A stretch of 64,000 nucleotides of DNA, from contig NZ_LMUY01000045.1 in NCBI RefSeq assembly GCF_009765685.1, positions 1-64,000 of the forward strand, read 5' to 3'. The notes under the pieces were generated by a model, which saw only the letters and a list, made by a program, of their open reading frames with translations, was not told the DNA's origin and ran no database searches. Each line of letters starts with the position of its first letter. Within the stretch, counting starts at the first letter, position 1. Position numbers and translations under genes: made by a program. The DNA is from Acidisphaera sp. L21 (GTDB taxonomy: Bacteria; Pseudomonadota; Alphaproteobacteria; Acetobacterales; Acetobacteraceae). This document shows, one piece after another, positions 1-64,000 of the stretch.

Positions 1-519
1 CCATTCGGGCAGGCGTTTCCAGACCCGGAGTGCGTCCCCGGCGGGGGCGTTGGAAGGGCCGAGGGCGCCGGTGATGTAGGGCGCCCATGCCCAACCGGCG
101 GCGCCCATTCGCACCGCCAGCGCGCCGGCGTCGCGGTTGGCGGGGGTGTCGCGGCCGGCGGACAGGCGCGCCAGCAACGTTTCCACAAGGGTCGGCAGCA
201 GGGCGGCCGCGTCCTCCATATCGGCGGGCGGCTCCATATCCAGTGCCAGCGCCAGGCCGCGCACAGTGGGGGCGGCGGGGGCGGCGGGCCGCACGAAGGC
301 GTAGAGTTCCAGCAGGTCGAAGCACGGGCGCGGGCGCAGTCCCAGGCGACGCAGCGTCACCGGGGCGTGCACCAGGAGCGGCGTGGCGCTGCCCAGCAGG
401 CGCAAGATGTCCGCGTGCGAGCCCGATGCGAGTTCGCCGTCATCGGTGAGGATGCTAGCCCGCCCGTGGCCGGCGACGATCGCGGCGGTCTGTGGCGTTG
501 CCAGTTGCGGGGAATTCAT
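1..519 (-). CDS. DinG-like ATP-dependent DNA helicase, N-terminal part (runs off left edge)
   Basis: The minus strand is open from an ATG at 519 to the window edge, giving 173 codons of an incomplete protein. The visible part starts [20 protein letters not shown] and later reads [12 protein letters not shown] and [10 protein letters not shown] recognise this as the leader of the DinG/Rad3-type helicases of Acetobacteraceae, which would unwind DNA during repair. The helicase motifs themselves (Walker A, DEAH) lie outside the window, so the call rests on N-terminal resemblance only. The gene is divergent from lysK with about 100 bp between the two starts, so that gap should hold both promoters. 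The plus-strand ORF over the same bases is a high-GC shadow. Confidence 0.55.
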
Positions 520-618
520 ACCCCGGTATATGGCCGTCGAGCGCGCCGTGGCGAGCGGGGGGCAGAACTATGCTGGAGCCAATTGACCCAAGAGGGCGCA
601 ATTCCTAGCGTGCGGCCG

Positions 619-2190
619 ATGTCCGACACAGTTCGCAACACCGATTTTTCCCTGCCCAAGGCCTGGCCGTTCGAGGAAGCCGCCAAAGTCGCCGCCCGGT
701 TGGAGGCGTCGGGCAAAGCGGAGGCGTTGTTCGAGACGGGCTACGGCCCCTCCGGCCTGCCGCATATCGGCACGTTCGGGGAGGTGGCGCGGACCACCTG
801 GGTTCGCAACGCGTTCACCACGCTGACGGGCAAGCCGTCCCGCCTGCTGGCGTTCAGCGACGATATGGACGGGCTGCGCAAGGTGCCGGACAACGTGCCG
901 AACGGCGCCATGCTGCGGGAATTCCTGGGCAAGCCGCTGACCCAGGTGCCGGACCCATTCGGCACGCATGACAGTTTCGGGGCGCATAACAACGCCCGGC
1001 TGCGCGCCTTCCTGGATGGGTTCGGCTTCGAGTACGAATTCGCATCCGCCACCGAATATTACCTCTCGGGCCGGTTCGACGCGGCCCTGCTGCGGGTGCT
1101 GAGCCTGCATGAGGAGATCCGCCAGGTCATCCTGCCGACGTTGGGGCCAGAGCGGCGGGCCACCTACTCGCCGATCCTGCCGATCCATCCGGTGACCGGC
1201 GAGGTGATGCAGGTCGTGATCGAACAGACCGACGCAGTGGGGGGCACCGTGACCTGGACCGACGCGGCGGGTGAGCGTTTCACCACCGCCGTAACGGGCG
1301 GGGCGTGCAAGCTGCAGTGGAAGGCGGATTGGGCCATGCGATGGCATGCGCTGAACGTCGATTACGAGATGAGCGGCAAGGACCTGATCGATAGCGTGAA
1401 GCTGTCCGGGCGGATCTGCGGCGTGCTCGGCTCCAAGCCACCGGTCGGCTACACGTACGAGCTGTTCCTGGACGAGCATTCGCAGAAGATCAGCAAGAGC
1501 AAGGGCAACGGCCTATCGGTGGATGAGTGGCTGCGCTACGCTCCGCCCGAAAGTCTGGGTCAATTCATGTATCATCAGCCGCAGCGCGCGAAGCGGCTGT
1601 TTTTCGACGTCATTCCCCGCGCCGTGGACGATTACATCGCCCATGTGTCGAAGGGTGGCGATGACCCGGCGAGCCCGGCCTGGCATATTGGCGGCGGGCG
1701 CATTCCGAACGATGCCGGCAGCCCGATCCCGTTTACGATGCTGCTGAACCTGGCCAGCGTGGTGAATGCCGACCGGCCAGATATGCTGTGGGGCTTCATC
1801 CGGCGCTATCACCCGGGCGCCGGGCCGGAGTCGACCCCGTTCCTGGCGCGACTGGTGGATTACGCGGTGGCGTATTACCGGGATTTCGTGCGCCCGGCGA
1901 AGCGGTTCCGCCCCGCCACCGAGATCGAGGCCGCGGCGCTGAGCGACCTGGCCGACACACTGGCCGCCATGCCCACCGACAGCACGGCCGAATTCATCCA
2001 GGACGAGGTGTACGCAGTCGGCAAGCGCCACCCCTTCCCTGCCCTGAAGAACTGGTTCGAGTGTCTGTATCAGGTGCTGCTGGGCCAGCAGGAGGGGCCG
2101 CGTTTTGGCGGGTTCGTGGCGCTGTATGGCGTGTCCGAAACCGTGACGCTGATCCGCGACGCGCTCAATAGACCGGCAGAGGCAGCGTGA
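619..2190 (+). CDS. lysK: Lysyl-tRNA synthetase, class I
   Basis: Charges tRNA-Lys with lysine in the cytoplasm using the class I (archaeal/alphaproteobacterial) fold rather than the class II LysS fold. The HIGH-type motif is PHIGTFGE with H49, and the KMSKS-type loop is KISKSKG beginning at K290. The 523-residue length is normal for the family. The frame is open upstream to 367, but the family begins near MSDTVRN, so I start at the ATG at 619. The stop overlaps the GTG of the next gene (GTGA), a translational coupling. The partner is an MprF-like protein, whose family uses lysyl-tRNA as substrate, so the pairing may be functional. Confidence 0.95.
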
Positions 2191-4199
2191 AACGGTATCT
2201 TCGACACCTTCCTGCGCTGCTCGGCGTCCTGTTGCTGGTGGGCGCCATCTACGTCGTGCAACGGGAATTCCGGCACCTCAAACTATCCGACATCAAAATT
2301 GCGCTGGCGGCGATCCCGGCCAGCGCGCTGATCATCTCGTTTGGCTGGACGGTGCTGTCCTACGGGGTGCTGACGTTCTACGACCGGCTCGGCACGATCT
2401 ATGCCGGGCACAAGGTGACGTATCGCCGCGTCGCCTTCGCCTCGTTCTGCGCCTACGCACTGTCGCATAACCTGGGCTTTGCCGCGGTGTCGGGTGCGGC
2501 CGTGCGCTACCGGCTGTACTCCCATTGGGGGCTGACGGCGGTGCAGATCGCCAAGGTGGTGGGGTTCTGCTCGCTGACGTTCGGGCTGGGCGGGCTGGTG
2601 TTGGGCGGCTGCATCCTGTTTTTCGAGCCGCTTTCGGTGCCGTTCTTCGCCAAGGTCCTGCCGCTATGGGCGTTCTACGCCATAGGGACGGCGATGTGGG
2701 CCGTGGTTGCGACGTATGTCGTGATCTCCAAGGTCGCCGGCACGGTCCGGGTGCGTGGGCACGAGTTCAACCTACCCAACTGGCGCATGGCGGTGGTGCA
2801 GGTGGCGCTTGCGTCCGTCGACGTGGCAGTGACGGCGGCGATCTTCTACGCGCTGATCCCGCCGACGCCGGGGCTGACGTATCTGCGGTTCCTGGCCTGT
2901 TACCTTGCGTCCTACAGCGCCGGGTTGATCGCAAACTTGCCCGGCGGGTTGGGCGTGTTCGACACGGCGATGCTGCTGGGGTTGGAGCCGTATTTGCCGC
3001 CGCCGGTGATCCTGGGCGCGATCCTGGTATTCCGGCTGTATTACTACATCATCCCCCTGTTCATGGCCGGCACTATGTTCGCGCTGAACGAGATCCTGCT
3101 GCGCGGCGGGGCGCTGGTGAAGGGTGGCAAGGTCGGTCGCAGCCTGCAGGGCCTGGTGCGTATCAGCGAGCCGGATTTTGCGGTGGGCGCGGCAACCGGT
3201 GCAGTGGCGATCTGCGGCGCGCTACTGCTGTCGCTGGGCGTGCTGGACGACCGGCCGGATTTTTCCTGGATCGACCCGGATTTCGCCGATATGGCGGCAA
3301 GCGCCGGGCAGTTCGTGCCCTCGCTGATCGGGGCGGCGCTGATGGTGCTGGCGATCGGGCTGTCGCAGCGGGTAACCCTGGCCTGGGGCGGCACGATCGC
3401 GCTGCTGCTGGTGGCGGCGGGATACACTGCGGCGCAGGGCAATCAGCTCTGGATCTCCGCCGTGCTGGCGTTGTCTGCGGTGCTGGTGGCGCCGTTCCGC
3501 GACGCGTTCTACCGGCATGCCCGGGTGCTGACGAGCACGTTGCAGGCGGAGGTGATGGTGCCGCTGATCGCGCTGGCGGTGTGCGTGATCGCGCTCGCCG
3601 CGTTCGAGCCGCAGGTGCGCCGCCTGTCGGAGAATTCGTGGTGGGAGATCGTGCTGTCCCCCGACCTGCCCAACAGCCTGCGCGTGGTGATGGCGCTGGC
3701 CGTGCTGATGGCCCTATTGGCGCTGTGGCGGCTGCTGCGGCCGGGACATGTGACGTGGCTGCCCTGGGCTGGCGAGGGCCGGCTGCGCTATGCCTCACTG
3801 GGTGCGCAGCCGCCGAACCAGGCTGATGGCATCGTGATGGGTGAGGCCGGACGGTCCGGCATTCCGTTCCTGCGGATGGGACGGGTGATGCTGGGGCTGG
3901 GTGACCCGGCGGGCTCGCCGGCGGACCGGATTTCCGCAATCTGGCGCCTGCGCGACCTGGCGGCGCAGGAAGGGCTGGACCCGGCAGTGTGGCGGGCCGG
4001 GCCGGGCCTGCTGAAGGTGTATGGCGATCTGGGACTGACCGCCCTGCCGCTGGGGCCGGACGGTCAGTTGCTGCCGGAGAATGCGGACAGCCAGCCTGCC
4101 GCGCTGGAATATCTCTGCTGCGTCGCCGAGCGCGACCTGGTGACGCTGGAGCCGCAATTGCACTTGCTAGCCGAACGCGAGTTGGACGCGGCCGAGTAG
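2187..4199 (+). CDS. MprF/LpiA-like integral membrane protein with incomplete transferase domain
   Basis: The first part of this 670-residue protein is a long polytopic region of the UPF0104/MprF flippase type, including [20 protein letters not shown] and the conserved segment [15 protein letters not shown]. Near the C terminus, [20 protein letters not shown] and [13 protein letters not shown] match the opening of the DUF2156 aminoacyl-phosphatidylglycerol synthase domain. The protein then stops about 35 residues later. Full MprF proteins are roughly 850 residues, so most of the transferase domain is missing. The next gene is convergent and begins 10 bp away, so no continuation exists in another frame. 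It starts with GTG and overlaps lysK by four bases. It may keep lipid flipping without lysine transfer; this is inference. Confidence 0.8.
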
Positions 4200-4209
4200 C
4201 CGCCGAAGG

Positions 4210-4680
4210 CTAGTTTCCAAGGTGCAGCAGGGCATCGCTGCGCAGGATCAGCAGCGTCCCGGTCATCTCCTGCACTGCCTCGCCGCGTTGGTTGTGGGTG
4301 GTGGTGCGGATGACGGCCAAACCGCGGTCCGGCTTGGAGCGGGATGGACGAAGCGACATCACCTCACTCACGGCGTGGAGTTCGTCATCGGGGCGCACCG
4401 GCGAGGACCAGGTGATATCGTTGATACGAATGCCCAGCCCACGTCCGCTCACCCCCTCCAGAATGCTCTCCAGCATCAGCCGCATGGTGAGCGACGCGGT
4501 GTGCCAGCCGCTGGCCACCAGGCTGCCGAACAAGGTGGCCTTCGCCGCAGTTTCGTCCATATGCTGCGGTTGAAAGTCGAATTGCGCCGCGAACTGCTTG
4601 ATGTCTGCGGTCGTGACCGCACGGGGTGCGGAGGTAAATTTCTGCCCCACCTCGAATTGCTCGAACCCTGTTACCGGCAT
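4210..4680 (-). CDS. MaoC-like hot-dog fold dehydratase
   Basis: A 156-residue protein of the MaoC/(R)-specific enoyl-CoA hydratase family. The hydratase signature is recognisable in FAAQFDFQPQHMDETAAK, with the catalytic Asp/His pair of the D-x-x-x-x-H type (DFQPQH), followed by FGSLVASGWHTASLTMRLM. Such proteins hydrate enoyl-CoA or act on related thioesters in fatty acid or secondary metabolism; the substrate cannot be read from the sequence. The gene is convergent with the MprF-like gene and divergent from glgX, so it is probably monocistronic. The start at 4680 has a purine-rich stretch (rc of ttcctccctt) about 6 bases upstream. Confidence 0.85.
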   Translation of the reverse strand: MPVTGFEQFEVGQKFTSAPRAVTTADIKQFAAQFDFQPQHMDETAAKATLFGSLVASGWHTASLTMRLMLESILEGVSGRGLGIRINDITWSSPVRPDDELHAVSEVMSLRPSRSKPDRGLAVIRTTTHNQRGEAVQEMTGTLLILRSDALLHLGN

Positions 4681-4801
4681 GCTGTTCCTCCCTTATCGTG
4701 GCCGCCCCTGTTCCTAGATGGGGTGGCAGTTGCTATTTGATATATTCTACGCAGATGCCGTCTCGATCCTGTGACTGTCAGACCATAAGAGGACATCTGT
4801 T

Positions 4802-6994
4802 TTGCCAATTGCTGTGATTCAGGACCGCATCAGCGAAGGGCGGCCGCATCCGCTCGGCGCAACCTGGGATGGGCTCGGCGTAAACTTCGCACTGTTCTCC
4901 GCCTACGCCGAGAAGGTCGAATTGTGCCTGTTCGACGAGGCGGGCACCACGGAGTTGGAGCGGATCGAACTGCCAGAATACACCGACGAGGTGTTCCACG
5001 GCTACCTGAAGGATGCGCGGCCGGGAACGGTCTACGGCTATCGCGTCCACGGCCCATACCAGCCGGCGGAGGGACATCGTTTCAACCACCACAAACTGCT
5101 GCTGGACCCTTATGCCAAGGCGCATGTCGGCACGCTGAAATGGGATCCGGCCTGTTACGGTTACACCTTGGGGCACAAGGACGGCGATTTGTCGTTCGAC
5201 ACCCGGGACAGCGCGCCCTACGTGCCGAAATGCCGCGTGATCGACCCGGCGTTCACCTGGGGACGCGACCACTCGCCCATGGTGCCCTGGGAACGCACCA
5301 TCCTGTATGAGGCGCATGTTCGCGGTTACACCAAGCTGCATCCGCAGGTGCCGAAGGCACTGCGTGGGACGTTCGCCGGGTTCGCGCGGCCGGAGATCCT
5401 GGATTATATCCGCGCGCTGGGCGTCACGTCGGTCGAATTGCTGCCGGTGCAGACCTTCGTCAACGACGAGAACCTGTTGCGCCAGGGGCTGACGAATTAC
5501 TGGGGCTACAACTCGATCGGCTTCTTCGCACCCGATCCTCGATATGCCTTCAGCCCGGAATTCGCGTTTTCCGAGTTCAAGCAGATGGTGGCCCGGTTTC
5601 ACGAGGCCGGGCTCGAGGTGATCCTGGACGTGGTCTACAACCACACGGCCGAGGGAAATGAACAGGGGGCGACCCTGTCATTCCGCGGCATCGACAATCG
5701 CAGCTACTACCGGCTGATGCCGCGGGATAGGCGGCTGTACATCAACGACACGGGTACAGGAAATACCGTCAACATCAGCCATCCGCGGGTGCTTCAGATG
5801 GTGACGGATAGCCTGCGTTACTGGGTGACGGAGATGCATGTAGACGGGTTCCGCTTCGACCTGGCCACCATCCTGGCGCGCGAGGATCACGGATTCGACG
5901 AGGGCGGCGGGTTCCTGGATACCTGCCGGCAAGACCCGGTGTTGTCCGGCGTGAAGCTGATTGCGGAGCCGTGGGACATCGGGCCCGGCGGCTATCAGGT
6001 GGGGCAGTTTCCGCCGGGTTGGGCGGAGTGGAACGACAAATACCGGGACACGACGCGGGCGTTCTGGAAGGCGGAGGCGCCGGTGTCGGAAATGGCCGCG
6101 CGGCTATCCGCCTCGGCCGGGGAATTCAACCGACGGGGGCGGCGGCCGTGGTCTTCCGTCAACTTCATCACCGCGCATGACGGTTTCACGCTGAACGACG
6201 CGGTTTCGTTCAACGAGAAGCACAACGCGGCGAATGGCGAGGACAACCAGGACGGCAACAGCAACAACATCAGTTGGAATTGCGGCGTCGAGGGCCCGAC
6301 CAGCGACTCGGCGATCAACGCCCTGCGCGAGCGGCAGATCCGCAACATGCTGGCGACCCTGCTGCTGAGCCAAGGGACGCCGATGCTGCTCGCAGGGGAT
6401 GAGTTCGGCCGCACCCAGGGTGGCAACAACAACCCGTACAACCAGGACAATACGATTTCCTGGCTAGATTGGAGCATTGGGGAACGCGGACAGCGGCTGG
6501 TCAGCTTCGTGCAGGAATTGACTACGCTGCGCCATCGCTACCCGATTTTACGCCGTGGCCGGTATCTCACGGGAGAAATGGATCCGCTATCGGGCGTGCG
6601 CGACGTGGCCTGGCTGAACGCCGGCGGGACGGAGATGACCGGCGAGGATTGGGGCGACGGCAATTTGCGCTGCTTCGGTATGCTGCTGGATGGGCGTGCG
6701 AGGGCGACGGGCGTGCGCCGGGTGTCGAGCGATAGCTCTATGCTGATCGTGCTGAATTCGCATCATGAGGGTGTGGGCTTCACCCTGCCCGCAGTGGCCG
6801 GGGGCACCGTGTGGCGGCTGGTGTTCGACACCAACGCGCCGAACCATGAGGAAGAAGTCAGCGTCGGGGACGAATACGTCGTGACGGGGCGGTCGGTGCT
6901 GCTGTTCGAACGGGTGGTTCCCCGCGAACCGGAACGTCGCCGTCGGTCCGTGCGTCGCCGGGTTACCGATTTGCCGACGCACGGGGACGACTGA
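4802..6994 (+). CDS. glgX: Glycogen debranching enzyme GlgX
   Basis: Hydrolyses alpha-1,6 branches of phosphorylase-trimmed glycogen (GH13). The N-terminal CBM48-type region (GATWDGLGVNFALFSA) precedes the GH13 barrel. Visible motifs are DVVYNH, DGFRFDLA with nucleophile D353, IAEPWDIG with acid E389, and ITAHDG with D460. The 730-residue length fits GlgX. The start codon is TTG at 4802, supported by an AAGAGGA ribosome-binding site at 4787-4793. No other glg genes adjoin it, but a second debranching-type enzyme lies at 16.4-18.6 kb. It ends just before a strong hairpin shared with the convergent transporter gene. Confidence 0.95.
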   Translation: MPIAVIQDRISEGRPHPLGATWDGLGVNFALFSAYAEKVELCLFDEAGTTELERIELPEYTDEVFHGYLKDARPGTVYGYRVHGPYQPAEGHRFNHHKLLLDPYAKAHVGTLKWDPACYGYTLGHKDGDLSFDTRDSAPYVPKCRVIDPAFTWGRDHSPMVPWERTILYEAHVRGYTKLHPQVPKALRGTFAGFARPEILDYIRALGVTSVELLPVQTFVNDENLLRQGLTNYWGYNSIGFFAPDPRYAFSPEFAFSEFKQMVARFHEAGLEVILDVVYNHTAEGNEQGATLSFRGIDNRSYYRLMPRDRRLYINDTGTGNTVNISHPRVLQMVTDSLRYWVTEMHVDGFRFDLATILAREDHGFDEGGGFLDTCRQDPVLSGVKLIAEPWDIGPGGYQVGQFPPGWAEWNDKYRDTTRAFWKAEAPVSEMAARLSASAGEFNRRGRRPWSSVNFITAHDGFTLNDAVSFNEKHNAANGEDNQDGNSNNISWNCGVEGPTSDSAINALRERQIRNMLATLLLSQGTPMLLAGDEFGRTQGGNNNPYNQDNTISWLDWSIGERGQRLVSFVQELTTLRHRYPILRRGRYLTGEMDPLSGVRDVAWLNAGGTEMTGEDWGDGNLRCFGMLLDGRARATGVRRVSSDSSMLIVLNSHHEGVGFTLPAVAGGTVWRLVFDTNAPNHEEEVSVGDEYVVTGRSVLLFERVVPREPERRRRSVRRRVTDLPTHGDD

Positions 6995-7000
6995 CGGGTT

Positions 7001-7031
7001 GCTCCCCTCGCCCGATGAGGTCGAGGGGAGC
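7001..7031. terminator. Hairpin between convergent glgX and MHS transporter
   Basis: A perfect 10 bp stem, 7001-7010 (gctcccctcg) paired with 7022-7031 (cgaggggagc), encloses an 11-base loop. It sits exactly between two convergent stops. It lacks a clear T-run on either side, so it may be a bidirectional barrier rather than a classic intrinsic terminator. Confidence 0.7.
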
Positions 7032-7039
7032 GTTGCGGG

Positions 7040-8347
7040 CTAGTCGGCGATGCGGGACGACTTCTTCGTGTCGCGCATGGTCGCGTAGACCAATAGGGAC
7101 AGGAAGATCAGTAGCGTCACGTACCAGTAGAACCAGTCCTCGTGCCCGTTTTGCTTGAACGACAGCGCGATGAGCGGTGCGGTGCCACCGAAGATCGACG
7201 CCGCCAACGCGTAGGGTAAACCAACGCCAAGCGCACGGATGCCGGCGGGAAATAGCTCCGCCTTCACCACGGCGTTGATCGAGGTGTAGCCCGACACGAT
7301 CACGAGCGCCGCCAGCACCAGCCATAGCGCACCCATATACGTATGCGTGCCGCCGAGCGCCGTGAGGATCGGCACGGTGCAGAGCGTGCCGAGAATGCCG
7401 AACCACAGCAGCACCGGCTTGCGGCCGATGATGTCGCTGATGAAGCCGAACAGCGGCTGCATGAGTGCAAACAGCAGCAGGGTGATGAACGAGATCTGGG
7501 CCACCCAGCTCGGGTCCAGCTTCAGCGTGTTGGACAGGTAGGTCGGCATGTAGCTGCTGAAGGTGTAGAACGCCGTGGTGCCGCCCATGGTGAGGCCGAA
7601 CACCAGCAGCAATTCGCGCGGGTGTTCCGCCAAGGCGCGGAATACGTTGATCCGCGGGCCGCGCTGGACGCGCTTGAACTCGTCGGTTTCCGGCAGATGG
7701 CGGCGGAGATACAGGCCGTACAGGGCACACGCCGCGCCGATGACGAACGGGATGCGCCAGCCCCACGCGATGAGTTCCGCCCTGGTGAACCAAAGCTGCA
7801 TCACCAGCAGCACCAGCGCCGCCAACACCTGGCCGCCGATGAGTGTCACGTATTGGAACGAGCTGTAAAAGCCGCGCCATTTCGAGCCCGCCATCTCGCT
7901 GAGATAGGTGGCGGAGGAGGCGTATTCGCCGCCGAGCGAGATACCCTGCAGCAGGCGGGCGAGCAGCAGCAGGATCGGCGCCCAGATGCCGACCTGGGCG
8001 TAGGTTGGCAGGATCGCCACCAGGGCCGACCCGGCGCACATCAGCATCACCGACAGGGTGAGCGCGGCGCGGCGGCCGTAGCGGTCGGCGTAATAGCCCA
8101 GGAACAGCCCGCCAACCGGGCGAATGAAGAAGCCGACGGCGTAGATGCCGAAGACGTTGATGAACTGGACGGTCGGGTCGTTGCTGGCGGAAAACAGGCC
8201 GGCGAAATACACCGCGAACGAGTTGTAGACGTAGAAATCATACCACTCGATCAGATTGCCGATCGATCCGCCGAAGATCGCGCGCAGGCGGCGCCCCACA
8301 TCGGCCGCGCTGCCTTCTGTGGGACCAACGTTCTGCGTCGCACTCAT
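7040..8347 (-). CDS. MFS transporter, metabolite:H+ symporter (MHS) family
   Basis: A 435-residue, 12-segment inner-membrane transporter of the KgtP/ProP/ShiA type, expected to import a carboxylate or similar metabolite with protons. The family start GGSIGNLIEWYDFYVY is present. The A-loop motif G-Y-Y-A-D-R-Y-G-R-R lies between segments 2 and 3, and GGEYASSATYLSE marks segment 5. I use the ATG at 8347 because it is preceded by a good ribosome-binding site (aggggag); the longer open frame would run into mutS. It is divergent from mutS with about 100 bp between them. The substrate cannot be assigned. Confidence 0.9.
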   Translation of the reverse strand: MSATQNVGPTEGSAADVGRRLRAIFGGSIGNLIEWYDFYVYNSFAVYFAGLFSASNDPTVQFINVFGIYAVGFFIRPVGGLFLGYYADRYGRRAALTLSVMLMCAGSALVAILPTYAQVGIWAPILLLLARLLQGISLGGEYASSATYLSEMAGSKWRGFYSSFQYVTLIGGQVLAALVLLVMQLWFTRAELIAWGWRIPFVIGAACALYGLYLRRHLPETDEFKRVQRGPRINVFRALAEHPRELLLVFGLTMGGTTAFYTFSSYMPTYLSNTLKLDPSWVAQISFITLLLFALMQPLFGFISDIIGRKPVLLWFGILGTLCTVPILTALGGTHTYMGALWLVLAALVIVSGYTSINAVVKAELFPAGIRALGVGLPYALAASIFGGTAPLIALSFKQNGHEDWFYWYVTLLIFLSLLVYATMRDTKKSSRIAD

Positions 8348-8453
8348 TCCCGACTCCCCTAAACCGATTGTAACCATGCCGACACCGCCGGGCAGTGTCG
8401 ATGGCGCGCAGGCGGACTTCCGTCGGGGGCGGGCGCAGTGTAACGCCAGGGCC

Positions 8454-11018
8454 ATGGCTGCCTCACCCGCTATCGCCCAATGGCTCGCTGCGAAGGAAGA
8501 ACAGCCAGATGCGCTGTTGTTCTTCCGGATGGGCGATTTCTACGAATTGTTCTTCGACGACGCGGTGGCGGCGGCCGCCGCACTCGGCATCGCGCTGACC
8601 CATCGCGGCACGCATGAGGACAAGCCGATCCAGATGTGCGGCGTGCCGATCCACGCCGCAGAGGGCTATCTGGCCCGGCTCATCCGGCGTGGGTTCCGGG
8701 TGGCGGTGGCCGAGCAGATGGAGGCGGCGTCCGCCCGCGTGGGCAAGGGACCGCTGCGGCGGGAGATCGTGCGGCTGGTGACGCCGGGCACGCTGACGGA
8801 AGAGGCGCTGCTGGAGGGTGGCCGCGCCAATCTGCTGCTGGCGCTGGCCCGGGTGGGGCGCGAAGTGGGGGCGGCATGGCTGGATATCTCCACCGGGTTG
8901 TTCGAGACGGAGGCGGTGGGCGATTTGCCTGCCCTGCTGGGCCGGCTGGACCCGGCGGAAATCCTGGCGCCGACCGACCTGAATTTGGGCGATTACGAGC
9001 CTCGCCGGGCGCCGGATACGCTGCCGCCGCCTCCCTTGGCAGCACGGGCTCGGGTGGCGGAGGCGTTCGGGGCGGCGACGCTGGATGGGTTTGGCGCCTT
9101 CACCGATTCGGAGGCGATGGCGGCGGCGACGGCGCTGGCCTACGTCCGCACGACGCAGGCGGGCAAGCTGCCGACGCTGTCGCCGCCGGCGAAGAATGAG
9201 AGCACCGGTGCGCTGGCGATGGACGCCGCCACCCGCGCCAGCCTGGAGATTACCCGGGCACGCGATGGGTCGGTGGAGCACACGCTGCTCGGTTCCGTTG
9301 GCAACACGCTGACGGCACCGGGCGCGCGCATGCTGGCGGACTGGCTATCCGCCCCGTTGACCGACCCGGTGGCGATTGGGGCGCGCCAGATTGCGTGGGG
9401 CGGTTTGCTGGGCGAGCCCCCGGCAACGGCGGCGTTGCGCACGACGCTGCGGGGTGCGCCAGACGCGACGCGGTCGCTGGGGCGATTGTCGCTGGGGCGT
9501 GGCGGGCCGCGGGATTTGCTGGCGATCCGGCAGGTGATCGCGGTGGCGCTGGAGGCGGCGATCACGCTGGCGGGGGTGAAAAGCCCAGGCGAGACGCCGC
9601 TGCTGGACCGGCTGGCCACGGATCTGCGGGTCGACCCGGCGCTCGCGGAGCGGTTGCGCCTGGCGCTGGCCGACTCGCCGCCGCTGCGGCTGGATGATGG
9701 GGGCGCCATTGCGGAGGGATTCGATGGGGAGTTGGACGCCGAACGGCGGCTGCGGGACGACAGCCGCCGGGTGATCAGCGGGCTGCAATTGGACTACGCC
9801 CAGCGCTACGGCGTGGCGGCGCTGAAGATCCGGCATCATGCCCAGCTTGGCTACGTGATGGAGGTGCCGGCGGCGGCGGCGGATGGGCTGCGGGGGCATC
9901 AGGACCTGGTGTTGCGCCAATCCATGGCGAATGCCGCCCGCTTCACCAACCCCGATTTGGCCGAGTTGGATCGCCGGATCAGCGAAGCAGCGGGCCGGGC
10001 GGCGGCGCGGGAGGCGAAGATCTTCGCGGTGCTGGTGGCGGAGGTGCTGGAGCATGCCCAGGTCTTGCGCCGGGCCGCGGCCGCGCTGGCGACGCTGGAC
10101 GTGCTGCAGAGCTGCGCCAGGCTGGCGGAGGCGGGCAATTGGTGCCGGCCGGAGGTGACGGGCGATACGGCGTTCCACGTGACCGCGGCCAGGCACCCGG
10201 TGGTGCAGGCGGCGCTGCCCACGGGGGTCGCCTTCCAGCCAAATGACTGCGATTTGTCGCCCGCACGGCGGATCTTGCTGCTGACTGGGCCGAATATGGC
10301 GGGTAAGTCGACATTTCTGCGGCAGAATGCGCTGCTGGTGATCCTGGCGCAGGCCGGGTTGCCGGTGCCGGCGGCGGCGGCGCGGATTGGCGTGGCGGAC
10401 CGGCTGTTCAGCCGCGTGGGTGCCGCGGACGATCTGGCACGCGGCCGATCCACCTTCATGACGGAGATGACGGAAACGGCGGCGATCCTGAACCAGGCCG
10501 GGCCGCGCAGCCTGGTCGTGGTGGACGAGATCGGCCGCGGCACGGCGACGCTGGACGGGCTGGCGATTGCCTGGGCAGTGCTGGAGGCCCTGCACTCCCA
10601 CATTCGTTGCAGGACGCTGTTTGCGACGCATTTCCACGAATTGGCCGGGTTGGGCCAGGCGTTGCCGCAGCTTTGTCCGCACGCGATGCGGGTGCGGGAG
10701 TGGAAGAACGAAATCGTGTTCCTGCACGAGGTAGGCGAAGGGGCGGCCGGCCGGTCCTGGGGGGTGCACGTCGCCAAGCTGGCGGGCATCCCTGCCGCGA
10801 CCGTGCGGCGGGCTGCCGGGCTATTGACGGCGCTGGAACGCAGCAGCGCCACGGGGCCGGACCTGCCGCTATTCGCCGCGCTGCCCACGGCCGAACCAGC
10901 GCCGGATCGGCTGCGCACGACGTTGGACGGGATCGACCCCGACAAACTCTCCCCACGGGAAGCGTTGGATGCGCTCTATCATTTGAAGTCGCTCGCGCTA
11001 TCATCGATCGAATGCTGA
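8454..11018 (+). CDS. mutS: DNA mismatch repair protein MutS
   Basis: Recognises base mismatches and small loops and starts mismatch repair as an ATP-driven sliding clamp. The 854-residue protein has the mismatch-wedge motif GDFYELF (F29, E31), a clamp/lever region, and a C-terminal ATPase with Walker A GPNMAGKST at 612-620. STFMTEM, the Walker B segment VVDEIGRGTATLDG and FATHFHEL follow. The ATG at 8454 matches the family N terminus; a longer form from 8376 is possible but would leave only 28 bp to the divergent transporter start. Its stop overlaps the glnD start by 7 bp. Confidence 0.97.
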   Translation: MAASPAIAQWLAAKEEQPDALLFFRMGDFYELFFDDAVAAAAALGIALTHRGTHEDKPIQMCGVPIHAAEGYLARLIRRGFRVAVAEQMEAASARVGKGPLRREIVRLVTPGTLTEEALLEGGRANLLLALARVGREVGAAWLDISTGLFETEAVGDLPALLGRLDPAEILAPTDLNLGDYEPRRAPDTLPPPPLAARARVAEAFGAATLDGFGAFTDSEAMAAATALAYVRTTQAGKLPTLSPPAKNESTGALAMDAATRASLEITRARDGSVEHTLLGSVGNTLTAPGARMLADWLSAPLTDPVAIGARQIAWGGLLGEPPATAALRTTLRGAPDATRSLGRLSLGRGGPRDLLAIRQVIAVALEAAITLAGVKSPGETPLLDRLATDLRVDPALAERLRLALADSPPLRLDDGGAIAEGFDGELDAERRLRDDSRRVISGLQLDYAQRYGVAALKIRHHAQLGYVMEVPAAAADGLRGHQDLVLRQSMANAARFTNPDLAELDRRISEAAGRAAAREAKIFAVLVAEVLEHAQVLRRAAAALATLDVLQSCARLAEAGNWCRPEVTGDTAFHVTAARHPVVQAALPTGVAFQPNDCDLSPARRILLLTGPNMAGKSTFLRQNALLVILAQAGLPVPAAAARIGVADRLFSRVGAADDLARGRSTFMTEMTETAAILNQAGPRSLVVVDEIGRGTATLDGLAIAWAVLEALHSHIRCRTLFATHFHELAGLGQALPQLCPHAMRVREWKNEIVFLHEVGEGAAGRSWGVHVAKLAGIPAATVRRAAGLLTALERSSATGPDLPLFAALPTAEPAPDRLRTTLDGIDPDKLSPREALDALYHLKSLALSSIEC

Positions 11019-13795
11019 CTATCCTCCCGTTGCCCGACGCGCCGGAAGCCGCCACCACGCTGCTGATGGAAGCGTTGGAGGCCGCACGCCAGCCGAGCGG
11101 CGTCTTGCCGCGGGATGCTGCCCTGGCGGTGTTCCGCCGGCATCTGACGCGGATCCAGCACCATGTGCGCGAGGCGTTCGAGCATTACCAGCTGACCGGG
11201 CTGGAGAGCGCCCGAGCGCTGGCGTCGCTGACCGATGGGCTGAACGGAGCGCTATACAGCTACGCCCGCAGCATGGTGAACGCGACCGAGCCGCTGGCGG
11301 TGGTGGCGACGGGCGGTTACGGGCGCGGCATGCTGGCGCCATTCAGCGATATCGATCTGCTGTTCATCACGCCGGAATCGCCGCCGCCAGAGACCTTGGC
11401 CGCGGTGGAGTTCAGCCTGTATTTCCTGTGGGATCTGGGGCTGAAGGTGGGACACGCGACCCGCACGGTGGCAGAATGCATTGCCGAGGCGGAGCGGGAT
11501 GTGACGGTCCGCACCTCGATGATCGATGCGCGCGAGGTGGCGGGCGATACGGCGCTGTTCAGCCAGTTTTCGATCCGATTCTCCGCCGCTTGTGCCACGC
11601 ACACGGCGGATTTCATTACGGCCAAGCAGGTCGAGCGGGATTTGCGGCATCGCCGGTTCGGCGAGAGCCCATTCCTGGTGGAGCCCAATATCAAAGAGGG
11701 CCGCGGCGGCCTGCGCGATCTGCAGACGCTGTATTGGATGACGCGCTACGTGTTCAACACGCGCGTCATGGGCGACCTGGTTGGCCCGCACAGCCCCGGC
11801 GGCGGCGTGCTGGTGGAGCGGGAGGCCAAGCATGCCCGCCGGTCCTGGGACTTTCTGTGGACGGTGCGGTTCCACCTGCACTACGTCGCCGGACGGGCGG
11901 AGGAGCGGCTGACCTTCGACATGCAGCCGGTGGTCGGCGCGCGAATGGGCTACACGCGGCATGGGCGGCAGGATGGAGTGGAGCGGTTCATGCGCCACTA
12001 TTTCCTGACCGCACGGGAGGTGACGCGCATCACCGCCGTGCTGGAGCCGGCAATCGTGCGGGCTGCCCTGGGGCCGCCGGCGCTGGAGGAAACCACCGAC
12101 GCGGCGCTGCTGGCGCAGGGCTTCGTGCTGGCGGATGGCAAGCTGTTGGCGGCGCCGGGCCGCGACTTCAAGGCCGAACCGATCCAGATGCTGCGGATGC
12201 TGCAGATTGCCCGGGACCGGGATTTGGCGCTGCATCCGCTGGCGATTCGGGCACTGATCCGGCACGATCGGTTGGCCGCTGAATTACGCGGCGATCCAGA
12301 CGCGGCGGCGGTGTTCATGGATCTGCTGACGGGGGGACAGGATGGCGCCCGCTGGATGCACGTGTTGAACGAAACCGGGTTCCTGGGCCGCTATATTCCG
12401 GATTGGGCCCGAATCGTCGGCCAGATGCAGTTCGACACCTACCACGTGTTCACGGTGGACGAGCACACGATTGAGGCCGTGCGCGTGCTGGACACGCTGG
12501 ACCGGGGCGAGTTGTCGGATGTGGCGCCGATCGCGTCGGGGCTGATGGAGGATTTGCAGTCCCGCCGGGCGTTGTATGTGGCGGCGTTGCTGCATGACAT
12601 CGCCAAGGGCCGGGGCGGCGATCACTCCGAATTGGGCGCGGAGTTGGCGCTGGTCATCGGCCCGATGCTGGGGCTGGCGGCCGAGGAGACCGAGATGGTG
12701 TCCTGGCTGGTGCTGCAGCATCTGCTGCTGAGCCAGACCGCGTTCAAGCGCGATATCGACGATCCCAAGACCATTTTGGACGTGGTGGAGACCATTCAGT
12801 CGCCGGAGCGGCTAAAGCTGCTGCTGGTGTTGACGGTTGCCGACATGCGCGCCGTGTCGCCGCGAGTGTGGAATGGCTGGAAGGCGACGCTGCTGCGGGA
12901 GCTGTATGCCCGGGTCGCCGAAGTGCTGGCTGGCGGCTTGGCCACGACGGAGCGCGACGTGCGGGTGATTCGGGCCAAACAGGCCATTGCGGCCGAGTTG
13001 GCGGATTGGACGGAGGCGGAGCGGAGCTACTTCCTGGGGCTGGGCTATCCGAGTTACTGGCTGGGTTTCGACCCGGAAACCCATTTGCGCCATGCCCGAC
13101 TGGTGCGGGAAGCACAGGCCACCGGCGCGCCGCTGACGGTGCAGGCGGAGCCCCTGCCCGCCCGTGCGGTCACCGAGATCACCGTTTACGCGGCCGACCA
13201 TGCCGGGCTGTTCAGCCAGATTGCGGGGGCGCTCGCCGTCGCTGGGGCGTCCATCGTCGACGCCCGCATTCACACGCTGACCAATGGTATGGCGCTGGAT
13301 ACGTTCTGGGTGCAGGACGCTGCTGGCGGCGCGTTCGATGCGCCGCACCGGCTGGCCCGGCTGTCGGTGCTGGTCGAACAGGCGTTATCGGGCCGCCTGC
13401 AATTATCGGCGGAGATCCGCCGGGTGGGCGAAGCGCTGCTGGGGCGGCGAATGCGGGCGATCCATGTTCCGCCACGCGTGGTGATCGACAATCGCGCCAG
13501 CCACACCCATACGGTGATCGAGGTAAATGGGCGCGATCGCCCCGGCCTGCTGCACGATGTGACAGCGGCGATCAGCGATGAGGGGCTGCAAATTGCGTCG
13601 GCCCATGTAACGACCTACGGGGTGCGCGCGGTCGACGTGTTCTACGTTAAGGATGTGTTCGGGCTGAAGGTGGAGAATGATCGCAAACTGGCGTCGCTTC
13701 GCATCGCGCTCGCCGCGGCACTTGGTGGCCCGGACGACCTGGAGGCGATCCCGGTTCCGACGCCACCGAGGCGCCGCCGCGCCGCGCCGGTTTGA
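11012..13795 (+). CDS. glnD: Bifunctional PII uridylyltransferase/uridylyl-removing enzyme GlnD
   Basis: Senses glutamine and adds or removes UMP on PII proteins, setting nitrogen regulation. The order of domains in this 927-residue protein is canonical. The nucleotidyltransferase motif GGYGRG with SDIDLLF starts at about residue 101. An HD hydrolase region (LLHDIAKGRGGDHS) has H528 and D529. Two C-terminal ACT domains begin near 722 (ITVYAADHAGLFSQI) and 834 (VIEVNGRDRPGLLHDV). The ATG at 11012 overlaps the mutS stop, so the two are probably co-translated. The ORF extends far upstream in mutS, but only this start fits the family. Confidence 0.97.
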   Translation: MLTILPLPDAPEAATTLLMEALEAARQPSGVLPRDAALAVFRRHLTRIQHHVREAFEHYQLTGLESARALASLTDGLNGALYSYARSMVNATEPLAVVATGGYGRGMLAPFSDIDLLFITPESPPPETLAAVEFSLYFLWDLGLKVGHATRTVAECIAEAERDVTVRTSMIDAREVAGDTALFSQFSIRFSAACATHTADFITAKQVERDLRHRRFGESPFLVEPNIKEGRGGLRDLQTLYWMTRYVFNTRVMGDLVGPHSPGGGVLVEREAKHARRSWDFLWTVRFHLHYVAGRAEERLTFDMQPVVGARMGYTRHGRQDGVERFMRHYFLTAREVTRITAVLEPAIVRAALGPPALEETTDAALLAQGFVLADGKLLAAPGRDFKAEPIQMLRMLQIARDRDLALHPLAIRALIRHDRLAAELRGDPDAAAVFMDLLTGGQDGARWMHVLNETGFLGRYIPDWARIVGQMQFDTYHVFTVDEHTIEAVRVLDTLDRGELSDVAPIASGLMEDLQSRRALYVAALLHDIAKGRGGDHSELGAELALVIGPMLGLAAEETEMVSWLVLQHLLLSQTAFKRDIDDPKTILDVVETIQSPERLKLLLVLTVADMRAVSPRVWNGWKATLLRELYARVAEVLAGGLATTERDVRVIRAKQAIAAELADWTEAERSYFLGLGYPSYWLGFDPETHLRHARLVREAQATGAPLTVQAEPLPARAVTEITVYAADHAGLFSQIAGALAVAGASIVDARIHTLTNGMALDTFWVQDAAGGAFDAPHRLARLSVLVEQALSGRLQLSAEIRRVGEALLGRRMRAIHVPPRVVIDNRASHTHTVIEVNGRDRPGLLHDVTAAISDEGLQIASAHVTTYGVRAVDVFYVKDVFGLKVENDRKLASLRIALAAALGGPDDLEAIPVPTPPRRRRAAPV

Positions 13796-13844
13796 GAAAA
13801 GCTTGACGACACCGCCCGTCTTGTGGTGGTGCAAGAAGCCCTTA

Positions 13845-14177
13845 ATGAGAATGCGCCCCATGTCCCGTCTTGTTGCTGCAGCCGTCTTGATGACCGCGAT
13901 CTTCTCCGCGCCCATGTCGGCGCGCGCTGTGGAGCTTCCGTCCTTTCTGCAGATGGGGGACGCGTTTTGCACCAATCAGGCTGACTACGATGACTTTGCG
14001 GCGCACGGCAAAGTTCGCGCCAATTCCGCGATCGAAACCTGCGTCACCATCATCAAGCCGACGCGCGTCGCAATCATGGGCGGCCAGGGCAAGGCGAAGT
14101 CCATGGTGCGGGTGATGAATGGGCCGTACGCTTACTCCATCGGCTGGACGAACGGCGCGCTGCCACTCTCGAAGTAG
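13845..14177 (+). CDS. Small secreted protein of unknown function
   Basis: A 110-residue protein with a clear signal peptide (MSRLVAAAVLMTAIFSAP then SARA) and a short mature part of about 85 residues. The mature part contains two cysteines (DAFCTNQ and ETCVT), which could form a disulfide in the periplasm. I do not recognise a family. The start at 13845 has AAGAAG about 6 bases upstream; the ATG at 13860 is an equally sensible signal-peptide start. It follows glnD by about 50 bp on the same strand and could be read from the same transcript. Its last 46 bases overlap a convergent small ORF. Confidence 0.6.
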   Translation: MRMRPMSRLVAAAVLMTAIFSAPMSARAVELPSFLQMGDAFCTNQADYDDFAAHGKVRANSAIETCVTIIKPTRVAIMGGQGKAKSMVRVMNGPYAYSIGWTNGALPLSK

Positions 14178-14365
14178 GCTTCGACGAATCCCTGTCGTTG
14201 CTGCCGCATGCGCAATGGCGGCGGCGGATCCTCGTCCGGATCCGGCATGACGGGCGGTAGATCGATCGGGGAGCCGTCCGGATGTTCCAGCGGCGGCTGA
14301 CCCGGTGGCGGCGGCGTACCCGGCGGGACCACGGGTTCCGGCATTTGGGCGTAGCGCATGCGCAT
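14132..14365 (-). CDS. Small proline-rich hypothetical protein
   Basis: A 77-residue ORF dominated by proline and acidic residues (MPEPVVPPGTPPPP, PPVMPDPDEDPPPP) with a non-repetitive C-terminal tail ending APFVQPME. Short Pro-rich proteins of this look occur in Acetobacteraceae, but I know no function. The ATG at 14365 is preceded by GAAGGAT, a plausible ribosome-binding site. The 3' end overlaps the convergent secreted-protein gene by 46 bp, which argues for caution. The longer ORF from 14458 adds no sensible sequence. Confidence 0.4.
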   Translation of the reverse strand: MRMRYAQMPEPVVPPGTPPPPGQPPLEHPDGSPIDLPPVMPDPDEDPPPPLRMRQQRQGFVEAYFESGSAPFVQPME

Positions 14366-14558
14366 CTTATCCTTCGATCCCCGACAAGGCTGCTGGCATT
14401 TCGGTGCGGCCCTCGCGCAGTTATTTAGCTTGCAACGGACTGGGTGAGGAAGATGCAAGGTGGCGCACGGTCATCCGACCGCCCAGTCACGCAGTTGGGG
14501 CATGCAGTTGGGCAGGTTTGCGAGATCCTGACGGCGGAGGATGCAGCGGCTCCAATAG

Positions 14559-14588
14559 AAAAGGCCAGGCTCGTTTCCGAGCCTGGCC
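14559..14588 (-). terminator. Intrinsic terminator of the beta-roll protein gene
   Basis: A perfect 11 bp stem (14563-14573 with 14578-14588) closes a four-base loop. On the minus strand it is followed by TTTT (14562-14559). It lies 26 bp past the stop of the 14614-15792 gene, so it is a textbook rho-independent terminator for that gene. Confidence 0.9.
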
Positions 14589-14613
14589 CCTACGCGGCGG
14601 AGGATATTGAAAC

Positions 14614-15792
14614 CTAGAGCGTCTTGATCTGGGTGGAGGCAACCGCGACGCCGTTGATGGTGAGCGTGGTGCCATCGGCGAGGATGTAGGTCGAGCCCGT
14701 GCCAGTTGGCGTCGAGACGGCCAGCGGGCTGGAACCGTAGCCGGTGAAGGAGAGCACGTCGCTCGCCTTGAAGCCGTTGATCGTGTCGAAGCCACCAGCT
14801 TTGCCAGACGTGAAGCTGAACGTGGTCGAAGCAGACCCGCTATCGACCAGCAGATCGTTGCCCGTGCCAGCAACGAGCGTGTTGCTGCTCGCAGCAGACA
14901 CCAGCGTGTCGTTGCCGCCCGCGGCGGTGACCGTGGCATTGCCGAACGCAACGACGCTGTCGCCCGTGCTGGTGTCGGTTGCCACCAGGCCAGAATTCGG
15001 CCCAAGCGCTGTCGACGTGAAGATGCCCTTGACAGTCGCGCCGGCGGTGCCGGTGACGGTGATGGAGTCGACGCCGAAGCCCATGGTAACCAGCAGCGGG
15101 TTACCGGAGGTGTCGTTGACAATGAAGTTGCTGAAGCCGGTGTTGATCGACGTTTGACCCGAAGTGACATTCACCGTGTCGGTGCCGCCGCCTGCGACCG
15201 AAGCACCAGTGATGGTGTCGAAGCCGACGGAGGTGACGCTGCTGCTGCCCGTGCCCAGGTTGATCTGGTTGTTGCCGGTCGCGGCGTTGATCGTGCCGTT
15301 GCCCGTCAGCAGGTTGATGGTGTCGTTACCGCTGCCGGTCGCAACATTGTAGTTGCCGCCGCCGGACGTTGCGGTCTGGATGAGGTTGTTGCCGCCCGCC
15401 ACAATGATCGTGTCGACAGCGCTGCCGGCCGAGGGGGTGATATTCGTGTAGGTGACGTTGCGCGCTGCACCCGGTGCACCGTTGCCTGCGAGCAGCGTGC
15501 CGCCGGCCGCGCCGCCCTGGATCGATACCGGGCCGGTCGCCGTGACGACGATATACTGATCCGCACCGTTTACGAACACTGCACCAATGGTCGGCGCATT
15601 GAATACCGCAACACCACCTGCCCCAGAGGCAGGCTCGGGTGCGACGATGCCGGAGGTGTAAGTAAACGGTGTTAGCGTACCCGCCGTGATCGCCTGGCTG
15701 ATTGTTGCCGCAGTCGATTGGGCAACGCCAAGGTTATCCGTGGAAGAGAATGTTATGGAGGCGACGCCCCCATTGATTGTACCGCTTGCCAT
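14614..15792 (-). CDS. Secreted beta-roll (RTX-like) Gly/Asn/Thr-rich repeat protein
   Basis: A 392-residue protein almost free of charged residues other than Asp, rich in Gly, Thr, Asn, Ser and Val. The middle (about residues 120-320) is built of degenerate glycine-rich strands such as GSGNDTINLLTGNGTIN and GGNDTLV, resembling hemolysin-type calcium-binding repeats. The end, GGFDTINGFKASDVLSFTG then LADGTTLTINGV, is the C-terminal layout of many type I-secreted proteins. There is no N-terminal signal peptide, which fits type I secretion. No secretion genes adjoin it. It has its own terminator and probably its own promoter in the AT-richer gap upstream. Adhesin or surface-layer roles are guesses. 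Confidence 0.75.
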   Translation of the reverse strand: MASGTINGGVASITFSSTDNLGVAQSTAATISQAITAGTLTPFTYTSGIVAPEPASGAGGVAVFNAPTIGAVFVNGADQYIVVTATGPVSIQGGAAGGTLLAGNGAPGAARNVTYTNITPSAGSAVDTIIVAGGNNLIQTATSGGGNYNVATGSGNDTINLLTGNGTINAATGNNQINLGTGSSSVTSVGFDTITGASVAGGGTDTVNVTSGQTSINTGFSNFIVNDTSGNPLLVTMGFGVDSITVTGTAGATVKGIFTSTALGPNSGLVATDTSTGDSVVAFGNATVTAAGGNDTLVSAASSNTLVAGTGNDLLVDSGSASTTFSFTSGKAGGFDTINGFKASDVLSFTGYGSSPLAVSTPTGTGSTYILADGTTLTINGVAVASTQIKTL

Positions 15793-15891
15793 CTGCCGTT
15801 TATCCTCGCGCTGCCGAACATCGGTGCCATCAGTTACCGCAGTGCGGTATGACCATCAAGCCTAAAAATGCAGATCCGGATAACAGCCGTG

Positions 15892-15921
15892 TTATAATTC
15901 GGAGCCGGAATGTAATTGCAA
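15892..15921 (-). promoter_or_regulatory. Candidate sigma70 promoter for the beta-roll gene
   Basis: On the minus strand TTGCAA (15921-15916) and TTATAA (15897-15892) are separated by 18 bp. This would give a leader of about 90 nt before the ATG at 15792. It is a pattern match in an AT-richer gap, not proof. Confidence 0.4.
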
Positions 15922-16353
15922 ATTGACCGATATCTCCTGCAACTAATTGAATTTGCTAAAGAAAATTTCAGACCGCTCCGAGTGTTCTATGTTTTTGAAA
16001 TGAAAACGATTTGATTTAGGTGAGATCTCTAAATCCGGAATGTCTGTATCGATGTGCGAAGCAGCAAACTTTATCCCGAGTTACGAGACGATTAAAGCAA
16101 CGCCGGGCGGCACGATCGCAGCCAACGCTGTGCAGTCGTCATCCAATTGACACATCATGATGTCAGCATTGCGACTCGTTTGGAGAGATCCCGCCGTGGC
16201 AGCAGGAGATTTGCCGGCCTGACGAATTCGACAGACTATTGCAACGCCAGTAGCATTCCCGTGCGACGCAGGAGATCAATTGCGATCGGCTGTATGGCTC
16301 AAAGCCGATTAATACTTTGTGACTCTTCAACTGTTATTTCAATCGCCAATGCC

Positions 16354-16370
16354 GCGCGTCCGAGACGCGC
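16354..16370 (-). terminator. Short hairpin downstream of the debranching-type enzyme gene
   Basis: Seven perfect base pairs (gcgcgtc with gacgcgc) around a three-base loop, 26 bp past the stop at 16396. It has no T-run, so a terminator role is only possible. Confidence 0.35.
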
Positions 16371-16395
16371 TGATTCCTGATGCTCTCCAGCACCG

Positions 16396-18585
16396 TTAAG
16401 ACGTCAGCGTGACCTGAACATCGCCGTGCCGATGCAATGTCTCGACGGAGACTTGTTCTCCACTGCGCCGCACCGTCAAGCTTAGCATTGCCGTTCCCAG
16501 CGACAGGTTGCGCAGGGTGATCTGGTCTAGGAATGACGGCAGCATCGGGCGGTCCAGGCGCACGGTTCCGGTGCCGGGCTGGAATGACAGGCCGAGGCAG
16601 GCCTGCACCAGGGCCGGGAGCGTCGCAGCGGCCCAGGCCTGGGGCGAACAGGCAACCGGGTACGGCGTCGGTAATTGCCCCAGTCGCCGGGTAAAACCGC
16701 AGAACAGCTCGGGCAGCCGGCGCATCTCGAACGTGCCGCCGGCGGAATACAGGCCGCCAAATAGCCGTGCGGCCTCCGCGATCAGCCCATAGCGGGCGAA
16801 GCCTAGCGCGATCAGGGCGTTATCGTGTGGCCAGACCGAGCCGTTATGGTACGACATGGGGTTATAGCGCACTTCCCCCACCGCAAGTGTGCGAATGCCC
16901 CAGCCACTGAAGCACTCGGCAGACATCAGCCCGGCCGCCACCAAGGCTGCCCGTTCGGGCGAGGCGATGCCCGTGAGCAGAGCATGCCCGGCGTTCGACG
17001 CCCGCACATCGCACTGCGCGCCCGCGCCGTCCAGGGCCAGGACATAGGTCTTTAGGCGGTCGCTCCAGAATTTGGCTTCGAAGGCAATCTGCAGCCGGTC
17101 GGCGGCCGCGTCGAGGGCGGTGGCCCGCTCGTCGTGCCCCAACTGGCGCGCGATGTCCGCGGCTGCGCGCCGGGCGGCGTAGACGTAGCCCTGCACCTCA
17201 CACAAGGTGATCGGGCCGGTCGCCAGGGTGCCATCGGCGTGGGAGATGCTGTCGTAGCTGTCTTTCCAGCCCTGGTTGGCCAGCCCGTCCTCGGTCATGC
17301 GGTGGTAGGAGACGAAGCCGTCGCCGTCGCCACGGTGGTCCATCCACCCCAAGGCGGCCTCGATATTCGGCCAGATGGCGCGCAAGGCTTCGACGTCGCC
17401 GGTGCGTTCCAAATAGGCGCCGGCAAGCATGACGAAAAGCGGCGTGGCGTCGACGCTGCCGTAGTAGCGGCGAAACGGGACCTCGCGCATTTCAGCCATT
17501 TCGCCTGCCCGGACCTCGTGCAGGATCTTGCCGGGTTCGGCGTCGGAGGATGGGTCGAACTCGGTCGCCTGTTCCTGCGCCAGGTAGCCCAGCACGCCGC
17601 GGGCGAGCGATGGGTCCTGCCATAGCACCAGCAATGCCGTGATGAGCGCGTCGCGGCCGAAGGCAGTGCTGAACCAGGGGATGCCGGCATAGGGGTATGG
17701 GCCGGTCGGCTTACTGGTGGTCAGCATGCGCAGATCGCTGGCGGCGCGAGCGATCGCCTCGTCGAATTCCGTGTTGGTCGATTCGATGGAGGCGGTTCTG
17801 GCGCTGCTGGCCCGCGCCGCACGCCGCGCCTGCAGAAGATAGGAACCGAAGGCGAGGCCGGGGCGGCGCTCGTCCACACGGTGTGGTTCGCATTCCACCT
17901 GGATGAACACGGTGGTGGCGTGCTTGCCGGGCAGCAATTGAACGCGGAACGCGGCGCAATCGGGCCCGAGGTCGACGGGCATGGGGTCAAACCGCAATAG
18001 GGTCTGGCGTGGCGCGTGGTCCAGACCGTTGTAGTCGACACGCACCGAATCCGGGGACACCACCCTCGCCTGCTGCGTGCCGCGCTGGAGGCGGTGCATG
18101 CCGCGGACTTCGAATAAATCGGCGAAATCGGACTCGAAGCCGACATGCACCATGATGTCGTATGGCTGCATACCGTGGTTGAACAGCGCCAGACGGCAGA
18201 AGCACGCGCCGCCCACCAGGAAGACCGAGCGGCGGATGTAGATCAGGCCCTGGTCGATCTCGATGCCGTGCACGTCGTAGATACGGGCATTGGTGAGGTT
18301 CGCCGTCAGCATCAGGTTGTCGCGGCTGAGGCTGGAACTGAGCAGCAGGGGGCGCGCGCCGCCGACCATGAGGCTGATCTGCGACAGGTGTCTGGTGTCG
18401 CGGTAATACAGCCCGTCGGTGCTGCCGGGGGTCGCGAGCATGTCGCCGATGCTGTCGAGCACGGCAAAATTGTCATCGTTCTTCAACACGTGGAAACGCC
18501 GCTCCTGCAGGGACGTCGCGGCGCTGACGGAATTGGGGTCTGGCGTGGCCCCGGGTGCGGCTTCGTTGGTTGGAAGAGTATCCAT
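16396..18585 (-). CDS. Amylo-alpha-1,6-glucosidase / glycogen debranching-type enzyme
   Basis: A 729-residue two-part protein. The first about 300 residues form a beta-rich N-terminal glycogen-debranching domain, opening FAVLDSIGDMLA and GLYYRDTRHLSQI. The rest is an (alpha/alpha)6 barrel, with PYAGIPWFSTAFGRDALI, SYHRMTEDGLANQGWKDS and YHNGSVWPHDNALIALG as landmarks. Members act on alpha-glucans or related carbohydrates; the true substrate here is unknown. It is unrelated in fold to GlgX at 4.8 kb. I start at the ATG at 18585 because AGGAAAGG lies just upstream. It is divergent from the M20 peptidase gene. Confidence 0.85.
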   Translation of the reverse strand: MDTLPTNEAAPGATPDPNSVSAATSLQERRFHVLKNDDNFAVLDSIGDMLATPGSTDGLYYRDTRHLSQISLMVGGARPLLLSSSLSRDNLMLTANLTNARIYDVHGIEIDQGLIYIRRSVFLVGGACFCRLALFNHGMQPYDIMVHVGFESDFADLFEVRGMHRLQRGTQQARVVSPDSVRVDYNGLDHAPRQTLLRFDPMPVDLGPDCAAFRVQLLPGKHATTVFIQVECEPHRVDERRPGLAFGSYLLQARRAARASSARTASIESTNTEFDEAIARAASDLRMLTTSKPTGPYPYAGIPWFSTAFGRDALITALLVLWQDPSLARGVLGYLAQEQATEFDPSSDAEPGKILHEVRAGEMAEMREVPFRRYYGSVDATPLFVMLAGAYLERTGDVEALRAIWPNIEAALGWMDHRGDGDGFVSYHRMTEDGLANQGWKDSYDSISHADGTLATGPITLCEVQGYVYAARRAAADIARQLGHDERATALDAAADRLQIAFEAKFWSDRLKTYVLALDGAGAQCDVRASNAGHALLTGIASPERAALVAAGLMSAECFSGWGIRTLAVGEVRYNPMSYHNGSVWPHDNALIALGFARYGLIAEAARLFGGLYSAGGTFEMRRLPELFCGFTRRLGQLPTPYPVACSPQAWAAATLPALVQACLGLSFQPGTGTVRLDRPMLPSFLDQITLRNLSLGTAMLSLTVRRSGEQVSVETLHRHGDVQVTLTS

Positions 18586-18769
18586 GCTTCGCCTTTCCTG
18601 TGCCGCCCTGCTGCCATCGCCATTGCCCAAATATCTACGCCAATGGGGCGGCGGATGCAGTTAAGAGAGGTCGGTCCATGCCGCAGCTTACGATTTAGCA
18701 GTAGCACGGGGTTGGCTTGGCGTGCCAATCCACGGCAGGTTGACGGGGAAATCGCGCTGGGAGTTGCCC

Positions 18770-19891
18770 ATGGATGTCAGCCGTCTGCCCTTCGATAGCG
18801 AGGCGATGCTCGCCGGGTTGCGGCGTTGGGTCGAGTGCGAAAGCCCGACCTGGGACACGCCGGCGGTCAACCGCATGCTGGATATTGCGAGCGGCGAGTT
18901 GGCGACGATGGGCGCCAAGGTCGACCGTATTGCCGGGCGGATGGGCCGCGGGGATTGCGTGCGGGCGCGGTTCGGCGCGGGCGATGGTCCTGGATTATTG
19001 GTGATGGCGCATCTGGATACGGTGCATCCCATCGGCACGCTGGCCCAATTGCCATTCCGGCGGGAAGGCGAGAAATGCTACGGGCCCGGCATTTGCGACA
19101 TGAAGGGTGGGACCTACGCCGCGTTCGAGGCGATCCGGCAGTTGCTGGCGGCCGGCGCGTTGCCGATGCCGCTGACGGTGCTGCTGACGCCGGATGAGGA
19201 GATCGGCAGCCCCTCCAGCCGCGCGCTGATCGAGGCGGAGTCGGCCAAGGCGCACCACGTGCTGGTGCCAGAGCCGGCGCGGGGCGACGGCGGGGTGGTG
19301 AGCGGGCGCTATGCGATAGCGCGGTTCGACCTGGTGGCGACGGGGACGCCGAGCCATGCGGGATCGCGGTTGAAGGACGGGCGGTCCGCCATTGCGGAGA
19401 TGGCGCGACAGACCCTGGCGATCGAGGCGATGACGACGGACGACTGCACGTTCAGCGTGGGGGTGATCCATGGCGGACAGTGGGTGAACTGCGTGGCGAC
19501 CACCTGCACGGGGGAAGCGCTGTCGATGGCGAAGCGACAGGCGGACCTGGATCGTGGCGTGTCGGCGATGCTGGCGCTGGCGGGCAGCCCGGGCGGGGCC
19601 AGTTTTGCCGTGACGCGCGGGGTGACCCGGCCGGTGTGGGAGCCGAGTGAGGCGACACTGCACATGGTGGACACGGCGCGGGGAATCGCGGCCGAGATGG
19701 GGTATGCGCTGACGCATCAGAGCGCTGGCGGCGGGTCGGACGGTAATTTCAGCGGGGCGATGGGAATTCCGACGCTGGACGGGCTGGGCGTGCGGGGCGA
19801 TGGGGTGCACACGCTGGGCGAATACATCGTGGTGGATAGTCTGGCGCAGAGCGCTCGGTTGATCGCCGGGTTGCTGGACGCCTATCGCTAG
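18770..19891 (+). CDS. M20 family metallopeptidase, glutamate carboxypeptidase-like
   Basis: A 373-residue zinc peptidase of the CPG2/ArgE-like M20A group that cleaves C-terminal or N-acyl amino acids. Metal and catalytic motifs are in the expected order: MAHLDTVHPIG (His and Asp), GPGICDMKGG (bridging Asp), LLTPDEEIGS (catalytic Glu and ligand Glu) and GDGVHTLGEY (final His). The dimerisation insert is between. The ATG at 18770 follows GGGAG at a good distance; the longer ORF from 18722 is less likely. It lies immediately upstream of a glycine riboswitch, so a link to peptide or amino acid salvage is reasonable but unproven. Confidence 0.9.
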   Translation: MDVSRLPFDSEAMLAGLRRWVECESPTWDTPAVNRMLDIASGELATMGAKVDRIAGRMGRGDCVRARFGAGDGPGLLVMAHLDTVHPIGTLAQLPFRREGEKCYGPGICDMKGGTYAAFEAIRQLLAAGALPMPLTVLLTPDEEIGSPSSRALIEAESAKAHHVLVPEPARGDGGVVSGRYAIARFDLVATGTPSHAGSRLKDGRSAIAEMARQTLAIEAMTTDDCTFSVGVIHGGQWVNCVATTCTGEALSMAKRQADLDRGVSAMLALAGSPGGASFAVTRGVTRPVWEPSEATLHMVDTARGIAAEMGYALTHQSAGGGSDGNFSGAMGIPTLDGLGVRGDGVHTLGEYIVVDSLAQSARLIAGLLDAYR

Positions 19892-19961
19892 ACCCAGCCA
19901 TGCGCACCGGGCGCTGGTGGAGATCGTTGCGGGCGGGGTAGTTCCTGCTCGTCAACGAGTG

Positions 19962-20141
19962 GCTATGCGGGAGAGTTCGGCCCATCGAGCGGGCCGGCGC
20001 CGACGGAGCAACCCCCCGGGAATCTCTCAGGCACCAAGGACCGCATAGCGAGACGATCTGGAGAGAGGCGCTTCGAGCGTCCACCGAAGGGGAAGCCCGG
20101 CATTTCGATGCCGGGGCGAGCTCTCAGGTACAGCGACAGAT
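19962..20141 (+). promoter_or_regulatory. Tandem glycine riboswitch (two aptamers)
   Basis: Aptamer 1 is closed by a perfect 9 bp P1: gctatgcgg (19962-19970) with ccgcatagc (20041-20049). It contains the conserved GGAGAG-type start and the ctctcaggcaccaaggacc end. Aptamer 2 follows after a 6-base linker, closed by atctg (20056-20060) and cagat (20137-20141), with ggagag and gctctcaggtacagcgacaga. These conserved blocks are diagnostic of the glycine riboswitch (Rfam RF00504). The 66 bases to the ATG at 20208 contain no T-run, so control of translation initiation is more likely than termination. The regulated gene is a DadA-like oxidoreductase. Confidence 0.93.
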
Positions 20142-20207
20142 GGGGACCGCCGGGCTGGCCTTTCGGGGCTGGTCCATGTCGTTCTCTGGTCGCGAGTTTA
20201 TACCGCC

Positions 20208-21464
20208 ATGGCCCATATTGCCGTCATCGGCGCCGGAATTACCGGTGTTACTACCGCCTATGCCCTGCTGGACAAGGGCTACGACGTCACCGTGTTCGAC
20301 CGCCATCGCTATGCGGCGATGGAGACGTCGTTCGCCAATGGCGGGCAGCTTTCCGCCAGCAATGCGGAGGTTTGGAACAGCGGCGGGACGATCCTGAAGG
20401 GATTGAAATGGCTGGGCCGGGCGGAGGCGCCGCTGCTGATGAACCCGAAGCCGGGCTGGCACAAATACTCCTGGCTGGCGCAGTTTGCCGCGGCGATCCC
20501 GAATTACCGCCGCAACACGATCGAGACGACGCGGCTGGCCATTCAGGCCCGGCAGCATTTGTTCGACATGGCGGCGCGGGAGGCGATCGACTTCAACCAC
20601 GAAACCCGTGGCATCCTGCACGTGTATCGGGACAGGGCGAGTTTTAACCACGCCAGCCGGGTGAATGGGCTGCTGACACAGGGCGGGCTGGATCGTCGGG
20701 CGGTGACGCCGGCAGAAATCCGGGCGATCGAGCCGACGCTGGCGGGGGACTACTTCGGCGGGTTCTTCACGCCATCCGATTCGACCGGTGACATTCACAA
20801 ATTCACGCGTGGGCTGGCAGAGGCGTGCGCGCGGCGTGGGGCATCGTTCGAATACGACAGCGACGTGCTGGGCATCGATGCGGTGGACTCGGGGGTTTCG
20901 ATCCAGACGGTAAATGGGGTGCACCACTGCAATGGGGTGGTAATCTGCGCGGGCATTGCGAGCCGCCGGTTTGCTGCGATGCTGGGCGATCGGGTGAACA
21001 TCTATCCGGTGAAGGGCTATTCCATCACCGTGGGGTTGCGCGGCGATGCCGACCAGAAGGCTGCGCCGTGGGTAAGCCTGCTGGACGATGCGGCGAAGAT
21101 CGTGACCAGCCGGTTGGGGGCCGATCGGTTTCGCGTGGCGGGGACGGCGGAGTTCAATGGCGAGAACCGCGACATCCGCGCCGACCGGATTGCCCCACTG
21201 GTAGAGTGGACGCGGCGGATGTTTCCGGGTGTCGGCACCGGGGAGGTGACGCCATGGGCCGGGCTGCGGCCGATGATGCCGACCATGCTGCCCCGGGTCG
21301 GCGCCGGGAAGCGGCCGGGCGTGTTCTACAATACCGGGCACGGGCATCTGGGCTGGACGCTGTCCGCCGTAACCGCCGCGATGGTAGCGGAGGCGATGCA
21401 GGCCTCGCCTCGCCCGGCGCGCGCGGTGGCGCCGGCGGGTGGGCGGATGCTGCCGGCCGGGTAA
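20208..21464 (+). CDS. DadA-like FAD-dependent amino acid dehydrogenase (glycine riboswitch-controlled)
   Basis: A 418-residue flavoprotein of the DAO/DadA family, which oxidatively deaminates D-amino acids or glycine and passes electrons to the respiratory chain. The FAD Rossmann motif IAVIGAGITGVTTAYALL is at the N terminus, with SFANGGQLSASNAEVWN typical of DadA. The C terminus contains PWAGLRPMMPTMLP and YNTGHGHLGWTLS, the flavin-contacting end. The tandem glycine riboswitch directly upstream suggests glycine itself is substrate or signal; that specificity is inference. Start is the ATG at 20208. The next gene, 66 bp on, continues the same strand. Confidence 0.9.
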   Translation: MAHIAVIGAGITGVTTAYALLDKGYDVTVFDRHRYAAMETSFANGGQLSASNAEVWNSGGTILKGLKWLGRAEAPLLMNPKPGWHKYSWLAQFAAAIPNYRRNTIETTRLAIQARQHLFDMAAREAIDFNHETRGILHVYRDRASFNHASRVNGLLTQGGLDRRAVTPAEIRAIEPTLAGDYFGGFFTPSDSTGDIHKFTRGLAEACARRGASFEYDSDVLGIDAVDSGVSIQTVNGVHHCNGVVICAGIASRRFAAMLGDRVNIYPVKGYSITVGLRGDADQKAAPWVSLLDDAAKIVTSRLGADRFRVAGTAEFNGENRDIRADRIAPLVEWTRRMFPGVGTGEVTPWAGLRPMMPTMLPRVGAGKRPGVFYNTGHGHLGWTLSAVTAAMVAEAMQASPRPARAVAPAGGRMLPAG

Positions 21465-21530
21465 GCGCGGCTTTACATCGGGGCCGCGGCGCCTAGCCTG
21501 CGCGCGGTCACGGCGATGGATGGGGGCGCG

Positions 21531-22865
21531 ATGACGGATTCGCCGGGGTACGACGCGATCGTCATTGGCGCGGGGGCAGCGGGATTGTTGGCGAGCCTGC
21601 GCGCGGCGTCTTTGGGCGCGGAGGTGCTGCTGCTGGATGACGCCGCGGGGGATAGTTCGAACCTGGCTGCCAGCAGCGGCTTGTTCTCAGCCGCGGGGAC
21701 GCGGACCCAGGCGGCGGCTGGCATTACCGACAGCGCGGCATTGTGGGCTGCCGATATCGCTCGGAAAACCGAGGGCGCGTTCGACCCGGCGATGGTGCGC
21801 ATCGTCACCACCCGCGCGGCGGATGCGGCGCATTTTCTGGCCGATACAATCGGGTTGACGCTGCATGTGGCGACGATCCCGGTGCCGGGGCATAGCGCGG
21901 CCCGGCTGCATGCGACGGCGGGCGAGAGCGGACGGGAAATGGCGGCCCTGCTGATGGCTGCGGCACAGGCGATGCCCGGGCTGACGGTGCTGAAGGGCGT
22001 GGAAGCGACGGGATTGTTGACCGAGCACGGCGCGGTGATGGGCGTGCAGACTGGCAGCACCGGGTATCGTGCGCGCTGGACGCTGCTCGCCTGCGGCGGG
22101 TTTGCGGGCAATGACGCGATGATCGCGCGCTACATGCCGGAGATGGTGGGCGCGCATAATATTGGGCTGGGCCGCAATGACGGCCGGGCGCTGGCCTGGG
22201 GTGAGGCGTTGGGCGGCGCGTTGCTGTTCATGGAGGGCTACCAGGGCCAGGGCCATGTGACGGTGGACGGGCTGGGGCGATTGGGGCCGGGGCTGACGTC
22301 GCTGGGCGCCATCGTGGTGAATGCGCGGGGCGAGCGGTTCGCCGATGAGTCGATGGGGCCGTCCGAATTCGGTGCCTTCGTGCTGGCGCAACCCGGCGGA
22401 TGGGCGGTGGAGGTGTTCGACGAGGCGATGCACCAGAGCGCGATGAGCATGGGGCCGTATCGCGAGACGGTGGCGCGGGGCTGCGTGGTGAAGGCGGTGG
22501 ATGCCGCCGCACTGGCAGCCGCGTTCGGCCTGCCAGAAACGGCGTTGAGCGCGACTTTGGCGGCGTATCATGATGCCGGGCCGCAGGACCCGTTCGGGCG
22601 GGCGCCGCGTAGGCCTGTCCTACCGCCCTATCGCGCGGCGAAGATCACGGGCGGGATGGCGCATACGCAGGGTGGGCTGCGGGTGGATGATGGTGCCCGC
22701 GTGCTGCGAGCGGACGGCACGGTTGTTGCTGGCCTGTTGGCCGCGGGCGGCGCGGCCGCTGGCGTGTCGGGGCGTGGGGCTGCCGGTTACATCCCGGGTA
22801 ACGGGTTGGGACAGGCCTTCGCGCTGGGGCTGGCAGCGGGCGAGACGATCGCCGCGCAGGGTTGA
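21531..22865 (+). CDS. Fumarate-reductase-type FAD-binding oxidoreductase
   Basis: A 444-residue soluble flavoprotein of the fumarate reductase/ketosteroid-dehydrogenase/tricarballylate-dehydrogenase group. It shows the FAD motif AIVIGAGAAGLLASLRAA, the middle GRNDGRALAWGEALGG, and a C-terminal AGLLAAGGAAAGVSG then GYIPGNGLGQAFALG. There is no covalent-flavin or cytochrome domain and no Tat signal, so it should be cytoplasmic. The reaction is not predictable from sequence; enoate or alpha-keto reduction or dehydrogenation are family options. I prefer the ATG at 21531, preceded by GGGGG, over the one at 21516. It follows dadA by 66 bp and precedes the next gene by 13 bp. Confidence 0.8.
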   Translation: MTDSPGYDAIVIGAGAAGLLASLRAASLGAEVLLLDDAAGDSSNLAASSGLFSAAGTRTQAAAGITDSAALWAADIARKTEGAFDPAMVRIVTTRAADAAHFLADTIGLTLHVATIPVPGHSAARLHATAGESGREMAALLMAAAQAMPGLTVLKGVEATGLLTEHGAVMGVQTGSTGYRARWTLLACGGFAGNDAMIARYMPEMVGAHNIGLGRNDGRALAWGEALGGALLFMEGYQGQGHVTVDGLGRLGPGLTSLGAIVVNARGERFADESMGPSEFGAFVLAQPGGWAVEVFDEAMHQSAMSMGPYRETVARGCVVKAVDAAALAAAFGLPETALSATLAAYHDAGPQDPFGRAPRRPVLPPYRAAKITGGMAHTQGGLRVDDGARVLRADGTVVAGLLAAGGAAAGVSGRGAAGYIPGNGLGQAFALGLAAGETIAAQG

Positions 22866-22878
22866 GAAGGGTCGTAGG

Positions 22879-23628
22879 ATGACGGATGCGCTGGGGTCGA
22901 GGATGGTGTTCGGGGTGTTGGTGCCGTCCACCAACACCGCGGTGCAGCCGGAATATGATTCGATGCGGCCGCCCGGCGTTACCAATCACATTTCCCGCAT
23001 CATCATTCCGAACAACCCGGTCAACAGCGACGCCGATTTCAGCCAGCTTATGAACGATATCCGCGGCGCCACGATGGCGGCGGTCGACGCGATCGTGACC
23101 TGCGAGCCGGACGCATTGATCATGGGCATGTCGGCGGAGACGTTCTGGGATGGGGTGGATGGCGCGAACACCCTGCAGGACAAGCTGCAGACGGCGGCGG
23201 GGGGTCGCAAGGTGACGATGGCGTCCGATGCGTGCCAGGCGGCGCTGCGGTGTTACGATGGGGTGAAGCGGGTTGCGGTGATCACGCCCTACATGCCGGT
23301 GGGCGACGCGCAGGTGCATCGCTTCTTTACCGAGTGCGGGTTCGATGTGTCCGTGGTGCACGGATTGCGCTGCAGCAGCCCGACGGCGATCGCCAATGTG
23401 TCGGAGGCGAGCTTGCGTGATGCGATCCTGGCGGTGGATGGGCCGAATGTGGATGCCATCGTGCAGGTCGGCACCAATCTGGCCATGGCGCGGCTGGCTG
23501 CGGTGGCGGAGGAATGGCTAGGCAAGCCCGTGCTGGCGATCAACACCGCGACCTACTGGCACGCCCTGCGCAGCCACGGGATTGGTGATCGCGTTGGCGG
23601 TTATGGTTCCCTGTTGGAGCGGTTCTAG
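22879..23628 (+). CDS. Asp/Glu racemase-superfamily protein (maleate isomerase/arylmalonate decarboxylase-like)
   Basis: A 249-residue protein beginning MVFGVLVPSTNTAVQPEYDS, the typical opening of maleate cis-trans isomerases and arylmalonate decarboxylases. Those enzymes use one or two cysteines placed near the ends of the two beta-alpha halves. Here the first site reads LIMGMSAETFWDG and the second IVQVGTNLAMARLA, neither with Cys. So classic racemase, isomerase or decarboxylase chemistry is doubtful. The ATG at 22879 follows AGAAGGGTCGTAGG. It sits 13 bp after the flavoprotein and 5 bp before an alpha/beta hydrolase, consistent with one operon and a shared pathway. Confidence 0.75.
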   Translation: MTDALGSRMVFGVLVPSTNTAVQPEYDSMRPPGVTNHISRIIIPNNPVNSDADFSQLMNDIRGATMAAVDAIVTCEPDALIMGMSAETFWDGVDGANTLQDKLQTAAGGRKVTMASDACQAALRCYDGVKRVAVITPYMPVGDAQVHRFFTECGFDVSVVHGLRCSSPTAIANVSEASLRDAILAVDGPNVDAIVQVGTNLAMARLAAVAEEWLGKPVLAINTATYWHALRSHGIGDRVGGYGSLLERF

Positions 23629-23633
23629 GCACG

Positions 23634-24314
23634 ATGAATTTCGTTCTGCTTCCCGGCTTCATGCTGGATTACGCGCTGTGGGATGACATGGCGGAGGCGC
23701 TGGGCGGCGTCGGCACGCTGCATTTCGGCGATCTGCGGTTCGGGCATACGATCGCGGAGATGGCGGAACAGGTATTGGCAACGGCCCCTGCCCGCTTCGT
23801 GCTGATAGGATTTTCCATGGGCGGCTACGTGGCGCGGGAGATGGTGCGGATGGCGCCGAATCGGGTGTCCGCGCTGGTCCTGGTGGGCACATCGTCGCGC
23901 GCCGACAAGCCGGAGCGGGCGGAGCGCAAGGCCGAAGCGGTGAAGCGGGTGGGCGACGGGGTGTTCCGCGGCATTAGCCGCGGGGCTGCGGCGGCGGCGC
24001 TGCATCCGGATCGGGCGGGTGACACCGTGATGATCGAGCGGATCCGCGCCATGGGCATTCGCATGGGGGGCGAGGCGTTCGTCCGGCAATTGCAGATCAA
24101 ACGCGCCAGCGATACCGACCGGTTGGGGGAGATCCATTGCCGCACGCTGGTGATCGCCGCGGCGCAGGATGGGTTGCGCAGCCTGGCGGAGCCGGCGGAG
24201 TTACGCGACGGCATCCCGGGCGCGACGATGCAGGTGATCGAAGGGTCCGGTCACATGATGCCGCTGGAAACACCCCAGCAATTGACGCAGATCATCTTGG
24301 ATTGGCTGGGTTAG
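23634..24314 (+). CDS. Alpha/beta hydrolase
   Basis: A 226-residue serine hydrolase. The nucleophile elbow is GFSMGG, the oxyanion region is LLPGFMLDYALWDDM, and the C-terminal EGSGHMMPLETP carries the catalytic His. An Asp (AAAQDGLRS) fits the third triad position. It is a compact form without a large lid. It lies 5 bp after the racemase-like gene, so it should be the last gene of the operon led by the glycine riboswitch. Its TAG stop shares the bases TTAG with the TAA stop of the convergent znuB. Substrate unknown; a C-N or ester hydrolysis step in the pathway is the natural guess. Confidence 0.8.
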   Translation: MNFVLLPGFMLDYALWDDMAEALGGVGTLHFGDLRFGHTIAEMAEQVLATAPARFVLIGFSMGGYVAREMVRMAPNRVSALVLVGTSSRADKPERAERKAEAVKRVGDGVFRGISRGAAAAALHPDRAGDTVMIERIRAMGIRMGGEAFVRQLQIKRASDTDRLGEIHCRTLVIAAAQDGLRSLAEPAELRDGIPGATMQVIEGSGHMMPLETPQQLTQIILDWLG

Positions 24315-25102
24315 GCGCGGGCGAAGCGGGGTAGCGTGGTCGCCAGATAGACTCCGGCGCTTAGTAGGGTAATCCAAAAGCTGCTGGGCCAGTCGGTGTA
24401 GAAGGCCAGGGTGATGCCCAGCCATGCCTCCGCCAAAGAGAACACGGCGGACAGGATGACGCCGGGTAGCACACTGTTGGTCATGCGCTGTGCCGCGGCG
24501 GCCGGGCCGACCATGAGGGTGAACACCAGCAACACCCCGACGATCTGCGCGCATTCCGCGGTGGCCAATGCGACGATGGCAAGGAACAGGATCGAGTAGA
24601 GCCGTAAGGATACGCCTTTCGCCTCGGCCAATTCCGGTTGCAGGCTGGCGAATAGCAGGGGCCGCGAAATCACCGCGAGGCCGACCAGGGTGATGACGCC
24701 CAGCCCCATCAGAGTCCACACCGTTTCCGCGTCGACCGCCAGCACGTTGCCGAACAGCAGCGCGGTCGCCTGTGTGGCGAAAGCGGTGTAGAAATGCAGG
24801 AATAACAGGCCGAAACCGAGCGACAACGCCAGCACCAGGCCAATCGCAACGTCCCGCTGGGCGAGTTTTTCACCCATGAACCCCATGCCGATGCCGGCCG
24901 CGACCGTCATCCCGACCAAGCCCCAGAGCGGCGCGATGCCGACGAGGAATGCGCCCGTCGCGCCGGTGAAGCCGACATGCGCCAGCGCGTGCCCGGCGAA
25001 GGTTTGGCCGCGCAGCACCAGGAAATAGCCAACCATGCCGGAGACGATCGCCACCATCGCCGAGGCGGCGAAGGCGTTGCGCATGAAGTCGTATTCAAGC
25101 AT
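24311..25102 (-). CDS. znuB: Zinc/metal ABC transporter permease (ZnuB-like)
   Basis: A 263-residue polytopic permease of the ABC-3 metal uptake family. Landmarks are MVGYFLVLRGQTFAGHALAH near the start, a central ALLFGNVLAVDAETVW, and VGVLLVFTLMVGPAAAAQRM near the end, the usual metal-path and coupling segments. It would form the membrane channel for the ATPase and binding protein encoded upstream. I start at MLEYDFMRN (25102), which overlaps the ATPase stop by 8 bp. The extra in-frame codons up to 25171 merely read the ATPase tail out of frame. Confidence 0.9.
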   Translation of the reverse strand: MLEYDFMRNAFAASAMVAIVSGMVGYFLVLRGQTFAGHALAHVGFTGATGAFLVGIAPLWGLVGMTVAAGIGMGFMGEKLAQRDVAIGLVLALSLGFGLLFLHFYTAFATQATALLFGNVLAVDAETVWTLMGLGVITLVGLAVISRPLLFASLQPELAEAKGVSLRLYSILFLAIVALATAECAQIVGVLLVFTLMVGPAAAAQRMTNSVLPGVILSAVFSLAEAWLGITLAFYTDWPSSFWITLLSAGVYLATTLPRFARA

Positions 25103-25952
25103 GCGCCGCACCCTCGTGGTGATGGTGGTCGTGGTCATGGTCGTGGCGGCGATGATCTCGTTCCAGATCATGGCTACCGGACATGACGAAGATGCGGCCG
25201 TTGACGCGCACGACCTCGATCTCCGAGCCGTACAGGCGGGACAGCACGGGGCCGGTGATCACCTCATCCACCGAGCCGAGTGCGGCGTGGCCGCCGCCCA
25301 GATACAGCACGCGATCCAGCGCGAACAGTAGCGGGTTCAGTTCGTGCGCGCTGAACAGCACGGTGATCCCGAGTTCGACCTGCAGCGCCTTGGCCAATTC
25401 CACCACGCCGCTTTGGTGATGCGGATCGAGGCTGATCAGCGGTTCGTCCAAAAGCAGCAAATGGGGGCGGCATACCAGGGCCTGTGCCAGCAGGAGGCGC
25501 TGCCGCTCGCCGCCGGAGGTCTGGCTGAGTTGGCGCCGGGCCAGGCTGCTTGCGCCGACCAGGTCCAGTGCGCGATCAACCTCCATGCGGCCGGCTTTGC
25601 CGAGGAAGGGTAGGCCTAAGCGGTGGCCGTCCACCACGCCGGCGACGAACTCCCAGCCGCTGAGCCGCATGGTGGCGACGGCGGCGCGGGCCTGCGGCAT
25701 GTAGCCGATGGCCGGGTTGCCGCGCGCGGCCGGCTCGCCCAGCACGCGGATGCTGCCGGACGCGGTGGGCAGCAGGCCCAGTATCGCCCGCATCAGCGTT
25801 GTCTTGCCGGCACCGTTGGCACCCAGCACGCCGATGAATTCGTGCGGGCCGATATCGAGCGTGACGTCTTGCAGGATGGTGCGCTGGCCCAGCACCAGGC
25901 TGGCGTTACGAAGTTCGATTGCGTTCATTGATGCGTTCATTGGCGCGTTCAT
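25095..25952 (-). CDS. znuC: Zinc/metal ABC transporter ATP-binding protein with His-rich tail (ZnuC-like)
   Basis: A 285-residue ABC ATPase. Walker A is GANGAGKTT, the signature is SQTSGGERQR, and Walker B is LLLLDEPLISLD, followed by a switch His in FSAHELN. The C terminus adds a metal-binding tail with alternating His and Asp, HDHDHDHHHHEGAAHA, which may buffer zinc. The ATG at 25952 overlaps the binding-protein stop (ATGA). The first 11 codons contain three near-identical ATGAACGC units giving Met-Asn-Ala three times, so the exact start among them is uncertain. Confidence 0.92.
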   Translation of the reverse strand: MNAPMNASMNAIELRNASLVLGQRTILQDVTLDIGPHEFIGVLGANGAGKTTLMRAILGLLPTASGSIRVLGEPAARGNPAIGYMPQARAAVATMRLSGWEFVAGVVDGHRLGLPFLGKAGRMEVDRALDLVGASSLARRQLSQTSGGERQRLLLAQALVCRPHLLLLDEPLISLDPHHQSGVVELAKALQVELGITVLFSAHELNPLLFALDRVLYLGGGHAALGSVDEVITGPVLSRLYGSEIEVVRVNGRIFVMSGSHDLERDHRRHDHDHDHHHHEGAAHA

Positions 25953-26818
25953 GGTTTGGGCAGCGCGTGGTCGATCGCGTCCAACTCGGACAGCATCCAG
26001 GTTTGGTACGTCTTGCCCGGGGGGGCCGTTTCGGTCGCACCCACGACGGGGATGTGCGACGCCTTGGCGAGGTTCATCATCCGCACCGCGATCCGGTCGG
26101 AGGCCTGGCTGTTATAGACCAGCAGCTGCACCTGATGCGTCTTGAGATCGGTTTCGAACGCGGCGATGTTGGAGGCGCTGGGCTCGGTGTCGTTCATCAC
26201 CGCCAGTTGGAACGGCTGGTTGCGGATTTCCATTCCCAACGCGTTGAACATGTAGCCGAACACTGGCTCGGTCGCGGTCACGGGCGTGCCAGCCAGGCGG
26301 GTGCGCAGGGCGGTGATCTTCGCCTGGATCGGCTGCAGCGAGGTCTGAAACTTGGCCAAGTTGGCCTGGTAGATCGTGGCGTGGCCCGGGTCGGCACGGC
26401 CGAGTTCATCCGTCAGCGCCTTGGCCATGGCGAGCATGGTGGCCGGGTCGTACCAGATGTGCGGATTGTCGCCGGGCTTCTTGCCGATGAGGTCGGCGAC
26501 GACGATGGTGGTCCGGGTGTCGCTGCGTGCGGCGCCCAGAAGCTTCGCCATCCAGGGGTCGTAGTCGATGCCATTATAGATCGCGATTCGCGCGGCGGAG
26601 ATGTTGCGTGCGACCGAGGGGCTCGCCTCGAACAGATGCGGGTCCTGGTCGGGGTTGCTGAGGATGCTGGTAACGGTCGCCTGCGCTCCGGCGATCTGGT
26701 GCGCCACGTCGCCGTAGAAATTCTCGGCCGCGACGATGGATTGCGGCGCCGCTGCCCGGCCTTGCATGGGCAGGGCGAACAGGGCGGCAATGGCTGCGAC
26801 GAACGGGCGGATTTTCAT
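25949..26818 (-). CDS. znuA: Zinc/metal ABC transporter substrate-binding protein (ZnuA-like)
   Basis: A 289-residue periplasmic cluster A-I binding protein. It starts with a signal peptide (MKIRPFVAAIAALFALP, cleaved near GRAAA) and continues IVAAENFYGDVAHQIAG. Likely metal ligands are the His in DQDPHLFEASPS, the His in DNPHIWYDPATM, and acidic or His residues further on. The long His/Asp loop of E. coli ZnuA is absent here; the His-rich stretch is instead on the ATPase. I start at the ATG at 26818; the longer ORF reads across the regulatory gap. It is first in a znuA-znuC-znuB unit with 4 and 8 bp overlaps. Confidence 0.9.
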   Translation of the reverse strand: MKIRPFVAAIAALFALPMQGRAAAPQSIVAAENFYGDVAHQIAGAQATVTSILSNPDQDPHLFEASPSVARNISAARIAIYNGIDYDPWMAKLLGAARSDTRTTIVVADLIGKKPGDNPHIWYDPATMLAMAKALTDELGRADPGHATIYQANLAKFQTSLQPIQAKITALRTRLAGTPVTATEPVFGYMFNALGMEIRNQPFQLAVMNDTEPSASNIAAFETDLKTHQVQLLVYNSQASDRIAVRMMNLAKASHIPVVGATETAPPGKTYQTWMLSELDAIDHALPKP

Positions 26819-26864
26819 GTGGGGCACCGGACAAGACACTGACGGCCGGCATAGGCCCACAAAC

Positions 26865-26878
26865 GTTATAATGTATCA
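26865..26878. promoter_or_regulatory. Zur-like operator upstream of znuACB
   Basis: GTTATAATGTATCA lies 47 bp before the znuA start. Compared with the core of the proteobacterial Zur box as I recall it (GTTATA-N-TATAACA), it differs at two positions. It is an AT island in a GC-rich gap of 77 bp between the AI-2E family gene stop and znuA. No zur gene is in the window. Confidence 0.5.
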
Positions 26879-26895
26879 AGTGTGCCGATACGCCT

Positions 26896-28836
26896 TTAGG
26901 CAGGCACTGTATCCGACCGTGCGATGCTGGAACGGTCTTCCGCGGCGTCCAGGCAGGCATTCACCGCCGAGGTGAGGGAGTCGGAGGTGACGTCTGCCCC
27001 GATGGCGGCACGCAGCCGGTCGTCGTGCAGGATGGCCTCGCTGCTGGGCCACAGGCCGATCAGGACGGGCACACCGGGCACCTGCTGGCGGAGGCGGCGC
27101 ATGAGGTAGCGCAGATGGGTTGGGCTGCCGCTGACTTCGATGTAGCAGATGCAGACCATGGCGATGGCGCTGGCCTCCAACCCCGCGATCTGGCTGCGGG
27201 CGACGGCGGTGTGGGGCGCGGCCTTGGCGGCGAGGCCGTGCTTGCGCAGCAATTGGGCGAGCATGGCGGCGGCGGCCTCATCCAGCGGGCCGCGGCCGGC
27301 GATGCACAAAACGGGAAAGCCTTCGCCTTTGTCGAAATCCGGGCCGGCGACAGGACGGTGCGGCAGCCGGGTCTCTCGCTCCGGCGGGGCGACAGGTGAG
27401 TCTTCCGCTGGGCCGGTTGGTTGATCGCGGTCTTCGTGGCTCTCCAGGTCGGAGACGAGTTCCAGGACGGTTTTCACGACGTCCTGCGCGCGATCGGTCG
27501 GGAGCAGGCCGCGATCCACATCGACGGCGGCGAGGCGCAGGCCCTGCAGCACCACCTCGTCGTAATAGGAGGAGAGCGAGCGCTCGCGCAGCAATTGCTC
27601 GGCCTGTTCCAGCGCCTCGTCCGCGTCGTTGGCCAGGATGCGCTGGTAGAAGCTTTCGACCGGGGTGAGCGCTGGGCTGTCGCCAAGGATGACGTCGAGG
27701 AATTCCAGCCGGGGCACGTGGCGGCCCAGCACGACCAGGCAGAGGGTGAGCGGGGTGGACAGGATGAGGCCGATCGGGCCCCACAGCCACGACCAGAAGA
27801 TCGCCGCTACCACGACGGATAACGGGGAGAGGCCGGTGCTGTGGCCGTAGATGAACGGCTCCACCACCTGCCCCACCGTCAGTTCGACCACGCCGTAGAG
27901 CGCGATCGTCCACAGTGCCATGGACCAGCCCGGGTCGACGGCGCTGGCAAGTGCGATCGGCAGCAGACCGGCCAGCCAGGACCCGACATACGGGACGAAG
28001 CGAAGCATCGCGCCCATGATCCCCCACAGCACCGGGTTGGGCACGCCGATTACCAGGAGCCCGGCGCAGATGACGCAGCCAAACCCGGCGTTGATTGCCA
28101 ATTGGGTGAGGAAGTAGCGACTCAGCCGGCGCCCGGCGTCGTCCAGCGCCAGGGTGGTGCGGTGAAGATCGCTGGAGCCGAACAGGCGGATCAGGCGGTC
28201 TCGCAGATCGTCCTGTTGCAGCAGCACGAAGATAGTGACGACGAACACGATCGCGCCGTTCGCCAGCGGGGAGAAGACCGGCGCCAGGACCTCCCGCGCA
28301 AGTTGGAGTGGGGAGAGCGGCGGCTCCTGCACCTGCACGGGCACTGGCTTCGGGTCGGCGGAGGGGCTTGGCCTGGGGGTGCTGGCGGGGGGCGGTGGTG
28401 CGGGAGGTGCGACGATTTGGACTTGGCGGCCATAGCTGGTGAGCAGGTCCGACAAACGGCCAATGGTGTATTTCTGCACCAAGGTCGCCTTGGTCTCGAT
28501 CGTGAATTGGTATTTGGGGAGGTTGCCGGCGAGGTTGGCGATCTGCAGCCCGATCAGCCCGGTCAACGCCAGGATGATGCTGAGGGCCACCATCACCGAC
28601 AGCATGACGGCGACCACCCGCGGCACGTGGATCCGGCGCAGACGATTGACCAACGGCGCCAAGACGAATGACAGCAGGACGGCAAGCGTAATCGGCATGA
28701 CCACTTCGCGGGCGAAGTAGAGGGCGGTCACGATGACGACGAATACAGCGAGGATTAGGAGTGCTTCGGTGCCGGGGATGCCGGCGGCAGTGACTTTGGC
28801 AGCGTTTCGGGACGGCGCTGGCACTCGGTCCGACAT
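26896..28836 (-). CDS. AI-2E/PerM family transporter with long cytoplasmic C-terminal extension
   Basis: A 646-residue inner-membrane protein. Eight predicted helices form the AI-2E transporter (PerM/YdiK) core, including LRFVPYVGSWLAGLLPIALA and the end ILSTPLTLCLVVLGRHVP. A proline-rich loop (about residues 145-175, APPAPPPPAS) interrupts the core. After about residue 390 comes a 250-residue soluble part, with a helical segment (ESFYQRILANDADEALEQAE) and then an alpha/beta segment starting FPVLCIAGRGPLDEAAA that looks like a Rossmann/B12-binding-like fold. Extensions of this kind recur in this family; the transported substrate is unknown. It is read toward znuA but has its own downstream gap. 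Confidence 0.85.
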   Translation of the reverse strand: MSDRVPAPSRNAAKVTAAGIPGTEALLILAVFVVIVTALYFAREVVMPITLAVLLSFVLAPLVNRLRRIHVPRVVAVMLSVMVALSIILALTGLIGLQIANLAGNLPKYQFTIETKATLVQKYTIGRLSDLLTSYGRQVQIVAPPAPPPPASTPRPSPSADPKPVPVQVQEPPLSPLQLAREVLAPVFSPLANGAIVFVVTIFVLLQQDDLRDRLIRLFGSSDLHRTTLALDDAGRRLSRYFLTQLAINAGFGCVICAGLLVIGVPNPVLWGIMGAMLRFVPYVGSWLAGLLPIALASAVDPGWSMALWTIALYGVVELTVGQVVEPFIYGHSTGLSPLSVVVAAIFWSWLWGPIGLILSTPLTLCLVVLGRHVPRLEFLDVILGDSPALTPVESFYQRILANDADEALEQAEQLLRERSLSSYYDEVVLQGLRLAAVDVDRGLLPTDRAQDVVKTVLELVSDLESHEDRDQPTGPAEDSPVAPPERETRLPHRPVAGPDFDKGEGFPVLCIAGRGPLDEAAAAMLAQLLRKHGLAAKAAPHTAVARSQIAGLEASAIAMVCICYIEVSGSPTHLRYLMRRLRQQVPGVPVLIGLWPSSEAILHDDRLRAAIGADVTSDSLTSAVNACLDAAEDRSSIARSDTVPA

Positions 28837-28897
28837 CTAGAAACGCCCCGTTTGGATCGAATAAACGTGATCCGGCCCAGGCGGTTGCAACGTTCTG

Positions 28898-28918
28898 GCG
28901 GGGGCAGTGCGCCCCCGC
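28898..28918 (-). terminator. GC-rich hairpin downstream of mucR
   Basis: Eight perfect pairs, gcgggggc (28898-28905) with gcccccgc (28911-28918), loop of five. It sits 22 bp beyond the mucR stop and before the next minus-strand gene. No T-run follows, so termination may be partial. Confidence 0.5.
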
Positions 28919-28939
28919 TGACATGTGATGTTTTTGTGG

Positions 28940-29401
28940 CTAGGCGGCTTTGCGACCGCGGCGGGCTGGGGGTGTGGCGGGCGCCGGCTCCTCCACCTCA
29001 ATCGCTGGCTTGCGACCCAAACCGATCTTCTTGGCAAGTTCAGACCGATGCTCGGCATAGCGAGGGGCGACCATTGGATAATCGTGGGGAAGGCCCCAAC
29101 GTTCCCGATACTGCTCCGGCGTCATGTTATAAGACGTTTGAAGATGCCGCTTCAGCATCTTGAGCTTCTTGCCATCTTCCAAACACACGATGTATTCCGG
29201 AAAGACGGATTTCTTGATAGGAACTGCGGGCTGAAGCCGTTCTGGTTCCACCTGCTCTGTTCCTGCGGCCATCAAGGTGGTGAAAACCTGTTGGATCAAC
29301 TCCGGAAGCGCGTCTCGTGAGACGGCGTTATTGGAGACATGAGCAGATACTATCTGTGCCGTCAGCCCGAGTATGGCTTGCGTTGAATTCGTCTCAGCCA
29401 T
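28940..29401 (-). CDS. MucR/Ros family transcriptional regulator
   Basis: A 153-residue DNA-binding regulator. The Ros/MucR core reads IVCLEDGKKLKMLKRHLQTS then YNMTPEQYRERWGLP and DYPMVAP. In Ros the zinc ligands are C-x2-C and H-x4-H. Here only the first Cys and the first His are present; the second position is Asp and the last is Tyr, so a standard zinc site is not formed. Family members bind AT-rich promoter DNA and control surface polysaccharide, motility and cell cycle genes. The ATG at 29401 follows GGAG at 12 bases. The C terminus is basic and Ala/Pro-rich (PPARRGRKAA). Confidence 0.9.
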   Translation of the reverse strand: MAETNSTQAILGLTAQIVSAHVSNNAVSRDALPELIQQVFTTLMAAGTEQVEPERLQPAVPIKKSVFPEYIVCLEDGKKLKMLKRHLQTSYNMTPEQYRERWGLPHDYPMVAPRYAEHRSELAKKIGLGRKPAIEVEEPAPATPPARRGRKAA

Positions 29402-29727
29402 CACCAATCGACTCCGGTTGTGTTTGTGCCACGATCTCTGTCACTACATTGCATTACGCTGACTTTTCCACAAGGAAACTTGCAACCACAATCAATATTT
29501 TATGCAGTGCAAGACGAGCCGATCCACCGCGGCACTGGTGGGCGGCACGGAGAGATGAAGAAGTAGTCCTAAACCTGTACGAACTGGTATATTAGTCGGT
29601 CACCATTCGAAATCCGCGATGAGAGCGATCGCCCATACCGCAGTTCTGCTTGCCGGGGGCTCAGCCGTCCCCGACTGGACGCGAGAGGCATCCGGGACTA
29701 GGACACGCGCCTGGCTCGCTACGGATT
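29402..29727. other. Intergenic region between mucR and the groES control region
   Basis: About 320 bp between divergent mucR and groES. The part nearest mucR (29420-29515) is AT-rich, with blocks such as caatcaatattttatgcag, and should hold the mucR promoter, possibly with autoregulatory MucR sites. I see no convincing small gene, tRNA or other RNA. A plus-strand ORF at 29650-29895 crosses the CIRCE elements and is not credible. Confidence 0.55.
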
Positions 29728-29754
29728 TGGCACTCTCATCCTTGGACTGCCAAA
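29728..29754 (+). promoter_or_regulatory. CIRCE-like operator 1 (HrcA) upstream of groESL
   Basis: TTGGCACTC, nine spacer bases, then GACTGCCAA: an inverted repeat with eight of nine positions matching, in the exact geometry of CIRCE (TTAGCACTC-N9-GAGTGCTAA). It lies just upstream of the candidate -35 box. Confidence 0.75.
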
Positions 29755-29760
29755 ACGGGC

Positions 29761-29789
29761 TTGACCAGTCCGGGCACCGCGAGTAGACC
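29761..29789 (+). promoter_or_regulatory. Candidate sigma70 promoter of groESL
   Basis: TTGACC (29761-29766) and TAGACC (29784-29789) are separated by exactly 17 bp and lie between the two CIRCE elements. The start site would fall inside CIRCE element 2, the usual place for HrcA repression. Confidence 0.65.
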
Positions 29790-29790
29790 G

Positions 29791-29817
29791 CTGGCACTCC
29801 GAGGGTGGGAGTGCCAA
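29791..29817 (+). promoter_or_regulatory. CIRCE operator 2 (HrcA) upstream of groESL
   Basis: TGGCACTC (29792-29799), nine spacer bases, GAGTGCCA (29809-29816): a perfect 8 bp inverted repeat with CIRCE spacing, 55 bp before the groES ATG. It would block the transcription start when HrcA is active. Confidence 0.9.
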
Positions 29818-29872
29818 AGCTCTTGCTCCGGATTGCAACACACAGTGTTTGATCCACTGAGGAGACACTTCA

Positions 29873-30163
29873 ATGAAGTTCCGTCCTTTGCATGACCGCG
29901 TTGTGGTCAAGCGCATCGAAGCCGAAGAAAAGACCGTCGGCGGCATCATCATCCCGGACACGGCGAAGGAAAAGCCCATGCAGGGTGAGATCATCGCCGC
30001 AGGACCCGGCGCCCGTAACGAGCAGGGCCAGATCGTCGCCCTGGACGTGAAGGCCGGCGACAAGATCCTGTTCGGCAAGTGGTCGGGCACCGAAGTCAAG
30101 ATCGACGGCGCCGAGCTGCTGATCATGAAAGAGTCCGACATCATGGGGATCATCGAGGGCTAA
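29873..30163 (+). CDS. groES: Co-chaperonin GroES
   Basis: The 96-residue lid of the GroEL chamber. It starts [20 protein letters not shown], contains the mobile loop [13 protein letters not shown], and ends [10 protein letters not shown], all standard for Cpn10. The ATG at 29873 follows TGAGGAGA at a good distance. It is first in the groES-groEL operon, 48 bp before groEL, and is preceded by two CIRCE elements and a sigma70-like promoter, so heat-shock induction through HrcA is expected. Confidence 0.98.
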
Positions 30164-30205
30164 CACCTGCCCCTCGACCATCCTTCATTCCCCCTAGAAA
30201 GGTAG

Positions 30206-31870
<1,665 letters not shown>

Positions 31871-31900
31871 GGAAGAAGTCTTTCGTTCACGAAGAAAGAA

Positions 31901-31930
31901 GGGGGCGGGCCGCGAGGGCCGCCCCCTTTT
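31901..31930 (+). terminator. Intrinsic terminator of groESL
   Basis: gggggcgggcc pairs with ggccgccccc (one bulged G) around a five-base loop and is followed by TTTT (31927-31930). It lies 30 bp past the groEL stop. Confidence 0.9.
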
Positions 31931-32106
31931 ACATTGAAGAATGCTGCAGTTGCGAACTCCAGGGCTGCCACAATCCTGTGATTGACTTGTCGTCGCGATG
32001 CTGCAATTGATAGGCACCACAATCGCTTCGGCCACCGCCTTGCTGCGCCTTCACCTATTTTTGGGTGCTGTCCGTCAAGTCGTTCTACGGTTCGATTGTC
32101 CAAACG

Positions 32107-32126
32107 TGCCGTACATTCGTACGGCA
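32107..32126 (+). promoter_or_regulatory. Leader hairpin of the cold-shock gene
   Basis: An 8 bp perfect stem (tgccgtac with gtacggca) with the four-base loop attc, ending 22 bases before the ATG at 32149 and just ahead of the gacggag ribosome-binding site. Cold-shock mRNAs often carry structured leaders that act as thermosensors; that role here is inference. Confidence 0.5.
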
Positions 32127-32148
32127 TTCTGACGGAGTTGACGCAGCT

Positions 32149-32352
32149 ATGGCTATGGGTACGGTAAAGTGGTTCAATACCACCAAGGGTTTCGGCTTCA
32201 TCATGCCGCAGGACGGCGGCAAAGATGTTTTCGTGCATATCACGGCAGTTCAGGCAGCCGGTCTTCGTGGCCTCGATGAGAACCAGAAGGTCAGCTACGA
32301 CGTTGTGATGGAGCGCGGCAAGGCCGCCGCGAGCAATCTGAAGCTCGCCTAA
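32149..32352 (+). CDS. Cold-shock protein, CspA family
   Basis: A 67-residue single OB-fold nucleic-acid chaperone. It reads [20 protein letters not shown] with RNP1 KGFGFI, and RNP2 as DVFVHITAV. It binds single-stranded RNA or DNA and melts structure, typically during cold or stationary phase. The ATG at 32149 is preceded by GGAG. The gene stands alone, with a long leader containing a hairpin and two successive terminators downstream, an arrangement that favours a short abundant transcript. Confidence 0.97.
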
Positions 32353-32359
32353 ACAATTT

Positions 32360-32388
32360 GGCCGGCCCCGTCAGGGCCGGCCATTTTT
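32360..32388 (+). terminator. First intrinsic terminator of the cold-shock gene
   Basis: ggccggccc (32360-32368) pairs with gggccggcc (32374-32382), loop of five, followed by ATTTTT. It starts 8 bp after the csp stop. Confidence 0.92.
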
Positions 32389-32406
32389 ATGTCTGGGGTG
32401 TTGGTG

Positions 32407-32440
32407 ACCAGGCAGCCATTGGCTGAGCCTGGTTTTTTTG
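32407..32440 (+). terminator. Second intrinsic terminator downstream of the cold-shock gene
   Basis: accaggc (32407-32413) pairs with gcctggt (32427-32433), with a nested agcc/ggct stem inside, followed by a run of seven T on the plus strand. It backs up the first terminator and protects the convergent gene ending at 32460. Confidence 0.85.
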
Positions 32441-32459
32441 TTTTTGGCTTGTCTGCGTT

Positions 32460-33041
32460 TCAGCCCGTCCATGCCGACGAATCCATACCGGGTGCGGCCG
32501 CGGCGACGCGTGACACGGATGCGACCTTGCTGGCACCGCTGGCTTGCATGATGCGTTCGGCATCCGCCCGCTTTTCGGGGGTTGCGGCGTGGACGGCCAG
32601 AACCAGTTCGCCGGCTGCGGCTGCTTCGTCCCTGCCCTCCTCCTGGGTGACCTTCGCCGCGGTGCCGGCGGCGTTGGCAGCCAAGGCCGACCCGGCGCCC
32701 ACAGCAGCCGCGGCAGCGATCGCAAGACCGGCTGCGCCCCCGGTGGCGATCGTGGCCCCCGCCGCTGCCATCGCGCCCACCGCACCCGCCATGCTGGTGC
32801 CCATGGTGCGGGCCTGCCTCACATCGGTGTCGGTCATTGGATCGGCGGCGCCCTGGTTCGGGGTGGCGTGGCCGGGCGTGGTGTGGGTGGCGGGTAGACT
32901 GAGGTCGGCGCGATCAAACCCGGCGAGGGTCAGTTTCGCGATGGCGTCCTGCATCGCCGCGTCGCTTGGGAAGATCCCTTGTACCTCCTCCACACTCTCT
33001 GCCATGGTCGGGCCGGCCTTGCTGGCTGTTTGCTCACTCAT
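32460..33041 (-). CDS. Small stress-type protein with hydrophobic glycine-zipper segment
   Basis: A 193-residue protein. The N terminus (VEEVQGIFPSDAAMQDAIAK then LTLAGFDRADLSLP) resembles the short alpha/beta segment of general-stress 17M-like proteins. A long Ala/Gly stretch (about residues 85-125) could insert in membranes or oligomerise. The C-terminal part (LVLAVHAATPEKRADAERIM) resembles the second half of that fold. A protein of similar layout lies at 62.5-63.1 kb. The ATG at 33041 follows AGAGGAGA. Function unknown; stress protection is a guess from the family. Confidence 0.7.
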   Translation of the reverse strand: MSEQTASKAGPTMAESVEEVQGIFPSDAAMQDAIAKLTLAGFDRADLSLPATHTTPGHATPNQGAADPMTDTDVRQARTMGTSMAGAVGAMAAAGATIATGGAAGLAIAAAAAVGAGSALAANAAGTAAKVTQEEGRDEAAAAGELVLAVHAATPEKRADAERIMQASGASKVASVSRVAAAAPGMDSSAWTG

Positions 33042-33109
33042 GAGACATCTCCTCTGGATGAGGAATGAACGCGCCGTTGGCCCTTTGTGTTCCCCAGGTG
33101 TGACACCGG

Positions 33110-34984
33110 CTACAGCTTCAACTCGATGCCGACGGAGATGACTTGGCTGACCGGGAGGTCGAAATACTCGATCGGCGACAGCCCGGTGCGCCCGAGGAAG
33201 AGGTAGAGCCGGCGGAATATGCCGCGCCACCACGTTGGTGCAGGCTTTACCACCACGAGGGGCAGAAAGAAGACGGCCCGCGCGTAGTCGAACGGCAGAC
33301 CCTCGGCGAGGGCGCGCGACATGACGGGCGGGTGCATAAAGCCGAAGCGTGCGACGCCGCGATAGATGCCGCCGCCCAGATCCTCGATGGTCAGCTGTTC
33401 AGCTTCCGGCACGTGAGGCCGCGTCGTCGTCTCCACCCGCAGCAGCAGCACGTTCTCATGGGTGACGTGGGTGCGCAGCCATTCGTGGTGACCGATCATC
33501 GGGACCTTGTCCGGGTTCTCGGTCAGGAACACTGCGCCGCCGTGCTCGCGCTGTTGCCAGCATTCCGCCATCTGCTGGAATTCCGGCAGCGGCATCGACA
33601 ACTTCGCCATGGCCTCGCGAAAACGGGACCGGCCGGTCGTCCAGATCAGCAGGATGGCGAACACCACGCCGCCGATCAGCAGCGGGACCCAGGCGCCGGA
33701 GAAGAGTTTGGCCAGGTTCGCGACCAGGAAGCCGCCGTCCATCAGCAGAAATGCTGCCATCAGGGCCAGCGCACGCGGGCGCGACCAACCCCAGACGCAG
33801 CGTGTGACGACGTAGAACGTCATCGAGGTGATGGTCATGGTGCCGATCACCGCCAGGCCATAGGCCGAACCGAGCGCGTCGGAGGAGCGGAACCCCAGCA
33901 CCAACGCCAGGCACCCGACCATCAGCACGTAATTCACCACCGGCAGGTAGATCTGGCCCGGCGTGTTCTCCGATGTGTGGACCACGGCGTAGCGCGGGGC
34001 GAACCCCATATTGATCGCCTGCTGGGTGAGCGAGAAGGCGCCGGAGATCAGCGCCTGGGAGGCGATGACCGTCGCCACGGTGGCCAGGGTGACCATGGGA
34101 TAGAGCGCCCAATGCGGCACCAGGGCGAAAAACGGGTTGGCGGCCTGCGCCGGGTCGGTGAGCAGCGCGGCGCCCTGCCCCAGATAGCTGAGCGCCAGGG
34201 AGGGTAGCACGACGACATACCAGGCGACGATGATGGGATGGCGGCCGAAATGGCCGAGGTCGGCGAACAATGCCTCGGTTCCGGAGACGCAGAGGATGAC
34301 CGCGCCCAGAACGGCGTAACCGGCCCAGCCGTGCCCGACCAACAAGCGCAGCCCGGCGATCGGGTTGAAGGCGGCCAGAACGGCGGGGTGCTGCCATGCC
34401 CCGGCGAGGCCCAGGACCGCGATGGCGGCGAACCACAGCAGCATGATCGGGCCGAAGAAGCGGCCGACCTTTTCGGTGCCCAAATGCTGGGACACGAACA
34501 GAGCCAGCAGGATGCCGACGGAAATGGGCACGATGAATGGCTCGAACACGGGGCTGGCCAGTTTCAGCCCCTCCACTGCCGACAGGACAGAGATGGCAGG
34601 CGTTACCATGCCGTCGCCGTACAGCAGAGCGGAGCCGAGCAGGACGAGGAGCGTGAGCGCGCTCGGCCGGGCGAAGGGCAGCGGGGGCACCTTCGACCGG
34701 ATGAGGCCCAGCAGGGCCAGGGTGCCGCCCTCGCCTTCGTGGTCGGCGCGCAGGATGAAGCCGGTGTATTTGATGCAGACGATCAGGATCACCGACCACA
34801 GGATCAGCGACAGCACGCCGATGATCGATGCCGGGTCGTGTGCGAACGATGGGTCGTTCTGGAAACAGAGTTGCACGGCGTAGAGCGGGCTGGTGCCGAT
34901 ATCGCCGAACACCACGCCCAACGCGCCGAGGGCTACGAGCGGCAACGCCTTTCTGCCGCCCGGGGGCGACGCATCGTTCGACAT
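33110..34984 (-). CDS. kup: Potassium uptake protein Kup
   Basis: A 624-residue K+/H+ symporter of the KUP/HAK/KT family, with about 12 membrane helices and a soluble C-terminal domain. The signature GALGVVFGDIGTSPLYAVQL begins helix 1, GEGGTLALLGL follows, and YGDGMVTPAISVLSAVEGL marks helix 4. The C-terminal end (FDLPVSQVISVGIELKL) is complete. I start at MSNDASPP (34984), the usual family position; the ORF extends 21 codons upstream without support. It is divergent from rmuC with about 130 bp between them. Confidence 0.96.
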   Translation of the reverse strand: MSNDASPPGGRKALPLVALGALGVVFGDIGTSPLYAVQLCFQNDPSFAHDPASIIGVLSLILWSVILIVCIKYTGFILRADHEGEGGTLALLGLIRSKVPPLPFARPSALTLLVLLGSALLYGDGMVTPAISVLSAVEGLKLASPVFEPFIVPISVGILLALFVSQHLGTEKVGRFFGPIMLLWFAAIAVLGLAGAWQHPAVLAAFNPIAGLRLLVGHGWAGYAVLGAVILCVSGTEALFADLGHFGRHPIIVAWYVVVLPSLALSYLGQGAALLTDPAQAANPFFALVPHWALYPMVTLATVATVIASQALISGAFSLTQQAINMGFAPRYAVVHTSENTPGQIYLPVVNYVLMVGCLALVLGFRSSDALGSAYGLAVIGTMTITSMTFYVVTRCVWGWSRPRALALMAAFLLMDGGFLVANLAKLFSGAWVPLLIGGVVFAILLIWTTGRSRFREAMAKLSMPLPEFQQMAECWQQREHGGAVFLTENPDKVPMIGHHEWLRTHVTHENVLLLRVETTTRPHVPEAEQLTIEDLGGGIYRGVARFGFMHPPVMSRALAEGLPFDYARAVFFLPLVVVKPAPTWWRGIFRRLYLFLGRTGLSPIEYFDLPVSQVISVGIELKL

Positions 34985-35112
34985 ACTTGGCGGGTCTCCC
35001 AGGCGTGCGTCGGTATATAGCCTGTGAAGCCCGAATGGTTGTCCCACGGTGCGCAGCAGAGCGAGACTCGACCCGAATCGTGTAGCGAGTCGCCGGTGCT
35101 GGAGGGGACTGG

Positions 35113-36336
35113 GTGGCGGATTTACCGATTGAGGTTTGGGCGGCGGTCGGCGGAGTGGCGGCGATGCTGCTGCTGGGCGGGCTAATTGCGGTGTTCCGGG
35201 TGCTGACGCTGGTGCGCGATCTGCGGCTGATCGCGGAGCACGCGTTGTCCACGGGGCGGGCCGAGGCGGAGGCGACCCGTAGCCAGATGCAGGCGGGCGA
35301 GCGCGCCTTGTCGACCCGGTTGGAGCAGGCGCGGCTGGAGGCGCAGGACAATTCCGGCCGGGTGGCGCTGCTGCTGGAGGGCAAGTTGCGCGAGATGGCG
35401 GAGGCCAGCGCCGCCCGGCTGCTGGCGATCGAGCATACGGTTGGCAGCCAGTTGCACGCCGCGGTGGAACAGCAGATGACGGCGAGCTTCGGCCGGGTGC
35501 TGGAGCAATTTGCCGCCGTGCAGAAGGCGATGGGCGAAGTGGCCGCCGTCAGTGCCGGGATTGGCGATTTGAAGCGGATCTTCTCCAATGTGAAGACGCG
35601 GGGCGGCTGGGGCGAAACGCAGTTGCGCGCGTTGCTGGACGATCTGCTGCCGGCTGGCAGTTATGAGGCCAATGTTGCGATCGGCGATGGAAGAATCGTG
35701 GAGTTTGCGATCCGGATGCCAGGCCAGGGTGATCTGCGCCCACTGCTGCCGATCGACGCAAAACTGCCGCTGGCGGATTACGAACGCCTGATCGAAGCCG
35801 CGGAGGCCGGGGATATGGAGGCCGAGCGCGCAGCCCGGCGTGCGCTGGAAGCCGCGTTGCGGACGGAAGCGCGGCGCATTGCCAGCAAATACATCATGCC
35901 GCCCCGCACCACCGAGTTCGCGGTGCTGTACTTGCCCACGGACGGGCTGTACGCCGAGGCGGCGCGGATGCCGGGGCTGGTGGATGATCTGGGGCGCACC
36001 CATCGCGTGTTGCTGATGGGTCCGGGGTTGCTGCCCGGGCTGCTGCGTACGGTGCATCTCGGCTACGTCACCCTGTCGCTGGAGCAGAAGGCGGAGCAGA
36101 TCGGCCGGCTATTGGGCGCCACGCGGCAGGAGATGCTGCGGATGGACGAGGTGTTGGAGCGCCTGGCCCGCAACGCCGGCAGCATGGCCCGCACGATCGA
36201 GGATGCGCGGACGCGGACGCGCGTGATGCAGCGAACCCTGCGCGACATGGAGGGCCGCGATATCGCTCCGGCGCCGCTGGATCAGTCGTTGGCGGGGGTT
36301 GGCAGCAGCGAGTTCGTCTTTCCGGCGAGCCAGTAA
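35113..36336 (+). CDS. rmuC: DNA recombination protein RmuC
   Basis: A 407-residue protein with one N-terminal membrane anchor (about residues 8-30), a coiled-coil region, and the RmuC domain. The domain shows KTRGGWGETQLRALLDDLL, LLPIDAKLPLADYERLI and FAVLYLPTDGLYAEA. RmuC limits inversions and restrains recombination at short repeats; the domain belongs to the PD-(D/E)XK-like group. Translation appears to start with GTG at 35113 after GGAGGGG. The last 55 bp overlap the convergent ydcF gene. Confidence 0.93.
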   Translation: MADLPIEVWAAVGGVAAMLLLGGLIAVFRVLTLVRDLRLIAEHALSTGRAEAEATRSQMQAGERALSTRLEQARLEAQDNSGRVALLLEGKLREMAEASAARLLAIEHTVGSQLHAAVEQQMTASFGRVLEQFAAVQKAMGEVAAVSAGIGDLKRIFSNVKTRGGWGETQLRALLDDLLPAGSYEANVAIGDGRIVEFAIRMPGQGDLRPLLPIDAKLPLADYERLIEAAEAGDMEAERAARRALEAALRTEARRIASKYIMPPRTTEFAVLYLPTDGLYAEAARMPGLVDDLGRTHRVLLMGPGLLPGLLRTVHLGYVTLSLEQKAEQIGRLLGATRQEMLRMDEVLERLARNAGSMARTIEDARTRTRVMQRTLRDMEGRDIAPAPLDQSLAGVGSSEFVFPASQ

Positions 36337-37067
36337 TACAGCAGGCCCTCCCACTCATGGGCGGCCAGGTCCAGCGTCGCCAGTTTGCCGCCAAGCGAGG
36401 GCGACAGCCGTGTGAGGTTGTCGCGGGAGATGTAGCCGGCGGGCCAGGGCAGCACGTTCCACCCGGCGGCGCGGAACACCGCGACCGAGCGCGGCATGTG
36501 GCTGGCGGAGGTGACCAGCGCCCAGATCTCACCCGGCGCCGGGTGCACCAGGTCGCGCGAGAGGGTGGCGTTTTCGGCGGTGGTGCGGGATTTGTCCTCG
36601 AACACCACACGGCTGGGCGGCAGGCCGAGATCGGCCAGCAGGATGCGGGCGAAATGCGCCTCGTTGGCGACCTGCTCGATCTGGCCGGAGCCGCCGGTGA
36701 ACACCAGCTTGGCCGCCGGGTAGCGCTTGGCGAGGATGAGGAAGGTGGTGAGCCGGTTGGCGGCGGCGGCGATGATGGGGGTGCCGCGGTCCAGGCTGGT
36801 GAGGTCGTCGATGGAGCCGCCGAGTACGATGATTCCGTCCAGGCGGGGCGGATCCTGGTTGATCGGGGGAAACTGGTCCTCCAACGGGCGAATAGCCCAG
36901 CTGTCGACGGGGAGTAACAGGCACGCGGCGAGGCCCAGCACGCCCAGTGCCAAAAGGGCACGGCCGAGCCACCAGCGGCGCAGTAGCCATCCGGCGGTGA
37001 CGAGTTCGACCAGCAGCGCCGACGGCAGCACCACCAGCGACACCAGCTTCACAGCGACGAAGTTCAC
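36282..37067 (-). CDS. YdcF/ElyC family (DUF218) envelope protein
   Basis: A 261-residue protein with two N-terminal membrane helices (residues about 6-50) and a DUF218 domain facing the periplasm. Conserved segments are DGIIVLGGSIDDL, LVFTGGSGQIEQV, SRTTAENATLSRDLV and VTSASHMPRSVAVF. Relatives such as ElyC and SanA act on envelope integrity and undecaprenyl-phosphate-linked steps. It begins with GTG, whose last bases form the TGA of the DUF4169 gene (GTGA), so the two are coupled. The 3' end overlaps rmuC by 55 bp. Confidence 0.88.
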   Translation of the reverse strand: MNFVAVKLVSLVVLPSALLVELVTAGWLLRRWWLGRALLALGVLGLAACLLLPVDSWAIRPLEDQFPPINQDPPRLDGIIVLGGSIDDLTSLDRGTPIIAAAANRLTTFLILAKRYPAAKLVFTGGSGQIEQVANEAHFARILLADLGLPPSRVVFEDKSRTTAENATLSRDLVHPAPGEIWALVTSASHMPRSVAVFRAAGWNVLPWPAGYISRDNLTRLSPSLGGKLATLDLAAHEWEGLLYYWLAGKTNSLLPTPAND

Positions 37068-37243
37068 GCCGGGTCGTGCTTCGCGCCGTCCAGGGTGCGA
37101 CGCGCCCGCTCCTCCTCCAGCCGGTCGCGTTCGCGCTCGACAAGGGTGCGGCCGTGGCGAGCACGGTTGGCGACGGCCTCGGCCGATTTCTCGATTCGGG
37201 CCTTGTCCTTTCGCACCTGCCGCAAATTGACTATCTCACCCAT
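37064..37243 (-). CDS. DUF4169 small protein
   Basis: A 59-residue, highly charged helical protein starting MGEIVNLRQVRKDKARIEKS and containing the Arg/Glu-rich segment ERERDRLEEERARRTLDGAK. I recognise the DUF4169 layout (V-N-L-R-Q-x-R-K-x-x-x-R followed by A-x-x-N-R-x-x-x-G). Function unknown. It is easily missed because of its size. The ATG at 37243 begins a unit whose TGA overlaps the GTG of the ydcF-like gene. Confidence 0.85.
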   Translation of the reverse strand: MGEIVNLRQVRKDKARIEKSAEAVANRARHGRTLVERERDRLEEERARRTLDGAKHDPA

Positions 37244-37278
37244 GGCAGCAGCCTGCCACGAAACCGAGGAGAAGCGTA

Positions 37279-37947
37279 ATGGGCCGGATGATCGAGCTAG
37301 CGGCTGAGGATGGCCATAAGCTGGGTGCGTACCAAACCGGCCCGGATGATGCGGTGAAGGGCCTCGTTGTCGTGCAGGAGATCTTTGGCGTGAACGGCCA
37401 TATGCGCAACGTGTGCGACCAATTCGCCGCGGCGGGCTACGCGGTCATCGCGCCGGCCTTATTCGACCGGGTGCAGCGCGGCGTGGAACTGGGCTACGGC
37501 GATGCGGACCGCAAGCGCGGGATCGAACTGCGGTCCGAGGTAACGGCCGAGGCCACCATGGCGGACGTGCATGCTGCCGCCGCCGCGCTGGGGCAGCGTA
37601 AGCTTGGGATCGTCGGGTATTGCTGGGGCGGCACCGTTGCCTGGTGGGGCGCGACCCGCAGCAACCGGTTCGAGGCCGCGGTTGGCTGGTATGGCGGCGG
37701 GATTGCGGCGACGCGTGAGGAGCATCCGAATTGCGCCGTGCAATTGCATTTTGGCGCCGAGGACCACGGCATTCCGCTATCGGATGTCGAGGCGATCCGT
37801 GCCTCTCAACCTGGCGTCGAGATCTACATCTACCAGGGCGCAGGCCATGGTTTCGGCTGTGACGAGCGGGCGAGCTTCGACGCGGATGCTGCCGAGCATG
37901 CGCGTGGGCGGACGATGGACTTTCTGGCCCGTCATTTACCTGGCTGA
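37279..37947 (+). CDS. Dienelactone hydrolase family protein
   Basis: A 222-residue alpha/beta hydrolase of the dienelactone hydrolase (carboxymethylenebutenolidase) type. The nucleophile is the Cys in VGYCWGGTVA, with LHFGAEDHGIP carrying the Asp and YQGAGHGFGC the catalytic His. VVVQEIFGVNGHMRNVCDQF is the family's N-terminal signature. It is cytoplasmic (no signal). The ATG at 37279 follows GAGGAGAAG. No other aromatic degradation genes are nearby, so it may be a broad-specificity hydrolase. Confidence 0.92.
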   Translation: MGRMIELAAEDGHKLGAYQTGPDDAVKGLVVVQEIFGVNGHMRNVCDQFAAAGYAVIAPALFDRVQRGVELGYGDADRKRGIELRSEVTAEATMADVHAAAAALGQRKLGIVGYCWGGTVAWWGATRSNRFEAAVGWYGGGIAATREEHPNCAVQLHFGAEDHGIPLSDVEAIRASQPGVEIYIYQGAGHGFGCDERASFDADAAEHARGRTMDFLARHLPG

Positions 37948-38048
37948 CGCTAATTATTGGATGCTAACGAATTCGCACGCGGACGTGAAAACCCTGGGCG
38001 CTTGACGGCGTTCTGAACCGGCAAGCAACACCGGAAGGGGTGTCACCC

Positions 38049-38198
38049 GTGGGTACAATCCTCGTTATTATCCTTATCGTCCTTCTGCTGGGCGGCGGCG
38101 GCTATGGCTACAATGCTGGTTGGGGCATGGGACCGACCGGTGGCATCGGCCTGATCGTTCTGATCCTGATCGTTCTGCTGGTCTTGGGCCGAATCTAG
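38049..38198 (+). CDS. DUF3309 small membrane protein
   Basis: A 49-residue protein made of two hydrophobic segments around a glycine/tyrosine-rich turn: MGTILVIILIVLLLGGGGYG, then GLIVLILIVLLVLGRI. This is the DUF3309 pattern, common as a lone membrane micro-protein in alphaproteobacteria; function unknown. It starts with GTG at 38049, supported by GGAAGGGG 8 bases upstream. It is followed within 12 bp by a strong hairpin. Confidence 0.85.
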   Translation: MGTILVIILIVLLLGGGGYGYNAGWGMGPTGGIGLIVLILIVLLVLGRI

Positions 38199-38209
38199 CC
38201 CGCGACAAA

Positions 38210-38235
38210 CCCCTCTCCCATCCGTGGGAGAGGGG
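38210..38235. terminator. Hairpin between convergent DUF3309 and mtnP genes
   Basis: An 11 bp perfect stem (cccctctccca with tgggagagggg) and loop tccg lies 12 bp after the DUF3309 stop and 14 bp from the mtnP stop. A weak T-rich tail (cttct) follows on the plus strand. Confidence 0.8.
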
Positions 38236-38248
38236 CTTCTGGTGGCCA

Positions 38249-39127
38249 TTACCCCAGGACGCGGCCGGCTACGGCGTCGAGACGACTCATCAGTGCCGGA
38301 TCGCGAGCGCTGATGGGCGTCGAGATCGAGAAATCCAGGACGCGGTCACAGCCCGCCGGGCATGGCCCACGGGATACCCCGACCAAGGGCACTACGGCGC
38401 GAACCAAGGCGCGGGCTTTGTCGGCATTGCTCGACATGACCGAGACGATCTGGTCGACGGTGACGTGGCCGTGGTCCGGATGCCAGCAGTCATAATCCGT
38501 GACCATTGCGACGGTGGCGTAGCAAAGCTCCGCCTCTCGGGCGAGTTTGGCCTCCGGCATGTTGGTCATGCCAATGACGTCGCAGCCCCAACTCCGGTAT
38601 AGATTACTCTCGGCCTTGGTGGAGAATTGCGGGCCCTCCATCACGAGGTAGGTCCCGCCACGGGTTACCGGCAGGCCTAGATCCCGGGCGGATGCCTCCA
38701 GCGCGTCGCCCAGGCGGGGGCAAACTGGGTCGGCCACGCTCACATGGGCGACGCAGCCCTGGCCGAAGAAGCTTTTTTCCCGGGCGAAGCTGCGGTCGAT
38801 GAATTGGTCGACGATGACGAAGTGGCCGGGAGGATACTCCTCCTTCAGGCTGCCGACCGCGGAGAGCGACAGCACGTCGGTCACGCCCGACCGTTTCAGC
38901 GCATCGATGTTGGCGCGGTAGTTGAGGTGGCTGGGGGAGAGGCGGTGGCCCCGGCCGTGGCGCGGCAGGAAGACGCATTGCACGCCGTCCAATCTGCCGA
39001 ACAGCAATTCGTCCGACGGTTCGCCCCACGGTGTTGGAACGTGCCGCCATTCCTTGGCCTCCAGCCCGTCGATGTCATACAGACCAGAGCCGCCGATGAT
39101 GCCGATCACCGGCTGAATGCTATCCAT
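38249..39127 (-). CDS. mtnP: S-methyl-5'-thioadenosine phosphorylase
   Basis: Splits methylthioadenosine with phosphate to adenine and methylthioribose-1-phosphate in the methionine salvage pathway. The 292-residue protein has the phosphate-binding start IGIIGGSGLYDIDGL, FLPRHGRGHRLSPSHLNYRA, MEGPQFSTKAE and the base/ribose site GMTNMPEAKLAREAELCYA. The ATG at 39127 is 5 bp after petC, so mtnP is probably the last gene of the petABC transcript, an odd metabolic pairing. Confidence 0.95.
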   Translation of the reverse strand: MDSIQPVIGIIGGSGLYDIDGLEAKEWRHVPTPWGEPSDELLFGRLDGVQCVFLPRHGRGHRLSPSHLNYRANIDALKRSGVTDVLSLSAVGSLKEEYPPGHFVIVDQFIDRSFAREKSFFGQGCVAHVSVADPVCPRLGDALEASARDLGLPVTRGGTYLVMEGPQFSTKAESNLYRSWGCDVIGMTNMPEAKLAREAELCYATVAMVTDYDCWHPDHGHVTVDQIVSVMSSNADKARALVRAVVPLVGVSRGPCPAGCDRVLDFSISTPISARDPALMSRLDAVAGRVLG

Positions 39128-39132
39128 GATGC

Positions 39133-39903
39133 TTAATGCACGTCCGACCAGATTTTCCGCTTTACGGCATAGGTCACGACGGTCATGCCGGCAAGGAACA
39201 GGACGATGCGCACACCCATGCGCTTGCGCTGCTCCATTTCCGGGTTGGCCATGTAGGTCAGGAATGTCGCGACGTCGCGGGACATCTGCTCCACCGTGGC
39301 GGGGGTGCCATCGGAATAGGTCACCTGGCCGTCGTGCAGCGGTTGGGCCATGGCGATCTGCCGGCCCTCGAACGCGATGTTGTAGTTCATCCCGTCGCCC
39401 ATTTTCATGCCGGCCGGTGGGTCGCGATAGCCTTCCAGCAAGGCAGCAATGTAGGTGGCGCCGCCTTCACGAGCTTTCTCGATGAGTGAATGATCGGGCG
39501 GCAGCGCGCCGTTATTGGCCGCTCGCGCTGCCTTCTCGTTCGCGAACGGGGTGCGGAAATGATCGGCTGGCAGCGCCGGCCGGTCGATCGGCTGGCCGGA
39601 ATCGTCGGTCGCGCCGCCGGTGATGGTGATGCCGGCGGCGAAGGCCTTCACCTGGTCCGCCGACAGGCCGATCCCCGTCAGGTTGCGGTAATACGCCTCT
39701 TTCATGGAGTGGCAGTTGGAGCAAACCTCCTGCCAGACCTGCAAGCCGCGCTGTTCCGCGGCACGGTCGAATGTGCCGAACGGTCCGTCGAAGCTCCATC
39801 GCATCTTGGGCAGCGGCTCGGGGTCCATCACCTGAGCCCGGGCGGTTGGAACAAGAGCGGGCAGCGCCAGGAAGGCACCCAATGCGAGCAGGGCGAGACG
39901 CAT
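39133..39903 (-). CDS. petC: Cytochrome c1 of the bc1 complex
   Basis: The c-type haem subunit that takes electrons from the Rieske protein and passes them to soluble cytochrome c. Signal peptide [20 protein letters not shown] is cleaved after ARA (about residue 23). The haem motif CSNCH is at 61-65. The Met axial ligand lies in PAGMKMGDGMNYN. A C-terminal anchor helix (VRIVLFLAGMTVVTYAVKRK) ends the 256-residue protein. The ATG at 39903 shares its A with the petB TGA. The longer ORF to 40323 is petB read in the wrong frame. Confidence 0.96.
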   Translation of the reverse strand: MRLALLALGAFLALPALVPTARAQVMDPEPLPKMRWSFDGPFGTFDRAAEQRGLQVWQEVCSNCHSMKEAYYRNLTGIGLSADQVKAFAAGITITGGATDDSGQPIDRPALPADHFRTPFANEKAARAANNGALPPDHSLIEKAREGGATYIAALLEGYRDPPAGMKMGDGMNYNIAFEGRQIAMAQPLHDGQVTYSDGTPATVEQMSRDVATFLTYMANPEMEQRKRMGVRIVLFLAGMTVVTYAVKRKIWSDVH

Positions 39904-41186
39904 CAGATCTTCTCCATCGGCTTGGCCGTGGCGCCGTGGGGCATGGGGCCGCCACCACCGCCGGGTCCGCGGGGTAGCACGGGACTGCTGATGCTTTCCG
40001 GAAGGGGCAACGGCTTCTCGATCTTGCCCAGCAGCGGCAGCAGCACCAGGAAGTGCAGGAAGTAGTAGGCGGTGGCGACGCGGCCCAGCACGACCCAGAT
40101 GCCTTCCGGACGATGGGCGCCGACGAAGCCCAGCACAAACAGCGCCAGCACCAGCACCCAGATCAACTGGCGGTAGATGGGGCGGAAGCGAGCCGAGCGG
40201 ACCGGCGAGGTGTCGAGCCAGGGCAGCACGAACAGCACCGCGATGGCGCCGAACATGAGGCTGACGCCGCCGAGCTTGGACGGAACCGAGCGCAGGATTG
40301 CGTAGAACGGCAGGAAATACCATTCCGGCACGATCTCCGCCGGGGTGGAGAGCGGGTTGGCCGGGATGTAGTTGTCCGGGTGGCCCATGTAGTTCGGGGC
40401 GAAGAACACCACGATGGCGAAGACCAGCAGGAACACGCAGATCCCGACGCTGTCCTTGATGGTGTAGTATGGGTGGAACGGGATGGTGTCCTGCGGGGTC
40501 TTTACATCGATGCCCAGCGGGTTGTTCGACCCGGTGATATGCAGTGCCACGATGTGCAGGAACACCACGCCGGTGATCATGAACGGCAGCAAGTAATGCA
40601 GGGAGAAGAACCGGTTCAGCGTCGGGTTATCGACGGAAAAGCCGCCCCATAGCCATGTGACGATGCTTTCGCCCACCACGGGGATTGCGGAGAACAGGTT
40701 GGTGATGACGGTGGCGCCCCAGTAGCTCATCTGGCCCCAGGGCAGCACGTAACCCATGAAGGCGGTGGCCATCATCAGCAGCAGGATGACCACGCCCAGC
40801 ATGAACAGCAATTCGCGGGGCGCCTTGTAGGAACCGTAGTACAGGGCGCGGAAGATGTGGATGTAGGTGACGATGAAGAACATCGAGGCGCCGTTGGCGT
40901 GCACGTAGCGCAGCAGCCAGCCGTAGTTCACGTCGCGCATGATCCGCTCGACACTGTCGAACGCCATGGACGTGTGCGCGGTGTAGTTCATCGCCAGGAA
41001 GATGCCGGTGGCGATCATGATGACCAGGTTGATCATCGCCAGGGCGCCGAAATTCCAGAAGTAGTTGAAATTCTTCGGCGTCGGGAAGGTCCCGTATTCC
41101 TTCTGCATCATCGTCAGAATGGGCATACGGGAGTCGAACCAGTTTAGAACCGGGTTCTTGAAATCGCTTTGATGTAGTCCGGCCAT
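39903..41186 (-). CDS. petB: Cytochrome b of the bc1 complex
   Basis: The 427-residue quinol-oxidising membrane subunit with two b haems. Haem-ligand His residues lie in [20 protein letters not shown] and in [11 protein letters not shown] to [10 protein letters not shown]. The Qo-site loop is PEWYF. Eight helices are predicted. The C terminus carries a Gly/Pro-rich tail ([14 protein letters not shown]) not needed for the core. It lies 12 bp after petA and overlaps petC by one base in the petABC operon. Confidence 0.97.
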
Positions 41187-41198
41187 CTTGTCTGTCCC

Positions 41199-41774
41199 TC
41201 AGCCGATCTTGATTTTGGTGTCGGACTCGAACGCGTACGGCGGTAGCGCCAGGTTGGCCGGCGCCGGGCCGTGGCGAACCCGGCCCGACACGTCATATTG
41301 GCTGCCGTGGCAGGGGCAGAACCAACCGCCCCATTCACCACGCGGATCGGTCGGCTTGTTGCCGAGGGGGATGCAGCCGAGATGGGTGCAGATGCCGATG
41401 AGGATGATCCACTGCGCGTGGCCGTCCTTGATGCGGGATTGGTCGCTGGCGGGTTCGATCAACTGGTTCAGCGGCACGGCTTCGACGGTCTTGATCTCGT
41501 CGGCGGTGCGATGGCGCACGAAAATCGGCTTGCCGCGCCAGACGGTGGTGATGCCCATTCCCTCGGTGATCGACTTGAGGTCGACGTCGACCGAGGACAG
41601 CGCCAGCACGTCGCCGGCCGGGTTCATGCTGTCGACCAAGGGCCAGACGATGGCGCCGACGCCGATAGCCGCGCCTGCGGCTGCGACCAGCTTCAGGAAG
41701 TCGCGCTTGGTCGTCGTCGCATCCCCGGCATGACCTGGCGCCAACGGTATCGCGTCGGAAGATGTTATCGACAT
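41199..41774 (-). CDS. petA: Rieske iron-sulfur subunit of the bc1 complex
   Basis: The 191-residue [2Fe-2S] subunit that moves electrons from quinol to cytochrome c1. Cluster-binding motifs are CTHLGC and CPCHGS, joined by the GEWGGWF segment. The N terminus has a Tat-like anchor, TTTKRDFLKLVAAAGAAIGV, but with Lys-Arg in place of the usual Arg-Arg. I start at MSITSSDAIP (41774); the ORF runs much further upstream across hemF on the other strand without protein support. It is the first gene of petABC-mtnP and is divergent from hemF. Confidence 0.96.
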   Translation of the reverse strand: MSITSSDAIPLAPGHAGDATTTKRDFLKLVAAAGAAIGVGAIVWPLVDSMNPAGDVLALSSVDVDLKSITEGMGITTVWRGKPIFVRHRTADEIKTVEAVPLNQLIEPASDQSRIKDGHAQWIILIGICTHLGCIPLGNKPTDPRGEWGGWFCPCHGSQYDVSGRVRHGPAPANLALPPYAFESDTKIKIG

Positions 41775-41885
41775 TGAACGTTTACCCTTCTCAAGCGAGG
41801 CTTTGCCTGTTCTACGGGAGGGATTTCGGCCCTGCAACACGGCAAGGCCGCATTTCCCTACGCTTGCATATCGGAGCGCCCTGAA

Positions 41886-42755
41886 ATGCCGCAATCCTCC
41901 CCCCATGCCGACCTGCAACCGGCCGCGGAAGCCTGGTTCGGCACGTTGCGCGACCGGCTTTGTGCAGCGTTCGAGACGATCGAGGATGCTGGCGGCGTGC
42001 TGCAGGATCGCCCGGCCGGCCGGTTCGCCCGCAACCCATGGACTCGCCCGGGGCTGGAGGGCGGCGGCACGATCGGGCTGATGCATGGCCGGGTGTTCGA
42101 GAAGGTGGGTGTGAACGTGTCCGCGGTGTCGGGGGAGTTCAGCCCGGAATTCCGCGCCTCCATCCCCGGGGCGGCGGAGGATCCGCGGTTCTGGGCTGCC
42201 GGGGTAAGCGTCGTGGTGCATCCGCAGAGCCCGCACGTGCCAGCAGCGCACATGAACACGCGCATGATCGTGACGACGCGCGGCTGGTTCGGCGGCGGCG
42301 GCGACATCACGCCGATGTGGCCCGACTCGGCGGCGGCGCAGGAGGATGCGGCCAGCTTCCACGGCGCGTTCCAGGCGGCCTGCGACGCACATCACCCGGC
42401 GTATTATCCGGAGTTCAAGGCGTGGTGCGACCGCTACTTCTTCCTGCCGCATCGCAACGAGCCGCGTGGTTTGGGCGGCATCTTCTACGATCATCTGGAG
42501 CGCCAGGGGGCCGAGCAGGATTTCGCGTTCACCCGCGACGTGGGGTTGGCGTTTCTGGACGTCTACCCGGCGATCGTCCGGCGCCGGATGGACCAGAGCT
42601 GGACCGAGGCGGAGCGGCATCATCAATTGGTGCGGCGCGGGCGCTACGTGGAATTTAACCTGCTGCACGACCGTGGCACGCTGTTCGGGCTGAAAACAGG
42701 GGGCAATGTGGAGGCGATCCTGATGAGCATGCCGCCGGAAGTCCGCTGGCCTTGA
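41886..42755 (+). CDS. hemF: Oxygen-dependent coproporphyrinogen III oxidase
   Basis: Converts coproporphyrinogen III to protoporphyrinogen IX in haem synthesis, using oxygen. The 289-residue protein shows the family signature [18 protein letters not shown] followed by GGIFYDHL, plus [16 protein letters not shown] and [16 protein letters not shown]. It is divergent from petABC, whose products need haem, across about 110 bp that should carry both promoters. The aerobic (HemF) rather than radical (HemN) form fits an aerobic organism. Confidence 0.96.
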
Positions 42756-42799
42756 ATCGGGAATCGGTGTCACTTGCGAACCGACAGGAGACCACACGC

Positions 42800-43339
42800 A
42801 TGAAGTTTCGTATCGCCGTCCTATTGGCCGGGGCGCTCGCACTACCCGCACTCGGGTTCGCGCAGACCACGGCGCCCACCGCCCCGGCCAAGCCCGGCAT
42901 CACCGCGCCGGTGAAGCCGGTGGCACCGACGCGATCGACCACGACGGCCAAGCCGATCGTCGCCGCGCCGTCCGGGCCGGTGCTGATCGACGTAAACTCG
43001 GCCGACGAGAAGACGCTGGATACGCTGCCCGGCGTGGGCCCCGCGCGGGTGAAGTCGATCATCGCCAACCGGCCGTATACCGAGAAGCAACAGATTTTGG
43101 AGAAGAAGGCGGTCCCGTCCAATGTGTTCGCCGCGATCGAGGACAAGATTGCGCTGGCGAACGTGAACAAGACCGGTGCTGCCGACCTGGCGAAGATCCT
43201 GCCGAACGTCGGCCCGGTTCGCGCGCAGCAGATCGTCGATAAGCGTCCCTACGCCACGCTGCAGGATCTGGTGACCAAGGGCGCGTTGTCCCAGGGGATC
43301 CTGGACGGGCTGAAGGGCCTGGTCACCGTCGGCCAGTGA
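42800..43339 (+). CDS. ComEA-like secreted helix-hairpin-helix protein
   Basis: A 179-residue exported protein. Signal peptide MKFRIAVLLAGALALPALGF is followed by an Ala/Pro/Thr linker (about residues 23-65) and two helix-hairpin-helix units. Unit 1 is VNSADEKTLDTLPGVGPARV and unit 2 is VNKTGAADLAKILPNVGPVR. ComEA-type proteins bind double-stranded DNA in the periplasm during uptake, but many lone homologues have unknown roles. No comEC or pilus gene is near. The ATG at 42800 follows CAGGAGA. Confidence 0.85.
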   Translation: MKFRIAVLLAGALALPALGFAQTTAPTAPAKPGITAPVKPVAPTRSTTTAKPIVAAPSGPVLIDVNSADEKTLDTLPGVGPARVKSIIANRPYTEKQQILEKKAVPSNVFAAIEDKIALANVNKTGAADLAKILPNVGPVRAQQIVDKRPYATLQDLVTKGALSQGILDGLKGLVTVGQ

Positions 43340-43361
43340 CCTGAACCCGGCGGCGGGTGCG

Positions 43362-44924
43362 CTAGTGACCGCCGCCGCCGCCTTTTGCCTTTACGCTCGA
43401 AAACAGGAAGGCGAAGGGCACGACGCAGAACGCGCCAATGGCGCAGAACATGAACACGTCGGAATACGCCAACACTTGCGCCTGGGTGCGCAACGCCTTG
43501 TAGACTTGGCCGGTGGCGGTATCCATCGTGGTCGCCGCCGCATGGCCCATGGACAGCAGGGTCTGCTGGTATCGCTCGATCGTCTGATTATAGGCCGGGT
43601 TGAACTTGTCGAGGTGGGTGACGAGGTGGGCGGTGCGGATCTGCGTACGCTCCGTCACCATCGCGGTCGCGGCGCTGATGCCGATGGAGCCGGAGACGTT
43701 GCGGAACATGGTATAGAGCGCCGCGGCGTCGCCATTCAGCTCCTTCGGCAAGGTCGCATAGGCCAGGGTACTGATGGGCACGAACAGCAGGGCGATGCCA
43801 AAGGATTGCGCGGCGCGGATCTTGGCCAGGGTGTTGTAGTCGATATCGGGCACTAGCATCATCGAGTAGGTCATGCCCAGGCCCATGACCAGGAAGCCGA
43901 ATGCCACGATGTATTTTGTCGGCACGAATCCCATCGCCCGCTGTACCAGCGGAATAGTGAAGCAGACCAGCGCTGCACCCGGCGATAGCACCAGGCCGGC
44001 CAGGGTGGAGTTGTACTGCAGCACCTCTTGCGCCAATTGTGGAATGAGCACCGCCGACGAGTAGACGATGCCGAACAGCATGAAGGTGGTGAACGAGCCG
44101 AGGGCGAAGTTGCGGTCGCCCATCACGCGCAGGCTCACGATCGGCTTCTTCGCGGTCAGCAGCCAGGCGATGGCGCCGATGATGCCGATGGCCGACGCGA
44201 TGGCCATGCCGACGATGAAGTTGGAGCCGAACCAGTCGTCATCCTCGCCGCGGTCCATGACTACCTGCAGGCAGCCCAGTCCCAGCGCGATCAGGCCCAG
44301 CCCGATCGTGTCGATCTTGCGCTTCGGGGCATTGGCGACCCAGGGCGGGTCCTCCACCAGGGTGCTGACGGCGAAGAAGGTGAGCGCGGACACTGGGATG
44401 TTGATGAAGAAGATCCAGCGCCAGGTGTAGTTGTCGGTGATCCACCCGCCGAGGGTCGGCCCGAGCACGGGGGCGACGATGGTGGCGACGGCAGTGATGG
44501 AGAACGCCATGCCGCGCTTTTCCGGCGGGAAGGTGTCCAGGATGATGGATTGCTGGTTGGGCTGCAGCCCGCCGCCGAAGAAGCCCTGGGCCAGGCGGAA
44601 GATGATCAATTGCGGCAGGCTGTTGGCGATGCCGCACAGGAACGAGCAGACGCCGAACGCACCGATGCAGATCAGGAAGTAGCGCTTGCGGCCGAGCCGG
44701 TTGCCCAGGAAGCCCGAGATCGGCAGCACGATGCCGTTGGCTACCAGGTAGGAGGTGAGCGTCCAGGTCGCCTCGTCATTGGAAGACGACAGCGCGCCGG
44801 CGATGTGCGGCAGGGCGACGTTGACGATGGTGGTGTCCAGGATCTCCATGAACGCCGCCAGGGTGACGACCAGGGCGATCAGCCACGGGTTGGCTTTGGG
44901 CTTCCAGTCGCTGCTACCGCTCAA
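43362..44924 (-). CDS. EmrB/QacA-type MFS drug exporter (DHA2), copy 1
   Basis: A 520-residue, 14-helix proton-driven exporter. Landmarks are FMEILDTTIVNVALPHIAG, the motif A loop GFLGNRLGRKRYF, QGFFGGGLQPNQQSI and motif C APVLGPTLGGWITD. It is a close paralogue of the next gene upstream; both begin with WKPKANPWLIA. The two are 3 bp apart and follow emrA, so they probably share an EmrA adaptor. It is convergent with the ComEA-like gene, 22 bp away. Confidence 0.92.
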   Translation of the reverse strand: MSGSSDWKPKANPWLIALVVTLAAFMEILDTTIVNVALPHIAGALSSSNDEATWTLTSYLVANGIVLPISGFLGNRLGRKRYFLICIGAFGVCSFLCGIANSLPQLIIFRLAQGFFGGGLQPNQQSIILDTFPPEKRGMAFSITAVATIVAPVLGPTLGGWITDNYTWRWIFFINIPVSALTFFAVSTLVEDPPWVANAPKRKIDTIGLGLIALGLGCLQVVMDRGEDDDWFGSNFIVGMAIASAIGIIGAIAWLLTAKKPIVSLRVMGDRNFALGSFTTFMLFGIVYSSAVLIPQLAQEVLQYNSTLAGLVLSPGAALVCFTIPLVQRAMGFVPTKYIVAFGFLVMGLGMTYSMMLVPDIDYNTLAKIRAAQSFGIALLFVPISTLAYATLPKELNGDAAALYTMFRNVSGSIGISAATAMVTERTQIRTAHLVTHLDKFNPAYNQTIERYQQTLLSMGHAAATTMDTATGQVYKALRTQAQVLAYSDVFMFCAIGAFCVVPFAFLFSSVKAKGGGGGH

Positions 44925-44927
44925 ATG

Positions 44928-46514
44928 CTAATGCCCCCCGCCCGATGCGCCTTTCGTGGTCCGCGCCTCGAACAGGAACGTCAGCGGCACGATGCAGAAC
45001 GCAGCAATGGCGCAATAGGCGAACACGTCCCGGTATGCGAGCACGGCAGCCTGCAGGTTCAGCGTTTGCAGCGCCATCCCCATCGCCTGGCTACTCACCT
45101 GCCCTGCGGCCCGGCCCATGCTCAATAACGTATGTTCGGTTTGGGCGAGATAGTCGTTGAAGGCCGGGTTGAAGGGGTTGAGGTTCTGCGACAGGTAGGA
45201 TTGGCGCACCTGAGTTCGCTCGGTGATGCCGGCGGTCGCCAAAGATATTCCAATCGACCCGGCGACGTTGCGCAGCATCACATAGAGCGAACTGGCGTCA
45301 CCGTTCAGCGATCGGGGCATGGTGGAATAGGTGATGGCGCTGGTGGGCACGAAGAGGAAGGCCAGGCCCAGCGTCTGCGTGGCGCGCATCAGCGCCAGCG
45401 TGCCGAAGGAGGCGTCGGGCGTCACGCCATGCGCGTAGCTATAGGCGCAGCCCAAGGTGAAGAAGCCGAAGCCTATGACGTAGCGGGTTTGCACGTAGGG
45501 CAGCATGCGGCCGACGATCGGGATCAGGAACAGGATCATGATCGCGCCGGGTGACAGCACCATGCCGGCGAGCGTGGCCGTGTAGCCCAGGCGTTGCTGG
45601 GCCAATTGCGGCAGCAGCACCGCGCCGGAATACAGGATGGCGCCGATGCCGAAGATCATCACCGAGCCGACGGCGAAGTTTCGGTTGCCGAAAGCGCGCA
45701 GGTTCACGATCGGCTTCTTCGCCGTCAGCAGCCACCAGATCGCCCCGGCAATGCCCAGCACCGCCATGAAGGCGCAGGTGACGATGAGGGGGGAGCTGAA
45801 CCAATCGTCGTCCTCGCCCCGGTCCAGCATGATCTGCAGGCTGCCGAGGCCCAGGGCGATCAGGCCGAGGCCGATATAGTCGAAATCGCGCACGCTGGCC
45901 TTCATGCGCAGCACCCAGGGCGGGTCCTCCACCAGGGCGGCCACGGCGAAGAAGGCGAAGATGCCGACGGGGATATTGATGAAGAAGATCCACCGCCAGG
46001 AATAGTTATCGGTGATCCAGCCGCCCAGCGTCGGGCCGATCACGGGGGCGAAGATGACGGCGACGGCGACGACGCCGAACGCCTTGCCACGCTGCGCCGG
46101 TTCGAACGTGTCGAGGATGATGGATTGCTGGTTCGGCTGCAGCCCGCCGCCGAAGAAGCCCTGCATCAGGCGGAAAATGATCAGTTCGCCCAGGCTGGTG
46201 CTGGTGCCGCACAGGAAGGACGAGACGGTGAACATGGCGATGCAGATGAGGAAGTAGCGCTTGCGCCCGATGACACGGCCCAGAAAGCCCGAGATCGGCA
46301 GCACGATGCCGTTCGCCACCAGGTAGGAGGTGAGCGCCCAGGTGGCATCGTCATAGGACGCCGAGACGGAGCCCGCGATGTGCGGCAGGCTGACGTTGAC
46401 GATGGTGGTGTCCAGGATTTCCATGAACGCCGCCATCGTCACGACGATGGCGATCAGCCATGGATTGGCCTTGGGCTTCCACGCGGCGTCCGACTTGGTG
46501 TTGTCCTCGGTCAT
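44928..46514 (-). CDS. EmrB/QacA-type MFS drug exporter (DHA2), copy 2
   Basis: A 528-residue 14-helix exporter, nearly colinear with the downstream copy. It has MEILDTTIVNVSLPHIAGSV, LGRVIGRKRYFLIC, MQGFFGGGLQPNQQSI and FAPVIGPTLGGWITDNYSWR. Divergence is scattered along the whole protein, consistent with an old tandem duplication and not an assembly duplicate. It lies 19 bp after emrA. With EmrA and an outer-membrane channel it would export hydrophobic compounds out of the cell; the TolC-type channel is not in the window. Confidence 0.92.
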   Translation of the reverse strand: MTEDNTKSDAAWKPKANPWLIAIVVTMAAFMEILDTTIVNVSLPHIAGSVSASYDDATWALTSYLVANGIVLPISGFLGRVIGRKRYFLICIAMFTVSSFLCGTSTSLGELIIFRLMQGFFGGGLQPNQQSIILDTFEPAQRGKAFGVVAVAVIFAPVIGPTLGGWITDNYSWRWIFFINIPVGIFAFFAVAALVEDPPWVLRMKASVRDFDYIGLGLIALGLGSLQIMLDRGEDDDWFSSPLIVTCAFMAVLGIAGAIWWLLTAKKPIVNLRAFGNRNFAVGSVMIFGIGAILYSGAVLLPQLAQQRLGYTATLAGMVLSPGAIMILFLIPIVGRMLPYVQTRYVIGFGFFTLGCAYSYAHGVTPDASFGTLALMRATQTLGLAFLFVPTSAITYSTMPRSLNGDASSLYVMLRNVAGSIGISLATAGITERTQVRQSYLSQNLNPFNPAFNDYLAQTEHTLLSMGRAAGQVSSQAMGMALQTLNLQAAVLAYRDVFAYCAIAAFCIVPLTFLFEARTTKGASGGGH

Positions 46515-46533
46515 GGCGCCGGCCAGATGCGCT

Positions 46534-47718
46534 TCATTTCAAAGTCACTGTGGGCACCACGGACAGGCCGAGCGGCAAGGGCTGCGCCGGGTCCATGCCG
46601 CGGTCGATGATCAGCTTGACCGGTACGCGCTGCACGATCTTGACGAAGTTGCCGGTGGCGTTTTCCGGTGGGAAGGCGGTGAATTTGGAGCCGGAGCCGA
46701 GCTGGATGCTGTCGACATGGCCGTCCAGCTTCAGCCCTGGATAGGCGTCGACCTCGAACGTCACCTTCTGCCCCTGGCGCATTCGGTTAAGCTGGCTTTC
46801 CTTGAAGTTGGCGGTGACCCAAACCTCCGGCGTCACGATCGAGAAGATCGAGGCGCCGACTTGCAGGTAGTTGCCCATTTCGATGTTGCGCTTGGTGATC
46901 CAGCCATCCTGCGGCGCCTTGATGGTGGCGTAGCTGAGGTTCAGTTCAGCCTGGGCCAATTGCGCCTCCGCCTGCTTCACCTGGCCGTCGATCTGGCTCA
47001 CCTGCTGGTCGGCGCTGCCGATGTTCTGCTGCACCGGCTCGGCCTGGTCGACGGCGGCCTGGGCGGCGGTCACCTGGCCCTGGGCCAGTTGCAGTTGTGC
47101 GGTGGACTGGTCGACGTTCTGCTGCGTCGTCGCCTCCCGCGTGACGGAATGCTGGCGCTTGTAGTCGGTTTGGGCCTGGAACAGCTGGCCCTGCGCCTGC
47201 TGCAACTGGCCCTGCGCCTGCAGCAAGCGAGCGGGGAAGTTCTTGCGGGCGATCTGGGCGTTCAGTTCGGCCGCGGCCTTCTGCGCCTGAGCGATGATGA
47301 GGCTGGCGCGCGCCTGGTCCCGGGCGACGATGAAGTCCCGTGGGTCGATGCGGGCGAGCACGTCGCCAGCCTTCACCCGCTGGTTGTCGTTGACCAGCAA
47401 TTCCACGACGTAGCCGGCGACCTTCGGCGAGATCGTCAGCGCACGGCCGTCCGTGTAGGCGTCGTCGGTGGATTCGAGGTCGCGATTGGCGAGGTAGTAG
47501 TAAACGCCGCCGGCGATCGCCAGAAGGATGACGATGAGACCGATGATCTTCACCCAAGGGGAAGATTTCTTGGCGACCTCCTCCTGTTTCTTTTCGGCAG
47601 CGCCATCCTTGCCAGAGGATTTTTTCTCGTCCTGGCCGCCGGGCTTGCCACGGTCCGGGGATTGCTCCTCTCCGCTGGGCTCGTCCTGATGGTCGGTCTT
47701 CTCTTCGTCCAGACTCAA
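46534..47718 (-). CDS. emrA: HlyD/EmrA-type membrane fusion protein
   Basis: The 394-residue periplasmic adaptor for EmrB pumps. An acidic/Lys-rich cytoplasmic start is followed by one membrane helix (IIGLIVILLAIAGGVYYYLA). The beta-barrel/lipoyl half shows DDAYTDGRALTISPKVAGYV. A long coiled coil (rich in QGQLQQAQGQLFQAQ) precedes the second lipoyl half ATIKAPQDGWITKRNIEMGN. It begins with TTG at 47718, preceded by GGAG. A perfect TetR-type palindrome lies 29 bp upstream of that start. Confidence 0.92.
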   Translation of the reverse strand: MSLDEEKTDHQDEPSGEEQSPDRGKPGGQDEKKSSGKDGAAEKKQEEVAKKSSPWVKIIGLIVILLAIAGGVYYYLANRDLESTDDAYTDGRALTISPKVAGYVVELLVNDNQRVKAGDVLARIDPRDFIVARDQARASLIIAQAQKAAAELNAQIARKNFPARLLQAQGQLQQAQGQLFQAQTDYKRQHSVTREATTQQNVDQSTAQLQLAQGQVTAAQAAVDQAEPVQQNIGSADQQVSQIDGQVKQAEAQLAQAELNLSYATIKAPQDGWITKRNIEMGNYLQVGASIFSIVTPEVWVTANFKESQLNRMRQGQKVTFEVDAYPGLKLDGHVDSIQLGSGSKFTAFPPENATGNFVKIVQRVPVKLIIDRGMDPAQPLPLGLSVVPTVTLK

Positions 47719-47746
47719 CGGGGCAACTCCAGCGGTGAAAGGCGAG

Positions 47747-47760
47747 TGACCGTTCGGTCA
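47747..47760. promoter_or_regulatory. TetR-type palindromic operator upstream of emrA
   Basis: TGACCGTTCGGTCA is a perfect 14 bp palindrome in the 57 bp gap between the ABC exporter stop and the emrA start. Palindromes of this exact form are typical operators of TetR-family repressors of efflux pumps. No tetR gene is in the window, so the regulator must be encoded elsewhere. Confidence 0.65.
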
Positions 47761-47774
47761 TCGCACATCCAGCG

Positions 47775-49538
47775 TCAGGTCGCAAAGGCCTGGGTGCGCA
47801 CCAGGCGGGCATATAGGCCTTCCTTGCTCATCAGTTCCGCGTGCGTGCCCTGCTCCACCACGGCGCCGTCGGCCATGGCGACCACCAGATCGGCGTCGCG
47901 GACGGTGGAAAGGCGGTGCGCGACGACGATCGTGGTGCGGCCGGCGCGCAGCCGGGCCAGCGCTTGTTGCACGGCTGCCTCGCTTTCCGCGTCCAGGGCG
48001 GAGGTCGCTTCGTCCAGCAGGAGGATCCGGGGGTCGCGCAGCAGGGCACGGGCCAAGGCCACGCGCTGGCGCTGCCCGCCGGACAGGCGCCCGCCGCCGG
48101 TACCGACCGGCATGTCGAACCCTTCGGGCAGGTCGGCGATGAAACCGGCGGCGGCGGCCTCGGCAGCGGCCTCGATGGCGGCCGGGTCGGCGCCGGGTCG
48201 GCCCATGGCGATGTTGGCGCCCACCGTGTCGTCGAACAGCATGGTGTCCTGCCCGACATAGGCGATGGCATCGCGCAGGCTCTGCAGCGACACCTGGCGC
48301 AGATCGGCACCGTCGACGGTGATGCTGCCGCTGCTGACGTCGTGCAGGCGCGGGATGAGCGCCAGGGCGGTGGATTTGCCGGCCCCGGATGCGCCGACCA
48401 GCGCCACCGTCATGCCGGGTTCGGCGACGAAGGACAGGCCGCGCAGCCCTTCCCGCCCGTCCGGGTATAGGAAGCGCACATCCTGGAACACCACGCGGCC
48501 GTGCCCGGCGGGTAGCGCGACGGCGCCGGGCTGCTCGACGATGCCGGGCTGCTCGTCGATGACGGAGAAGACGCGGGACAGGCCAGCCATGCCCTCCTGC
48601 ACCGCGGCGTTCAGCGAGCCGAGGGCGCGCAAGGGTTGGGAGGCGATGAGCAAGGCGGCGACGAAGCCGGTGAAATTGCCGACGGTGTTGGTGCCGACCG
48701 CGGCGCGCCAGCCGGCGAAGCCCATGACGGCGGCGATGGCGACGCCACCCAATACCTCCAGCATCGGGTCCACGGCGGAGCGGGTGCGGGTCATCCGCAT
48801 CAGCGCCTTGTTGAGATGGCCGAAGGCTTGGTTGGCCCGCTCGGTCTCGACCGCTTCGAGGCGGTAGGCGCGGACGGTGCGGGCTTGGCTGAAGCTTTCG
48901 GTCAGCATGCCGGCGGCCTCGCCCATGCGTTCCTGCATGCCACCCGAGGCGCGGCGGATGCGCTTGCCCAGGCGCTGGATCGGTAGCGCGGCGAGTGGGT
49001 ACAGGGCGGCGGCGATGAGGCTGAGCACCCAGTCCATCCACAGCATCGAGGCGATGAGGCCCACGACGGTAATGCCGTTGGCGATGCCGCCGATGGCGCG
49101 GGTCAATGCCTCGCGGATGATGGCGGCGTCGGTGGTGAAGCGGGCGGCGAGTTGGGCCGGCGCCTCCCGTTCCACCCGGGACAGGTCGGCGGTGGTGAGG
49201 TGGGCGAACATGCGGGCCTGCAGTTCGCGAATGATGCGCAGGACCAGGCCCTGGGTGAGAACCGTTTGGGCGTAGGTGCTGGCGGCCTTGGCGGCGGTGA
49301 TGATCACCACCAGCGCGGGCACCTGATACAGAATGCGCCGGTCACGCGCGGCGAACATGGAGAAGGCGCGGTCGATCACCAGCGGATACAGCGCCGTCAG
49401 CCCGGCCATGATGGCGGTCACGACCAGGATCACGAACATTCGGCCGCGATACCGGGCCAGATGGTCGCGCCAGAGGCGGCGCAGCAGGCGGTTGTTGCCG
49501 GGTTCGGCCAGCAGGGAGGCCGGGGTGCGTGCGTCCAT
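47775..49538 (-). CDS. MsbA-like ABC exporter (fused membrane and ATPase domains)
   Basis: A 587-residue half-transporter. The six-helix membrane domain is followed by an ATPase with Walker A VGASGAGKST, signature LSGGQRQRVALARALL, Walker B ILLLDEATSALD and switch VAHRLSTV. Homodimers of this type flip lipids or export drugs. I start at MDARTPASLL (49538), 14 bp after the CCA-adding enzyme stop; the longer ORF reads into that gene. It lies between a tRNA-processing gene and the emr efflux genes. Confidence 0.93.
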   Translation of the reverse strand: MDARTPASLLAEPGNNRLLRRLWRDHLARYRGRMFVILVVTAIMAGLTALYPLVIDRAFSMFAARDRRILYQVPALVVIITAAKAASTYAQTVLTQGLVLRIIRELQARMFAHLTTADLSRVEREAPAQLAARFTTDAAIIREALTRAIGGIANGITVVGLIASMLWMDWVLSLIAAALYPLAALPIQRLGKRIRRASGGMQERMGEAAGMLTESFSQARTVRAYRLEAVETERANQAFGHLNKALMRMTRTRSAVDPMLEVLGGVAIAAVMGFAGWRAAVGTNTVGNFTGFVAALLIASQPLRALGSLNAAVQEGMAGLSRVFSVIDEQPGIVEQPGAVALPAGHGRVVFQDVRFLYPDGREGLRGLSFVAEPGMTVALVGASGAGKSTALALIPRLHDVSSGSITVDGADLRQVSLQSLRDAIAYVGQDTMLFDDTVGANIAMGRPGADPAAIEAAAEAAAAGFIADLPEGFDMPVGTGGGRLSGGQRQRVALARALLRDPRILLLDEATSALDAESEAAVQQALARLRAGRTTIVVAHRLSTVRDADLVVAMADGAVVEQGTHAELMSKEGLYARLVRTQAFAT

Positions 49539-49552
49539 GGGGCCGCGTGTTA

Positions 49553-50686
49553 TCAGGCTGTCGCCAGCCTCGCCAGTTCGGCCCGGCAGGCGGTGGGATC
49601 GGCGAGGCATCCGCCGGCCAGCCACCAATGCCGGCTGCGGCGGAGTAGCTCGCCCACGGCGGGGCCCGGCGGGATGCCGAGGGCGACGACGTCCCGGCCT
49701 TCGAGCGGGAAGACTGGGCGGGGCATGGCGGCCAACCGATCGCGGATCGCCTGCGGCTGGCGCGCGAGGTGGGAGCGGCCGATGAGGATATCCGCCGGGA
49801 TGTCGGCCAGTTGGCGGCGGAGATCGGCATCGCCCCCGTGCGGTGGGGGTCCGGCCAGGGCGACCAGGCGATCGGCCTCGGCGGCGGAGAGTTTCAGGCG
49901 GGTGGCGAAGGCGATGCGGTCGCCCGTGAGCAGTCCGGCCAAGCGCAGCAGCGGGTCGGGCGGCAGGCCGGTGGCGCCGGCGGGGTCGGCGCCCTCGGGG
50001 ATGGTGGCGGCCAGGACGCCGTTATCGGCCATCAGGCGCAGGGCGGCGCTGGGGTCGGGAGCTTGGAGGATGCGTTTCAGTTCCATCCATATCCGTTCGA
50101 CCGATAGGCGGCCGATGCCGGGCAGGCCGGTGCGAATCGCGGCGAGTGCGGCCGGTTCCGGCTCGCCGGTGCCGTAGCGGGCCTGGAACCGAAAGAAGCG
50201 GAGGATGCGCAGGTAGTCTTCGGCCACACGCTCCGCCGCGCTGCCGACGAAGCGGACCCGGCCGGCGCGCAAGTCGTCGGCGCCGCCGAAATAGTCGTGC
50301 AGGGCGCCGTCGGGCGATAGCGACAGGGCGTTGATGGTGAAGTCGCGCCGGGCCGCGTCCTCCTGCCAATCATCGGTCCAGGCGACTTCGGCATGGCGGC
50401 CATCGGTGGCGACGTCGCGGCGCAGGGTGGTGACTTCGTACGGGCGGCCGCCGAGCATGGCGGTGATGGTGCCGTGGGCGATCCCGGTCGGGATGGCGCG
50501 GATACCTGCGGCGACCAGGGCGGCGGCTACGGTTTCGGGATGGTCGGGCGTGGCCAGGTCGATGTCGACGGGCGGCAACCCGGCCAATGCATCGCGAACG
50601 CAGCCGCCGACCAGGCGCGCAGTGGGCAGCACGGCCAGCAGGCGCTGGGTTGCCGGGTCTGCGAGCAAGGCGGCGGTGCTAGCCAC
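49553..50686 (-). CDS. CCA-adding enzyme / poly(A) polymerase family protein
   Basis: A 377-residue class II nucleotidyltransferase that finishes tRNA 3' ends with CCA. The N-terminal catalytic part shows LVGGCVRDALAG, the metal-binding pair in PVDIDLATPD, and RRDFTINALSLSPDG. The RNA-binding neck follows (EDYLRILRFFRFQARYG). It begins with GTG at 50686 and overlaps the DUF6111 stop by 8 bp. The order NUDIX, DUF6111, CCA enzyme suggests a conserved housekeeping operon. Poly(A) polymerase activity cannot be excluded from sequence alone. Confidence 0.93.
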   Translation of the reverse strand: MASTAALLADPATQRLLAVLPTARLVGGCVRDALAGLPPVDIDLATPDHPETVAAALVAAGIRAIPTGIAHGTITAMLGGRPYEVTTLRRDVATDGRHAEVAWTDDWQEDAARRDFTINALSLSPDGALHDYFGGADDLRAGRVRFVGSAAERVAEDYLRILRFFRFQARYGTGEPEPAALAAIRTGLPGIGRLSVERIWMELKRILQAPDPSAALRLMADNGVLAATIPEGADPAGATGLPPDPLLRLAGLLTGDRIAFATRLKLSAAEADRLVALAGPPPHGGDADLRRQLADIPADILIGRSHLARQPQAIRDRLAAMPRPVFPLEGRDVVALGIPPGPAVGELLRRSRHWWLAGGCLADPTACRAELARLATA

Positions 50687-50918
50687 CGTGACCGTCGACC
50701 AGTTGGCCGTTCTGAATGCGCGCTGGGACGTAGGGTTCGTGCGGGGTCATCGACTCGGTGATGCTGGTCCAGATCAGCAGGCCGGCCACGACGCATTCCG
50801 CGAGGGCCAACAGGAGCACGGCGCGGCGGGTCGGCAGGCGGTTGTAGACGACGCCATACAGCAATGCGCCAGCGAGAATCGGCGCCAGTGCCAGGAAAAC
50901 CTCGCCTGCCCGCAGCAT
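50679..50918 (-). CDS. DUF6111 small membrane protein
   Basis: A 79-residue protein with two hydrophobic segments (FLALAPILAGALLYGVVYN and RAVLLLALAECVVAGLLIW) and a polar tail with YVPARIQNGQLVDGHGG. I recognise the DUF6111 look, found in this position in related alphaproteobacteria; function unknown. The ATG at 50918 shares its A with the NUDIX stop (TGATG). Its own stop lies 8 bp inside the CCA enzyme gene. Confidence 0.8.
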   Translation of the reverse strand: MLRAGEVFLALAPILAGALLYGVVYNRLPTRRAVLLLALAECVVAGLLIWTSITESMTPHEPYVPARIQNGQLVDGHGG

Positions 50919-51538
50919 CAGACGGTCGCCGCGACGCGGAGGCGATGGGCGAGATGGACGAGGATCGCCGCCGTGGCGCCCCAGATATAATGCCGCTCGT
51001 GCGGCCAGACCCAGAACTCGCGCTTGCGGCCCTTCCATTCGGCGCGCCGGCGTTCCGGCGCGGATGGGTCCAGCAGAACGGAGAGCGGCAGTTCGAACAC
51101 TTCCTCCACCTCGGCCGCCGCGGGTATGGGGACGAAGCCGGGGGCGAGCAGGCCGATAATCGGGCTGATGCTGAACCCGGTGCCGGTGACGTAGTCGGGC
51201 AGCCGGCCGGTGACTTCGACCAGGTTTGCGGGCAGTCCGACTTCCTCCTCCGCCTCCCGCAGGGCGGCCTCCAGCGGGGTTTCGCCCGGGTCCAGCCGGC
51301 CGCCGGGGAAGGCGACCTGGCCGGCGTGGGAGGATAGGGTCGAGGTGCGTTTGGTCAGCAGGATACCAGGATTGGGGCCGTGGATGATCGGCACCAGGAC
51401 GGCGGCGGGGACCAGAATACGCTGGGCCAGGTCGGCAATGTCGTCGCTGTTGGCCGGGGCGGCGAGCGCGTCGCCGAGTAGGGCGGGCACGGTTCCATCA
51501 CGCTGCGCCAGACGGGCGCGCAGTTCGTCCAGGTCCAA
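50918..51538 (-). CDS. NUDIX hydrolase, CoA diphosphatase type
   Basis: A 206-residue NUDIX enzyme. The Nudix box fits G-x5-E-x7-REUxEExGU exactly: GRLDPGETPLEAALREAEEE then VGL. Just before it, LLTKRTSTLSSHAGQVAFPG is the extra motif of CoA-pyrophosphate hydrolases (NudL/UPF0035), which cut CoA or acyl-CoA to phosphopantetheine and 3',5'-ADP. It begins with TTG at 51538, 3 bp after the DUF1285 stop. Translation is coupled to DUF6111. Confidence 0.92.
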   Translation of the reverse strand: MDLDELRARLAQRDGTVPALLGDALAAPANSDDIADLAQRILVPAAVLVPIIHGPNPGILLTKRTSTLSSHAGQVAFPGGRLDPGETPLEAALREAEEEVGLPANLVEVTGRLPDYVTGTGFSISPIIGLLAPGFVPIPAAAEVEEVFELPLSVLLDPSAPERRRAEWKGRKREFWVWPHERHYIWGATAAILVHLAHRLRVAATV

Positions 51539-51541
51539 CCG

Positions 51542-52222
51542 CTATTCCTCGCTATTGGGCAGGTCACCGAGGGAGAAGAAGGCGCCACAGCTCCAAACCC
51601 CCAGCACCCGGCGGCCACGCAGCATGCCGGGTACGGCCAGGGCCACCAGTTCGTAATACACGGCACGACTGATCCGCGCCTCCACGGGGGCCGATCCCGC
51701 GCCGGGACGAATGTTGAGGTAGGGCGTGGGCTCACACGTCAATAGGTCGTGGGCGACGCGGATCGGATGGTCCGGCCCGGCGGTGATCATTTGGTCGATG
51801 TTGGTGCGGAAGGTGAGCACCTGGTCCCGCTCATCGCCGGTCCAGTCCATTTCGACGGCGACGAAGGGGGCATCCTCCACCTCGATCTTGCCGCGCTCGG
51901 CCGGGGTTTCCAGCCAGAACGAGCCGTCCGCCTCCCGCTTGAGAACGCCGGAAAACAGGCAAACCAGTTCCTTCCGGTTGATTGGCGTGCCCTGGTACAT
52001 CCAGGTGCCGTCGCGCTTGATGAGGAAGGGCAGGTCGCCGCATTCCGCGCGCACCCGGGCAGGCTTCGCCGCCTGGCACGGCGTGGCCAGCGAGGGGATG
52101 GCACCGATCCGGCCAATGGCGGGCGTTGCTGCCCGTTTATCGTGCAAGTCAGGTTTGGCACCGTTCACAACGCGTTTCGAACCCCCGCCAAAGCTTCCGT
52201 TCCCGCTGGATATAGGTAGCAT
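51542..52222 (-). CDS. DUF1285 family protein
   Basis: A 226-residue soluble protein. The conserved part begins about residue 60, with LPFLIKRDGTWMYQGTPINR, KELVCLFSGVLKREADGSFW, and continues VEDAPFVAVEMD and DHPIRVAHDLL. This is the DUF1285 pattern. The first about 45 residues are low in conservation and the ORF could start later. Function unknown. It heads the operon DUF1285-NUDIX-DUF6111-CCA enzyme and is divergent from moxR across about 120 bp. Confidence 0.85.
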   Translation of the reverse strand: MLPISSGNGSFGGGSKRVVNGAKPDLHDKRAATPAIGRIGAIPSLATPCQAAKPARVRAECGDLPFLIKRDGTWMYQGTPINRKELVCLFSGVLKREADGSFWLETPAERGKIEVEDAPFVAVEMDWTGDERDQVLTFRTNIDQMITAGPDHPIRVAHDLLTCEPTPYLNIRPGAGSAPVEARISRAVYYELVALAVPGMLRGRRVLGVWSCGAFFSLGDLPNSEE

Positions 52223-52343
52223 CCCCCTGACGATCAAAGACCCGACCGCCATATCCGTCCTGCGTTGGGCGAGTATACCGGTCGCTGGGTGGCCCGGACG
52301 AGCCCGGGTTGCTGGCTACAGGCACGAAAGGATCGAGTGCGGC

Positions 52344-53329
<986 letters not shown>

Positions 53330-53333
<4 letters not shown>

Positions 53334-54196
53334 AGCCGACGCCGGCGCGTTCCGGCCAGGCAGTCCTTCGGGCGGAGGCGCTCGGGTCCGCCCTGCCGCC
53401 GCTGCTGGTGGCGGCGGAGCGGGTGGCGTCGACGGTTGCGCAGGGTGTGCATGGGCGACGCCGGGTTGGCCAGGGGGACAGCTTCTGGCAGTTCCGGCCG
53501 TACCAGGCGGGGGACGCGCCGGGGCGGATCGATTGGCGGCAATCCGCCAAATCCCCCCGCACCTATGTGCGCGAGACGGAGTGGGAGGCGGCGCAGACGG
53601 TGCATCTGTGGCGCGACGGCTCGGCCTCGATGCACTGGCGGTCGGGTGCGGCGATGCCGGAGAAGGTGGAGCGGGCGGAGCTGCTGCTGCTGGCCGCGGC
53701 GTCGCTGCTGCTGCGGGGCGGGGAGCGGGTGCGGCTGCTGGGGCAGCGGACCGGCGGCTCGATGACCGCCATCGCGGCGGCGTTGGCGACGGACGGGCCG
53801 GGGAGCGGGGTGCCGCCGGTGAGCGCCCTGCCCGCGCATAGCCGATTGGTGCTGATCGGCGATTTCCTGCAACCGCTGGACGACATCCGGCACGTGATCG
53901 CGCAGATGGCGGCGATACCGGTGCGTGGTCATTTGTTACAAATCTTAGACCCTGCCGAGGCCCTGCTGCCGTATAGCGGTCGGGTGCGGTTTCGCGGTGT
54001 GGAGGCGGATGGCGACATGCTGGTGCCGCAGGTCGAGGGTATTCGCGATGCGTATGCCGAGGCATTGGCGGCACAGCAGGCCGGTTTGGCGGCGTTGTGC
54101 CGGGCTGCGGGCTGGGGGTTTGCCACCCATCGCACGGACGCGCCGCCCGCTTCGGCCTTGTTAAGCTTGTATACGGCGTTGGCGGGCATCGTATGA
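53330..54196 (+). CDS. DUF58 protein (MoxR partner)
   Basis: A 288-residue protein of the DUF58/VWA-related family usually encoded next to moxR. The diagnostic motif is FWQFRPYQAGDAPGRIDWRQ followed by S-A-K and TYVRETEWEA. The remainder resembles a degenerate von Willebrand A fold (LWRDGSASMHW in place of a MIDAS D-x-S-x-S is visible). It starts with TTG at 53330 and ends in ATGA shared with the next gene. Confidence 0.9.
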
Positions 54197-56838
54197 TTTT
54201 TGCGGCGCCCTGGGTGCTGGTTGCGCTGGCGGTCCTGCCGGCGCTGTGGTGGCTGCTGCGGGTGACGCCGCCGGCGCCGCGGGTGCAGGATTTCCCGGCG
54301 ATCCGGCTGCTGATCGGGCTGCGCCCGCGGGAGGAGACGGCGGCGCGCACACCGCTATGGCTGTTGCTGATGCGGGTGTTGGCGGCGGGGCTGCTCATCG
54401 TCGGTTTGGCTGGTCCGGTGCTGGATGCGGCGGGTGCGCTGGTCGGCACGGGGCCGCTGGTGCTGGTGGTGGATGATGGCTGGGCCGCCGCGCCGGACTG
54501 GGCCGCCAGGATCGCCGCGGCAGACGCCGCGTTGGACCGGGCGGAGCGTGCCGGCAGATCGGCGGCGCTGCTGACCACGGCGCGGTCCGGCCAGGATGCG
54601 GCACCGACCTTGTCCCCGGTCATGCCGATCGCCGATTTGCGGCCGCGTCTGGCAGCGTTGCACCCGCTGCCCTGGCCGCCCGACCATGCCGCTGCGGCGC
54701 AGGCATTGCGCGGCGTGTCCGGCACAGTCGTCTACATCGCAGATGGCGTGGCGGCGGCGGGGGATGAGGCGTTTCACACCGCATTGGCCGCGATTGGTTC
54801 GGTGACGGAGATCGCGCCGGCCGCGCCCACCGCGCCGATGCTGCTGCAGCCGCGGGCGGAGGCGGACCGGCTGGTGGCGCGCGTGGCGATGCTGCCGGAG
54901 CCGGTGGCGACGGATTTGGCGGTGCTGGCGCAAAGTGGCGATGGACGCACGTTGGCCCGCGCCACGGCCCATGCGGCGCAAGGAGCGACGGAGGCGGAGA
55001 TGCCGATCGTGCTGCCGCCCGAATTGCGCAATCGGCTGACCCGGCTGGTACTGGAAGGCCCCGCCTCCGCCGGGGCGACGCTGCTGCTGGATGAGGGATT
55101 CCGTCGCCGTCCGGTAGGGTTGGTGACGGCGGAGGCCGGGGCGGACACGCCGCTGGTCGGGTCGCTGTATTACCTGGAGCGGGCGCTGGCCCCGTTCACC
55201 GAACTACGCCGTGCCGATCTGCACACTCTGTTGCAACGGGAGATCGCGGTGATCGTTCTTGCCGACCGGCCGCTGGCGCCCTCCGAAATCCCGGAACTGC
55301 AGAAATGGGTGCAAAATGGCGGGCTGCTGCTGCGCTTCGCGGGCCCGCGCAGCGCCGATACGACGGATGATCTGGGCCAGCCCGCCAACCCCGATCCGCT
55401 GATGCCGGAGCGGTTGTTGGCGGAGGATCGCCAGTTGGGCGGGGCACTGTCGTGGAGCCAACCGGCCAAGCTGTCGGCGTTTCCGGCCAACTCGCCGTTC
55501 GTGGGGCTGACGGTGCCGGCGGAGGTGACCGTGAACCGTCAGGTCTTGGCGGAGCCGTCGGCGCAATTGGCCGACCATACCTGGGCGCGGCTGCAGGATG
55601 GCACGCCGCTGGTGACGGAGGCGTCGCGCGGGGCGGGCCGGATCGTGCTGTTCCATGTGACGGCGAATGCGGATTGGTCGAACCTGCCGCTGTCCGGCCT
55701 GTTTCCGGACATGCTGCGGCGGCTGGTGGCGTTGTCGGCGGGGGTGAGCGCGGCCCCGGATGCGGCACCGTTGAGCCCGGCGGAGACGCTGGACGGGTTT
55801 GGCGTGCTGGGGCCACCGCCGCCGGCTGCGGCCGGGCTGCCGGCGGCGGATTTCGCCAAGACCGCGGTGTCGCCGCAGCATCCGCCGGGCCTGTATGGGC
55901 CGCAGGCGGGGCGCCGGGCGCTGAATTTGTCCAGCGCGATGGGCAAATTGGACGCCGCCGCGCCGGTGCCGAATGCGGCGCGGCAGGATCTGGCGGGCGG
56001 GGTGCACGAACGGGCGATCGGGGCATGGCTGGTGGCAGCAGGATTGGCGTTGCTGGCGTTCGACCTGCTGATCGCGCTGCGGCTGCGTGGGTTGCTGCGG
56101 CCGGCGGCTGCGGCAGCGATGTTGCTGCTGGTGGCGGCGCTGCCGGCGCATGCGCAACTGCCCTCCCCACCGTGGCGCGCGGCGTTGGAGACCCGGCTGG
56201 CCTATGTCGTGTCCGATGATCCGGCGATAGACGATATTTCCCGGGCGGGGCTGTTGGGGCTGGCGACCTACGTCAATGCGCGGACGGCGGCGCATCTGGC
56301 GGACCCGGCGGGGGTGCGGCCTGGCACGGATGATCTGAGCTTCTATCCGCTGCTGTATTGGCCGATCACGCCGGGCCAGGTTCCGTCCGGGGCGGCGATC
56401 ACGGCGATGAACGCGTTCATGCGCGATGGCGGCATCATCCTGATCGACAGCCGTGGCGACCAGGCGGCGTTGCGCACGGCGGCAGCCGGGCTGGCGATCC
56501 CGCCGCTGACGCCGTTGACGACGGAGCATGTGTTGTCCCGCGCGTTCTACCTGCTGAGCCAGTATCCGGGGCGGACGGATGGCGACACGGTTTGGGTGCA
56601 GCGCCAGGGTGATCGCAGCAATGACGATGTGAGCCCGGTGGTGATCGGCTCGCATGACTGGGCGGCGGCGTGGGCCATCGACAGCGCCGGGCGCAATACC
56701 GTCGCGATCGATGGCAGCCCGCGCCAACGCACGCTCGCCTACCGGTTCGGCGTGAACCTGGTGATCTACGCACTGACCGGGAACTACAAGGGCGACCAGG
56801 TCCACGTGCCGCATATCCTTGAGCGATTGGGCCAGTAA
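54193..56838 (+). CDS. BatA-like / DUF4159 membrane protein
   Basis: An 881-residue protein. It opens with a BatA-type membrane segment (MIFAAPWVLVALAVLPALWW) and a second helix near residues 58-75, then a long periplasmic region with glutamine-amidotransferase-like features. A membrane helix follows near residues 615-660. The last about 210 residues form a DUF4159 domain (WRAALETRLAYVVSDDPAID, FYPLLYWPITPGQ, ILIDSRGDQ). The first start codon overlaps DUF58 by four bases. BatA-type modules and DUF4159 are brought together in one chain, a common arrangement in alphaproteobacteria. Exact role unknown; it likely works with the MoxR ATPase. Confidence 0.88.
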   Translation: MIFAAPWVLVALAVLPALWWLLRVTPPAPRVQDFPAIRLLIGLRPREETAARTPLWLLLMRVLAAGLLIVGLAGPVLDAAGALVGTGPLVLVVDDGWAAAPDWAARIAAADAALDRAERAGRSAALLTTARSGQDAAPTLSPVMPIADLRPRLAALHPLPWPPDHAAAAQALRGVSGTVVYIADGVAAAGDEAFHTALAAIGSVTEIAPAAPTAPMLLQPRAEADRLVARVAMLPEPVATDLAVLAQSGDGRTLARATAHAAQGATEAEMPIVLPPELRNRLTRLVLEGPASAGATLLLDEGFRRRPVGLVTAEAGADTPLVGSLYYLERALAPFTELRRADLHTLLQREIAVIVLADRPLAPSEIPELQKWVQNGGLLLRFAGPRSADTTDDLGQPANPDPLMPERLLAEDRQLGGALSWSQPAKLSAFPANSPFVGLTVPAEVTVNRQVLAEPSAQLADHTWARLQDGTPLVTEASRGAGRIVLFHVTANADWSNLPLSGLFPDMLRRLVALSAGVSAAPDAAPLSPAETLDGFGVLGPPPPAAAGLPAADFAKTAVSPQHPPGLYGPQAGRRALNLSSAMGKLDAAAPVPNAARQDLAGGVHERAIGAWLVAAGLALLAFDLLIALRLRGLLRPAAAAAMLLLVAALPAHAQLPSPPWRAALETRLAYVVSDDPAIDDISRAGLLGLATYVNARTAAHLADPAGVRPGTDDLSFYPLLYWPITPGQVPSGAAITAMNAFMRDGGIILIDSRGDQAALRTAAAGLAIPPLTPLTTEHVLSRAFYLLSQYPGRTDGDTVWVQRQGDRSNDDVSPVVIGSHDWAAAWAIDSAGRNTVAIDGSPRQRTLAYRFGVNLVIYALTGNYKGDQVHVPHILERLGQ

Positions 56839-56840
56839 TT

Positions 56841-58910
56841 TTGCAATCCATCAGCGCCGTCCGGTTCGACCCAACAGTCCCGCTATGGGTCTTGGGCGTG
56901 CTGGCCGCCCTGTGCGTGCTGGCGGCGGGGCCGGCGTTGTGGCGGCGGGCACGGGGTGGCGTGCTGCGGCTGCTGTGCTTCGCGGTGGTGCTGCTGTGGC
57001 TCGCCGGGCCGCGGCTGGTACAGGAAACGCGGGAGGCGCTGAACGACATCGCGGTGATGGTGGTGGATCGCACCGGGTCGATGGCAGTGGGCAATCGCGC
57101 GGCACTGGTGGACGAAGCGGCGGCGAAGCTGCAGGCCGAGGCGGCGCAGATGCCCGGCATGGAACTGCGCACGGTGACGGTGCCGGAAAGCGGGCATGAC
57201 GGCACGCGTTTGTTCAGCGCGCTGGACCGGACCTTGGCGGATATCCCACGCTCCCGCCTCGCCGGGGTGATGATGCTGACGGATGGGGAGGTGCACGATA
57301 TCCCCAAGGCGGCGCCGAGCGTGCCGCTGCACGTGCTGGTGCCGGCCAGTGGGGAGCAGACGGACCGCCGCATCCGCATCATCGAGGCGCCGTCCTACGG
57401 CATCGTCGGCAAGTCGGTTCGGCTGCGGTTGGCGGTGGATGATCTGGGTGTGGATCACGCTGGGCAAAGCGCCCCACTGACCATTCAGCGGGACGGTGAG
57501 GCCCCGCGCGTGGTGCAGGTTCCGGTCGGCACCGAGCAATCGATCGAGATCCCGATCACGCGGGCTGGGCCGACGGTGGTGGAATTGGCGGCAGCGCCGA
57601 TGCCAGGCGAGGTCAGTGATCTGAACAACCATGCCGTGGTGTCGATCAACGGGGTGCGCGACCGGCTGCGCGTATTGTTGGTGAGCGGGGAGCCGCATGC
57701 TGGGGAGCGGACGTGGCGGCGGCTGCTGAAGGCGGATCCGTCGGTCGATCTGGTGCACTTCACCATTCTGCGGCCGCCCGAGAAGGACGACATGACGCCG
57801 CTGAACGAGTTGGCGCTGATCGCCTTTCCGGTGCGCGAGCTGTTCCAGGTGAAGATCAAGGAATTCGATCTGATCATCCTGGACCGGTTCTCCAACCGGG
57901 GGATCCTGCCGCCGCCCTATCTGCGCAACATTGCGGACTACGTGCGGCAAGGCGGGGCGTTGCTGCTGTCGGTGGGGCCGGAATTCAGCGGCCCGGGCTC
58001 GCTGGCTTACAGCCCGCTGGCGCCGGTGCTGCCGGCCGAGCCGCTGAGCGGCAATGCGAGCACCATCGAGGCGCCGTTCCGCCCGCAGGTGACGGCGCTA
58101 GGGGAGCGCCATCCGGTGACCGCCGGGCTGCCGGGCGACAAGCCGGGTGGCACGCCGGCCTGGGGCGAGTGGTATCGCCGGCTGGTGCCAAACACGACGC
58201 GCGGCCAGGCGGTGATGAGCGGGCCGGATGGCCAGCCGCTGCTGCTGCTGGACCGGGTTGGCGAAGGGCGGGCGGCGCTGCTGCTGTCCGACCAGATCTG
58301 GCTGTGGTCGCGGGAACATGAAGGCGGCGGACCGCAGGCGGAATTGCTGCGCCGGGTGGCACATTGGCTGATGAAGGAGCCTGCGCTGGAGGAAGAGGCG
58401 CTGACGGCCAGCGTGGACGGCGGCACCCTGTCGATCGAGCGGCGCACGACGTCGGACGCGCCGCCGCCGCCGGTGACGGCGACCTCCCCCGGTGGGCAGG
58501 CGACGACGCTGACGCTGAAGCCGACGGCACCCGGGCGCGCGACCGTGACGCTGGCGGCGCCGGACCCGGGGGTGTGGCGAGTGAGCGATGGGACGCGCAC
58601 GGCCTTCGCCGCTGCCGGCAGCAGTAACCCGCTGGAAATTGCGGATTTGCGCGCGACTGGAACCTATTTGGCGGATATCACCCGCGCATCCAGCGGCAGT
58701 GTGCATTGGCTGGAGCCGTCGGGCGCGCCGGAGTTGCGCTCGGTCGAGCCGGACCGGGTCACATCGGGTGCGAGTTGGATCGGGCTGCGGCGCAACCATG
58801 ACCACCTGGTGACGGGGGTGAACGCCATTCCCCTGCTGCCGGCCTGGGCGGCGCTGCCCTTGTTGCTGGGGCTGGCGTTCGCAGCCTGGCGACGAGAGAG
58901 CGTTGCCTAA
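56841..58910 (+). CDS. VWA/glutamine-amidotransferase-like membrane protein of the MoxR cluster
   Basis: A 689-residue protein with two N-terminal helices, a VWA-like segment (DIAVMVVDRTGSMAVGNRAA, MMLTDGEVHD) and a large amidotransferase-like alpha/beta region (LRVLLVSGEPHAGERTWRRL, ADYVRQGGALLLSVGPEF). A C-terminal membrane helix ends in an Arg-rich tail (FAAWRRESVA). The VWA MIDAS is only partly preserved (D-R-T-G-S). It begins with TTG two bases after the previous stop. It is the last of the coupled MoxR-DUF58-DUF4159 unit. Confidence 0.82.
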   Translation: MQSISAVRFDPTVPLWVLGVLAALCVLAAGPALWRRARGGVLRLLCFAVVLLWLAGPRLVQETREALNDIAVMVVDRTGSMAVGNRAALVDEAAAKLQAEAAQMPGMELRTVTVPESGHDGTRLFSALDRTLADIPRSRLAGVMMLTDGEVHDIPKAAPSVPLHVLVPASGEQTDRRIRIIEAPSYGIVGKSVRLRLAVDDLGVDHAGQSAPLTIQRDGEAPRVVQVPVGTEQSIEIPITRAGPTVVELAAAPMPGEVSDLNNHAVVSINGVRDRLRVLLVSGEPHAGERTWRRLLKADPSVDLVHFTILRPPEKDDMTPLNELALIAFPVRELFQVKIKEFDLIILDRFSNRGILPPPYLRNIADYVRQGGALLLSVGPEFSGPGSLAYSPLAPVLPAEPLSGNASTIEAPFRPQVTALGERHPVTAGLPGDKPGGTPAWGEWYRRLVPNTTRGQAVMSGPDGQPLLLLDRVGEGRAALLLSDQIWLWSREHEGGGPQAELLRRVAHWLMKEPALEEEALTASVDGGTLSIERRTTSDAPPPPVTATSPGGQATTLTLKPTAPGRATVTLAAPDPGVWRVSDGTRTAFAAAGSSNPLEIADLRATGTYLADITRASSGSVHWLEPSGAPELRSVEPDRVTSGASWIGLRRNHDHLVTGVNAIPLLPAWAALPLLLGLAFAAWRRESVA

Positions 58911-58949
58911 CAGTGGAAATCCGTGACGGATCTGTCTAGAACGCCACTC

Positions 58950-59588
58950 ATGCGCACGACACTCGGCCTGCCCGTCCTGATCGCCGTCAGCTTCCTGGCC
59001 CTGCCAGCCTTGGCACAGCGTGACTTTAACGAGCAGAGCATCCGGTCTGGCGCGCCGAAGCCAGTACAGGTGCCGCGGGCGAGCGATGCACCGCCGGCCG
59101 CGGTGCCCGGCGCGCGGGCGCGGCCCGACTCGGTGGCGCCAGCCGACCGCTCGGCCGCCGACTTGCCCCCGACGGAGGCGCTGTTCGACGCGATCAACCG
59201 CGGCGATATCCTCACGGCACGGGACGCAATTTCCCGCGGGGCCGATTTAGATGGCACGAATTTGCTGGGGCTGACGCCGCTGGAACTGTCGGTGGATTTG
59301 GGTCGCAACGACATCTCGTTCCTGTTGTTGTCGCTGCGCGGTGGCAGTGGTGGGCAACGCGGCGGCCCGCCGACGCAGGATGCCGCGGCCCCGATGAGCC
59401 CGGCCGATCGTCGCAAGGCCGAGGCGCAGGCCAAGGCAGAGGCACGCGCCCAGGCCCGGGCACAAACCGTTGCCGCGCGCGCGCAGACCGCGCCCGCCGC
59501 AAACCGGCAGGCGCCTGCGCTTTTTGCCGGCAATGGCGGCGCGGCCGTGCCCTCGGCGGGCTTCCTGGGGTTCGACCCGAAGAAATAG
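58950..59588 (+). CDS. Secreted protein with ankyrin-type repeat
   Basis: A 212-residue exported protein. The signal peptide is MRTTLGLPVLIAVSFLALPA then LAQ. A Pro/Ala-rich linker follows, then one or two ankyrin units (ALFDAINRGDILTARDAISR, LLGLTPLELSVDLGRNDI). The C-terminal region is Ala/Gln-rich (EAQAKAEARAQARAQ) and may coil. I use the ATG at 58950 since the signal peptide begins there; a GTG at 58923 is also open. It follows the MoxR cluster by 39 bp and may belong to the same transcript. Confidence 0.7.
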   Translation: MRTTLGLPVLIAVSFLALPALAQRDFNEQSIRSGAPKPVQVPRASDAPPAAVPGARARPDSVAPADRSAADLPPTEALFDAINRGDILTARDAISRGADLDGTNLLGLTPLELSVDLGRNDISFLLLSLRGGSGGQRGGPPTQDAAAPMSPADRRKAEAQAKAEARAQARAQTVAARAQTAPAANRQAPALFAGNGGAAVPSAGFLGFDPKK

Positions 59589-59637
59589 CGCCAGCGCCCC
59601 GTTACATTTTGTTGCGGGGCTTCGATGCGTTTACCAG

Positions 59638-61116
59638 ATGAGGTTCTTGCTCCGTTCCCGCAATCGGCCGATGGTGCGTTGGATGGGGTCTGGAAGCGAA
59701 ACAGCGAGAATACCGGTGGTCGCTGCCACCGGCAGCGTGCTCATACCTTTGATTGTAGGCTGCGCATTGTTCATGCAGCAGCTCGATTCCACGATCATCG
59801 CCACCGCCCTGCCCGCCATGGCGCAGTCGATGGGCCAGGAGCCGACGCGGCTCAATCTTGCGATTACCTCCTACTTGCTCAGCTTGGCCGTGTTCATTCC
59901 CGTCAGCGGGTGGGTGGCCGATCGGTATGGCGCCCGTAGCGTGTTCGCCGCGGCCATCGGCGTGTTCACCGCCAGTTCGCTGCTATGCGGCGCCGCACAC
60001 TCCCTAGGGTTTCTGATCGGCGCGCGGCTGCTGCAGGGCATGGGCGGCGCCATGATGGTGCCGGTGGGCCGCTTGGTGATGCTGAAGACGGTGCCGAAGG
60101 GCGAGTTGATGAGGGCCATGTCGTTTCTGACAGCGCCGGCAGTGTTCGGCTCCATACTGGGCGCGCCGGTGGGCGGGTTCATCGTGACGTTCTTCTCGTG
60201 GCGCTGGATTTTCTTCATCAACCTGCCAGCCGGGGCGCTTGGCATCGTGCTTGTGCTGACGATGATCCCAAATGTGCGGGAGAGCGCGGTGCCGCCGCTG
60301 GATTGGCGGGGATTTCTGTTGTCCGGCGTGGGGCTGGCCTCTCTGGTGTTCGGGTTCGAGACCATCGGGCGCGACAGCATGCCGAACTGGGCGGTGGCGG
60401 CGACGTTGCTCGGTGGGGCGGCGTGCTGGGCGCTGTATGTGCTGCATGCGAGGGTGTGCGCCCACCCGATCCTGGATCTGCGGCTGTTGCGTCAGCAGGC
60501 CTTTGCCGCGGCGACGTTCGGTGGCGGGCTTTGCCGACTCGGGTTCGGGGCGATCCCGTTCCTGCTGGCAATGCTGTTACAGATCGGGTTTGGGCTGACC
60601 CCGCTGGCGGCGGGATTGTTGAGCTTCGCCGGTGCGGCCGGGGCGCTGCTGAACAAGGCGGCGATCCACCCGATCGTGCGCTGGTTCGGCTTCCGCCGGG
60701 TGCTGATCGGCTGCGCGGTGTTCAACGGGTTGTTTCTGTGCAGCTACTCGCTGTTCCGCCCGACCACGCCGCATTTGTTGATCCTGGTGATGCTGCTGAT
60801 CGGCGGGTTCTTCCGCTCGCTGTTGTTCACCAGCCTGAACACGCTAGGCTATGCCGATATTGCGCCGCCGCAGATGGGCCGCGCCACCAGCCTGGCGAGC
60901 ACGGCCCAGCAGGTGAGCCTCAGCTTGGGCGTGGGGTTCGCTGCCCTGCTGCTGCACATCAGCCTAGCCTGGCGGGGTGGGACGTCGCTGGCGACGCAGG
61001 ACGTGTCGCCGGCGTTCCTGGTGGTCGGGTTGCTATCGCTATCGTCCATCCCATGGTTCCTCCGGCTCGACCGTTCGGCCGGGGCGGAGGTTAGCGGCGG
61101 GCGACGCCCGCGTTAG
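59638..61116 (+). CDS. MFS transporter, DHA2-type exporter
   Basis: A roughly 490-residue multi-helix exporter. Landmarks are MQQLDSTIIATALPAMAQSM, the motif A-like GWVADRYGARSVF, LLQGMGGAMMVPVGRLV and motif C-like GSILGAPVGGFIVTFFSWRW. It belongs to the same broad family as the two emrB copies but is not close to them. The start is unsure: ATGs at 59638, 59671 and 59683 are in frame and none has a strong ribosome-binding site. Its stop shares TTAG with the convergent GST stop. Substrate unknown. Confidence 0.85.
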   Translation: MRFLLRSRNRPMVRWMGSGSETARIPVVAATGSVLIPLIVGCALFMQQLDSTIIATALPAMAQSMGQEPTRLNLAITSYLLSLAVFIPVSGWVADRYGARSVFAAAIGVFTASSLLCGAAHSLGFLIGARLLQGMGGAMMVPVGRLVMLKTVPKGELMRAMSFLTAPAVFGSILGAPVGGFIVTFFSWRWIFFINLPAGALGIVLVLTMIPNVRESAVPPLDWRGFLLSGVGLASLVFGFETIGRDSMPNWAVAATLLGGAACWALYVLHARVCAHPILDLRLLRQQAFAAATFGGGLCRLGFGAIPFLLAMLLQIGFGLTPLAAGLLSFAGAAGALLNKAAIHPIVRWFGFRRVLIGCAVFNGLFLCSYSLFRPTTPHLLILVMLLIGGFFRSLLFTSLNTLGYADIAPPQMGRATSLASTAQQVSLSLGVGFAALLLHISLAWRGGTSLATQDVSPAFLVVGLLSLSSIPWFLRLDRSAGAEVSGGRRPR

Positions 61117-61694
61117 GGGATGGTGCGCGCCAGGCAGGGCCGTTCCATCATTTTGGCGAACCAGGCGGCCAGGGCGGGATGGGCATCGCGCCATGGCTCG
61201 TCGGCGAAGCGCAGGTCCAGGTAGCCGAGCGCGCAGGCCACCGCGATAGTGCCGATGTCGAGATGGTCGGCAGGCACATCCGCCTCCAGCACTGCGAGCG
61301 AACGGGCGACCTTGCGCTTCTGCTTCTCGATAACGTCGTCCCGCGCGGGCTCGGACGGGCGGGATTGCTCCCCACGGCGCAGTACGGCAGCGTCGGATAT
61401 GCCGTCCGCCAGTGCCTGCAGCCGAAGCGCCCGCATGCGCAGGCCGTGGTCCGGAAATAGCGGGATGCTGCTGCCGACGCCGTCGAGGAATTCGCAGATG
61501 ACCCGGCTGTCGTATAGCTCGGTTCCGTCATTGGCGACCAGGCATGGGATCTTGCCCAGCGGGTTCACGCCCACCACCGGCTCGCTCTCCCCACCGGCGA
61601 GCACGGTGACGATCTGGTCGTCGATCTCGCGCGCGATGGCGCATACCATGACCTTGCGGCCGAACGGGCTGGACGGCTGGTAGAGGAGTTTCAA
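61113..61694 (-). CDS. Glutathione S-transferase
   Basis: A 193-residue two-domain GST. The thioredoxin-like N-terminal part reads MKLLYQPSSPFGRKVMVCAI and GKIPCLVANDGTELYDSRVI, with SPFGRK at the active-site turn and the D-S-R glutathione-contact region. The helical domain ends AWFAKMMERPCLARTIP. It starts with ATG overlapping the gloB stop (ATGA), so gloB and the GST are co-translated. Both use glutathione, and gshB begins 2 kb away. Confidence 0.92.
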   Translation of the reverse strand: MKLLYQPSSPFGRKVMVCAIAREIDDQIVTVLAGGESEPVVGVNPLGKIPCLVANDGTELYDSRVICEFLDGVGSSIPLFPDHGLRMRALRLQALADGISDAAVLRRGEQSRPSEPARDDVIEKQKRKVARSLAVLEADVPADHLDIGTIAVACALGYLDLRFADEPWRDAHPALAAWFAKMMERPCLARTIP

Positions 61695-62419
61695 CGGAAA
61701 TGATCCTTGCGCCTGCGTATGCCGGCCAGACTGGCTGCGTCGTGCGCGTGAAGGAAGGGGTTCTCCGTCATTTCATCTGCGAGGCGGGACGGCACGGTGG
61801 CCTTACCAGCGGCCCGCAGGCTCGCGACCTCGGCGGCGCGGGTTGCCAGGGCGCTGTTGTCCGGCTCCTCGGTAAGGGCGAATTTTGCATTGCTCTGAGT
61901 GTATTCGTGGCCGCAGCAGACGAGCGCTTCGCCGGGTAGAGTTGCCAGCTTTTGCAGGCTGCCAAACATGTCGGATGCGGTCCCCTCTAGAAGTTTGCCG
62001 CAGCCGAGGCTGAATAGGGTGTCGCCGCAGAGCAGGACGGCGCCGGGCTCGATGAAATAAGAGATGTGGCCAACCGTGTGACCCGGCGTGTCGATGACGC
62101 GGGCGCTGGCACTGCCAATGGCGACGGTATCGCCCTCCTTCACAGCCTGGTCGAGCTTTGGCAGGCGGTGCGCGTCTGCGGCGGCGCCAATCACTTTGGC
62201 GCCGTAACGCGCCCGGATCGGCGCCACGGCGGCGATGTGGTCATCGTGATGGTGAGTGAGGATGATGGCGTCCAGGCGCCCGCCCGCGGCATCGATGGCA
62301 GCGGCGATCGGCAACTCCTCCGCAGGGTCGACGATCGCGGTGAATCCGGTGACGTCGTCCCTGAGGAGCCAGGCGTAGTTGTCCGACAGGATGGGGATGG
62401 CCTGCGCGCTGACGGTCAT
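61691..62419 (-). CDS. gloB: Hydroxyacylglutathione hydrolase (glyoxalase II type)
   Basis: A 242-residue metallo-beta-lactamase-fold enzyme that hydrolyses S-lactoylglutathione in methylglyoxal detoxification. The metal motif is ILTHHHDDHIAA, with further ligands in DTPGHTVGHISY and LLCGDTLFSLGCGKLLEG, and the C-terminal glutathione site CCGHEYTQSNAKFAL. The C-terminal RRRKDHFR is standard for GloB. I start at the ATG at 62419; the ORF up to 62476 is not supported. Confidence 0.94.
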   Translation of the reverse strand: MTVSAQAIPILSDNYAWLLRDDVTGFTAIVDPAEELPIAAAIDAAGGRLDAIILTHHHDDHIAAVAPIRARYGAKVIGAAADAHRLPKLDQAVKEGDTVAIGSASARVIDTPGHTVGHISYFIEPGAVLLCGDTLFSLGCGKLLEGTASDMFGSLQKLATLPGEALVCCGHEYTQSNAKFALTEEPDNSALATRAAEVASLRAAGKATVPSRLADEMTENPFLHAHDAASLAGIRRRKDHFR

Positions 62420-62517
62420 GGGCTGCTCCTGTTTGACCCGGTGGTTTAGCACCACCGGGCAACAGCGCAACGTCAACGCGAGGCGAGGCCCTCCCCGCCT
62501 GGCGTTCGATGCGCCAG

Positions 62518-63135
62518 TTAGATGCCGGCGCGGGTGGACATGCGCAAGCGTTCGGCGGCGAGTTCGTCAGCGGTCAGCGCGCCACGGGACTCGTCGAACC
62601 GGTCCCAGCCGCCATCGGCGCGGTAGTCGGTGCCGCGGTCGGCGATGTCGACGGGGCCGTGACCGGTCATGATCACCTCCGCCTCGGTCACGCGAGCCTC
62701 ATCGGCACGCACCGATACCAGCGTGCTGCCGCGGCGAACGCCTTCGGCATAGACGTGAGCATGCTCCTCCGACAGCCCTGCACCCGTCAGAGAGCCGAGC
62801 AGGCCACCGGCCGCGGCACCCGCGCCAGCGCCCGTGAGCGTGGCCACCAGCCACCCAGCTGCGATGACCGGGCCAACGCCGGGGATCGCCAGCGCGCCGA
62901 TGCCGGCGAGGAGGCCGGCGCCACCGCCGATGATCGTGCCAATCGAAGCGCCGGTGCCGGCGCCAGTGCCGGTCGCGGGCTCGACCATCGGGTCGGCCGT
63001 GACGGGGGCGGTGCTGCTCACGCCCTCATTGGCGACGAGGCTGACGTTCTCGTGCGAGAAGCCAGCAGCCTCGAGATCGTTCACGACCTGCTGTGCGGTC
63101 GAGTAGTTGTCATACAGATGTGCAACAGTGCGCAT
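62518..63135 (-). CDS. General-stress (17M-like) protein with glycine-zipper segment
   Basis: A 205-residue protein. The first about 40 residues (VAHLYDNYSTAQQVVNDLEA then AGFSHENVSLVAN) match the short general-stress/YflT-like alpha/beta motif. A Gly/Ala-rich hydrophobic stretch follows (about residues 75-135, TIIGGGAGLLAGIGALAIPG). A second motif follows (GLSEEHAHVYAEGVRRGSTL with VSVRADE). The layout resembles the protein at 32.5-33.0 kb. The ATG at 63135 has GGAGGG upstream. Role unknown. Confidence 0.75.
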   Translation of the reverse strand: MRTVAHLYDNYSTAQQVVNDLEAAGFSHENVSLVANEGVSSTAPVTADPMVEPATGTGAGTGASIGTIIGGGAGLLAGIGALAIPGVGPVIAAGWLVATLTGAGAGAAAGGLLGSLTGAGLSEEHAHVYAEGVRRGSTLVSVRADEARVTEAEVIMTGHGPVDIADRGTDYRADGGWDRFDESRGALTADELAAERLRMSTRAGI

Positions 63136-63191
63136 GGCACCCTCCGTTTGTTTCGTTGTAGGTTGTTTCGTTGTGGGACGGCGTCTGCGGC

Positions 63192-63641
63192 CTATTGGCC
63201 GGTGACGTTGCCCTGGTAGTCGAGCGATACGGCGACAGGATTGCCATCCTTCTGCGCCTGGCCGCGCCAGATGCCCTGGCTGTCCTTCTTCAGGCCCATG
63301 ACCTTGGTGTAGCCGGCCGCGCTGATGCGGCGGTTCGCCTGGCTCATAGTGAAGCTGTTACGCCCGGCGACGGGAGCGGCCGCGGTGCGGTGCGTGGTGT
63401 TCCGCGTCTGCACGGAGCTTGGGCTGGGTGAGCTGGTCTGCGGGGTGGTGTTCATCGCCGCCGCGGGGGTCTGCGCGCCTGCCTGACCGGTGGCGGTCGG
63501 GGACATGGCTGCGGGGGGAGCCATGGGGGCGGCCGGGCTAGTGGTTGCGGCCGAGCCAGTCGTCGCGGGTGTGCTGGTGCCTTGGGCGAATGCAACGCCG
63601 CTCGCCAGGACCAACGCCGCGGCCGTAAGAGAAAGCTTCAT
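63192..63641 (-). CDS. Secreted low-complexity protein
   Basis: A 149-residue exported protein: signal peptide [20 protein letters not shown], an Ala/Thr/Pro-rich low-complexity middle, and a folded C terminus of about 55 residues ([20 protein letters not shown] then [14 protein letters not shown] and [14 protein letters not shown]) that resembles a PepSY-like unit. The ATG at 63641 follows AAAGGAT. Function unknown; the C terminus may bind a partner in the periplasm. Confidence 0.7.
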
Positions 63642-63755
63642 AGCAAATCCTTTGTTCTTCGTTTGGCGTCCCCCTTAGAACGGGCAAAGGCGTGCACCGT
63701 TCCCTCCGGCCTGCGATCTGCTACGTGTGCGGCAAACACTGTTACGGAACGCACC

Positions 63756-64000
63756 ATGCCCGGGCCGCTCAAAGTTGCCGTCCAAATGGACCCGATCGAG
63801 ACGATCAATATCGATGGCGATTCGACTTTCGCCCTGATGCTGGAGGCGCAGAAGCGCGGTCACGTCCTGTGGCATTACGAGGTTCGCCATATGAGCCTGC
63901 GGGAGGGCAAGGTGTCCCCAGGTGCGCCCAATACCGAACGGCTGACCGCGATGGCGCAGCCGGTGACGGTGCAGCGGGTGAAGGGCGACCATTACAAGTT
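63756..64000 (+). CDS. gshB: Glutathione synthetase, N-terminal part (runs off right edge)
   Basis: Joins glycine to gamma-glutamylcysteine. The visible 81 codons read [20 protein letters not shown] and [20 protein letters not shown], the standard GshB N-terminal domain; the ATP-grasp part lies outside the window. The ATG at 63756 has GGAAC about 8 bases upstream. It is divergent from the secreted low-complexity gene. Together with gloB and the GST it marks a glutathione-oriented neighbourhood. Confidence 0.93.

Follow-up and report, generated by a model that had tools for sequence, protein, structure and literature searches.

The window, that is, the whole 64,000-nucleotide stretch of DNA that was analysed, carries on its forward strand an intact open reading frame (22879..23628, +) with an ATG start and a TAG stop. 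Its product, P0001 (249 aa), was classified by ORF, Pfam and fold model as a Cys-less protein of the arylmalonate decarboxylase (AMDase)/maleate isomerase family. The upstream neighbour (21516..22865, +), separated by a 13-base gap, encodes an FAD_binding_2 flavoprotein with urocanate reductase and flavocytochrome c fumarate reductase as nearest solved structures. Following a 5-base gap, the downstream neighbour (23634..24314, +) encodes an alpha/beta hydrolase, nearest to the esterases 4uhh/4uhc. A D-amino-acid dehydrogenase gene (20208..21464, +; NCBIfam PRK12409) may head a transcription unit, and a glycine riboswitch aptamer (RF00504, 67.6 bits; 19958..20053, +) lies ahead of it. The dehydrogenase, flavoprotein, Cys-less and hydrolase genes are close-set on one strand after this riboswitch and are presumably co-transcribed.

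The glycine riboswitch was considered as a functional clue and rejected, as 10 dehydrogenase loci of the same bacterial family, taken from ten of 29 matching genomes (the source genome being one of the 29), had no Cys-less gene in the stretch examined. The riboswitch was found in 8/10 of these relatives' loci, each of the eight with two aptamers, while one was called in the window. Because riboswitch and dehydrogenase recur together without the Cys-less gene, the riboswitch belongs with the dehydrogenase. Among 142 loci, the flavoprotein and hydrolase genes were found beside the Cys-less gene nowhere except in the window, and in 10 flavoprotein loci from relatives no Cys-less gene stood alongside; L079 and L083 hold partial relatives (38-39%) of the window flavoprotein. 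As the gene pairing of the window was seen nowhere else, function was derived from the operons of relatives and not from that of the window.

Residues 15-27 of P0001 (VPSTNTAVQPEYD) represent the family opening. Membership of the AMDase-like family was assigned using Pfam PF17645 (Amdase; 57.5 bits, gathering cut-off 25.9). The score with the NCBIfam AMDase model NF052327 was only 54.6 bits against a cut-off of 225, and that with the EutA equivalog TIGR02990 (ectoine utilisation) 70.6 against 318 bits, both below the level required. An AlphaFold2 model was calculated using 113 aligned sequences from the window and its loci as input (mean pLDDT 95.8, pTM 0.93). From a set of 113 references, one with a mismatching translation (a locus-end effect) was removed, leaving 112. 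The best solved match of the model was maleate isomerase 2xed (Z 32.8, rmsd 1.8 over 235 residues), and other matches were 4fq5 (Z 31.5), AMDase 3ixl (Z 29.5) and 4ix1 (Z 27.7); allantoin racemase 3qvk gave Z 18.4. On the basis of this model, P0001 is confidently predicted to have the two-domain, pseudo-symmetric AMDase-like/Asp-Glu racemase fold.

In the preliminary description, the two positions where Cys is expected were said to read MGMSAETF (residues 82-89) and VQVGTNLA (residues 195-202), and alignment with solved sequences confirmed this. In motif 1, GMSAETFWDG (residues 83-92; 23125..23154, +), Met84 (codon 23128-23130) occupies the first catalytic Cys position, aligned with AMDase Gly74, Cys76 of the N. 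farcinica maleate isomerase and Cys82 of P. putida Iso. In motif 2, IVQVGTNLA (residues 194-202; 23458..23484, +), Gly198 (codon 23470-23472) occupies the second, aligned with AMDase Cys188, N. farcinica Cys194 and P. putida Iso Cys200. P0001 hence has Gly198 in place of the Cys188 that marks AMDase, and Met84 and Gly198 in place of the Cys76 and Cys194 that mark maleate isomerase. The two Cys of the Asp/Glu, hydantoin and allantoin racemases would likewise be replaced by Met84/Gly198, judged by the Cys positions of the AMDase/maleate isomerase alignment. Among the 109 rows with more than 45% identity, P0001 counted and following removal of duplicate sequences and of hits spanning fewer than 200 query residues, Met84 was present in 107, Ser85 in 108, and Gly198, Thr199 and Asn200 each in 109. 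Cys was found at both positions in 32/32 weaker relatives from the same loci.

The known mechanisms use these residues. In maleate isomerase, attack by one Cys is combined with the action of a second Cys, and relocation of the AMDase Cys (G74C/C188S) carries a 20,000-fold activity cost (both from the accessible part of PMC12576825); the structure title of 2xed names a succinylcysteine intermediate. In OpaE, another family member, both Cys are essential, with 4.8% of the activity left in C90S and at most 0.3% in C199S (PMC12661438, in excerpt). The earlier argument that loss of both Cys would exclude the known two-Cys isomerase or one-Cys decarboxylase chemistry is therefore supported. Judged from the alignment, the known chemistries are excluded for P0001 to the extent that they rely on the two Cys.

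Cys status was scored in 196 aligned rows, obtained by reducing 212 to 191 (hits of fewer than 170 profile positions and duplicates dropped) and adding P0001 and four PDB sequences. Neither Cys was present in 136 rows, both in 53 and only the second in 7. Of the 136 double-Cys-less rows, 127 share Gln196, Gly198 and Asn200 and are referred to as the QVGTN group. This group was picked by Gln196 plus Gly198 (127/196 rows), so that the counts of these two residues are no evidence; Asn200 was then found in all 127. Residue 84 is Met in 113, Val in 9, Ile in 3 and Thr and Leu in one row each (n = 127), and Cys84 in none. In a tree of 82 of the 196 rows, the 38 QVGTN members formed a single branch with support 100/100, with IgiC-type and Rhodococcus sequences inside. 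P0001 fits this Cys-less clade, which includes IgiC, by Gln196, Gly198, Asn200, no Cys at 84/198 and its place in the one branch. Double Cys loss outside the group was seen in 9 rows, of the types His/Gly, Gln/Gly and Ala/Ser, and the Cys-status label changes four times in the tree, which was midpoint-rooted and contains several long rows, at least three of these via well-supported branches. From row counts and tree branches, the loss is old and fixed in the QVGTN clade and not unique to it, and its occurrence in several superfamily branches goes beyond what the preliminary description had envisaged. The proposal of a subfamily, as opposed to one odd protein, agrees with both the conservation in the 109 near rows and the clade in the tree, and these sequences indicate that the Cys loss of P0001 is not local decay.

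A phylum-wide sample of 398 genomes gave 4 with the gene (E <= 1e-40), and 48 of 299 genomes of the same bacterial family carry it, the source genome included in both counts. No relative was found in viral_contigs and phage records at the limits used. Several further observations were made on individual copies. Further Cys-less branches occur in the same bacterial family, with His/Gly at the Cys positions (HTxTSY, LSGxGMP) in L224, L235 and L246 and Gln/Gly (QTxAS, PGGN) in L228-L231 and L237. L010 (G035, contig 74; 58% identical) is a marked outlier among the near relatives, reading ATAAESA against GMSAETF in motif 1 and retaining QVGTN. Copies in G297 (contig 102) and G274 (contig 66) have in-frame stop codons, which points to possible decay of the gene in part of the genomes. 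The record L101 is titled Klebsiella pneumoniae and carries a gene 63% identical to P0001 beside a RutA-like gene; with the other hits mostly alphaproteobacterial, this metagenome-bin label looks doubtful.

The source genome (98.8% complete) has four PF17645 matches, all in Cys-less genes, and the Pfam search found no two-Cys family member in it. A P0001 paralogue is 53% identical, and a RutA gene, scoring above the equivalog cut-off, lies 4.7 kb from it. A third family relative (L114 15909-16906, contig 47) is split over two overlapping reading frames; its motifs are GQSAIGF and PGGN, both Cys are absent, and it looks like the Gln/Gly type. The paralogue region L114 also carries an MmgE/PrpD gene and a methylisocitrate-lyase-like gene. 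Between these two lies a transposase gene (L114 6061-7287; PF07592).

Cysteines of the stretch SDACQAALRCY had been put forward as possible occupants of a catalytic position, which the alignment did not bear out. Cys119 (codon 23233..23235, +) is aligned with AMDase Val108 and isomerase Leu115 and Leu121, a hydrophobic position inside helix 115-124, and Cys125 occurs in only 19/109 near rows. Cys119 is present in 97/109 near rows and 103/127 QVGTN rows, its position being Ile, Leu or Thr in 3 of the 4 other clade groups. Cys165 (codon 23371..23373, +), aligned with AMDase Ile153, is present in 100/109 and 105/127, respectively, its position being Gly or Ala in all 4 other clade groups. At 119/165, IgiC-type rows have Ile/Gly and GVMVENF rows Thr/Ala. 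Cys165 lies three residues ahead of the position shared by AMDase Val156 and P. putida Iso Asn169, the latter presumably an active-site residue. AMDase Val156 is described as a pocket residue in the part of PMC12576825 that was available. Cys75 and Cys153 were weighed as alternatives and, like Cys119 and Cys165, are not constant clade-wide. As aligned, neither Cys119 nor Cys165 is at a known catalytic position.

The residues likely to line the pocket were compared between groups. In the QVGTN rows (n = 127), Asn19, Asn200, Asn222 and Arg231 are each present in 127, Arg40 in 126, and Gln23 and Thr199 in 125, and position 138 is Tyr in 120 and Phe in 7. The two-Cys rows have Glu at 23 and Ile, Leu or Val at 196 in 53/53, and Asp at 200 in 33/53. 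Relative to them, the QVGTN clade shows Gln for Glu23, Gln for Ile/Leu/Val196 and mostly Asn for Asp200. In glutamate racemase, Asp10 and His186 act alongside the two Cys, and their counterparts in P0001 would be Asn19 and Asn200. Given the exchange of Glu23, Asp200 and others for Gln/Asn, and Asn19/Asn200 at the racemase positions, the pocket of the QVGTN clade seems to have turned neutral and to be better suited to amide-like substrates than to proton shuttling.

Known systems share parts of this arrangement. The maleate cis-trans isomerases of N. farcinica (2xed/2xec) and P. putida S16 (Iso; 4fq5/4fq7) have the fold (Z 31-33), Asn19, Arg40 and Tyr138 in common with P0001, which differs by Met84 and Gly198 for the catalytic Cys, Gln for Glu23, Gln for Ile196 and Asn for Gln200. 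The AMDase of B. bronchiseptica (3dg9, 3ixl) resembles P0001 in fold (Z 29), PF17645 match, lack of a first-position Cys and a Tyr126 equivalent; unlike P0001, it has Cys188 and none of the clade residues Asn19, Gln23, Arg40, Gln196, Asn200 and Asn222. EutA and EutA-like two-Cys proteins (ACTAGSM/CTDF), which are often encoded in the same locus as the Cys-less gene, are of the same family and have Asn19, Arg40 and mostly Thr199 and Asn222, but they carry two Cys, Glu23 and mostly Asp200 and are 24-33% identical to P0001. The solved structure 4ix1 (OPAG_01669, Rhodococcus opacus), matched at Z 27.7 as given above, has Gly/Gly at the Cys positions by alignment, the first read through the L224 alignment and the second directly; it lacks the QVGTN motif, reading MSGAAV, and is not among the tree rows. 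By this comparison, a Cys-less member of the superfamily already has a solved structure.

Neighbouring genes were analysed in GTDB loci, namely those of the best 80 of 550 relatives, which are themselves interrelated. A PHBH-superfamily FAD monooxygenase, with PnpA and HspB as nearest solved proteins, was the next upstream gene, at less than 400 bases, in 44 of the 73 of these loci with enough flank; none was found within 7 kb of P0001. Other recurrent neighbours in the 80 loci were GntR regulators, an SDR, an MBL-fold hydrolase, an aldehyde dehydrogenase, a PuuE-like protein, an isochorismatase-type hydrolase, a methylisocitrate-lyase-like protein and uptake systems. The isochorismatase-type neighbour is nearest to carbamoylsarcosine amidohydrolase and to 3ot4/3uao, which we take to be the maleamate amidohydrolase NicF. 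By BLAST, 32 of the best 80 of 550 also hold a two-Cys homologue at the locus (28 by gene clusters), and 48/80 had none in the stretch examined; a further two-Cys count, made up mostly of cross-hits on the Cys-less gene, was left aside.

PuuE-like, isochorismatase-type, RutA or D-glutamate-cyclase-like genes within 7 kb, enzyme types associated with the degradation of N-heterocycles or cyclic amides, were counted as cyclic-amide partners. At least one was present in 56/80 GTDB loci (best 80 of 550) vs 1/20 control loci, the latter being few, from one bacterial family and centred on two other genes, and in 11/20 family loci, some of them on contigs that also supplied GTDB loci, and 3/8 plasmid loci; 24/80, 9/20 and 5/8, respectively, had none. 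Since the partner list was drawn up after viewing the loci, with query sequences taken from them, and since contigs are shared and loci related, these counts are suggestive only. In the window, no cyclic-amide partner was found within 7 kb of P0001. In Roseomonas haemaphysalidis, the next gene is RutA, above the equivalog cut-off, and in Salipiger abyssi it is a D-glutamate-cyclase-like gene (L137 9738-10886; PF14336) sharing a 4-base overlap with the Cys-less gene. The operons of clade members differ in kind (indigoidine, TRAP transporter, RutA), and more than one substrate is therefore likely.

Relatives preceding a gene for an adenylation-domain NRPS (~1300 codons) were found in Leisingera (47.4% identical) and Bradyrhizobium elkanii (41.6%), with domains checked for Leisingera only. 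The Leisingera locus (L138) has the order TetR, dehydrogenase, Cys-less gene, NRPS, tautomerase, MFS. From the fit of this order to igiR-B-C-D-F-E in Table 2 of PMC5014874, as far as that source was accessible, we infer that the Cys-less gene is igiC. The same source, in the accessible part, names igiC arylmalonate decarboxylase, and a review names IgiC glutamate racemase (PMC3826127, in excerpt). Earlier work, as cited in the available text of PMC12826045, implicated igiC in the production of the pigment indigoidine. IgiC-type proteins have Val or Leu plus Gly at the two Cys positions. The Leisingera IgiC belongs to the Cys-less QVGTN clade and is about 47% identical to P0001, from which it differs by the place of its gene before an indigoidine-type NRPS, by motif 1 (AVSPDGYW) and by having no Cys at 119 or 165. 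The igiC phenotype was set aside as proof of catalysis, as an insertion in igiC, which precedes the NRPS gene in L138, could be polar on the latter. Both names imply a catalytic Cys that the clade lacks; 'arylmalonate decarboxylase', at odds with the known mechanism, is a probable misannotation of the clade, worth correcting. A literature search within one limited collection, part of which gave mostly unrelated papers, found no paper on a Cys-less AMDase subfamily, and no reported activity for any clade member was found in the literature looked at.

The most likely reading, which we put forward tentatively from sequences and model, is that P0001 is an enzyme using a maleate isomerase/AMDase pocket without thiol chemistry on a heterocycle-derived acid or cyclic amide. 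Our best guess at the activity is a thiol-free lyase or tautomerase for such compounds. As substrate we envisage a planar acid or a cyclic amide (imide, lactam, ureide) derived from an N-heterocycle or an unsaturated acid. It would be polarised by the neutral Asn19, Tyr138, Thr199, Asn200 and Asn222 and the clade-specific Gln23 and Gln196, together with Arg40, and protons would be transferred by water or by the substrate itself. With proton transfer left to these, the step would most likely be a decarboxylation or tautomerisation, the product of which needs no stereospecific proton delivered by the enzyme. In the window, the product might pass to, or the substrate come from, the ene-reductase-like flavoprotein and the alpha/beta hydrolase. 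The catalytic nature of P0001, its substrate class, its reaction and the residues touching the substrate are all conjectured in this way. Points against this reading are that cyclic-amide partners and the FAD monooxygenase are missing near P0001, that part of the relatives' loci have no such partner, that the flavoprotein's relatives in the 10 loci are not beside a Cys-less gene, and that the operons of the clade are so diverse.

That the likely pocket residues are strictly conserved, and that relatives sit in enzyme-rich operons, speaks for an enzyme rather than a binding role. We regard it as unlikely that P0001 is non-catalytic, that is, a binding or regulatory pseudoenzyme, for example a partner of the two-Cys homologue in the same operon. 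Every known catalytic thiol is indeed absent, and such a homologue shares the locus in the 32/80 loci found by BLAST (best 80 of 550). Against this, the likely pocket residues are strictly conserved, relatives are embedded in catabolic operons, and the remaining 48/80 loci have no two-Cys member in the stretch examined; the Cys-less members alone found in the source genome weaken a heteromer with a two-Cys homologue. Somewhat less probable again is a relocation of the thiol chemistry, with Cys119 or Cys165 as acid, base or nucleophile. Their frequency in near rows and the location of Cys165 just ahead of the AMDase Val156 position speak for it, but neither is constant through the clade and Cys119 sits at a hydrophobic helix position.

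Two readings that retain a known reaction appear very unlikely, to a similar degree. One is that AMDase-like malonate decarboxylation is kept at a slower rate, with water as proton donor, so that the database name is roughly right. That name was found in 7/7 annotated plasmid loci opened (an eighth has no annotation), and the PF17645 match is above cut-off; the NCBIfam AMDase score, however, is far below its own, Cys188 is absent, AMDase with a moved Cys is slowed as described above, and Asn19, Gln23 and the other clade residues listed for the comparison with AMDase are missing from it. The other is a maleate-type isomerase that allows rotation about the C=C bond by polarisation only and feeds the neighbouring fumarate/urocanate reductase-like flavoprotein. 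Maleate isomerase is the closest fold and the adjoining gene is nearest to these reductases, but the known isomerase needs Cys attack and a second Cys, and the flavoprotein pairing was seen in the window only.

A broader extension of the preferred thiol-free reading is rather doubtful in our estimation, though somewhat less so than a pseudoenzyme. The QVGTN clade would then be a separate enzyme class, in which neutral side chains (Met/Val, Gly, Asn, Gln) replace the acid-base set and hold uncharged cyclic amides such as pyrimidinediones, pyridinediones, imides and lactams. Its members would decarboxylate or tautomerise these compounds or help open their rings, working beside RutA, PuuE-like, maleamate amidase-like, D-glutamate-cyclase-like and indigoidine-type partners, and IgiC would act likewise in indigoidine formation, on its aminoglutarimide/pyridinedione stage.

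Should the clade prove catalytic, a classic two-Cys scaffold would have been adapted at least once to chemistry without thiols, and the operon context would supply a short list of candidate substrates. AMDase is a biocatalyst under active engineering, for which variants that are Cys-free by nature might offer useful starting points.
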